DNA from: a virus | IMG/VR virus record: IMGVR_UViG_3300029448_000303 | Coordinates: 1-28,554 of that record | Length of the DNA: 28,554 nt | Direction: 5' to 3' (one strand) | Shown here: piece after piece, positions 1 through 28,554 of the stretch | Layout of the letters: every line of letters begins with the position of its first letter | Position numbering within the stretch: position 1 is the stretch's first letter | The notes under the pieces: model-generated | Seen by the model: the letters and a program-made list of their open reading frames with translations, nothing else | Told to the model about the DNA's origin: nothing | The model's database searches: none | Program-made: the position numbers and the translations under genes

Positions 1-295
1 TGGTTGCTGCAGATGCGTCTAAGTTTTGACTTCCTGTTGCTGTGCTTGTGGCTTTTGCAGTATATCGGTTTTCAAGTTTTGCGTGTGTTACACCGTTATC
101 ATTTAAAGATATGGTAACTGCTCCTGTGGCTTGATCCCTTGCTATTGGAGCGGTTGCGGTTATACTACCCACATCACCAGCATCATCTGAATACAGTTCT
201 GTAAAGTTGTCGTTTACTTTGTCAAAGGCACTACGTAACTGATCGCCTGTTCCATCATTAGCGGTAGTACCTATATTAATTGTTTGCTTTGCCAT
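1..295 (-). CDS. Phage tail fibre-like protein, N-terminal part (cut by window edge)
   Basis: An open frame starts with ATG at 295 and runs off the left edge; 98 residues are visible. Residues 1-36 carry the motif NDGTGDQLRSAFDKVNDNF followed by TELYSDD. This is the N-terminal signature of many phage tail-fibre and structural proteins (family knowledge), where it heads a beta-rich, often trimeric, fibre. The following residues are Thr/Ala/Asp-rich and low in aromatics, as expected for a fibre shaft. It lies downstream of the head genes and two tiny proteins, so it is probably a late adsorption-module gene. The C-terminus, which would show receptor-binding or chaperone domains, is outside the window. 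The fibre role is inferred from the N-terminal motif alone. Confidence 0.7.
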   Translation of the reverse strand, partial: MAKQTINIGTTANDGTGDQLRSAFDKVNDNFTELYSDDAGDVGSITATAPIARDQATGAVTISLNDNGVTHAKLENRYTAKATSTATGSQNLDASAAT

Positions 296-305
296 CTTTT
301 AAAAA

Positions 306-470
306 TTAGTATTGTGTTGCATCTGCTCTATATTGTGTTGTGTCTGCTGTTTCTTTTGTTGTGTCTACTGTGAAATAACTACCATCAGCATCAAATGGAT
401 AAACACCACCCCAACCATTTGTAGCATTTACTTCACCAAACCAACTTATACTATATATTATTCCAAACAT
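306..470 (-). CDS. Small hypothetical protein (54 aa), paralogue of upstream 35-aa protein
   Basis: The frame starts with ATG at 470, ends with TAA at 306-308, and encodes 54 residues. Its N-terminus (FGIIYSISWFGEVNATNGWG) resembles the neighbouring 35-residue protein (NWGEIYCVSYFGDSSNLGS), with shared I-Y-x-x-S-aromatic-F-G spacing. The C-terminal part has a short internal repeat of Asp/Ala-Thr-Thr/Gln-Tyr units, visible in the DNA as repeated acaacacaata blocks. It overlaps the upstream frame by 13 bases. No function is recognised. The position between the connector genes and a fibre gene suggests a small structural or fibre-associated protein. Its reality is supported by the sequence resemblance to its neighbour and the tight packing. 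Confidence 0.55.
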   Translation of the reverse strand: MFGIIYSISWFGEVNATNGWGGVYPFDADGSYFTVDTTKETADTTQYRADATQY

Positions 471-565
471 TCCGGTTGACTATCTATTTGAATTGAACCT
501 AAATTAGACGAATCACCAAAATAGGATACACAATATATTTCACCCCAATTTATAGTATTCGCCAT
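458..565 (-). CDS. Small hypothetical protein (35 aa, MANTINWG type)
   Basis: The frame starts with ATG at 565 and ends with TAA at 458-460. The N-terminus MANTINWGEIYCVSYFG has a compact Trp/Tyr/Cys pattern typical of small phage structural proteins of this kind (from memory, not searched). It is preceded by TTATTGATATAATATG, close to the AT-rich start leader seen before other genes in this genome (for example at 5991 and 3236). It overlaps the next small frame by 13 bases; the two share an I-Y-x-x-S-aromatic-F-G core and look like diverged duplicates. A longer protein made by reading through into the next frame is unlikely, because an in-frame stop precedes that ATG. Function unknown. Confidence 0.5.
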   Translation of the reverse strand: MANTINWGEIYCVSYFGDSSNLGSIQIDSQPECLE

Positions 566-571
566 ATTATA

Positions 572-676
572 TCAATAACTTTTTTGTGTTTTTGTTATAT
601 GTATTTTATTAAGGTATTTTTTTAACCTTTCAATATTATAACTTTTTGGTTTATATGTTCTTTTTATAATACCCAT
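572..676 (-). CDS. Small basic hypothetical protein (34 aa)
   Basis: The frame starts with ATG at 676 inside the last codons of the connector gene (13-base overlap) and stops with TGA at 572-574, just before the next small gene's start at 565. The 34-residue product is strongly basic, with many Lys/Arg residues and several Tyr, as in MGIIKRTYKPKSYNIERL. It fills the otherwise empty 98-base space between two genes and has the overlapping start typical of this genome. Charge suggests nucleic-acid or capsid contact, but that is only inference. A chance frame in A-rich DNA is the alternative. Confidence 0.4.
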   Translation of the reverse strand: MGIIKRTYKPKSYNIERLKKYLNKIHITKTQKSY

Positions 677-1167
677 CCTTCAAATGATGCGTCCTTATCA
701 GGGTAAACATCGTCATTATTGTTAGTATAATATTTTGGAAATTTACTTGAGGCATTAAAAGACATATATTCAATAAACCTCTCAGTATAGTATTGGGCAA
801 TATTTCGTTCTTTTTCTATTAAAAAATCTATTTCGTTTTTATCTACGTTTTGTGCGTTTTCACTACTGTGTTTAAATACGCCCTTATTAGCGATTGTATA
901 GGCTGCAAAGGGTAAATATTCAACCATTGCCCAATGTATCAGCATAGGCTTTATATAGGTCGTTACAAGTGCTAAATTATCCCCAGCTAAACTGCTGCCT
1001 TCTATGTGTCCTTGTAAATCTTCAAATAAGTCAGTACCTAAATAGTTTTGTATGTGTATGTCTTGTGCAATTTTAATAAATTGTATAAACTTATCTGTAT
1101 CCACATTACCATTTACAGCAGTAAACTTTACTAAATCTTTTCGTGTTATGAATAATCCCTCTGCCAT
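664..1167 (-). CDS. Putative head-tail connector / head completion protein
   Basis: 167 residues with ATG at 1167, three bases after the portal stop. The protein is mostly helical, with a central stretch (FIKIAQDIHIQNYLGTDLFEDL, residues about 28-49) that I associate with the DUF6712-like connector proteins of Bacteroidota phages. Length and helical content fit gp6/gp15-type connectors that sit under the portal ring. The gene directly follows the portal, the usual place for a connector. The C-terminus is polar and ends in FEGWVL. The assignment depends on motif recall and position, so the exact connector or stopper role is uncertain. Confidence 0.55.
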   Translation of the reverse strand: MAEGLFITRKDLVKFTAVNGNVDTDKFIQFIKIAQDIHIQNYLGTDLFEDLQGHIEGSSLAGDNLALVTTYIKPMLIHWAMVEYLPFAAYTIANKGVFKHSSENAQNVDKNEIDFLIEKERNIAQYYTERFIEYMSFNASSKFPKYYTNNNDDVYPDKDASFEGWVL

Positions 1168-1170
1168 ATC

Positions 1171-2895
1171 TTATTTATTTACAAAGCCTTGATTGGGCAT
1201 ATCTTTAGGTTTCATTGAAACTTCTTTTTCGTTTATAGGGTTAAAACCTTCTTTTCTTGCCTTATTTGTAGAAATGTTTGGTTCTTGATTTGCAAGATTG
1301 CCTTCTGTTTTTCCACGATAAGTTTGTCTTAACCATTTATGATGACAATTACCACCTCCTTTGAACTTCCAGATAGAATATGTGGCAGCACCGCCTAAAC
1401 CCCATCCTTTATTTACAGGTCTTTTGCCCATATTTATAATATCTTCTTTCCTGTATAGCTTGTTTTGACTTGTCATTAATTTACAAAACTTTCTACTGTT
1501 AGGGGAAGTTGTATTTGGACTGTACCTATAACGAACTTTAAATTGTACTCCATCAACTTTTTTATCTTGTTTAGATTTTGTGTTTGGTAAAGCAGTACCT
1601 GTACTTGCTAAACCTATCATTTTGTCTAACGCTTCTTCTTGGTCATAATCTACCTCACGTTCATCTACTAATTCCCACTCGTCAAGGTTTTCATCTTCGC
1701 CAAATTCTTGAAGTAAGTTAAACATTTCGTCATCGTCAAAGTCAGGCTCTTGTTTAGCCATTTTAACGCCTGTTTCCTCCTCCCTTGCTTCGTCTGTAAT
1801 GGCATTGTCAGTTTCTATAAATTCAAGCGGTTGTAGTGTCTTAAAATACAATTTAAGGCTAATACCATTTACTGCAAGTATATCATCAATACAATCAATT
1901 ATTAAATTTTGGTAAGGTTTAATAGTTACGTTGTTAAATAACAAAGAAGCTGTACGTATTTCGTCAGCATTGTTGCCTAAACCGTTGTTACCATCTCTAA
2001 TACCTAAAAGTAAGGGTGATGTAATCCTGTGTGCTACCATTAACTTACCTGTACACTCGTTAGATAAATACTCATAGTGTTGTGGTGCATCTGTTAAAGG
2101 TATATCGTCTATAGACGTTTTGCTTTCTGCATTGTTGTTAAATGCTATAATTACTTTTTCACCTCTTGCTCCTGTCAGCTTGTTCATTACATCAGACTTA
2201 ATCTGAAGTTGTTTGTCCCTGTCAGGTACGCCATTATTAAAGTTGACTACCTTAGTTCCGCTGAAACCATTTTGTACATCGTTAATAAGGTAATCGCTTA
2301 TTTCACATTCAAGATCAGCGTAAGCTAATCCACCCTGATAATCTACAGGGCAATAGTAGTCATATCCAGAAACATACTTTTTAACCATTTTAATTTCCGG
2401 TTCTTTACCGTTGCCAAATCCAAAAGCTGCAATACGTTTAGGCTTGTCGTTTGGTTTAAGTTTTGACCAATCATAAAAATAATAATACCCTTCTATATCA
2501 CCATCTTCGTTACATTTTTCTGCACGTAGTGTTTGACGTGGAAAATGCTCTGCACGTTTTACCTGACCATCTTGATACAATACTTGGAAACTTGCTTCGC
2601 CTAATAGCTTTAAATCAAGTGCTATTTTCTGTAAACACTTGTCGTGAAATATAGACCTTAATGAAGCGTATTCATCTGTTTTTGTACTGCTATCTAAAGC
2701 ATCTAAACCCTTTCCGTAAATCATTTGACTTACTCCGTTAATAATTGCGTTGTTTGTTGTTGAATCAGTAAACAAGCCTATTAGATAAGAGTAATAATCG
2801 TTATCTTCTCCATAATTTACCCAATCACGTTTTTTATCTTCTGTGATTTTAGGCTTATTATAGGATGATAAATTTATTATGTGTAAATTTTCCAT
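1171..2895 (-). CDS. Portal protein with extra C-terminal Cys/His domain
   Basis: 574 residues. Residues about 1-370 look like a phage portal: an N-terminal NYGEDNDYYSYLIGLFTDSTTNNAIING region, a central alpha/beta clip region and the segment LMVAHRITSPLLLGIRDGNNGLGNNADEIR common in portals of this group. The portal is the dodecameric head vertex through which terminase packages DNA. Residues about 385-440 are very acidic. Residues 452-527 form a separate domain (FKVRYRYSP..., C471, YRKEDI, GWGLGGAATYSIWKFKGGG, C517-H518-H519) resembling the C-terminal domain attached to minor head or protease proteins in related phages. A Lys-rich tail ends the protein. The start at 2895 overlaps the upstream stop by one base. 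Portal identity is fairly sure; the fused domain's role is unknown. Confidence 0.8.
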   Translation of the reverse strand: MENLHIINLSSYNKPKITEDKKRDWVNYGEDNDYYSYLIGLFTDSTTNNAIINGVSQMIYGKGLDALDSSTKTDEYASLRSIFHDKCLQKIALDLKLLGEASFQVLYQDGQVKRAEHFPRQTLRAEKCNEDGDIEGYYYFYDWSKLKPNDKPKRIAAFGFGNGKEPEIKMVKKYVSGYDYYCPVDYQGGLAYADLECEISDYLINDVQNGFSGTKVVNFNNGVPDRDKQLQIKSDVMNKLTGARGEKVIIAFNNNAESKTSIDDIPLTDAPQHYEYLSNECTGKLMVAHRITSPLLLGIRDGNNGLGNNADEIRTASLLFNNVTIKPYQNLIIDCIDDILAVNGISLKLYFKTLQPLEFIETDNAITDEAREEETGVKMAKQEPDFDDDEMFNLLQEFGEDENLDEWELVDEREVDYDQEEALDKMIGLASTGTALPNTKSKQDKKVDGVQFKVRYRYSPNTTSPNSRKFCKLMTSQNKLYRKEDIINMGKRPVNKGWGLGGAATYSIWKFKGGGNCHHKWLRQTYRGKTEGNLANQEPNISTNKARKEGFNPINEKEVSMKPKDMPNQGFVNK

Positions 2896-3236
2896 TAAGC
2901 AAATATAAATTCGTTTGTTGTATCGTTAGGTGTGTACTGACTATTGTTTACTGTGTAATCTGCTACTGTTTGATTTGTACAGAATATTTTGTCTTTAAAA
3001 ACCACATCAGCACCTGCTTTGATTGTAAGCATATAAAAGTTATCTACCTTTAAACCAAAAGCTGCGTTGTATCTATTGTAGTACAATACTTGTGATATGG
3101 CTGTTGTGTTTTGATTGTAAACCGTTGTGTTGGTTTGTTCGTTTACTATTGATACATTATAGGTCGCGCCACTTGTAAAACTTCTTGGTATAAAATCAAG
3201 GTTTTGGGCTGATCCTGTTTCTTGTAATATAATCAT
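2895..3236 (-). CDS. Conserved hypothetical structural protein (113 aa)
   Basis: I chose the ATG at 3236, giving MIILQETGSAQNLDFIPRSF; an upstream TTG at 3251 would only add five residues. The ATG is preceded by TGTATTGTATATATATG, matching the AT-rich leader at 5991. The product is beta-rich, with a conserved-looking ending (FKDKIFCTNQ near residues 83-92). Small proteins of this pattern are familiar from flavobacterial phages (recall). It lies between the tail-tube candidate and the portal, downstream of a terminator, so it heads the portal transcription unit. A connector, neck or decoration role is possible; no catalytic motif is seen. Confidence 0.65.
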   Translation of the reverse strand: MIILQETGSAQNLDFIPRSFTSGATYNVSIVNEQTNTTVYNQNTTAISQVLYYNRYNAAFGLKVDNFYMLTIKAGADVVFKDKIFCTNQTVADYTVNNSQYTPNDTTNEFIFA

Positions 3237-3278
3237 ATATATACAATACAAAAACTTAAATTTTGTTATTTATAAAAC

Positions 3279-3306
3279 AAAAAAAAGGGTAACATTTCTG
3301 CTACCC
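3279..3306 (-). terminator. Intrinsic terminator after tail-tube candidate
   Basis: On the minus strand GGGTAGCA and TGTTACCC form an 8-base-pair stem (one G-U pair) closed by a GAAA tetraloop and followed at once by eight T residues. It sits between the stop at 3331 and the next start at 3236. This is a textbook rho-independent terminator. Confidence 0.85.
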
Positions 3307-3330
3307 CTTCAAAACCAAAATTAAAACAGA

Positions 3331-3909
3331 TTAAGAATTTGTTCCTTCAGTAATTGTAATAGTACCTGTTAAACCAGCGTAATCTACAACACTAAATGGG
3401 AAGTCTATATCTTTAGTATCTGAATCCATAAAGTTAGCAGGTGCAGTTTCTTGTGCATTTAGCGTTAGTGTATAACCACTTAAATCGCCCATTCCAGCCC
3501 CCGTAACAATACTACCGCCATTTACGTCTGCTCCGTGTTCTGTACCCATCATAAATACATTACCATTGTAATCCTCTACAGCCACGTGTGGTCTGCCATA
3601 GGCAAGAAGTTTTAACTCTTTGTTATCTTCTTTGGTAAGTTTTTTAAGCGTTAAGTTTAGTGTTTGGTCAAAAAATGTTGTACCGTTTTCTCGTGATGCG
3701 TTAATAGTTTGCTCAAAACTACTATTGCCCTTTAATTCGTATTTAAACGCTGTAAGGTTGTTAGATGAATCTCCTGTTAAGTTTGTTATTTCGTCATTAG
3801 TTAGCGTTACCGTTCCTAATTTGCCAAATCCAACAAAATAAACATTTTTTAGTCCACCTACTACATCTTTACAGGGTTCTTTACGCCCAAGTGTTAAATC
3901 GCAAGCCAT
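3331..3909 (-). CDS. Putative tail tube (major tail) protein
   Basis: 192 residues starting MACDLTLGRKEPCKDVVGGL, rich in beta-forming and Thr/Asn residues, without membrane segments. Size and composition fit a phage tail-tube or major tail subunit, and the MACDLTLGR start is one I associate with structural proteins of flavobacterial phages. It stands alone between two strong terminators (3923-3960 and 3279-3306), so its level can be set independently, as expected for a protein needed in many copies. Its position next to the capsid gene rather than the tape measure is unusual, and a head decoration role cannot be excluded. Confidence 0.5.
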   Translation of the reverse strand: MACDLTLGRKEPCKDVVGGLKNVYFVGFGKLGTVTLTNDEITNLTGDSSNNLTAFKYELKGNSSFEQTINASRENGTTFFDQTLNLTLKKLTKEDNKELKLLAYGRPHVAVEDYNGNVFMMGTEHGADVNGGSIVTGAGMGDLSGYTLTLNAQETAPANFMDSDTKDIDFPFSVVDYAGLTGTITITEGTNS

Positions 3910-3922
3910 AAGTTATAGTATT

Positions 3923-3960
3923 AAAAAAGGGTAGGTAGGCACATCGGCTCACCCACCCTT
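3923..3960 (-). terminator. Intrinsic terminator after major capsid gene
   Basis: On the minus strand AAGGGTGGGTG pairs with TACCTACCCTT (11 pairs, two G-U), with a loop of about 12 bases and then TTTTTT. It follows the major capsid stop at 3981 by about 20 bases and precedes the start at 3909. It is strong enough to isolate the capsid transcript. Confidence 0.8.
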
Positions 3961-3980
3961 TATGTTAGTTTATTTATTTA

Positions 3981-4907
3981 TTAAGAATATAGTACAATGT
4001 CAGAACCAATGGCGTGTTGAATACCAGCAGTAAATCTCATTACAACTCTTACATTTTGACTACCATCAATGTCAGCCATATCAATAACTTTTACTTCGTT
4101 TTGGTCTGATAAAAGACCTGTTCCAAAGAAAAGGTTAGATTTTTCAGCAGCTACCATAGTGTTGGCTGCAAGACCTGATGCTAATACAATATTTATACCA
4201 TCAAAAGTCAAAGCACCACCGTTAAACCATTGCGTACCTTGATCGTTAGTACCAGCAGCACCAACGTTTGTGGCAAAACCGCCCAACGCACGTACATAGG
4301 CTCTATATACATTAGATGATACATATATAAACAAATCGTCAGCACCATAAACAGCTTGTGGAATAGCATCTACTGTTAAACCAATTTTATCTACAACGTT
4401 TGAGGCTGTTACCGCAGCACCTGCACCTACGTCAGTTACATCAGCGTCAGCAAGTAGTGTAGTTCTAAATCCGTCAAACTGTCCAGCAGTTGCGTTACTA
4501 CCACCCCAGATGTTGTTTTCCATTCTTTGTGCTACTTTAGCAGAAACGTGTGCAATTAGAAAATCTGCAAAACTTGAAGGTAGATCAGAATAAGCTGAAT
4601 AACCCATAGAAATTGCTTCCCAATCGGTAATAAAGTCTTTTTTACAAAGTTGCAAATTAACCTGAAATTCTTCTGGTTGCAATATTCTTTCAGTTAAAGT
4701 CAAAGTTGAAGTAGAATCAAAGTCGCAAGATCCATTTTTGACGATGTCATCAGAAGCTACTTTTTTCATCACTTCTTTAAATTTGATATTTGGCTTGATA
4801 GTGATTAAATCGTTAGCCAAAGTAGTACCACTTAGCAAAGCTGCGGACACGTATTGTCCTGCAAACTCACCAGCATAAGTAGTAGTAATTGATGTTGTTG
4901 TTGCCAT
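3981..4907 (-). CDS. Major capsid protein (HK97-fold candidate)
   Basis: 308 residues with a start at ATG 4907. The N-terminus is Thr-rich. The middle contains MENNIWGGSNATAGQFDGFR and the C-terminal part NLFFGTGLLSDQNEVKVIDM then VVMRFTAGIQHAIGSDIVLYS, a pattern typical of HK97-type coat proteins in which a P-domain ends in a beta strand near the C-terminus. Length is normal for a coat protein without a delta domain, which fits a separate scaffold candidate upstream (5365-5991). The protease gene (6910-7509), scaffold and decoration genes precede it, and a strong terminator follows. Composition is Ala/Thr/Gly-rich with optimal-looking codons, as expected for the most abundant virion protein. 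Confidence 0.85.
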   Translation of the reverse strand: MATTTSITTTYAGEFAGQYVSAALLSGTTLANDLITIKPNIKFKEVMKKVASDDIVKNGSCDFDSTSTLTLTERILQPEEFQVNLQLCKKDFITDWEAISMGYSAYSDLPSSFADFLIAHVSAKVAQRMENNIWGGSNATAGQFDGFRTTLLADADVTDVGAGAAVTASNVVDKIGLTVDAIPQAVYGADDLFIYVSSNVYRAYVRALGGFATNVGAAGTNDQGTQWFNGGALTFDGINIVLASGLAANTMVAAEKSNLFFGTGLLSDQNEVKVIDMADIDGSQNVRVVMRFTAGIQHAIGSDIVLYS

Positions 4908-4933
4908 TTTTTAAATATTTATTTTTTTAATAA

Positions 4934-5350
4934 TTATGCTTCTGAAGCCCAGATACCTACACCACCTGTAACATACCACGCAGTTGCAGCTACAGCTTTT
5001 AGTGTAACAAAATCTCCTTTGTTAGCAGTTGCTTTTGTGTTTACCCAATCTTTATTTACAGTACCACTTGCTACTGAATCAGCAGCAGCGTTAGCAATAC
5101 TTCCATTTACACCATCTAAAGCGTTTGGAGAAAGTGTAATAATATTGTTTCCATCAGCACCTGTATTTCTAAACGTAAACTCCATACCTATATTGTTTGA
5201 ATCAATAAGGGGTAGAGTAATAGTTAGAGCATCAGTTGCAATGTTAAATTCTGTACCAGCTTGGTTAGCTTCTACAGCACCAGACGTTGTCAAAGTTTCT
5301 TGCTTTGATCTTGCCCTTAATACATCATTTGAAGTTGTAATTGTAGCCAT
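4934..5350 (-). CDS. Putative head decoration protein
   Basis: 138 residues, beginning MATITTSNDVLRARSKQETL, with no Cys and many Thr/Ala/Asn; the predicted fold is beta-rich. It lies 26 bases upstream of the major capsid gene and 14 bases after the scaffold candidate. Small beta-rich proteins in this position are often capsid decoration or cement subunits. The middle (LTITLPLIDSNNIGMEFTFRN) resembles strand-turn-strand repeats found in trimeric decoration proteins, but this is judged by eye. An alternative is a head fibre base. Both are structural roles. Confidence 0.55.
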   Translation of the reverse strand: MATITTSNDVLRARSKQETLTTSGAVEANQAGTEFNIATDALTITLPLIDSNNIGMEFTFRNTGADGNNIITLSPNALDGVNGSIANAAADSVASGTVNKDWVNTKATANKGDFVTLKAVAATAWYVTGGVGIWASEA

Positions 5351-5364
5351 TTTTTAATTTATTT

Positions 5365-5991
5365 TTATTTATTATTATTTGCCATTCTTTGTAGTACCCT
5401 GTCCATTGTAGACATAGCCCCTTTGTTTTTGCTTAAAAGGTTTAGTTGTTTGTCTGCAACTGCTTCAGGGTTATGTTTTACCTTTTCAGGTTCTTGCTCA
5501 CTCATTTCTTCTTTAGATGAGTAAACAACCTTTGTGGTAGTTTCTTCAGATTTTACTTCAGTAGAACCTTCTTCAGACATTTCTTCTTTTTCAATCATTG
5601 ACTTAATTTCTTCAACCATTGATTTTAATTCTGCAAGTTCTTCTTTAGTAGCATAAGCCATTTCTTGTTCTTCTTCTTCGGCTTTTACTTCTTCAGATGC
5701 TTCTTCTTCAGCAGGTGCTTCTTCCTCAACTGCTACTCCTATAGATGCAATTATACCTTCTTCTTCAACGGTTAATATTTCACCATCTTCAAGGGTATAT
5801 TCGCCAATAGGTAAAGCCACCTTTTCTTCTTCGGTAACGATGAATACTTCGCTTCCTGCCTCAAAAGTTTCACTTTCAATAACAGTACCGTTTTCCAAAG
5901 TAGCCTGTGCTAATTTTACTTCTTGGGTTTCTTCGGATGCTTCCACACCAACAAGTTCTTTTACTTTGTTTAACATATCTGTTGCTTTCAT
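5365..5991 (-). CDS. Acidic scaffold-like protein
   Basis: 208 residues with extreme Glu content: residues about 85-115 and 120-170 are nearly all Glu, Ala, Lys and Ser. The N-terminal 80 residues include repeated short strands (TLENGTVIESETFEAGSEVF, then GEYTLEDGEILTVEEEG). The C-terminus is basic and helical (VADKQLNLLSKNKGAMSTMDRVLQRMANNNK region). An acidic helical middle plus a basic C-terminal helix that binds coat protein is the usual layout of capsid scaffolds, and the gene sits directly upstream of the decoration and capsid genes. It starts at an ATG embedded in the 24-base leader repeat. Scaffold function is inferred from composition and position. Confidence 0.55.
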   Translation of the reverse strand: MKATDMLNKVKELVGVEASEETQEVKLAQATLENGTVIESETFEAGSEVFIVTEEEKVALPIGEYTLEDGEILTVEEEGIIASIGVAVEEEAPAEEEASEEVKAEEEEQEMAYATKEELAELKSMVEEIKSMIEKEEMSEEGSTEVKSEETTTKVVYSSKEEMSEQEPEKVKHNPEAVADKQLNLLSKNKGAMSTMDRVLQRMANNNK

Positions 5992-6009
5992 ATATATATC
6001 AATAAATTA
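5986..6009. repeat. 24-base direct repeat, copy 1 (start leader)
   Basis: The plus-strand sequence TTTC-(AT)5-C-AATAAATTA occurs identically here and at 6517-6540. On the minus strand each copy reads TTTATTGATATATATATGAAA and contains an ATG. Here the ATG is the start of the scaffold-like gene. It probably works as an AT-rich ribosome-entry leader. Confidence 0.85.
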
Positions 6010-6029
6010 ATATTCTTTTTGTTAGGTTT

Positions 6030-6470
6030 TTAATCTACAAATCTTTTTAAATCTGTATATCTAAAACTGTTTACTTCTTTAATAGCACTTTCTATTTTAG
6101 TATATAGCTTGTCAGCTTCTTTGTAAAATTTTATGCTGCTTGGAGGAACACCTAATTCCCTTGCACTTTTATCAGCTTTATCAAGTATATTAGCAATTTT
6201 TGTAGGTATTTTTTCAACCTTGTCTATTGACCTTTGTAATTTTTGGGCTTCTGAATCTGCTTTTTTAACCACCTGTACTACATTTTCTATAGTTTGCTGA
6301 TCTAACCTTTCTTGCCTTTCGTTTACAGTTTTTAATATACCCATAGATTCTTGTCCTGTAGTTAAAATTTTTGCAATATCATCCACAATAGCTAAATCTA
6401 TTTTTTCAGCAGCTAAATCAACTTTGTTTTCGCTTAACTTGGTAAGTATCTTTTGTACGTCTGGTTTCAT
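6030..6470 (-). CDS. Hypothetical coiled-coil protein of the head module
   Basis: 146 residues, start ATG at 6470 (MKPDVQKILTKLSENKVDL). It is charged and helical throughout, with heptad-like spacing between residues about 50 and 110 (IENVVQVVKKADSEAQKLQR), and no Cys or Trp. It lies between the Cys-rich protein and the scaffold candidate. Possible roles are a second scaffold component, a capsid-internal protein or a protease partner. A 13-codon frame beginning MKPQVKKI sits about 60 bases upstream (start 6519) and looks like a decayed copy of this gene's start. Confidence 0.6.
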   Translation of the reverse strand: MKPDVQKILTKLSENKVDLAAEKIDLAIVDDIAKILTTGQESMGILKTVNERQERLDQQTIENVVQVVKKADSEAQKLQRSIDKVEKIPTKIANILDKADKSARELGVPPSSIKFYKEADKLYTKIESAIKEVNSFRYTDLKRFVD

Positions 6471-6516
6471 AATGATTATTTTATTTTCTTATCAATTTTA
6501 TTTTTTTAACTTGTGG

Positions 6517-6540
6517 TTTCATATATATATCAATAAATTA
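6517..6540. repeat. 24-base direct repeat, copy 2 (start leader)
   Basis: Identical to 5986-6009. Its embedded ATG (6519 on the minus strand) opens only a 13-codon frame (MKPQVKKIKLIRK, then TAA). No larger gene uses it, so this copy looks like a duplicated or abandoned translation start ahead of the gene that begins at 6470. Confidence 0.8.
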
Positions 6541-6560
6541 TTAATTGTTTTGTTATATTT

Positions 6561-6920
6561 TTAGTTTGCTGCCTCACAAGCTGCACAGTCATTATAGGCT
6601 ACTACAGAATTTACTTTATGTTCTGCTGAGGTTTTAACGTGTGTAACCGTATAACAATCGCTATGGTTTGTATTGCTAAAATTAAAGTAGTAAATATTAT
6701 CTACCGTCAGTTCAACATCATTTATGTAAATTTCTTTGTGTGTACTATGGCTACACTTTTGTAGCTTATAATAATACGTTATGTGTGGTTTAGTAATGTT
6801 ACCTATGCCTTGTGCCTGTAAACTTCCATCACAACATTCTCTTGAATATGTATCATCTGGACATAAACAGGCTCGTTTGTCGGTTGTGGGGCTTGAATAT
6901 CTTCCTTTTCTATATTTCAC
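6561..6920 (-). CDS. Cys-rich hypothetical structural protein
   Basis: 119 residues, start ATG at 6920, overlapping the protease stop by 11 bases. It has Cys pairs and clusters near the N-terminus (CLCPDDTYSRECCDGSLQAQ, residues about 18-37), one at about 56, and DCAACEAAN at the C-terminus. Nine Cys and several His in so small a protein suggest metal binding or, outside the cell, disulfide cross-links. The ACLCPD...CCDGSLQAQGIG block is a pattern I remember from flavophage head modules; no function is known to me. The overlap with the protease gene suggests coupled synthesis. Confidence 0.6.
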   Translation of the reverse strand: MKYRKGRYSSPTTDKRACLCPDDTYSRECCDGSLQAQGIGNITKPHITYYYKLQKCSHSTHKEIYINDVELTVDNIYYFNFSNTNHSDCYTVTHVKTSAEHKVNSVVAYNDCAACEAAN

Positions 6921-7509
6921 TTAACAATGATTTTAATTCATCTACTATCTTTTGTGCATCAAACTCTAAATCATCTTTAATTGTTTTGTCTTTTGGTCGT
7001 TCTAACTTGTCTGCAAAGTAGCCTTCTATACTAAATCCTTTTACTTTGTTTGTCTTGACGTAGTTTTCCCAAATGTCATCGTTTAATACCTTCATAGATA
7101 CCATCCAAGTGCCTACAGGTACGTCTAAACCGTAGTGTCTTGTCTTATCCTGTTCGCCTTCTACGATCCAACTCTCAACAACCGACAATCCTGTTAATGG
7201 TACTTCGTGTTCTAAGGTAGAATTGTTCTGGTTGCCATTTATAAAAAACAACTCACTTGCTTTGCGAACTGTTTTACGTGAAAAGTAGATATAATACTCA
7301 CTATCGCCACTCATTCTAAAAATAGGCTTGTTAGGTATTAGTGCAGCACCCATTAAAATGCGTTTTTCTGTATCTATTTCTGCAAATTTTACTACGTGGT
7401 TTTTAAGTGCTATAAAATCTTCCTCAATAGCTGGTGATTCTACCACAGAAATGGCTTCTATGCCAATAGCATCTTCATCTTCGTCTATAAAAAGTTCTAT
7501 TATGTCCAT
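6910..7509 (-). CDS. Prohead serine protease, XkdF-like
   Basis: 199 residues. The segment ESWIVEGEQDKTRHYGLDV (about 112-130), then PVGTWMVSMKVLNDDIWE and VKGFSIEGYF, is the hallmark of XkdF-like phage prohead proteases (herpesvirus-assemblin fold). By family comparison the likely catalytic residues are H101 in TLEHEVPL and S160 in GFSIEG. It should cleave scaffold and coat N-termini during capsid maturation; the scaffold-like and coat genes follow. The N-terminus includes SVVESPAIEEDF, a typical opening of such proteases. The C-terminal 35 residues are helical and charged. Family assignment is confident; catalytic residues are by analogy. Confidence 0.85.
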   Translation of the reverse strand: MDIIELFIDEDEDAIGIEAISVVESPAIEEDFIALKNHVVKFAEIDTEKRILMGAALIPNKPIFRMSGDSEYYIYFSRKTVRKASELFFINGNQNNSTLEHEVPLTGLSVVESWIVEGEQDKTRHYGLDVPVGTWMVSMKVLNDDIWENYVKTNKVKGFSIEGYFADKLERPKDKTIKDDLEFDAQKIVDELKSLLSEI

Positions 7510-7540
7510 ATTATAACAATATTATATTTATTATTTTGTT

Positions 7541-9178
7541 TTAAATTGATGCACCTTCTACAATGTTGCGTTCTAACGATTGTGCAGTACTAACGTCTGA
7601 AGATACTACAAATGCTTTTACAGGTCTTTGCTCTTGTCCGTTTATTGTTTGTGCTAATTGGTTTACAGGTGCTTCACCTACAATATTAAATGCAGGGGGT
7701 GCTGGGGGTGCTGTACCTCCTGATACTCCACCTCCGCCTACTGCTCCACCAACAGAACTTACAGATGAATTAGCTGCTCCTGCTGCCGAACTTACTGCTG
7801 CAATAATGCCTGCTGCTTGTGCTGCAAATGCAATTAATAAAGGCACGTTTTGTGGAAACCCTACTTTTGCAGTTGATGCTGCTCCTTTTGCCACATCTAC
7901 ACCTGCTTCTGCTGATCGCATTGTAATTCTTGCAAGTGTTGCTTTAGCTTCCATTATTTGTTCTTTAACAAGCATTGCCTGTTTAGCTATAAATATAGCT
8001 TTGCCTATTTTTGATTCTTCACCTGCAACTGCCCTAACTGTTTCAAGGTTATCAAGTGCTTGTTCTTTTTCCTTTTCTTTTAATTCCGCTAACGTTTCTT
8101 TACGTTCTATTTCTTTTTCCTCTGCTTCTTTTAACCGGTCTGCTTTTTCCCTTTCTAAAGAATTTATGTTAATTAACTGCTCACTTCTAAAACCTTCTAT
8201 CTGTGCAAGAACTGCTGCCTTTTCATTTTGTGCTTCAAGTAATGCTATTTCGTTTTCTTGATTTGCATTTTTGTCAAACTGTGCTTGTGCTGCTTTAATC
8301 TGTAATTCAACATTAGCTAACATTAATTTTTCTTGTTCTTCTAATACCTCACCAAGTTTGTTGTTTGCAGCAATACGTTCTTCAATAGTTTTAGACTCGT
8401 CATCTCTTATCTGGCGTTGTTGTTCAGCTTGTCTGTCGTATTTTTCTATTAAACCTTGATTTATTACTGCTGATAATTCTGCTGCTTTGTTTAATTCTAC
8501 AGTTTCATTTGCAGCTTGAGCTGTGCTTTTAGCATAATCAGTAATACCCTTTACAACTTTAGGTAGTATTTCAGTAGCTTTATCAAAACTATCATTTACA
8601 CCTGTTAAAACATCTAAACTTTCTTTACCTGCTTGTTTAACAGAATCTAAAGCACCAGCAAAATCACCTTCAAATACTTTTTTAACAGCAGTAGCTAAAA
8701 ACCCAAGTGTGTCTAAAAGGCTATTAAAGCGTTCTGTGATGTTATCTTTTATCGCAATGCCAAAATCTACTATGGCTTGTTTAGGATCGCTAAAAATACC
8801 TTTAAAATAATCTACAACAGTACCTACATTTCTATCAAGGAAATTAAAAAAGTCATTAAATGCTAAACTTAATGCTTCAAAGGCTGTGCTAAACGCATCT
8901 GTTACCTTTTGATTTTCATTAAATACCTCTGTTAGTTTAGCAAATGCAGCAATAGCTAAACCAATACCAGCAGCTTTCAATGCGTTACCAATAGATGATA
9001 CACCTTTAGCAGTTTTTTCTGATGCCTTTTCTACACCTTTTAAACCTTTTTCAGTTTGTTTATTGCCTTTACTAACCTCATCGTTTAACCTGTTAATTTC
9101 TTTTTTTAAATCTTCAAGTTCTGATATTGCTTTGTCAGTTTTTGCTTCAAGTTCTACTGTTACTTTTTTTGCTGCCAT
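7541..9178 (-). CDS. Tail tape measure protein
   Basis: 545 residues. Residues 1-60 are coiled coil (KTDKAISELEDLKKEINRLN). Hydrophobic segments occur at about 65-85 (ALKAAGIGLAIAAFAKL) and 440-465 (PLLIAFAAQAAGIIAAV). A long charged coiled coil spans about 240-390, and a Gly/Pro-rich stretch (GGAVGGGGVSGGTAPPAPPA) leads to the C-terminus. This layout is typical of tape measure proteins, which set tail length and help eject DNA across the host envelope. By the usual rule of about 0.15 nm per residue the tail would be around 80 nm. It follows the large distal-tail genes. No lysozyme or peptidase domain is visible. Confidence 0.85.
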   Translation of the reverse strand: MAAKKVTVELEAKTDKAISELEDLKKEINRLNDEVSKGNKQTEKGLKGVEKASEKTAKGVSSIGNALKAAGIGLAIAAFAKLTEVFNENQKVTDAFSTAFEALSLAFNDFFNFLDRNVGTVVDYFKGIFSDPKQAIVDFGIAIKDNITERFNSLLDTLGFLATAVKKVFEGDFAGALDSVKQAGKESLDVLTGVNDSFDKATEILPKVVKGITDYAKSTAQAANETVELNKAAELSAVINQGLIEKYDRQAEQQRQIRDDESKTIEERIAANNKLGEVLEEQEKLMLANVELQIKAAQAQFDKNANQENEIALLEAQNEKAAVLAQIEGFRSEQLININSLEREKADRLKEAEEKEIERKETLAELKEKEKEQALDNLETVRAVAGEESKIGKAIFIAKQAMLVKEQIMEAKATLARITMRSAEAGVDVAKGAASTAKVGFPQNVPLLIAFAAQAAGIIAAVSSAAGAANSSVSSVGGAVGGGGVSGGTAPPAPPAFNIVGEAPVNQLAQTINGQEQRPVKAFVVSSDVSTAQSLERNIVEGASI

Positions 9179-9315
9179 AATTCCTGTCTAAATATATTAA
9201 ATGCTTCACGTACTGATTCAGGGTATTTGTTTTTACCTAAAGCTATTGTTGTGTATTCGCCTGTTTGCTTTTCCTGTTTTGCTATCTCTAAAAGATTGAT
9301 AATGTTTTCTATCAT
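9160..9315 (-). CDS. Small hypothetical protein between tail genes (51 aa)
   Basis: The frame starts with ATG at 9315, overlapping the stop of the large tail gene (TAATG arrangement), and ends with TAA at 9160-9162, 19 bases inside the tape measure start. The product begins MIENIINLLEIAKQEKQTGE, is helical and charged, and ends in Lys residues. The double overlap fits translational coupling between its neighbours, which supports it being a real gene. Possible roles are a tape-measure chaperone or a purely coupling peptide. No family recognised. Confidence 0.55.
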   Translation of the reverse strand: MIENIINLLEIAKQEKQTGEYTTIALGKNKYPESVREAFNIFRQELWQQKK

Positions 9316-12300
9316 TAGTAAAATAATTTAGGTTCTGTTACAACTCCATTTATTACGTGTGCAGATACGCCTGTTGTTCCATTAGGGCTACCGTCTAAGT
9401 TATACCCCCAATAGGCATAAAAACCGTCATCTGCTTTTGCTAATGTACTTGCTGCTGCGTTGTATCTTATTTGTAAAAGTTTATAAACGCTAAAGCCTTC
9501 TCTAAATGGAAACACATAATCTGTAGCTGCTGCTCTGTTGTTTTGGAAGAGTCTATCTCCTGTTACTTTAGGTACATAGGTTGGTTTTACTACATCTAAA
9601 AAACTTACTTGTCTTTTTGCTTCTGTTTCTGCTATTGTTCTTGACGTTGCAGAGTAACCTCTATCTGTACCTGTTCGCTTTTTTAATTCTCCAGTTAATA
9701 TTTGGAATTGGTTACTGCTTCCAAAAATACCTGTGTTGTATTGATTTACTCCTGTTTGTGTAAACGTGGCAGATTGTCCGTCTATAACAATAGGTACAAT
9801 TTTAGAGAAAAAATGTTGTGATAAAACAGAACCAGTAACAGCATCACCACCAAAACCTGTAATATTTTCAAGGTCTATAAGTGTACCATCGTAATGCATT
9901 ATTCTAACAGTTTTTCTTTGCGTTACATTATCTGTAATTTTATACCTCCTAACATCATCGGTTTGTGTATAACTATAACTAACCGTTGTTTCTTGGAAAA
10001 ACACAGGGCTTATACTATCACCAAAAGCAAAACTTGTATTAGTGTTGGTTCTTGCATAAAATCTATAAAATATCTGTGCATTACTTAACCCTGTAACTTG
10101 ATAGTTTACCTGTGGAGGTAATGTAAACTTGTTTTCTGCTGTTGTTGGGTAGGATATGTTAGTAACACTTCCGTTAGCTTTTAATGTATCTATATCTGTT
10201 GACGCAAGGTCTGATTCTGTTGTAGAATAAAAGAAACCATACTCATCAATTTGTTTAGTTGTGCCTATTTTACCTAATTCTGTAACATTAAATGCCATAT
10301 AAATAGCACTTGATGTAGCTGTGGTTGGTGTAACATATTCTATAATAGGTAATGTAACCACCAAAGGCACTTCCTCATCAACTATATTTGGATTGTTAGG
10401 TAAAGATGTATCTTCTGGCACAACATCTTTTGTAACTGTGCTTACTAAACCGTCAGTTCTTGCAGATTTATCTACCTTAATTGTACCATCGTCAGCAGTA
10501 TATAAAACGCTATCAGCAGTAATATCAGAAAGACCTGTCTGCACAAACCTTGCAGGTATTATTTGATCTTTATCAGAAGTAATATTAATTAATTCTATAT
10601 CACTTAAAAGCGTTTGAAAGTTAGTAACCACTTTGTTTATCTTATATGCCTCATCAAAGACCACAACCTTATCAGCTAAACTATACTTATATAACATACT
10701 AATAGGCAAATAAGCCTTTAGTTTTGTAAGTCTACGTTTTACGTCAAATATTTCTTCTATATATGTACTGTAAAACTCATTAAATAGTGTTTTAGTATAT
10801 TGAAATTCAGGTCTATATTCGTTTAACTCTTGACCAAAGTTTATATTTTCCGACACTATCTCTCCCCCTATTTGAGATGATACATCCATAGAATTAGAAG
10901 GTATGTAGTAACTTGATTTAAAAGCTAAAGTTCCGTCTGTATTTACAATACTTAAATCTGTACCAGAAGCCAAAACAGGATAGAATATTAATGGCTTGCC
11001 TAAAAGTGGTGATTGTGCATCATCTACTGACCACCCAAATTGTATATTAGTTATAGTACTGTTATTTACGTTTATTAACCTTTCATATTTAAAATGTTCA
11101 AAAGGCACTTCTATTTCATAAACACCACCTGATACTTTATCTGTGGGGCTTTGCTTGTGATCCCTTGCATCGTATTTTAACCCACCCCATTCTTTTCTAA
11201 ATTGTGATAGATGGTTACTTGCTAAAAAACTATCTGTACCTTCATAGCTAAACTCTATCTGCTTATAGGGTAATACAGTATTTACTATACTGCTTTCTTT
11301 ATCTATATATTGTGTAATATCCCAAGTTGTTGTGCTGCTTCCGTAGTAGTCATCTAAGGTTGCTATAATCACATTTTTATCTCTATCAATAAACGATGTT
11401 AGGTTAAACATCTTAAACAAACCTGTTAAAAAGTCTATAACCTTTATGTCAGGCATAAAATCAACTGCTGCTAATTTAGTACCTGTACCAAAATTTAAAG
11501 TTGATAGAAAGTTTAAAAATTGAAAATCTACCTGCCCTGTTTTCCAATAACCCCTAACTGATAATTCAAACGTTGTAGCATTATCTGCAATAGCTTCAAA
11601 AGTATAAGTACCATTAGGTACAATATCATTGTGTAAAGAAATATAACCTGTGCCTGTGTTGTCTTTAAACTCTCTGTATAACTCTCCATTTTTATACATT
11701 AAGATTGTATATGTAACATCAGAAGAAGAAATAACGTCTATGTGTAATGTTCTGGTTTGCGTTTTAGATTTTTTACTTGCATCAGGATTTGGTATTATAA
11801 AGGAATTGTTTTCTAAAAGCATTGTCATATTAGACTCTGCTCCCTCAAACTTACTTAACGTAAAATCAGTAAATTGTTGTTTCTTAGTATTGTCTGCAAA
11901 TAGTGATCCTGTTTTATTATGTAACCACATATACAAATTGTAAAACTGTGGCTGGTTAGTTGAAAAGAATGTATCTAAAAATGTAAATCCATAAGGTTTA
12001 AAATACCTTGCCTCTATTGCTTTAACAATAGCATACAACCTAATAGCAGGCTTTAGTTCTGTAAGTTTAACTCCTTTTATATTGCCACCAGCATAGTGTA
12101 CGTTTGCAAGTGTATCTGTATTTGCGGCTGTACTACCTGAATCATATATTAACCTTTGTGTGTGTGTAATTAAAGGAAATAGCAAAGCATCAAAATACGT
12201 TTTATCCCCTATCTGAATGTCCAATCCGTTAGACATATAGGTACGAATATTGGCGTCTGTATATGTAAACTCAAAATCAGCAAGTAAAGGCAAATCGCCC

Positions 12301-12680
12301 AACATAGCATCACCTATTAAATCTTTAAGGTTTACTGTTTGACCATAAAAGGTAAGTTTGTATGTGTGTGGTTTATTTAATTTTAACGTACAGCCTTCAA
12401 GTTTAATCTTACCCTTACGAAAAAAGGTATGATTTAAAAATAGTTCAGCGTCCTGTTTTTCTCTTGCGTCAAATGCTTGACCTTTGGAAATGTTGAAATT
12501 GTAAAAGTGTTTAAATAGTTTGTTGTTTGTTTTACTTGCAGGCACAGAAAAGGTTTGACTAAACTCTAAGAATATTTTAGATATATCTTTAACATCCTGT
12601 ATAGATTGTGAAAGGGTGATGCTTTCATCCTTAAACATTTCTACCTCTTGCCCTTCTATATAAAGCTGTAGTGCTATCAT
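9315..12680 (-). CDS. Large distal tail / baseplate hub-like protein (1121 aa)
   Basis: The longest gene here. Residues 1-130 (MIALQLYIEGQEVEMFKDES, then FSQTFSVPASKTNN) are a start I associate with large tail-tip proteins of flavobacterial phages. The N-terminal 500 residues are mixed alpha/beta and include WYKT-free jelly-roll-like strands. Residues about 780-890 look like a fibronectin type III-like domain (IDEYGFFYST... YQVTGLSNAQIFYRFYARTN). The C-terminal 230 residues are beta-rich and may form the host-contacting tip. Its start overlaps the preceding stop by ATGA. It probably works with the 330-residue protein upstream as tail-tip hub or receptor binder. The name is inferred from size, order and recall. 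Confidence 0.65.
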   Translation of the reverse strand: MIALQLYIEGQEVEMFKDESITLSQSIQDVKDISKIFLEFSQTFSVPASKTNNKLFKHFYNFNISKGQAFDAREKQDAELFLNHTFFRKGKIKLEGCTLKLNKPHTYKLTFYGQTVNLKDLIGDAMLGDLPLLADFEFTYTDANIRTYMSNGLDIQIGDKTYFDALLFPLITHTQRLIYDSGSTAANTDTLANVHYAGGNIKGVKLTELKPAIRLYAIVKAIEARYFKPYGFTFLDTFFSTNQPQFYNLYMWLHNKTGSLFADNTKKQQFTDFTLSKFEGAESNMTMLLENNSFIIPNPDASKKSKTQTRTLHIDVISSSDVTYTILMYKNGELYREFKDNTGTGYISLHNDIVPNGTYTFEAIADNATTFELSVRGYWKTGQVDFQFLNFLSTLNFGTGTKLAAVDFMPDIKVIDFLTGLFKMFNLTSFIDRDKNVIIATLDDYYGSSTTTWDITQYIDKESSIVNTVLPYKQIEFSYEGTDSFLASNHLSQFRKEWGGLKYDARDHKQSPTDKVSGGVYEIEVPFEHFKYERLINVNNSTITNIQFGWSVDDAQSPLLGKPLIFYPVLASGTDLSIVNTDGTLAFKSSYYIPSNSMDVSSQIGGEIVSENINFGQELNEYRPEFQYTKTLFNEFYSTYIEEIFDVKRRLTKLKAYLPISMLYKYSLADKVVVFDEAYKINKVVTNFQTLLSDIELINITSDKDQIIPARFVQTGLSDITADSVLYTADDGTIKVDKSARTDGLVSTVTKDVVPEDTSLPNNPNIVDEEVPLVVTLPIIEYVTPTTATSSAIYMAFNVTELGKIGTTKQIDEYGFFYSTTESDLASTDIDTLKANGSVTNISYPTTAENKFTLPPQVNYQVTGLSNAQIFYRFYARTNTNTSFAFGDSISPVFFQETTVSYSYTQTDDVRRYKITDNVTQRKTVRIMHYDGTLIDLENITGFGGDAVTGSVLSQHFFSKIVPIVIDGQSATFTQTGVNQYNTGIFGSSNQFQILTGELKKRTGTDRGYSATSRTIAETEAKRQVSFLDVVKPTYVPKVTGDRLFQNNRAAATDYVFPFREGFSVYKLLQIRYNAAASTLAKADDGFYAYWGYNLDGSPNGTTGVSAHVINGVVTEPKLFY

Positions 12681-13669
12681 CTAACGTTGTTCATTTTATT
12701 AAATGCAAAATCAAAATCAATAGTGTAATTTATTAGTTTGTCATTTAAAGAACTTTTAACTGTAAAACTTTTAGTTGTTGGTATAATTGGTAAGGTTTTA
12801 TTTTCGTAACGTATCCATACATTTTCTGCTAAAAACAATTCCTCTATAACCTCAACCATATCCTCTACTACAAAACCTGTGTTTAGTTTTATAGAACTAA
12901 CTGCGTTTATGTTGTACCTTGTTTGCTGACCGCTATATGTATTGTAGGTAACAGAACTATTTTGTATAGTATTGCTTTTGTATTTTTCATCTGTTACGTT
13001 AAATGTTTCTACTGTCTTTTTAAAGAAGAAAAAATCCCGAAATGCGCCATAACGGTTTATAAATGTAACCTTGTAAGGCGTAAACTTTGGCTCACATATA
13101 TTATTTACAGTAATTGTTTTTTTAAGTGTTGTATCGTCTGTAGCATATACTTTAATTTCAGATGTGTTTGCTGGTATTGTAACGTATTGTATTTTTTGGT
13201 TACTGTTACCACTATCTGTAATTTGTGTTGTTGTACTATCTATTATAACCTTACCTACTGTGGCCGCATATAAAGGCAGTTTACCAGCAGTATTTTCAGG
13301 TATGTATATGTTTGTATTACCAATTAAATCAAACGCATCTGTAAGCTGTGGGTTAATTTCATCTTCAAAATATCCATACCCATCAAATGCTAAATATGTA
13401 TTTGTAACAGGACTGCCATAAGTAAACACTTGATCCGTATCGTCTGATAAGGTTGCAATAGTTGTAACCCATATTGTTCTTGAAACATAATCATTGTTAA
13501 ATGTAATATCTATATAGTCCCTAACCATTTCAGCTACCTCAAACAGTATATTAGTTTGTCCAGATATTATTTCTTTTTGTAATTCATATACTAAATCAGT
13601 ATCAGCATAACTTCCTGACGTTCCTGAATAAATGTATATTTTTAAATCTACTGTTTTTAAAGTTGCCAT
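12677..13669 (-). CDS. Distal tail protein candidate (330 aa)
   Basis: 330 residues, start ATG at 13669 preceded by AAATAATATG. The protein is beta-rich throughout, with a central CEPKFTPYKVTFINRYGAFR followed by DFFFFKKTVETFNV, a pattern I recall from distal tail proteins of Bacteroidota phages; Tyr and Asn are frequent. Its stop overlaps the start of the 1121-residue tail protein (ATGA), so the two are co-translated and probably form one tip complex. An alternative is a minor tail-tube or adaptor protein. No enzymatic motif is visible. Confidence 0.6.
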   Translation of the reverse strand: MATLKTVDLKIYIYSGTSGSYADTDLVYELQKEIISGQTNILFEVAEMVRDYIDITFNNDYVSRTIWVTTIATLSDDTDQVFTYGSPVTNTYLAFDGYGYFEDEINPQLTDAFDLIGNTNIYIPENTAGKLPLYAATVGKVIIDSTTTQITDSGNSNQKIQYVTIPANTSEIKVYATDDTTLKKTITVNNICEPKFTPYKVTFINRYGAFRDFFFFKKTVETFNVTDEKYKSNTIQNSSVTYNTYSGQQTRYNINAVSSIKLNTGFVVEDMVEVIEELFLAENVWIRYENKTLPIIPTTKSFTVKSSLNDKLINYTIDFDFAFNKMNNVR

Positions 13670-13674
13670 ATTAT

Positions 13675-15171
13675 TTATATTTGATAACCATCACCATTTC
13701 CACCTCCAGCACAATCCCAGATGTATACCTCGCTAACTACTCCACTTTGTGTAATCTTCCATAAGAAAAACTGACCTGATGAAGATGTAATTGCAGAGGT
13801 ATTAAAAAAGCTATCTACAGCGTAGTAATCATCCCCTCCGTTAAACAACCTAACAGCATTACCATTAGTGTCTGTTGAAGCTACTGTGTTATTTTTACCA
13901 CTACTAAGGTCTGAAGCAGTTGATTTTACGTGTACTATTCTTGTTAAAGCAGCACTTTGTGTACAAAAATCTGTTACACTTGTAGAAGTAAACCCTAACG
14001 ATAAGTAAAAACTTGTATTTCCAAAAGGTGATAATTCAGCAGGTTGTAATAAATTTAAATCACAGACCTTAGTTCCTCCTGCACTTGCAAATCCACTTGG
14101 TATAGTAATACTTACGCTAACTGTTTTTAATGTATCAGATTGTACAGGATCAAACTTAATAGGTGATACGCTTAAAATTGTGCCTTTTTCTGCTGTACCT
14201 AACTTAATTGCTCCTGAGTCATATATTGCTTGACCTGTTAAACCAGCATCATCACAAGTAAAAGTAGGATTTGTTGTGCCTGCTTGGCTAAATGTTTTGC
14301 TACATTCTACTGATGCACCTGCATTACTATAACCCTGTGGAACTGTAATTAAAAAGAACAATGTAACGTTCTGTGCTGAACTTCCTGTATTTGCTGATAC
14401 TGATGTTATTGCAGATCCTCCTGATGTTGCACGTATTTCTGATATAGCACCAATTAGGTTAGGGTTTGTTATTACCCCTGCCTGTGATATACCTCCCCCT
14501 GTTAAACCTGCAGTAGTACAATCAAAAGCACTTAAACCTGTAATTGTTACCTGTATTGGTTGTATTGCGGTACAAGTATTTGCATCGTTATCAAATGCCC
14601 TAACATAAACCTTATTTACACCACCTACATTTAAAGAGGTAAGCGTAAGTGTAGAACTTGTTATACTCATCTGCACAAAACTTGACGTATAATTAATCGC
14701 TGAAAAACCTGCAATAGCAGATGTACCTTGTGTAAAGTAAGAGGCTAAATTAATTGTTACGGTATTACCTCCTGCTGCAATACTTTGGTTTGGTATTGAT
14801 CCATTTAAAGTCGGTCCGCCTGAACAACTTGGCGTAGCACCACTTGTAACCTTTGCAGGTTGTGATGCTGTTAATGAACAGTCTATTGTGGCTGCTGATG
14901 TGTTGCTAAATCCTGAAGGTATGTTTATTTTAAATACTACTGTACGTGTAGTAGGTGTTGATACGGTTGCATATTTGCCATTACTAAAACCTGAATCACT
15001 ACTTGTAAATGATTTTATTGTGCCAAAGGATAATCTTGGACTACTAATAATACCTTCTTGATCTACCTCAAAATCTGTTGCGTTAGCTATTGCACAGGTA
15101 AATTCTGGTGAAGGTGCAGCAGGTGTTGAATATGATAAATAAAATGGGCTACGTGCGTTTATTTTGCTCAT
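13675..15171 (-). CDS. Ig-like repeat surface protein of the tail module
   Basis: 498 residues, Thr/Ser/Gly-rich, without signal peptide. Three homologous modules occur at residues 24-106, 216-298 and 304-378. Each begins F-(T/D)-C, has a central G-x-I turn and ends with (I/V)P(S/Q)G(F/Y)(S/A)-N-x-A-x-x-x-x-C-x-x-x-x-x-Q-(P/A). Between modules one and two (about 125-213) is a cadherin-like domain (IPNQSIAAGGNTVTINLASY, then VYVRAFDND). The C-terminal 110 residues end in IWDCAGGGNGDGYQI. Such adhesin-like repeats on phage tails are usually for host-surface contact. It is coupled by ATGA to the upstream neck gene. The exact place on the virion is inferred. Confidence 0.65.
   Translation of the reverse strand: MSKINARSPFYLSYSTPAAPSPEFTCAIANATDFEVDQEGIISSPRLSFGTIKSFTSSDSGFSNGKYATVSTPTTRTVVFKINIPSGFSNTSAATIDCSLTASQPAKVTSGATPSCSGGPTLNGSIPNQSIAAGGNTVTINLASYFTQGTSAIAGFSAINYTSSFVQMSITSSTLTLTSLNVGGVNKVYVRAFDNDANTCTAIQPIQVTITGLSAFDCTTAGLTGGGISQAGVITNPNLIGAISEIRATSGGSAITSVSANTGSSAQNVTLFFLITVPQGYSNAGASVECSKTFSQAGTTNPTFTCDDAGLTGQAIYDSGAIKLGTAEKGTILSVSPIKFDPVQSDTLKTVSVSITIPSGFASAGGTKVCDLNLLQPAELSPFGNTSFYLSLGFTSTSVTDFCTQSAALTRIVHVKSTASDLSSGKNNTVASTDTNGNAVRLFNGGDDYYAVDSFFNTSAITSSSGQFFLWKITQSGVVSEVYIWDCAGGGNGDGYQI
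14038..15102 (-). repeat. Three tandem protein-level repeats in the Ig-like gene
   Basis: The modules correspond to 14854-15102, 14278-14526 and 14038-14262 on the minus strand. Each starts with an F-T/D-C codon triplet and ends about 75-83 residues later with a second Cys followed by Q-P/A. Similarity is clear in protein but weak in DNA, so the duplication is old. Each module's two Cys may be paired. Confidence 0.7.
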
Positions 15172-15683
15172 TGTGTAAATTGTATTAAATCGTCTATGTC
15201 AAGTGCAAACTTGTCTACAAGTGCATTAGGCAGTTTGTCAAAGTTTTGCTCAAATGGTTTAGTAAAAAAGAAACTTGCTTTAATACCTTTTTCAAATATG
15301 CTTTTGGCCAATACATAGCCTATGCTTTTATAGTTGCCTTTTTTAAATCTGCCTTTGTCATCTCTTAATCTTATATTCTTTGCCTTTGCCCAATCTGCTA
15401 AAGGTTGTGAAGGTGGTCTTTTGTTTGTGTAACTAAACCTACTCTGGCTACTTTCATTATATGTAGACTTTGCACCTCGTACACCTTCGTCTACAAAAGC
15501 ACCATACTCAGACATATAAAACTCTAAGCTAAAGCTATTAGGGTTTACTTTTAGGTCATAACCTAAACTGCCATACAGATCAGACGTAACGTTCTTTTTT
15601 TTACGTGTAAGGTTTGCCCTTGATTGTTTTACAACGTTCTTAGCAAATGTATCTAATGCCTGTAAGGTTTGTTTATAATCCAT
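15168..15683 (-). CDS. Tail completion / neck protein, HK97 gp10-like
   Basis: 171 residues, Lys/Arg-rich N-terminus (VVKQSRANLTRKKKNV). The central part has EYGAFVDEGVRGAKSTYNES, a pattern (Y-G-x-F-V-(D/E)-x-G) common in HK97 gp10-type proteins that complete the head-tail joint. Next comes SFTNK-like RFSYTNKRPPSQPLADWAK, then GYVLAKSIFEKGIKASFFFT, both common in this family. It is coupled by TAATG to the upstream gene and by ATGA to the Ig-like gene. Family placement is by motif and position between the chaperone and tip genes. Confidence 0.6.
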   Translation of the reverse strand: MDYKQTLQALDTFAKNVVKQSRANLTRKKKNVTSDLYGSLGYDLKVNPNSFSLEFYMSEYGAFVDEGVRGAKSTYNESSQSRFSYTNKRPPSQPLADWAKAKNIRLRDDKGRFKKGNYKSIGYVLAKSIFEKGIKASFFFTKPFEQNFDKLPNALVDKFALDIDDLIQFTQ

Positions 15684-16141
15684 TAGTCGCAGATTGTCAT
15701 ATCGTTTTGTGTAATTACGTCAAAGGTTGCTGTCCAACCTGCTAACTTGTTTTCAAACCTATCTACAAAAGGCTCACAACTTACATCACCGTCTACTTGA
15801 TATAACTGTGTGTATAAATCACCACGTTGCAGTTCGTTTATTACTCTTGTTAGAACTGCTAATTGTGTGTTTAATACATCCTGCTCATTGTCGTTACCTA
15901 CAAACTTATCTGTAGTTTCAGCTTTGCTAATATCTACAATGTCCATAGCAACAACTGACATATTAAATGTGGTTGTTTTAGTCCCTACAGTTGCAGTATT
16001 TACTATGATGTGTGATAGTGGAAATATTGTTTGCTTGTCTAAATCAATATCTGCTAAGTTGCCAAATGTAACTGTCTTTACAAATGGCTCTGCTGCAAAT
16101 GCTGTTTTTAGTTCTGTAGTTACATTGTAAAAACCTTTCAT
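15683..16141 (-). CDS. Minor tail / tail terminator-like protein
   Basis: 152 residues. The middle (NTATVGTKTTTFNMSVVAMD) leads to DIVDISKAETTDKF, then a helix (NTQLAVLTRVINELQRGDL) and a final strand pair (LAGWTATFDVITQNDMTICD). The alpha/beta order and size match tail terminator (gpU-type) proteins, which cap the tail tube. The start ATG at 16141 overlaps the -1-frame stop of the tail chaperone, so it is probably translated after the frameshifted product. The role is inferred from context; it could equally be a neck protein. Confidence 0.5.
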   Translation of the reverse strand: MKGFYNVTTELKTAFAAEPFVKTVTFGNLADIDLDKQTIFPLSHIIVNTATVGTKTTTFNMSVVAMDIVDISKAETTDKFVGNDNEQDVLNTQLAVLTRVINELQRGDLYTQLYQVDGDVSCEPFVDRFENKLAGWTATFDVITQNDMTICD

Positions 16142-16880
16142 TTTTTATTTATTAGTTTACGTTCTAATTCGTTTTTCTCTTTTTCAAATGCCAAATACAC
16201 AAATGCTGTGTGTGCTTTTAGTTTGGTAACCTCGTCAAACTTGGTAACATCTCCCTTAGCCAATCCATAGACTGATTGATACCAGCCCCACTTTGATCCA
16301 AAAGTTGACGTTGCTCCGTAGTCAGATTCTCCTCCATCTCTCTGCTCAAATAGTTCAGGGTAGTTTGTAGCAACTCGTTGTTTAAATTGTAAAAAAAAAC
16401 CAGACAACCCATAACAACATCTAAAGGCATTTGCTTAAAAGCATCAGCGTGTTTGCTTCCCTCGTAATCTTCTATCTGGTATCTGTTGTCTTTTTTAACT
16501 GTAACCTCTCTGTATAATACACTCATTGCTTTGTGCATAGTTTGCCAATCGCTTAACGTGTTGTCAAGGTCTATATATTCGCCTAACGTCATATCATCCA
16601 GCTTAGGTATAAAACCATAGGTAACACCATTTAAATCAAACGTAGGTATTAATTTAGGGTCTTGGTCAAACATTAAATTAAGGTCGTTTATAATTTGCTG
16701 CACGTAGGTATATTTAATCTTTGCAATATCCTTTAAATCAAGGTCGCAAAATATCTCTACCATTTTGTGTAGTAGAAAACTTGTGTTTGTGTTTTCCTCT
16801 GTGTTAATAGCTTCAAACCTTTGGTATTGTTCTAAGGTTATATCGCTTAACGATTGTGGTACTAAAATATCAATCTTCAT
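16138..16880 (-). CDS. Tail assembly chaperone, -1 frameshift fusion (GT-type)
   Basis: The predicted fusion joins codons 16880-16380 in the 0 frame with 16380-16138 in the -1 frame at the slippery site TTTAAAC (16380-16386). It has 167 + 80 = 247 residues. The -1 part encodes FEQRDGGESDYGATS and then the hallmark KWGWYQSVYGLAKGDVTKFD plus EVTKLKAHTAFVYLAFEKEK, the conserved second half of tail chaperones in these phages. Lambda G/GT-type pairs work this way: the short form and the fusion bind tape measure and tube subunits in a set ratio. The -1 frame has no ATG of its own, only a TTG at 16407, which supports expression by frameshift. It ends coupled (ATGA) to the next gene. Confidence 0.75.
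16218..16880 (-). CDS. Tail assembly chaperone, 0-frame form (G-type)
   Basis: 220 residues, start ATG at 16880 (MKIDILVPQSLSDITLEQYQ). The N-terminal part is helical with a central strand pair (IPTFDLNGVTYGFIPKLDD), then LGEYIDLD and a helical half (ADAFKQMPLDVVMGCLVFFY). Without frameshift the ribosome continues for another 53 codons to a TAA at 16218-16220, ending LREMLPSLTRLPN. This is the likely major product; the tail module position, downstream frame and slippery site make the assignment. The gene stands behind a terminator (16911-16943), and its leader TTATTGTATTAATATG resembles other starts here. Confidence 0.75.
   Translation of the reverse strand: MKIDILVPQSLSDITLEQYQRFEAINTEENTNTSFLLHKMVEIFCDLDLKDIAKIKYTYVQQIINDLNLMFDQDPKLIPTFDLNGVTYGFIPKLDDMTLGEYIDLDNTLSDWQTMHKAMSVLYREVTVKKDNRYQIEDYEGSKHADAFKQMPLDVVMGCLVFFYNLNNELLQTTLNYLSREMEENLTTEQRQLLDQSGAGINQSMDWLREMLPSLTRLPN
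16380..16386 (-). promoter_or_regulatory. Programmed -1 frameshift slippery heptamer TTTAAAC
   Basis: In the 0 frame the codons read AAT TTA AAC, so T-TTA-AAC is an exact X-XXY-YYZ heptamer in phase. A slip back by one base gives CAA CGA GTT and enters the open -1 frame. A run of nine T (16391-16399, phase GTT TTT TTT TAC) lies just before it and could also slip, at the ribosome or the RNA polymerase. No strong downstream hairpin is obvious by eye. Confidence 0.75.
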
Positions 16881-16910
16881 ATTAATACAATAACATTTGT
16901 TGATTTATGT

Positions 16911-16943
16911 ATAAAAAGAAAGGGGCAACATCTCTGCCACCCC
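16911..16943 (-). terminator. Intrinsic terminator before the tail chaperone gene
   Basis: On the minus strand GGGGTGGCA pairs with TGTTGCCCC (nine pairs, three of them G-U) around a GAGA tetraloop, followed by TTTCTTTTTAT. It lies 26 bases after the stop at 16969 and about 30 bases before the chaperone start. Confidence 0.8.
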
Positions 16944-16968
16944 TAACTAAAACAAACCAAATGAAAAA

Positions 16969-17202
16969 CTATTTAAACGTATTGTACATATATGCGTACA
17001 ACTCATCTATTTTATTTTCAAGCTGCAAACTGCTTTGCTTATATTCTTCTGTACCTTGTTGAATGTTCTTTTGTATTTTAAGGTTTATTGTGCATTTAGG
17101 TGATATGCCTTTTTTGGTAGGTTTAACCTCAACATAATACCCATTATCCCAGCACCACTTCCTGTGTATCCAAGGTCTAAAAAAGTCTTGATCTAAAGCC
17201 AT
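16969..17202 (-). CDS. Conserved hypothetical protein (77 aa)
   Basis: Start taken as ATG at 17202; a TTG two codons upstream is less likely. The N-terminus is aromatic and charged (FFRPWIHRKWCWDNGYYVEV), followed by a Lys-rich stretch and a C-terminal helix (LQLENKIDELYAYMYNTFK). I recall similar small proteins near terminase in flavobacterial phages but know no function. It overlaps the stop of the upstream membrane protein by 10 bases and is followed by a terminator, ending the small transcript that begins near 17560. Confidence 0.6.
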   Translation of the reverse strand: MALDQDFFRPWIHRKWCWDNGYYVEVKPTKKGISPKCTINLKIQKNIQQGTEEYKQSSLQLENKIDELYAYMYNTFK

Positions 17203-17360
17203 ATCCAAAAAACAAGTTTTACAAATGCAAATACTGCTATATAAAATGCACCCATTAAAATTAACATTTCTTTTGTAGCTTTCTTTAAAGCCTTTTTGTT
17301 TTCTTTAGATGTAATTTGTTTTACCATCTTGTACTCGTAACTGTCTTGTATTCGTTTCAT
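17193..17360 (-). CDS. Small single-pass membrane protein (55 aa)
   Basis: I chose the ATG at 17360 (MKRIQDSYEYKMVKQ). The longer frame's ATG at 17384 lies inside the loop of the terminator hairpin, so it is unlikely to be used. Residues 1-31 are Lys-rich; residues about 33-55 (LILMGAFYIAVFAFVKLVFW) form one membrane helix ending at the C-terminus. This is a tail-anchored layout with the basic part in the cytoplasm. Function is unknown; possible roles are host-takeover or superinfection exclusion. It overlaps the next gene by 10 bases. Confidence 0.55.
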   Translation of the reverse strand: MKRIQDSYEYKMVKQITSKENKKALKKATKEMLILMGAFYIAVFAFVKLVFWIWL

Positions 17361-17372
17361 ATTATTGTATTT

Positions 17373-17393
17373 AAAAAGGGGCATTGCTGCCCC
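17373..17393 (-). terminator. Intrinsic terminator-like hairpin at a gene start
   Basis: On the minus strand GGGGCA and TGCCCC pair around a GCAA tetraloop, followed by TTTTT AAATAC. It directly follows the 52-residue gene (stop at 17402) and ends 12 bases before the ATG at 17360. It may act as a partial terminator or attenuator. Confidence 0.7.
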
Positions 17394-17401
17394 CTGTTGT
17401 T

Positions 17402-17560
17402 TTATTGATTAATAAATGTTCCTTTTTCCCATTCGTGGTCAACAAATTCACCCTCAAATGACATTTCCAATGTACCTTCATCTGTAAAATAAAATTTGGC
17501 ATTAGGAAATATTTTTAGTGTTCCTTTAATGATTTGTGTTCTTGTAAATAAATTTTCCAT
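17402..17560 (-). CDS. Small hypothetical protein (52 aa) after large terminase
   Basis: The frame starts with ATG at 17560 and ends with TAA at 17402-17404. The product (MENLFTRTQIIKGTLKIFPN, then FYFTDEGTLEMSFEGEFVDH) is acidic and beta-rich and ends EWEKGTFINQ. It has its own promoter-like sequence 26-57 bases upstream and a terminator nine bases downstream, so it can be a separate short transcript. No family recognised. The tidy promoter-gene-terminator arrangement argues that it is real. Confidence 0.6.
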   Translation of the reverse strand: MENLFTRTQIIKGTLKIFPNAKFYFTDEGTLEMSFEGEFVDHEWEKGTFINQ

Positions 17561-17585
17561 TGTGTTATTGTTTTATGTTTATGAT

Positions 17586-17617
17586 GTAAATATATAACCT
17601 TTTTTTTAATTAACAAA
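17586..17617 (-). promoter_or_regulatory. Bacteroidota-type promoter candidate
   Basis: On the minus strand TTTG (17614-17617), 19 bases, then TATATTTAC (17586-17594), close to the Bacteroidota pattern TTTG...TAnnTTTG. An eight-A tract lies between. It is in the 74-base gap after the large terminase and would give a leader of about 20 bases for the 52-residue gene. Confidence 0.5.
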
Positions 17618-17634
17618 TAATAAACAAAATATTT

Positions 17635-18804
17635 TTAATAAATGTGATATTGCCCTTTGTTAGGGTTGCTTATGGTATCTGTTAATACATATCGTGCTGC
17701 ATCTATGCAGTCTGGATGTTCACCTGTTGGTTTTGGTAGTGTGTTACCATCTCTGTCTGTTGCCCATATATATCCTTGTAGTTCTCTTTTTAGGTTCTTG
17801 CTTCTGCTGGTTATGTATATTTCGTTTTGGTTTATAAGGTTAATTCCAAAGTTTACACTATCCCTACCTTTTGTACAGGGGTAGATATTATGCCCATCCC
17901 TTCTAAGCGTTTCTATGGACTTCGGTTCTGCTTGGTCTGCAATGATATTCTCTGTAATGTTATTCTGTCTTAGAAATAAGCTAACATCCCTTAGAACAGT
18001 ATTAGATTTATAAAACACCTCATCAAATATATAAGCATCGTTATACTTGTAAAGTGATATAATCGTAGTAGGATCAGTATAGCCAAAATCCATACCGTGT
18101 GCTAATAGTCTTGATTCTTGTGGTACTGTGTCTATCTCTTTCCAATCAGGAATACACACACCTTCTAAGCTACCTATTTCACCATCTAAATAAACTCTGC
18201 ACCAGTTCTTCCAATAGGTTGACGTTTTAGCTTTATCTCTTGCTTTTAATAGTTCTTTTACTATGCTTTCAGGTAAGCTGTCATTATCTCTATAAGTAAG
18301 CGTTACAAAGTCTGTATCAGCTTGTCCTATTAATTCCTTGTCTACCCAAAACAAACTTGTTGGGTTGTAGTCAAGCCATATAGTACCAGATGTTCTTATG
18401 GCAAGTTCTTGATAAGAATCAAATCCTGATATAGTATTACTTTCATTTACAAACAACATATCTCTCCTTGCCCCCCTTAATTTACTACTGTCATCTGTGC
18501 TGAAAAACTCTATATAGCTTCCATTAGTAAACGTGTACTTCATTAAAGATTTGTTATGCTGACTTTCTTTGTATCTGTTTAGCCCTTTAAGTATTTGTAT
18601 AAAATCCTTGTATGCACCCCTTCTAAGGGCAGGTACAGTTCCTGTAACTACAGATATAGATAAACCACTATTTCGTATAGCGTAGTCTATTAGAATTAAT
18701 AATATGCAGATAGTCTTTCCTGCACTACTACCACCCCTAACGATTCTTATACGCTGGTTTAGCGTTTGTAACTTTTCAAGTGCTTTTGTTTTCTTTACTC
18801 GCAT
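17635..18804 (-). CDS. terL: Terminase large subunit
   Basis: 389 residues. The ATPase half has a Walker A motif at 24-31 (GGSSAGKT) and a Walker B at 116-121 (MLFVNE), followed by the coupling motif region TIWLDYNPTSLFWVDKE. The nuclease half has the RNase H-fold acidic residues D239 (HGMDFGYTDP), D290 (IIADQAEPKSI) and D365/D368 (HPDCIDAARYV). It powers packaging and cuts concatemers, docking on the portal. At 389 residues it is shorter than most (about 420-550), mainly because the N-terminal extension before Walker A is only 23 residues. ATG at 18804 is the only good start. It follows the small subunit by 30 bases. Confidence 0.95.
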   Translation of the reverse strand: MRVKKTKALEKLQTLNQRIRIVRGGSSAGKTICILLILIDYAIRNSGLSISVVTGTVPALRRGAYKDFIQILKGLNRYKESQHNKSLMKYTFTNGSYIEFFSTDDSSKLRGARRDMLFVNESNTISGFDSYQELAIRTSGTIWLDYNPTSLFWVDKELIGQADTDFVTLTYRDNDSLPESIVKELLKARDKAKTSTYWKNWCRVYLDGEIGSLEGVCIPDWKEIDTVPQESRLLAHGMDFGYTDPTTIISLYKYNDAYIFDEVFYKSNTVLRDVSLFLRQNNITENIIADQAEPKSIETLRRDGHNIYPCTKGRDSVNFGINLINQNEIYITSRSKNLKRELQGYIWATDRDGNTLPKPTGEHPDCIDAARYVLTDTISNPNKGQYHIY

Positions 18805-18834
18805 AAAGGTTGTAGAATAACGGTTAGGTTATCG

Positions 18835-19077
18835 CTAATCTACAAACAACGGTAAGTCCTCGTTGATTGTAATGTCTTTAGTTTCTCTTGGTTTACCTGC
18901 ATAGTAATTATAAAACAACTGTACGTATTTAAAATCACCTTGCTTTAAACCTTCCATTAATGCTTTGTGTGCTAATGGTTCAAGTGGCGTAAGTTTTTCT
19001 ATTAACTCAACCTCTACTGCCTTTGGTTTACGCCCTGCACCTTCTCTTGCACCGCCATTAAATTGCCTCTTATCCAT
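18835..19077 (-). CDS. terS: Terminase small subunit candidate
   Basis: 80 residues beginning MDKRQFNGGAREGAGRKPKA. The GGAREGAGRKP motif is common at the N-terminus of phage small terminase and related DNA-binding proteins. The rest is helical (LTPLEPLAHKALMEGLKQGD) and ends in an acidic tail, INEDLPLFVD. It is short for a terS (usually 120-180) but sits directly upstream of the large subunit, where it should recognise the packaging site. The gap before it (19078-19116) is AT-rich and contains TTGTATAAT, a possible weak promoter. Assignment rests on motif and position. Confidence 0.75.
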   Translation of the reverse strand: MDKRQFNGGAREGAGRKPKAVEVELIEKLTPLEPLAHKALMEGLKQGDFKYVQLFYNYYAGKPRETKDITINEDLPLFVD

Positions 19078-19116
19078 TTGAAAAAGATTGTTTATTCAAT
19101 TATACAATAAAAAAAA

Positions 19117-19194
19117 CTAATCTTTGTTAAAAAACAATGCTATTATTAAAGCGAGTATTGCAGTTAGATAAAATATGGTTATTGCCTCAAACAT
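19117..19194 (-). CDS. 25-residue membrane peptide
   Basis: The frame starts with ATG at 19194, overlapping the stop of the SET gene by eight bases, and ends with TAG at 19117-19119. The peptide MFEAITIFYLTAILALIIAL plus FFNKD is a single hydrophobic helix with charges only at the ends, as in other short membrane peptides. It occupies most of the 109-base gap before the small terminase gene. Possible roles include modulating a host membrane protein. A chance frame cannot be ruled out, but such a clean membrane helix is unlikely in random AT-rich DNA. Confidence 0.45.
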   Translation of the reverse strand: MFEAITIFYLTAILALIIALFFNKD

Positions 19195-19486
19195 CGTACA
19201 AAGTATAATACACAGTTAGTTCTTCGTTAGCCTTTATAGGTTTAATGGTGTATAGATTGCCTATCCTGCCCTTTTTTAATATAAAGCAGTTAGGACTATT
19301 ACTATGGTTTAAAAAGCCTCCTAAGGGTGTTCTAATTTGTTCTTCTAAATAGGGGTTTATAGCATCTACTTTATGGTGTGTTATTCCTAAGTCGTTTCCT
19401 GCTTCTATTTTTTCTGTTGCAAAGACACCAAGACCTTCTATCTTGCTTTTCTTTATAGTTAGTTCTTTAGGTAGTGGTTTATACAT
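19187..19486 (-). CDS. SET-domain protein (putative lysine methyltransferase)
   Basis: 99 residues that are almost wholly SET core. Residues 18-23 (GLGVFA) match the first SET strand pair, 60-67 (NHSNSPNC) the conserved NHS-x-x-PN motif of the S-adenosylmethionine pocket, and 84-94 (IKANEELTVYY) the I-x-x-x-E-E-L-x-x-x-Y end with the catalytic Tyr. There are no pre- or post-SET Cys clusters. The expected reaction is methyl transfer from S-adenosylmethionine to a Lys side chain of an unknown protein, phage or host. It overlaps the stop of the DnaA-like gene by eight bases and the start of a 25-residue membrane peptide. The fold assignment is strong; activity and substrate are unknown. Confidence 0.85.
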   Translation of the reverse strand: MYKPLPKELTIKKSKIEGLGVFATEKIEAGNDLGITHHKVDAINPYLEEQIRTPLGGFLNHSNSPNCFILKKGRIGNLYTIKPIKANEELTVYYTLYDV

Positions 19487-19892
19487 TTAAAAATTTTTTT
19501 AAGTTTCTATAGCGTTGACTTATATTCCTGTGTTCTAATAATAACCTTGTGTACTTTTTTCTGTAGTACATTTCAGGGTTAAGTAGTTTTTGCGTGTGTC
19601 TTAGTTTCTTACCTGTTTGTTTGCGTATTTGTTCGTCAAGTTTAGTAAACAGTTCTAAATAGCTTTGTTCGTATTCTATAAGCACATTATCAAACAACTT
19701 TATACCGTGTAAGACCGTAGCGTGATCCCTACCTACAGGTCTGCCAATATTACTTAAAGGTTGTTGTGTATGTATCCTACATAGCTTAAAGTAAACTGCT
19801 CTGGTATATACTATATCTCTTTTACGTGTTTTAGTGTTTAATGAGTTGTTTGTTTCTTGCTCTACTAATGTTTTAATTTCTTGTGGTGTCAT
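19479..19892 (-). CDS. DnaA domain IV-like DNA-binding protein
   Basis: 137 residues. Residues 22-65 (TRKRDIVYTRAVYFKLCR, then LSNIGRPVGRDHATVLHGI) match the helix-turn-helix and signature loop (GRDHxTVxH) of DnaA domain IV, which reads DnaA boxes. The AAA+ ATPase domain is absent. The C-terminal 60 residues are helical and Lys/Arg-rich. It could bind phage or host origin-like sites, acting as a replication initiator adaptor, a host DnaA competitor or a transcription regulator. No perfect TTATCCACA box was noticed in the window. The start ATG overlaps the stop of the preceding small gene (ATGA). Confidence 0.75.
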   Translation of the reverse strand: MTPQEIKTLVEQETNNSLNTKTRKRDIVYTRAVYFKLCRIHTQQPLSNIGRPVGRDHATVLHGIKLFDNVLIEYEQSYLELFTKLDEQIRKQTGKKLRHTQKLLNPEMYYRKKYTRLLLEHRNISQRYRNLKKFLNV

Positions 19893-20056
19893 ATTTCAAA
19901 TTGTTCTATTATTGCTTTTTGTATCCCTGCACAGGCTTCATATTCTTCGTGTTGCTCATACATTTTCATTGTTTCATACATTTCTTGATAACTTGCACCA
20001 TTGTTTATATCAAGTAATGCCATTAAGTAAAATTCATTCTTTTGTTTTTGGTTCAA
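19889..20056 (-). CDS. Small hypothetical protein (55 aa), intact copy of duplicated gene
   Basis: I take the TTG at 20056, which overlaps the HNH stop, as the start (a later ATG is at 20023); the stop TGA overlaps the start of the DnaA-like gene. The protein is acidic and helical, with FYLMALLDINNGASYQEMYE and, after that, YEACAGIQKAIIEQFEI; the YEACAGI block is familiar from small phage proteins, function unknown. The first 29 codons are duplicated upstream at a 480-base offset (start 20536), where the reading frame is cut off by the HNH gene. TTG starts in both copies overlap a preceding stop, suggesting translational coupling. Confidence 0.6.
   Translation of the reverse strand: MNQKQKNEFYLMALLDINNGASYQEMYETMKMYEQHEEYEACAGIQKAIIEQFEI
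19971..20056. repeat. Direct repeat flanking HNH gene, downstream copy
   Basis: This segment matches 20451-20536 without gaps at an offset of 480 bases. Over the first 66 bases about 60 positions agree, with lower identity toward the TTG start. It encodes the first 29 residues of the small gene. Some differences are synonymous, so the copies have diverged or came from different phages. Confidence 0.85.
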
Positions 20057-20457
20057 AACATTTCTAATTGATTAGTTTTAGTTTTAAGTTTATTGTTTTC
20101 AGAACGTGTTACCCATTTTAAATTTAACAAATGATTGTTGTGTTTGTTTTCATCTATATGATCAACTTGATTGTATTCTAATTTATTTATGTTTTCTAAA
20201 AACGTACAAGCTACTAACCTATGGTGAAGGTAAGTTTTTATTTTACCATCTTCTTGTTGCATTCCAATAACTAAATAACGATTTGATGATTTAGTAGGTG
20301 CTTTTGTTTTGTTATTTTTAAAATCGTATATTTCTCCCCTTTTGTTTATACCATATCTTTTATTTATATGTTCTACTACCTCACAATTATATGCCCAATG
20401 TTTTATAGGCTTAAATTGAAGTAAATAGTTTTCTTCAAAAAGGGTAAGTTGTTTCAT
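20053..20457 (-). CDS. HNH endonuclease (homing-type)
   Basis: The start is taken as ATG at 20457 (MKQLTLFEENYLLQFKPIKH, 134 residues); an upstream ATG at 20481 is also possible but lies deeper in the duplicated segment. An N-terminal NUMOD4-like part (YGINKRGEIYDFKNNKTKAP, then NRYLVIGMQQEDGK) is followed by HHRLVACTFLEN and VDHIDENKHNNHLLNLKWVT, the classic phage HNH nuclease layout with catalytic His in VDHID and Asn in the NNHLLNL part. It nicks or cuts DNA, typically in related phages that lack the insert. The gene is nested in a duplicated small gene, as expected for a free-standing homing endonuclease. Confidence 0.85.
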   Translation of the reverse strand: MKQLTLFEENYLLQFKPIKHWAYNCEVVEHINKRYGINKRGEIYDFKNNKTKAPTKSSNRYLVIGMQQEDGKIKTYLHHRLVACTFLENINKLEYNQVDHIDENKHNNHLLNLKWVTRSENNKLKTKTNQLEMF

Positions 20458-20536
20458 ACATTTCTTGATAAGTTGCCCCATTACTTATATCAAGTAATGC
20501 CATTAGGTAAAATTCTTTTATTTGTTGGTTATTCAA
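20435..20536 (-). pseudogene. Truncated copy of the small gene, interrupted by HNH
   Basis: Starting at TTG 20536, which overlaps the upstream nuclease stop, the frame encodes 33 residues: 29 match the intact copy (23 identical), then four unrelated residues (TYPF) before TGA at 20435-20437. Similarity ends at GAAACA; from there the sequence is the HNH gene's. It may still be translated, coupling the nuclease upstream to the HNH start (20457) inside it. Confidence 0.7.
20451..20536. repeat. Direct repeat flanking HNH gene, upstream copy
   Basis: Partner of 19971-20056. The HNH start codon (20457) falls within this copy, in a different reading frame. The two copies bracket the HNH gene, which suggests that insertion happened with a duplicated or imported stretch of the target gene. 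Confidence 0.85.
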
Positions 20537-21035
20537 TATTTAAATTTTTAACCCAAAACACAAAATCATCAAGGGTTTTAATATATTTTTTTTCTATAAA
20601 ATAAAAGTCTTTTGTATATTTTTTAATTTTATCAAATCTACTTTGCACAAACCAATTATCTTTTTGGCTAACAGGTATTACAAAAGTTGCATTAGTTTTT
20701 TGTGAAATATTTATTATAGCAGATACATTGTGTTTTTTTTTGTCCCAATTTTCTACCATATCAACAATAATATTTTCATAAGGAAAATCATAAATATTAT
20801 TATATGCAACACTAATAGATTTTACTTCAATATTAAAAATGTGTTTATCTGTTTTAATAAATAAGTCACCTTTATCTGTATAATTATTTATTTTTTTATT
20901 TTTAGGTCTTATTCTTAATGAATCAATATGAACATTTAAACCTTTATCTTCAAGTATTTTTTTAACTTGTAATTGATAATCGTACCCTTTTTTTAATTGA
21001 TTAACAAAAGTGCTATGTCCTTTATCCCAATCCAT
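20529..21035 (-). CDS. PD-(D/E)XK-like nuclease, AT-rich accessory gene
   Basis: 168 residues with an N-terminal helix (NQLKKGYDYQLQVKKILEDKG), then YTDKGDLFIKTDKHIFNIEVKS: D57, E70 and K72 have the spacing of a PD-(D/E)XK active site (strand D, then E-x-K). The rest is Lys/Asn/Ile-rich and ends FVFWVKNLNIE. Codons are strikingly A/T-rich, visibly more than in neighbouring genes, which hints at recent acquisition. It starts right after the RecE-like gene's stop and is followed by a coupled TTG start. A homing, restriction or Holliday-junction enzyme is possible. Nuclease fold is probable; substrate unknown. Confidence 0.6.
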   Translation of the reverse strand: MDWDKGHSTFVNQLKKGYDYQLQVKKILEDKGLNVHIDSLRIRPKNKKINNYTDKGDLFIKTDKHIFNIEVKSISVAYNNIYDFPYENIIVDMVENWDKKKHNVSAIINISQKTNATFVIPVSQKDNWFVQSRFDKIKKYTKDFYFIEKKYIKTLDDFVFWVKNLNIE

Positions 21036-21800
21036 TTATAATATACCTCGCATTACATACTGATCTAAATCATTGTCTTGTTCAAAGAAGTATTTGTAGT
21101 TTTCAATACCTTGTATAAATTTATTCTTACCACGTTCTAAAAACTCGTCTGTTACTTCAAAGATTCCAATATCACAACTGTTCTTGTCTACAACTAAAAA
21201 GGTAAACTTCGTACAGTTAAACAATTCCATATACAACCAAGCCTGTAGGTCGTAACCGTATTTGTCCGCTGACCATTTAAAAGAACTAAGGTCTGCTGTA
21301 CTTTTAAGATCTATAAGATGATCACCTTTTAGTATATCAGCCTTACCTCTTATTGCTATTCCTTCCATCATTTCAATAGCTGGTACTTCAAACTCTGCTT
21401 TGTTTAGTAATTGTAATGCAGCTTCATTTCTTAGTAGCGCATCTGTTAAACGTTCTGCTGCAAACTTTTCCTTTACTAAATACACTTCACCGTGTTCTTC
21501 TTTAGCTTGCTTGTAGACGTTTGTGTTGCGTGTACTTGCCGATACAAAATGTAACTTATCTAACTTTTGTGGTTCAAGTATCATCCAATGAAACAACTTA
21601 CCAGCAATCAAAGCAGGTGTTTCAGAATCGCTTCCGTACTTAATAACGTTTCTGTATGTCTTAGGGCTTTTTAAGATTGTTTTAATACTACTGCTGCTTA
21701 ATGCGTGTTTACCTAAATGACCGTAGTAAAATTCATCATCGTACATTTGAGTTAATATTTCATCTTTACCCCAATGTTCACCGTTTAATAATGTAATCAT
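21036..21800 (-). CDS. RecE-like exonuclease (PD-(D/E)XK)
   Basis: 254 residues. Residues 33-45 (ALSSSSIKTILKS) and 66-72 (AGKLFHW) match the N-terminal pattern of RecE/exonuclease VIII-type phage nucleases, with H71 conserved. The active site is KADILKGDHLIDLKST, giving D155, D164 and K166, followed by the Q-x-x-x-Y motif YDLQAWLYME (Q186). Such enzymes resect double-stranded ends to 3' tails for the annealing protein; here ERF (25570-26094) and SSB are in the same module. It is coupled to a small upstream gene by ATGA. Identification is strong by motifs. Confidence 0.85.
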   Translation of the reverse strand: MITLLNGEHWGKDEILTQMYDDEFYYGHLGKHALSSSSIKTILKSPKTYRNVIKYGSDSETPALIAGKLFHWMILEPQKLDKLHFVSASTRNTNVYKQAKEEHGEVYLVKEKFAAERLTDALLRNEAALQLLNKAEFEVPAIEMMEGIAIRGKADILKGDHLIDLKSTADLSSFKWSADKYGYDLQAWLYMELFNCTKFTFLVVDKNSCDIGIFEVTDEFLERGKNKFIQGIENYKYFFEQDNDLDQYVMRGIL

Positions 21801-21943
21801 AGTTTTAATGTTTCGTTTTGTTCTTGTAATCGCTTGTCTATTTCCTGCTGGCAGCGTTTGCCATAAGCATCTAAGCCTTTAGAGGCGTGCTTAGTTAATT
21901 CATCAAAAGAAAGTGATGCGTAATAAAAATCTTCGTAGTTCAT
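21797..21943 (-). CDS. Small hypothetical protein upstream of RecE-like nuclease
   Basis: 48 residues, start ATG at 21943 and stop TGA overlapping the next start (ATGA). It begins MNYEDFYYASLSFDELTKHA and ends with a helix rich in Gln and Glu. It has no Cys cluster or membrane segment. Its place directly ahead of the exonuclease, with coupled translation, suggests a partner or regulator of that enzyme, but no family is recognised. A promoter candidate lies 20-50 bases upstream. Confidence 0.6.
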   Translation of the reverse strand: MNYEDFYYASLSFDELTKHASKGLDAYGKRCQQEIDKRLQEQNETLKL

Positions 21944-21961
21944 ATCTTATGTTTTATACTG

Positions 21962-21991
21962 CAATGTAATAAACATTTTATAAACACACAA
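21962..21991 (-). promoter_or_regulatory. Weak promoter candidate in a 51-base gap
   Basis: On the minus strand TTG (21989-21991), a 20-base spacer and TACATTG (21962-21968) resemble the Bacteroidota pattern with one base missing in the -7 box. The gap also holds a short palindrome AATG...CATT. It is one of the few real gaps in the operon and would serve the exonuclease genes. Confidence 0.3.
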
Positions 21992-21994
21992 TGA

Positions 21995-22231
21995 TTATTT
22001 TATTTTTTTTAGTTTTTCAATATATAACGTGGCATCCATTAGTTCTTCTTGCAGGTGGTTTAAGAACTTGTAAAACCCATCAGGGTTGTCATATAAAGTA
22101 GTATTGTATTTATCTATTCCTAACTTGCTTCTTTGGTCGTATTTTGCTTTTATACTTTCTACAATAGGATCAGTCCTATCGTTAGTTGTATTTGTATAAT
22201 AACCGTTTGCTTGGCTGTAGTAGTTTATCAT
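21995..22231 (-). CDS. Small helical protein, possibly MazG-like
   Basis: 78 residues. The core RSKLGIDKYNTTLYDNPDGF leads to NHLQEELMDATLYIEKLKK. The helix with E-E-L-x-D-A at its centre resembles the metal-binding helices of all-alpha NTP pyrophosphohydrolases (MazG/dUTPase-like), often reduced to such short forms in phages. If active it would hydrolyse nucleotides or ppGpp-like molecules, but the second acidic helix is not obvious. ATGA overlap with the preceding gene. Enzyme function is a guess; the conserved-looking helix is seen directly. Confidence 0.45.
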   Translation of the reverse strand: MINYYSQANGYYTNTTNDRTDPIVESIKAKYDQRSKLGIDKYNTTLYDNPDGFYKFLNHLQEELMDATLYIEKLKKIK

Positions 22232-22539
22232 AAACCTAATTCTTCTTTTAATTTATACTTTTCTAATTCCTTTTCAAGTTCTTGTACTTTCTTTTCAGCT
22301 TTACTTGCCCTATCTATTGCACGTAACTTAGCTGACCTGTATTCTGCCTGTGCTTCTGAGTGATAAAGTTCGTTATGATATATACCTGTAATGTAATAGT
22401 TAATGCTAATAATAGCATCTATCATATCATCTAACTCCTTTATTGGTTTTGCCTTTTTCCACTTTAGTAAATTATTACTTATAACCTCAAAGTCTGTCAA
22501 GTACCTAATGTGTTTTAAGTTGTGTATTTTCTTTGTCAT
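22228..22539 (-). CDS. Hypothetical coiled-coil protein (103 aa)
   Basis: The C-terminal 45 residues (AKLRAIDRASKAEKKVQELE and on through KELEKYKLKEELGL) form a clear coiled coil; the N-terminal half is mixed helix (IKELDDMIDAIISINYYITG). There are no Cys or membrane segments. ATGA overlaps link it to both neighbours. Position between nuclease genes suggests a recombination or replication accessory, such as a clamp or loader partner, but no motif supports a specific role. Confidence 0.55.
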   Translation of the reverse strand: MTKKIHNLKHIRYLTDFEVISNNLLKWKKAKPIKELDDMIDAIISINYYITGIYHNELYHSEAQAEYRSAKLRAIDRASKAEKKVQELEKELEKYKLKEELGL

Positions 22540-22925
22540 AATATTTCAGCATCTATTACAGGAAGCATTGCTACTTCTTTTTCTATTTTATTGGTGTTGC
22601 TAAAGGTAGTAGTTTTATTATGATATTGCAACTCCCACTTTGGTTCTACTAGAAACAAATTAAATCTATACACTCCATTGGGTGTAGAATTAATGTACAT
22701 CGGCAAGTCAAGGTTTTCTTTTGCTTTACTAATCATTGCATCATACTTTTTCTTCTCTATTAATAAGGTATCGTAATGCTTACCCCTGCATTTTAATTCT
22801 ATCCTGTGGCGTTTATCTACTGAATAACAATCCCACCTGCTTAATTGTTTACGTGCCTTTACTAAGTCAGGATAACAACAACCTTGTAGGTATTTAAATA
22901 AGTCTGATTCCTTCCAGCTTATCAC
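22536..22925 (-). CDS. Small PD-(D/E)XK nuclease-like protein
   Basis: 129 residues, using the GTG at 22925 that overlaps the preceding TGA; the next Met is beyond residue 60. Residues 30-62 (RWDCYSVDKRHRIELKCR, then HYDTLLIEKKKYD) fit a PD-(D/E)XK core with D32, E43 and K45. The same D...IELK.R...YDTLLIEK.KYD arrangement is seen in small phage nucleases of the Vrr-Nuc/resolvase type (recall). It may act as a Holliday-junction resolvase or end-processing nuclease in the recombination module. The C-terminal 50 residues contain predicted strands. Confidence 0.6.
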   Translation of the reverse strand: MISWKESDLFKYLQGCCYPDLVKARKQLSRWDCYSVDKRHRIELKCRGKHYDTLLIEKKKYDAMISKAKENLDLPMYINSTPNGVYRFNLFLVEPKWELQYHNKTTTFSNTNKIEKEVAMLPVIDAEIL

Positions 22926-23335
22926 AGATACTCATTATAGATTTTGCGTAACTTACTTACAGTATTATCAAAAAAACATTTGCCACAGTTAGTAGTAGGT
23001 TTGCGTTCCTTAAATATTCTATTATAAATAGCTAATACTTCTTTTTGTACAGTAGGTGTTATGGTTGTAACATTGTCATCAAAAAAGTCAGTTAGATAAT
23101 TAAACTCTTGCTCATTTAAACACAAAGGCTTTACATAAGGAAAAATAGTATTTAGCTTATCCTTTCTGCTATCACAGCCACAATCTTCTCCATCAGGTGT
23201 AAATTTCTCTACAAGTTTTTTTATACCTGTGGCTTTAGTTATTTTCTCTACCGTATCACCTAACCCACTACTTTCTTTTTCGTGGTTCTTTACCCACTCT
23301 TTGTAGGCTTTAGTCCTTTTGTCTATTCCATTCAT
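22922..23335 (-). CDS. Conserved hypothetical protein with Cys motifs
   Basis: 137 residues. The N-terminal half has GLGDTVEKITKATGIKKLVE, a recurring block in flavophages (recall), then C-G-C (DGEDCGCDSRKDKLN, about residues 49-63). The C-terminal half has CLNEQEFNYL and C-G-K-C (TTNCGKCFFDNTVSKLRKI). The two Cys pairs could bind zinc together. It overlaps the sigma-like gene's end by 26 bases and is coupled to the nuclease gene by GTGA. Function unknown; a DNA-binding or transcription-associated role is plausible from the Cys pairs. Confidence 0.6.
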   Translation of the reverse strand: MNGIDKRTKAYKEWVKNHEKESSGLGDTVEKITKATGIKKLVEKFTPDGEDCGCDSRKDKLNTIFPYVKPLCLNEQEFNYLTDFFDDNVTTITPTVQKEVLAIYNRIFKERKPTTNCGKCFFDNTVSKLRKIYNEYL

Positions 23336-23867
23336 AATCTTCGTTTTTAAAATCTATATAATCTTCATTAAATACTTCCCTTAATTCTTGTTTGCACCTT
23401 TTTAAGGTGTTAAATATACTTACCCAGCTTATGTTTGTTTCTTCAGCTATTCTTCTAATTGACATATCTGTATCTCTGTACAACCTAAATAAAGTTTTGT
23501 CGTACCAACGCCAATTATCAATATGCTGGTCTATAAGCGTTATAAAATCATTGTAGCCTATTTGTTCATCCATTTCTGAAGTGTGTGGTATTTGAGTATA
23601 GTTTTCCTTATCATCAAGCCTAACCTTATTAATTTTTCTTTTAGCATTATAATAACTAAAATAGACAGACCGAAGGGCATAAAAAACATAACCCCTACTA
23701 ACAATACCTTTTTTAATAATTTTTTCTTCACTTGCGTATTTATAAATTACAAGATACATTTCTTGTACCATATCTTCAGCTAAGTCAAACTCACCAAAAG
23801 AATTTATAATTTTAATCCACTCGTTATGTTGTTCGGCTACCTTGCCTAACCACTCTGCCTCTGCCAT
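23310..23867 (-). CDS. RNA polymerase sigma-like factor
   Basis: 185 residues. Residues about 25-45 (EFDLAEDMVQEMYLVIYKY) match sigma region 2.1-2.2, the core-polymerase-binding helix. Region 3 is missing, as in ECF and phage sigmas. Residues 120-166 (RWYDKTLFRLYRDTDMSIRR, then IAEETNISWVSIFNTLKRCK) match region 4 with its helix-turn-helix for the -35/-33 box. Between them a short linker carries acidic residues. It probably redirects host polymerase to late phage promoters. The gene lies in the middle module, right place for a middle-to-late switch. It overlaps the Cys-motif gene downstream by 26 bases. Confidence 0.8.
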   Translation of the reverse strand: MAEAEWLGKVAEQHNEWIKIINSFGEFDLAEDMVQEMYLVIYKYASEEKIIKKGIVSRGYVFYALRSVYFSYYNAKRKINKVRLDDKENYTQIPHTSEMDEQIGYNDFITLIDQHIDNWRWYDKTLFRLYRDTDMSIRRIAEETNISWVSIFNTLKRCKQELREVFNEDYIDFKNEDYEWNRQKD

Positions 23868-24103
23868 ATTACGTTTACACTAATTATACCTAACAAACAT
23901 TGCAAAGTATATTCTGTAACCTCTTGATTGTTTTCTTCAAATGTTTCATTGTGTACTAATGCACCTATCATAAAACCTTTTACAGGGCTAATTATTACTT
24001 CCCCATCTACTATAAATGCAATTATTAAAAACATAGAGGCTATTAGCATCAGCATTACAAACAAAGGTACTATTGGGCTTAAAAATATAGAGTTTGGATC
24101 CAT
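23846..24103 (-). CDS. Small membrane protein (85 aa)
   Basis: Residues 8-33 (LSPIVPLFVMLMLIASMFLI, continuing IAFIV) form one clear membrane helix. The following part (DGEVIISPVKGFMIGALVHN) is a strand-rich cytoplasmic or periplasmic section, and a second hydrophobic stretch (LLGIISVNVIW) lies near the C-terminus. It is coupled to the helicase gene by TAATG and overlaps the sigma-like gene by 22 bases. Proteins with the KGFMIGALV block are known to me from flavophages, function unknown. A membrane tether for replication proteins is only one possibility. Confidence 0.6.
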   Translation of the reverse strand: MDPNSIFLSPIVPLFVMLMLIASMFLIIAFIVDGEVIISPVKGFMIGALVHNETFEENNQEVTEYTLQCLLGIISVNVIWQRQSG

Positions 24104-25011
24104 TAGAATTTAATTGATTGTATTTGTTTTTTATGTAATATGTTTTGCCCCATAAATTCAAAGCCTACATTATTTAAAGACATTCTAAGGCTAATTGGTT
24201 GTTCGTATGGTGTACACCTACCACCTGTTTCGTTTTCTTTTACTTTAAGTACGTGTAAATTACTGTACATCCATTCTGTTGGATGCGAAGTATATCTGTG
24301 AATACATAGAACATCGTCTGCACGATTGCCCCATTTACCTCCACCCTCTACACCAGCTAAACCTAATGGCTGTGGTAAGTTTTCGTATTCGTGTCCTTTT
24401 TGATGTGTGCGTCTTAATGACTCTGTAACACCGTGTGCGTTTAAAAAAACAGTTACGTTTTTCTTTTTAGCAAATAACCTAAACTCGCTACTAACCTGAT
24501 AGTCATACTCGTGTCCCCCTACTGCTCTTAATAGCTGATGATCTTTAGCTAAACTATTATAAGGGTCTATAAGTAAACCATTATAATCCCAAGCATCTTT
24601 TACTGCATTTGCTTCTTTTAGTAAATCCTTGTAGGTGTATAAATCCTCTACATCTATAATCTTAAAATGTTTATCACACCATACTACAGCCTCTGCTATT
24701 TGTTTTTCTTCAGCTTCGTGTATTGGTTTGCCCATTTTAAATTCTATAATCTTTCTTACTATACTCTGTGGTGTGTTTTCGCTTGACCATATTAAGAACT
24801 TTAAATTATGTTTCATAGCGTACACCGTTAACAGGTAACATATAACAGTAGTTTTTCCTACGTTTGCGTGTCCTATTAAAAGGTTAAAATTGCCCTGCTT
24901 ATATCGTATGTACTCGTCAATCTCTGGGATGTCTATACCTAAGCCTTCTTTAACCCTGCCATACTTTATATCAAGTATCTTGTTTTGTATTGTTTTAGTT
25001 TGTGCTATCAT
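24103..25011 (-). CDS. DnaB/RecA-fold replicative helicase-like ATPase
   Basis: 302 residues. Walker A is GHANVGKT at 47-54; the following WSSENTPQSIVRKIIE resembles the H1a region of DnaB; Walker B is LLIDPY at 146-151, with FLNAHG at 189-194 as H3-like motif; EGGGKWGNRADDVLCIHR (about 219-236) matches the H4 region with the arginine-finger end. The N-terminal primase-interaction domain of full DnaB is absent, so this is a core helicase. It should unwind the phage fork. It starts by ATGA overlap after a 51-residue gene. A recombination ATPase is the main alternative. Confidence 0.85.
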   Translation of the reverse strand: MIAQTKTIQNKILDIKYGRVKEGLGIDIPEIDEYIRYKQGNFNLLIGHANVGKTTVICYLLTVYAMKHNLKFLIWSSENTPQSIVRKIIEFKMGKPIHEAEEKQIAEAVVWCDKHFKIIDVEDLYTYKDLLKEANAVKDAWDYNGLLIDPYNSLAKDHQLLRAVGGHEYDYQVSSEFRLFAKKKNVTVFLNAHGVTESLRRTHQKGHEYENLPQPLGLAGVEGGGKWGNRADDVLCIHRYTSHPTEWMYSNLHVLKVKENETGGRCTPYEQPISLRMSLNNVGFEFMGQNILHKKQIQSIKF

Positions 25012-25163
25012 CTAATATCGTTAGTTTTTAGTCCATATTTTTTATATTCCTTATGTGTGTTTCTTGTTTGTCCTTCGTATTCATAACCTAATATAGGATT
25101 TACCTTGTAATTCCAAAAGTCATCAGGCATTTTTTCTCCAAATTTTAAGCGTTTTAATGGCAT
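25008..25163 (-). CDS. Small basic hypothetical protein (51 aa)
   Basis: The start is ATG at 25163 (MPLKRLKFGEKMPDDFWNYK); the longer frame to 25190 runs through a terminator hairpin. The protein is basic and Tyr-rich and ends YGLKTNDIR, with its stop overlapping the helicase start (ATGA). The run of seven T of the hairpin ends exactly at this ATG. A helicase loader or translational coupler is plausible from position; no motif confirms it. Confidence 0.55.
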   Translation of the reverse strand: MPLKRLKFGEKMPDDFWNYKVNPILGYEYEGQTRNTHKEYKKYGLKTNDIR

Positions 25164-25185
25164 AAAAAAAGGGGGTGTTACCCCC
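25164..25185 (-). terminator. Terminator hairpin abutting the next start codon
   Basis: On the minus strand GGGGGT pairs with ACCCCC (six pairs, three-base loop AAC), followed by TTTTTTT and then ATG of the 51-residue gene. It lies eight bases after the SSB stop. Partial read-through would give more SSB than helicase. Confidence 0.8.
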
Positions 25186-25192
25186 CTCATTA

Positions 25193-25510
25193 TTAAAATG
25201 GTAAATCTACTTCTTGTCTTTGTGGGTTTTGTTCTGTGTTTGTAACCTCGTTACGTTCTGCTATTTTAATTTCTCCACCTATCCATCGTACAGAACCGTT
25301 ACCTAAACTGTTTGCTTTTTGTTTAGCTTCACGTTCTTCTTTACTTTGGCTTTGTGTAATCCATATATTGTTTCCATACTGTGATTCATTTTGTACCATC
25401 ATAGTAAGGTTTAAATATTGGTTTCCGTTCTTAGCAGTTACTATCTTTGTTTTGTCTATCGCTGATAGGTTGATACTGCCTGATAAAATTGCTACATTCT
25501 TTTTTTCCAT
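25193..25510 (-). CDS. Single-stranded DNA-binding protein
   Basis: 105 residues. The N-terminal 70 residues (VAILSGSINLSAIDKTKIVT, then KNGNQYLNLTMMVQNES) have the strand order of an OB fold with the K-N-G-x-x-Y-L-x-L pattern of small phage SSBs, followed by a helix rich in charged residues (QSKEEREAKQKA). The C-terminus is disordered, Gln/Asn-rich, and ends VDLPF, close to the acidic DDIPF tip of bacterial SSBs that recruits partners. It protects single strands during replication and annealing. It is followed by a terminator hairpin. Confidence 0.8.
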   Translation of the reverse strand: MEKKNVAILSGSINLSAIDKTKIVTAKNGNQYLNLTMMVQNESQYGNNIWITQSQSKEEREAKQKANSLGNGSVRWIGGEIKIAERNEVTNTEQNPQRQEVDLPF

Positions 25511-25569
25511 AAATTTTGATTTTATACTCTTTGTTATTAATTTTAGTTTTGTAATATATACTTTTAATT

Positions 25570-26094
25570 TTACACCCTTGCAAGTTCATCTTGTATTTTT
25601 TTGCTGACCTTGTATTTAGATTTTATACTATCTAAATCACCTCCACCTTTTAGATATTCAATAGCCTTACTGTATTCAGGTGTGTTTTGATTTAACCATC
25701 TTTTATCATCTGTAATAGTAGATGTGCTACTTGCTAAATTACCATCGTCATCTTCTGCTTGTAAGCCTAATAAACTTGCAAGTGTATATCTACGATAGTA
25801 AGTTATAGCAGAACCTAATTTCTGTGGATCGTTAATATCTGGCAAAGTAAGACTGCTGTCTACACTACCTCCGTTGTCAATGCAAATAATTCTGCTTGTA
25901 ACCATATTATCCATTATAGGCTGAACTAATAAAAGTTTGTGTTTAGCTAATAATGGGTTTAGTTGTTTAATAAGTGAATTTATATCAAAATACTTTGACT
26001 TGTAAAATGGGTTACTTGCATCTTTACTTACTGCACCTATTTCCTGCTGTAGTTTAAACAGCTTATTGTAGATGTTAGTTTCTGTCTTTGCCAT
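25570..26094 (-). CDS. erf: ERF-family single-strand annealing protein
   Basis: 174 residues. Signature blocks are NPFYKSKYFDINSLIKQLNP (residues 28-47) and DPQKLGSAITYYRRYTLASL followed by LGLQAEDDDGN (about 89-119), the hallmarks of the ERF recombinase family (P22 Erf). The C-terminal 55 residues form a charged helical tail. It anneals complementary single strands produced by the RecE-like nuclease. It lies after a 40-residue gene and before SSB. Length is normal for the family core. Confidence 0.9.
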   Translation of the reverse strand: MAKTETNIYNKLFKLQQEIGAVSKDASNPFYKSKYFDINSLIKQLNPLLAKHKLLLVQPIMDNMVTSRIICIDNGGSVDSSLTLPDINDPQKLGSAITYYRRYTLASLLGLQAEDDDGNLASSTSTITDDKRWLNQNTPEYSKAIEYLKGGGDLDSIKSKYKVSKKIQDELARV

Positions 26095-26197
26095 AATAAA
26101 TACCGTTTTGAATGTTTAACTGTCTTTTAAGTAACTTGTTTTCGTGTTGTAGTTCTTTGACCTTGCCAAAAAGTTCTACTTTGTTTAAATGTTCCAT
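26075..26197 (-). CDS. Small coiled-coil peptide upstream of ERF (40 aa)
   Basis: The frame starts with ATG at 26197 and ends with TAA at 26075-26077, 20 bases inside the ERF gene. The peptide MEHLNKVELFGKVKELQHEN continues as a leucine-zipper-like helix and ends in a basic tail. The promoter candidate at 26201-26232 would place the RNA start within a few bases of this ATG, making it leaderless or untranslated from that RNA. It is likely real because of the heptad leucines and coupling to ERF, but uncertain. Confidence 0.45.
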   Translation of the reverse strand: MEHLNKVELFGKVKELQHENKLLKRQLNIQNGIYYGKDRN

Positions 26198-26200
26198 ATT

Positions 26201-26232
26201 GTAAATATACAATTTTTTTTTTAAACGAAAAA
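26201..26232 (-). promoter_or_regulatory. Promoter candidate before ERF operon
   Basis: On the minus strand the -7-like TATATTTAC (26201-26209) is identical to that at 17586-17594, and a ten-base A tract precedes it. The -33 region is only TTTT and overlaps the T-run of the preceding terminator. It would start the ERF-SSB-helicase transcript. Confidence 0.4.
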
Positions 26233-26257
26233 AGGGCAGCTATTAACCACCCTTTTA
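26228..26257 (-). terminator. Intrinsic terminator after NinG-like gene
   Basis: On the minus strand AAAAGGGTGG pairs with CTGCCCTTTT (ten pairs, two G-U) with loop TTAATAG, followed by more T. It lies 20 bases after the stop at 26278. Confidence 0.75.
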
Positions 26258-26277
26258 GAAACAATAAAACAATAAAA

Positions 26278-26673
26278 CTAAACAAGTCTTTTAAGTTCTA
26301 TACTATAACGATCTATCATCTCCTGTAGATCATCATTACTAAACTTAACAATTTTGTTACTCTGTAAATATAACTCATTTGAAAGTTCTGAACCTAAATA
26401 AATTGAATATTTATATTGCTCACCACTTTTAAACATATTGCATCCTACACATTGAGGCTTTACGTTTCTTATATCCCACCTTGTAGAGTAATGTTTTCTT
26501 GACATAAAATGACCAGCCTGTATGCTGCCATCTTTCCAATGTCCTTTTTTACCACACGTTACACAAGTACAATAACCGTTTTTATCAGCACTACTAACCC
26601 TAACAAATTGACTAAATAATATATCAAGTTTTTTAACCAGCTTACTACGTGTAGGTTTTTTACGTTTAGCCAT
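26278..26673 (-). CDS. ninG: NinG/Rap-like recombination endonuclease
   Basis: 131 residues. After a basic N-terminus (MAKRKKPTRSKLVKKLD) comes the zinc/HNH core: C35, C37 and C40 (YCTCVTCGKKGHW), H55 in IQAGHFMSRK, then TRWDIRNVKPQCVGCN with C75, C78 and N79. This is the pattern of lambda NinG (Rap), a Holliday-junction and branch endonuclease with an HNH-like site. It suits a phage with ERF/RecE-type recombination. It overlaps the upstream gene by eight bases. Family assignment is strong. Confidence 0.88.
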   Translation of the reverse strand: MAKRKKPTRSKLVKKLDILFSQFVRVSSADKNGYCTCVTCGKKGHWKDGSIQAGHFMSRKHYSTRWDIRNVKPQCVGCNMFKSGEQYKYSIYLGSELSNELYLQSNKIVKFSNDDLQEMIDRYSIELKRLV

Positions 26674-26908
26674 CTAAATGGTTAATTAATAATTTACCTG
26701 TAGGCTCATCAATACCTTTTATTTGTTTGTATATGAATTTACTATCAGATTTTACTTTGTTTTTTTCTGTTTTAGTAGAATCAGAACCTAAGTTAGTATA
26801 TTGGTTTGCGTCAAGTTCTAACAAGTAATCTGTTCTTTCTTTAATAGATAATGCAAAGTCTGCTGCTATTTTTTGTGCTAAGTTTCTAATAGTTAAATCT
26901 TCAGTCAT
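26666..26908 (-). CDS. Hypothetical protein (80 aa) heading the recombination operon
   Basis: I chose the ATG at 26908 (MTEDLTIRNLAQKIAADFAL). A GTG at 26956 overlaps the promoter element and would be at or before the RNA start. The product is helical, charged and Lys-rich near the end (KTEKNKVKSDSKFIYKQIKG). No motif is recognised. It overlaps NinG by eight bases and is preceded by the best promoter in the window, so it is the first gene of a transcript. It could be a regulator or a NinG partner. Confidence 0.55.
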   Translation of the reverse strand: MTEDLTIRNLAQKIAADFALSIKERTDYLLELDANQYTNLGSDSTKTEKNKVKSDSKFIYKQIKGIDEPTGKLLINHLDG

Positions 26909-26953
26909 AGTATTTATATATATATTGGTTAAATTTATATTCCCACTACCCAC

Positions 26954-26984
26954 CAAAGTTACACGTTTTTTTTTAAATAATAAA
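26954..26984 (-). promoter_or_regulatory. Bacteroidota-type promoter, TAACTTTG -7 element
   Basis: On the minus strand TAACTTTG (26954-26961) matches the consensus TAnnTTTG exactly. Nineteen bases upstream is TTTA (consensus TTTG), with a nine-A tract between. It is in the longest gap of this region and gives a leader of about 40 bases before the ATG at 26908. Confidence 0.55.
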
Positions 26985-27005
26985 TGTTTTGTTTATAACA
27001 TTTAA

Positions 27006-27140
27006 TTACTTTCCTTGTCCACGATAAACCTTATGGTAATTTTTACTTGATTTTAAGCTACTTGATTTACTTTTGGCGTGTATGCCTTTACGCTTTTTTT
27101 TAGGCTTTTTATAATAGGATGCAATTTCTTGTTTAGCCAT
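27006..27140 (-). CDS. Very basic small protein (44 aa)
   Basis: The frame starts with ATG at 27140, overlapping the holin stop (TAATG), and ends with TAA at 27006-27008. The protein has about 16 Lys/Arg residues among 44, in blocks such as KKPKKKRKGIHAKSKSSS, and ends NYHKVYRGQGK. I associate the KRKGxHAKxKSS...SKNYxKxYRGQG pattern with a small conserved flavophage protein of unknown role. The charge suggests binding to nucleic acid or the inner membrane, and the position after holin suggests late expression. Confidence 0.7.
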   Translation of the reverse strand: MAKQEIASYYKKPKKKRKGIHAKSKSSSLKSSKNYHKVYRGQGK

Positions 27141-27556
27141 TACTGATGTTTGTTATTACCAAATACTTTTTCCACTCCTCTTGATCCAAAATATCCACCA
27201 ATAACAATAGTAAGCAAACCTGTAATCTCATCTAATGGATAACCCATATACCACCCTACTACATAACTTGTAGTTAAAAATATTAAAACTAATGGCCTTA
27301 CATTACTTGCTAACCAAGTTCCTGATCTGGCATCTGCCACCCACCTCTTAGTAACACCATCCATTTCAGAGCGTTCTAAGCGTAGTTTTTCTAATGCCAC
27401 TTGTTTGTCTGCCTCAGACATTTCAGAACCTCCTATAATAGCTTCTATAACGCTTCCTACAGGTGTATCTTGTGCTATTGCACCTACTACTTTTGGTATT
27501 TTTTTAAGTAGGAAAGAACCTACTGCTGTATCTCTAAACTTTTTTTTACCTGACAT
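27140..27556 (-). CDS. Holin, 3-TM superfamily candidate
   Basis: 138 residues. The C-terminal half has WVADARSGTWLASNVRPLVL, then membrane helices (about 86-106 and 113-130) and the motif GGYFGSRGVEKVFG. The W-x-x-D-x-x-S-x-x-W-L-x-x-N-x-R-P-L block with a following G-x-Y-F-G-x-R-G-x-E-K is the signature of the 3-TM holin superfamily (PF11351 type). It should permeabilise the inner membrane so that the M15 endolysin can reach peptidoglycan. The N-terminus carries a basic amphipathic stretch. The gene overlaps the lipoprotein gene by 11 bases. Confidence 0.8.
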   Translation of the reverse strand: MSGKKKFRDTAVGSFLLKKIPKVVGAIAQDTPVGSVIEAIIGGSEMSEADKQVALEKLRLERSEMDGVTKRWVADARSGTWLASNVRPLVLIFLTTSYVVGWYMGYPLDEITGLLTIVIGGYFGSRGVEKVFGNNKHQ

Positions 27557-27713
27557 TTACAATCTCGTTGTATAGTATTTGTGCTAATTTAACTTCGTGT
27601 GCATTATCTACGCAAACATCTTTAGTTATTTCTTTAAACCTTGTCAGGCTTTTTTCTCTTGCACTTGCACAACTCATCATCGTTGCAACAAGCATTATTG
27701 TTATGTACTTCAT
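27546..27713 (-). CDS. Putative lipoprotein, spanin-like (55 aa)
   Basis: Start at ATG 27713 (MKYITIMLVATMMSCASARE). The N-terminal hydrophobic stretch ends in M-M-S-C, a plausible lipobox with Cys at residue 15, followed by a charged helix (KSLTRFKEITKDVCVDN). A TTG at 27746 would add 11 residues and is less likely. The first 80 bases overlap the preceding gene in another frame, recalling the nested Rz/Rz1 spanin pair, although the upstream partner lacks a membrane helix. A Rz1-like outer-membrane lipoprotein in lysis is the leading idea; a small unrelated lipoprotein is the alternative. Confidence 0.55.
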   Translation of the reverse strand: MKYITIMLVATMMSCASAREKSLTRFKEITKDVCVDNAHEVKLAQILYNEIVNVR

Positions 27714-27834
27714 TGTGTGTGTTTGTTTGTGCAATATGTATTTCAATAATTGCGTTTGTTAGTTTGTCTATACTTTTGCGTATTTCTTTTAATTCGTTAC
27801 GCAATCCGTTAGCCTTAACTTTTACTTCACTCAT
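27634..27834 (-). CDS. Coiled-coil protein with Cys-rich tail (66 aa)
   Basis: Residues 1-40 form a helix with heptad spacing (GLRNELKEIRKSIDKLTNAI), then a His/Asn-rich linker, and a C-terminal CCNDDELCKCKRKKPDKV. Four Cys in the last 20 residues plus a basic end suggest metal or disulfide bonding; a similar ending ([12 protein letters not shown]) closes the membrane protein at 28222. It starts 23 bases after the endolysin and overlaps the lipoprotein gene by 80 bases. Role in lysis is inferred from place only. Confidence 0.55.
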   Translation of the reverse strand: MSEVKVKANGLRNELKEIRKSIDKLTNAIIEIHIAQTNTHNEVHNNNACCNDDELCKCKRKKPDKV

Positions 27835-27857
27835 TTAATAATGTGTTTCCTACTGTA

Positions 27858-28232
27858 TTAGTACGTCCAGATAACGTTGGGGGATTTAGTTTCATCTGAG
27901 TCAACGTGAACAAATCCTTTTGCGATACCCAATCTATTGAACCCTGCATCCTGTAGGGCTGTAATAATAATCCATCTTTCACGTGAATTTGTGTAGGCAA
28001 TATCGGCTGCTTTACCAACAAGGTGCGAGGATTTAATTGGTTCTTTTCCCAATTTCTTATAGATGGCATTGTTATGTTCTTTTGTCCTGTACCCACTATT
28101 GATTTTAAAACTAATCCCTGCGATTTCACGTGCCAAGTCCAACTTTTGCAAGAAATTACTATCCATATTAACCCCACTATTAGGTAGCGTTGGGCAAGAA
28201 AATTCTTCAATATTAAAATATTTAAGATCCAT
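27858..28232 (-). CDS. Endolysin, peptidase M15 family
   Basis: 124 residues with start ATG at 28232, inside the upstream gene's last codons. Motifs are [11 protein letters not shown] (R49), [11 protein letters not shown] with H70 and D77, and GFVHVDSDE with H109; H70, D77 and H109 are the zinc ligands of M15 D-Ala-D-Ala/L-Ala-D-Glu peptidases. It cuts cross-links or stem peptides in peptidoglycan at lysis. There is no signal peptide or cell-wall-binding domain, so it needs the holin to reach its target. An alternative ATG at 28259 would add nine residues but overlap the upstream gene more deeply. Confidence 0.88.
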
Positions 28233-28554
28233 TTTTACACTTACATTTTTTGTCATCACAATCTATCGCTTTGTTTAAAAGCAAACGGTCTATTGTATCG
28301 TCTTGTACCTTTATAAGCATACCTTCAAGCGTATCTTTAGCCTGTACGAGCATCTCTATTTTCATTTCTAAGTTGCTTATCTTCTTTTTAGCAGAATCTA
28401 ATTCATCACCATTTCTACCTGTGATACTCGCTATGACCATTGCTATAGATGCAGCAATCATTCCAATGAGAGTATTTACTATTTGAGCGTTTTCTTTAGG
28501 AATTTGATATTTTGATAGATATAATAATATCAAAACAACTAAAAAGAACACTAG
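28222..28554 (-). CDS. Membrane protein with coiled coil (holin/antiholin-like), 5' end cut
   Basis: The frame is open to the window edge, so the start is outside or at a GTG at 28551. Two hydrophobic segments ([11 protein letters not shown] near the edge and [19 protein letters not shown] at about 27-45) are followed by a coiled coil ([20 protein letters not shown]) and a C-terminal [12 protein letters not shown]. Two-helix membrane proteins directly ahead of an endolysin are often holins or antiholins. The coiled coil is unusual for those and might instead resemble an inner-membrane spanin. It overlaps the endolysin start by 11 bases. Confidence 0.55.

Follow-up and report, generated by a model that had tools for sequence, protein, structure and literature searches.

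Why does a phage carry the start of one small gene twice, on either side of an HNH endonuclease gene? The question arises from IMGVR_UViG_3300029448_000303, an IMG/VR viral record and metagenomic contig of 28,554 nt (28.5 kb), whose full length is called the window here. On its minus strand, a RecE-like gene is followed by a PD-(D/E)XK-like gene, a 29-codon copy of the start of the small gene, the HNH gene, the intact small gene and a gene for a DnaA_C-like HTH protein. Our analysis points, with a probability of about three in four, to a recombination scar in a hypervariable cassette slot, left by the joining of two versions of the slot. The features are as follows.

25570..26094, minus strand: Erf-like single-strand annealing protein (phrog_2324, E=9e-35), a candidate recombinase for short-homology joins
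21036..21800, minus strand: RecE-like PD-(D/E)XK exonuclease (DUF3799; phrog_412, exonuclease VIII), the conserved upstream border of the slot
20529..21035, minus strand: PD-(D/E)XK-like nuclease of 168 aa with a GD-x-EVK pattern, the first slot cargo
20450..20536, minus strand: 29-codon 5' fragment of the small gene, of the resident allele type, grouping with the related locus L006
20435-20536, minus strand: stub ORF of 33 aa, the upstream copy plus 4 codons of HNH sequence, ending ...EMYETTYPF*
20449..20458, minus strand: junction TATGAAACAA, the end of small-gene homology with the HNH start codon, a potential microhomology of 9-10 nt
20053..20457, minus strand: HNH endonuclease of 134 aa with an I-HmuI-like domain, the second slot cargo
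20437..20451, minus strand: QLTLF, N-terminal clamp-binding-like motif of the HNH protein, conserved in relatives
20056..20070, minus strand: QLEMF, C-terminal clamp-binding-like motif of the HNH protein, conserved in relatives
19889..20056, minus strand: intact small gene, 55 aa, TTG start, the downstream border of the slot (family alignment A1)
19479..19892, minus strand: DnaA C-terminal-domain-like HTH protein, the conserved right flank
19187-19486, minus strand: SET-domain protein (PF00856, E=3e-10; phrog_28741), flanked by the DnaA_C-like gene and the terminase genes

A SET-domain protein such as the one at 19187-19486 is unusual in a small phage.

Two copies of one gene start

The sequence-only reading had the HNH gene bracketed by two ungapped copies of the small gene's first 29 codons, and this description held in every checkable detail apart from the start of the HNH gene. 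The copies are offset by exactly 480 nt and share 23 of 29 residues and 75 of 87 nucleotides; synonymous differences, AAC/AAT, TTA/CTA and GGT/GGG among them, separate them as well. No other ungapped 87-mer on that strand matches better than 43/87. The upstream copy is truncated at the HNH gene: homology ends sharply after codon 29, at ...GAAATGTATGAAACA|A, and the stub is without the conserved C-terminal half of the small protein (Y-E-A-C-A-G-I, YEACAGI). Each copy starts with a TTG that overlaps the stop of the preceding gene, the upstream one over the stop of the PD-(D/E)XK-like gene (TTGAATAA) and the intact one over the HNH stop (TTTTGA). The small gene remains start-stop coupled to the gene before it, which is the layout that the earlier suggestion of coupled translation described. 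The HNH start codon does lie inside the upstream copy, out of frame within the stub. Comparison with relatives best places it at the ATG at 20457 (MKQLTLF...), and the 142-aa HNH ORF of the mechanical list begins 8 codons too early.

The same junction occurs in IMGVR_UViG_3300030095_000600, a separate public contig that is 99.96% identical to the window across 12.15 kb, with a few differences. A contig from a metagenome could be an assembly chimera of two co-occurring phages, and the lineages of the two alleles do co-exist, but this second contig makes an assembly artefact scarcely credible, and we rejected it.

A hypervariable slot with conserved flanks

Six scans of viral contigs gave about 270 related loci (L numbers below). 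The RecE-like gene and then the small gene were found in 229 loci, with the RecE-like gene upstream of the slot in 229/229 of those used, and 153 have distinct sequence between the two. The phages form an uncultured, mostly marine family. The small gene has no cultured relatives in the phage collection and no relative in the bacterial genomes, which yielded four weak RecE-type contigs. The interval between RecE and the small gene (a gene of ~50 aa) is swapped rapidly between two conserved flanks, and holds nothing, DNA-modification enzymes or nucleases. Grouping of 152 slots gave 52 layouts, and 24 slots are empty, with a RecE-small gap <100 bp or abutting genes. Pairs of loci at 90-98.5% RecE identity share any slot family in 39% of cases, whereas they share a family among the three flanking genes in 99% (upstream) and 100% (downstream).

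Pfam and PHROGs place the slot enzymes among N6/N4-methyltransferases, C5-methyltransferases, TET/JBP oxygenases, TET-associated glycosyltransferases (TAGT) and Mom. Further contents are ParB-like proteins, an amino acid:DNA transferase, thymidylate-synthase clusters with PLP-enzyme and MazG, and HNH. For the small PD-(D/E)XK-like proteins, recognition relied on the sequence pattern alone: D54, G56, D57, E70, V71 and K72 are invariant in their alignment (A4), and the 168-aa protein of the window had no Pfam or PHROG match and no significant PDB match. The contents thus belong to the same Pfam/PHROG families as the TET/TAGT, Mom, ADDT and thymidine-hypermodification systems of phages, but in the slot they replace one another, and are exchanged with nucleases, at a single locus of a single phage family. 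The locus is therefore a natural library of dozens of interchangeable sets for DNA modification or nuclease activity at one otherwise conserved position, and may be useful in the search for new base modifications. A six-gene slot cluster at L010:418-4702, with thymidylate-synthase-like, PLP-enzyme and MazG-like genes, is a candidate thymidine hypermodification pathway.

HNH-free relatives had been expected to carry a single intact copy of the small gene directly after the RecE-like or the PD-(D/E)XK gene, and both arrangements were found. The single copy directly follows RecE in the 24 empty slots, and it directly follows the PD-(D/E)XK-like gene in the HNH-free loci L062, L182 and L214; this gene is the only cargo in L062, L182 and L261 and is preceded by one gene in L214. 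RecE, HNH and a single full small gene stand in a row in L003/L004, L034 and L080. Both presumed parental layouts, RecE–PD-(D/E)XK–small and RecE–HNH–small, therefore exist, and the window slot holds two cargoes, each of which is found elsewhere directly before a single intact small gene. The scar gave this prediction of two parental layouts, and public data contain them both. No HNH-free relative with both copies was encountered: none of the other slots among the 153 has them, and a long repeat of the small-gene start is confined to the window's phage.

These layouts bear on whether the nuclease inserted itself. The HNH protein of the window matches phrog_59 (E=1.6e-24) and, in hmmsearch, the HNH homing endonuclease I-HmuI (PDB 1u3e, E=8.2e-15), and it falls just under the curated cut-off for HNH_3. 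The region around the invariant H100, N107, H109 and N112 of the HNH alignment indicates that an I-HmuI-related catalytic core is present. M-x-Q-[LF]-x-L-F-E is conserved in the window protein and four relatives that are 50-63% identical, and Q-[LI]-E-M-F in 5/5 HNH proteins; an AlphaFold model (mean pLDDT 55) was not used. An active free-standing homing HNH might have cut an HNH-free small allele near codon 28-29 and been copied in with co-conversion of the flank and sloppy repair on one side. Its kinship with I-HmuI, the break inside a conserved gene, the apparently co-converted 5' end of the adjacent small gene and the recurrence of HNH in the same slot of further lineages (L003/L004, L034, L080/L081 and L157) would all suit such an event. 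However, HNH starts at the RecE stop, not inside the small gene, in all other carriers, and the slot takes dozens of unrelated cargoes equally. The intact copy, 480 nt downstream, keeps the sequence leading up to the breakpoint uncut (CAAGAAATGTATGAAACAA stands in both copies), and an enzyme with its target there would cut its own genome. The match to 1u3e covers only chain residues 9-100 of 174, and the window protein showed no counterpart to the remainder of I-HmuI. We regard homing as unlikely.

The locus thus resembles those of free-standing HNH and I-HmuI homing endonucleases in its I-HmuI-like domain and in an insertion that breaks into a conserved gene, where sequence next to it was apparently replaced, and differs in that no intron or intein was seen at the window locus, the position is a slot that accepts unrelated cargo and the possible target is intact in cis. 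HNH carriers share the intergenic slot, not a nucleotide position, and the slots of most non-carriers hold unrelated genes. The description of the locus as an endonuclease patch was not borne out, since HNH directly follows RecE with a single full small gene in L003/L004, L034 and L080 and unrelated gene sets occupy the same position. Because dozens of unrelated gene sets fill this position, the HNH gene looks like ordinary cassette cargo for which homing is unneeded, and it is probably that rather than a self-inserting patch.

Origin of the two alleles and a proposed recombination route

The two copies of the small-gene start are different alleles. The upstream copy matches L006 at 81/87 nucleotides, more than the 75/87 it shares with the downstream copy, and the downstream copy matches L003/L004 at 82/87 and L006 at 79. 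Neighbour-joining with 500 bootstraps made L006 the nearest relative of the upstream copy in 77% of replicates and recovered the split of these two in 73%. The nearest relative of the downstream copy was L003 in 72% and the upstream copy in 0.2%; the grouping of the downstream copy is weakly resolved (splits of 34-53%), with few sites among the 87 nt separating L003 from L006. If the gene start had been duplicated in tandem in a single genome, with later invasion by HNH and divergence of the fragment, the geometry alone would be accounted for. We rejected this reading as very improbable, for each copy is closer to a different phage lineage than to the other copy, and an uninvaded tandem copy is present in 0/153 slots.

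The RecE region of the window is 95.4% identical to L006 at the nucleotide level, and the DnaA_C-like gene is 96-100% identical to L006 per 45-nt bin, while L003 drops to 73-98%. The 5' end of the intact small gene is nearest to the HNH carriers L003/L004, whereas the sequence further downstream is nearest to L006. The backbone on either side has L006 as its closest relative, and the upstream copy, which groups with that locus, is therefore taken as the resident allele. The sequence-only reading had the nuclease arriving with, or by recombination through, the allele of a related phage. Copies from different lineages and recombination between phages agree with this, but the upstream copy is the resident allele, not the foreign one, and the sequence comparisons make it more likely that the import was HNH together with the 5' end of the downstream copy. 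An exact donor was not found among the loci: the HNH of L004 is only 50% identical and the PD-(D/E)XK-like protein of L062 only 58%. These are too distant, and the parents are therefore given as lineages, not as identified phages. The HNH of L157 is 63% identical to that of the window.

The sequence (T)ATGAAACAA is common to the small gene and the HNH start of the window, and the 10 nt of the junction recur in the intact copy at 19969-19978. Codons 26-30 of the small gene read ...ATGTATGAAACAATG..., and the HNH proteins of the family begin M-[KND]-Q-[LF]-x-L-F. In L157, HNH begins TATGAAGCAACTTAC and the RecE stop and HNH start read TTTTATGAAGCAACTTACG; this locus carries ATGAAGCAA, and the microhomology may in part be ancestral to one parent only. 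The left join is compatible with recombination at the 9-10 nt microhomology (T)ATGAAACAA, in which each base may have come from either parent.

We propose that an L006-like phage with RecE, the PD-(D/E)XK-like gene and its own small allele took in HNH and the 5' end of a second small allele from an L003/L004-like phage. The left join would be non-allelic, at the 9-10 nt of identity between codons 27-30 of the resident small gene and the HNH start. The right join would be an ordinary homologous exchange within or just after the small gene. The likely agent would be the phage's own RecE/Erf annealing system; the window phage encodes the RecE-like exonuclease, the Erf-like annealing protein and NinG/Rap, and ERF is present in 9/10 family contigs. 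Rad52-like phage recombinases tolerate divergence, and the minimal pairing length of Red-beta is 23-27 bp (PMC3945230). Since 10 nt is shorter than this minimum, the left join would have been a rare illegitimate event. The stub would be tolerated, since the chain of overlapping starts and stops is kept (PD-(D/E)XK stop and stub TTG, HNH ATG in the stub, HNH stop and small TTG) and the second copy gives a full small protein. We infer that the rare join was retained because it preserved this chain, and HNH need not have moved itself. As in phage mosaicism by Rad52-like/Erf annealing proteins (PMC3945230), related phages would have swapped blocks at short or imperfect homology, but the left join of the window has at most 9-10 nt of identity, lies inside a gene and leaves a readable allelic scar. 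The data support recombination between phages, and an HNH-driven patch is less likely than passive cassette exchange.

Other slots show probable scars, of which the short ones, L177 above all, are only suggestive. At L157:2765-2806, past a cassette of HNH and PD-(D/E)XK-like genes, a fragment of the RecE 3' end (WFLE[N/D]RD; 22 bp, 91%) immediately precedes the small gene and is in frame with it. In L080/L081 and in L047, the first ~9 small-gene codons form the start of another slot gene (29 bp, 90%, and 33 bp, 85%, respectively). A slot gene of 107-126 aa begins MNKEIAKEL... in L080, L081, L047 (the F11 gene), L117 and L243, with DNA nearly identical to the first ~9 small codons, and this start region was probably captured from the small gene. 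The otherwise empty slot of L177 keeps, at 1379-1408, CAAAATCCAATTAGGATGTTTTGA, which reads as a methyltransferase-type tail (QNPIRMF*). In the window, routine cassette exchange has left an unusually clear trace, a legible fossil of phages stacking or exchanging whole cassettes for DNA modification or nucleases.

Clamp-binding-like termini of the slot proteins

Unrelated slot proteins end alike: HNH in ...NQLEMF, methyltransferases in ...SQIRMF and ...NQLRMF, a C5-type methyltransferase in ...NQLEMF, a glycosyltransferase in ...QQLQLF, Mom in ...VQLTMF, the amino-acid:DNA transferase in ...EQIKLF, a P-loop protein in ...QQLNLF and a GNAT/AAA protein in ...NQISLF. The bacterial clamp-binding motif is defined as Q-phi-x-[LM]-[FL] (PMC11139829). 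It lies in the last 10 residues in 8/41 unrelated slot families and 0/183 other families of the same loci (Fisher p=6.9e-7), a test made on the loci on which the idea was formed, with a regular expression taken from the literature (PMC11139829). Internally the motif shows no enrichment (4/41 slot and 11/183 other families), and residue-class permutations reach <=2 slot families, except the near-equivalent Q[LM]x[LIVMA][FL] with 6. The motif is recurrent, not universal; 1/4 Mom proteins, for example, carry it. Among 46 genes examined, 22 different DNA sequences encode it, and of 41 slot genes with the motif, 14 are not last in their slot and have no contact with the small gene. The motif therefore is not a site of DNA recombination and not an artefact of gene overlap, and we rejected the constraint that the last codon shares a base with the small-gene TTG as a sufficient cause of ...QLxMF ends. 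Inheritance with the enzyme family was rejected as well: in Acinetobacter and Listeria phages, Mom homologues with 39-42% identity have the terminus ...FYQ instead, and the terminal motifs of the family HNH proteins are absent from one annotated HNH homologue outside the family, that of the crAss-like phage 'tikkala'.

From these termini we infer that the slot enzymes may be tethered to a sliding clamp. A bacterial-type clamp gene was found in 0/10 family contigs tested, some of them possibly incomplete, and the host beta clamp would therefore be the partner. By a finely balanced judgement, the slot might be a swap-in socket for enzymes that act on newly replicated DNA, in which unrelated enzymes (N6/N4- and C5-methyltransferases, TAGT, Mom, amino-acid:DNA transferase, HNH and others) each gained a terminal peptide that docks on the host beta clamp. 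If so, incoming cassettes would act at the replication forks of phages whose contigs yielded no clamp gene, and the window's HNH protein, with one docking peptide at each terminus, would be a nuclease tethered to the clamp. The alpha-glucosyltransferase of T4 binds the gp45 clamp (Sommer 2004, as cited in PMC13216743); a 2026 study confirmed this binding and found that it is not the main determinant of the modification level (PMC13216743). Both cases place a phage DNA-modifying enzyme on a replication sliding clamp, but the binding is only predicted for the slot family, and T4 uses its own clamp whereas the slot family would use that of the host. Our literature search on clamp-binding motifs in phage modification enzymes found nothing direct beyond this T4 pair. 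The clamp-like tails raise the idea that DNA modification, and perhaps nucleolytic attack, is generally tethered to the host replication clamp in flavobacterial-type phages. By itself the scar is moderately interesting, and it is the slot with its recurring clamp-like tails that calls for follow-up by a specialist.

An N-terminal clamp-like motif, QINIF (MKQINIFGE...), occurs in L063, L137, L142, L207 and others, in families F4 and F17 (a 145-aa protein and a methyltransferase). C-terminal tails of the slot kind, ...NQLEIF and ...SQLRLF, also occur in cultured phages of Nonlabens and Flavobacterium, on a protein of 253 aa encoded next to a TET gene and on a methyltransferase. In P12024L (L282, JQ823123.1), a cultured Nonlabens phage, four genes stand in a row: a 72-aa slot-type gene, one for a TET oxygenase, one of 253 aa with the terminus NQLEIF, and a methyltransferase gene with the terminus SQQTLF. 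This phage is a possible laboratory model for slot cassettes.
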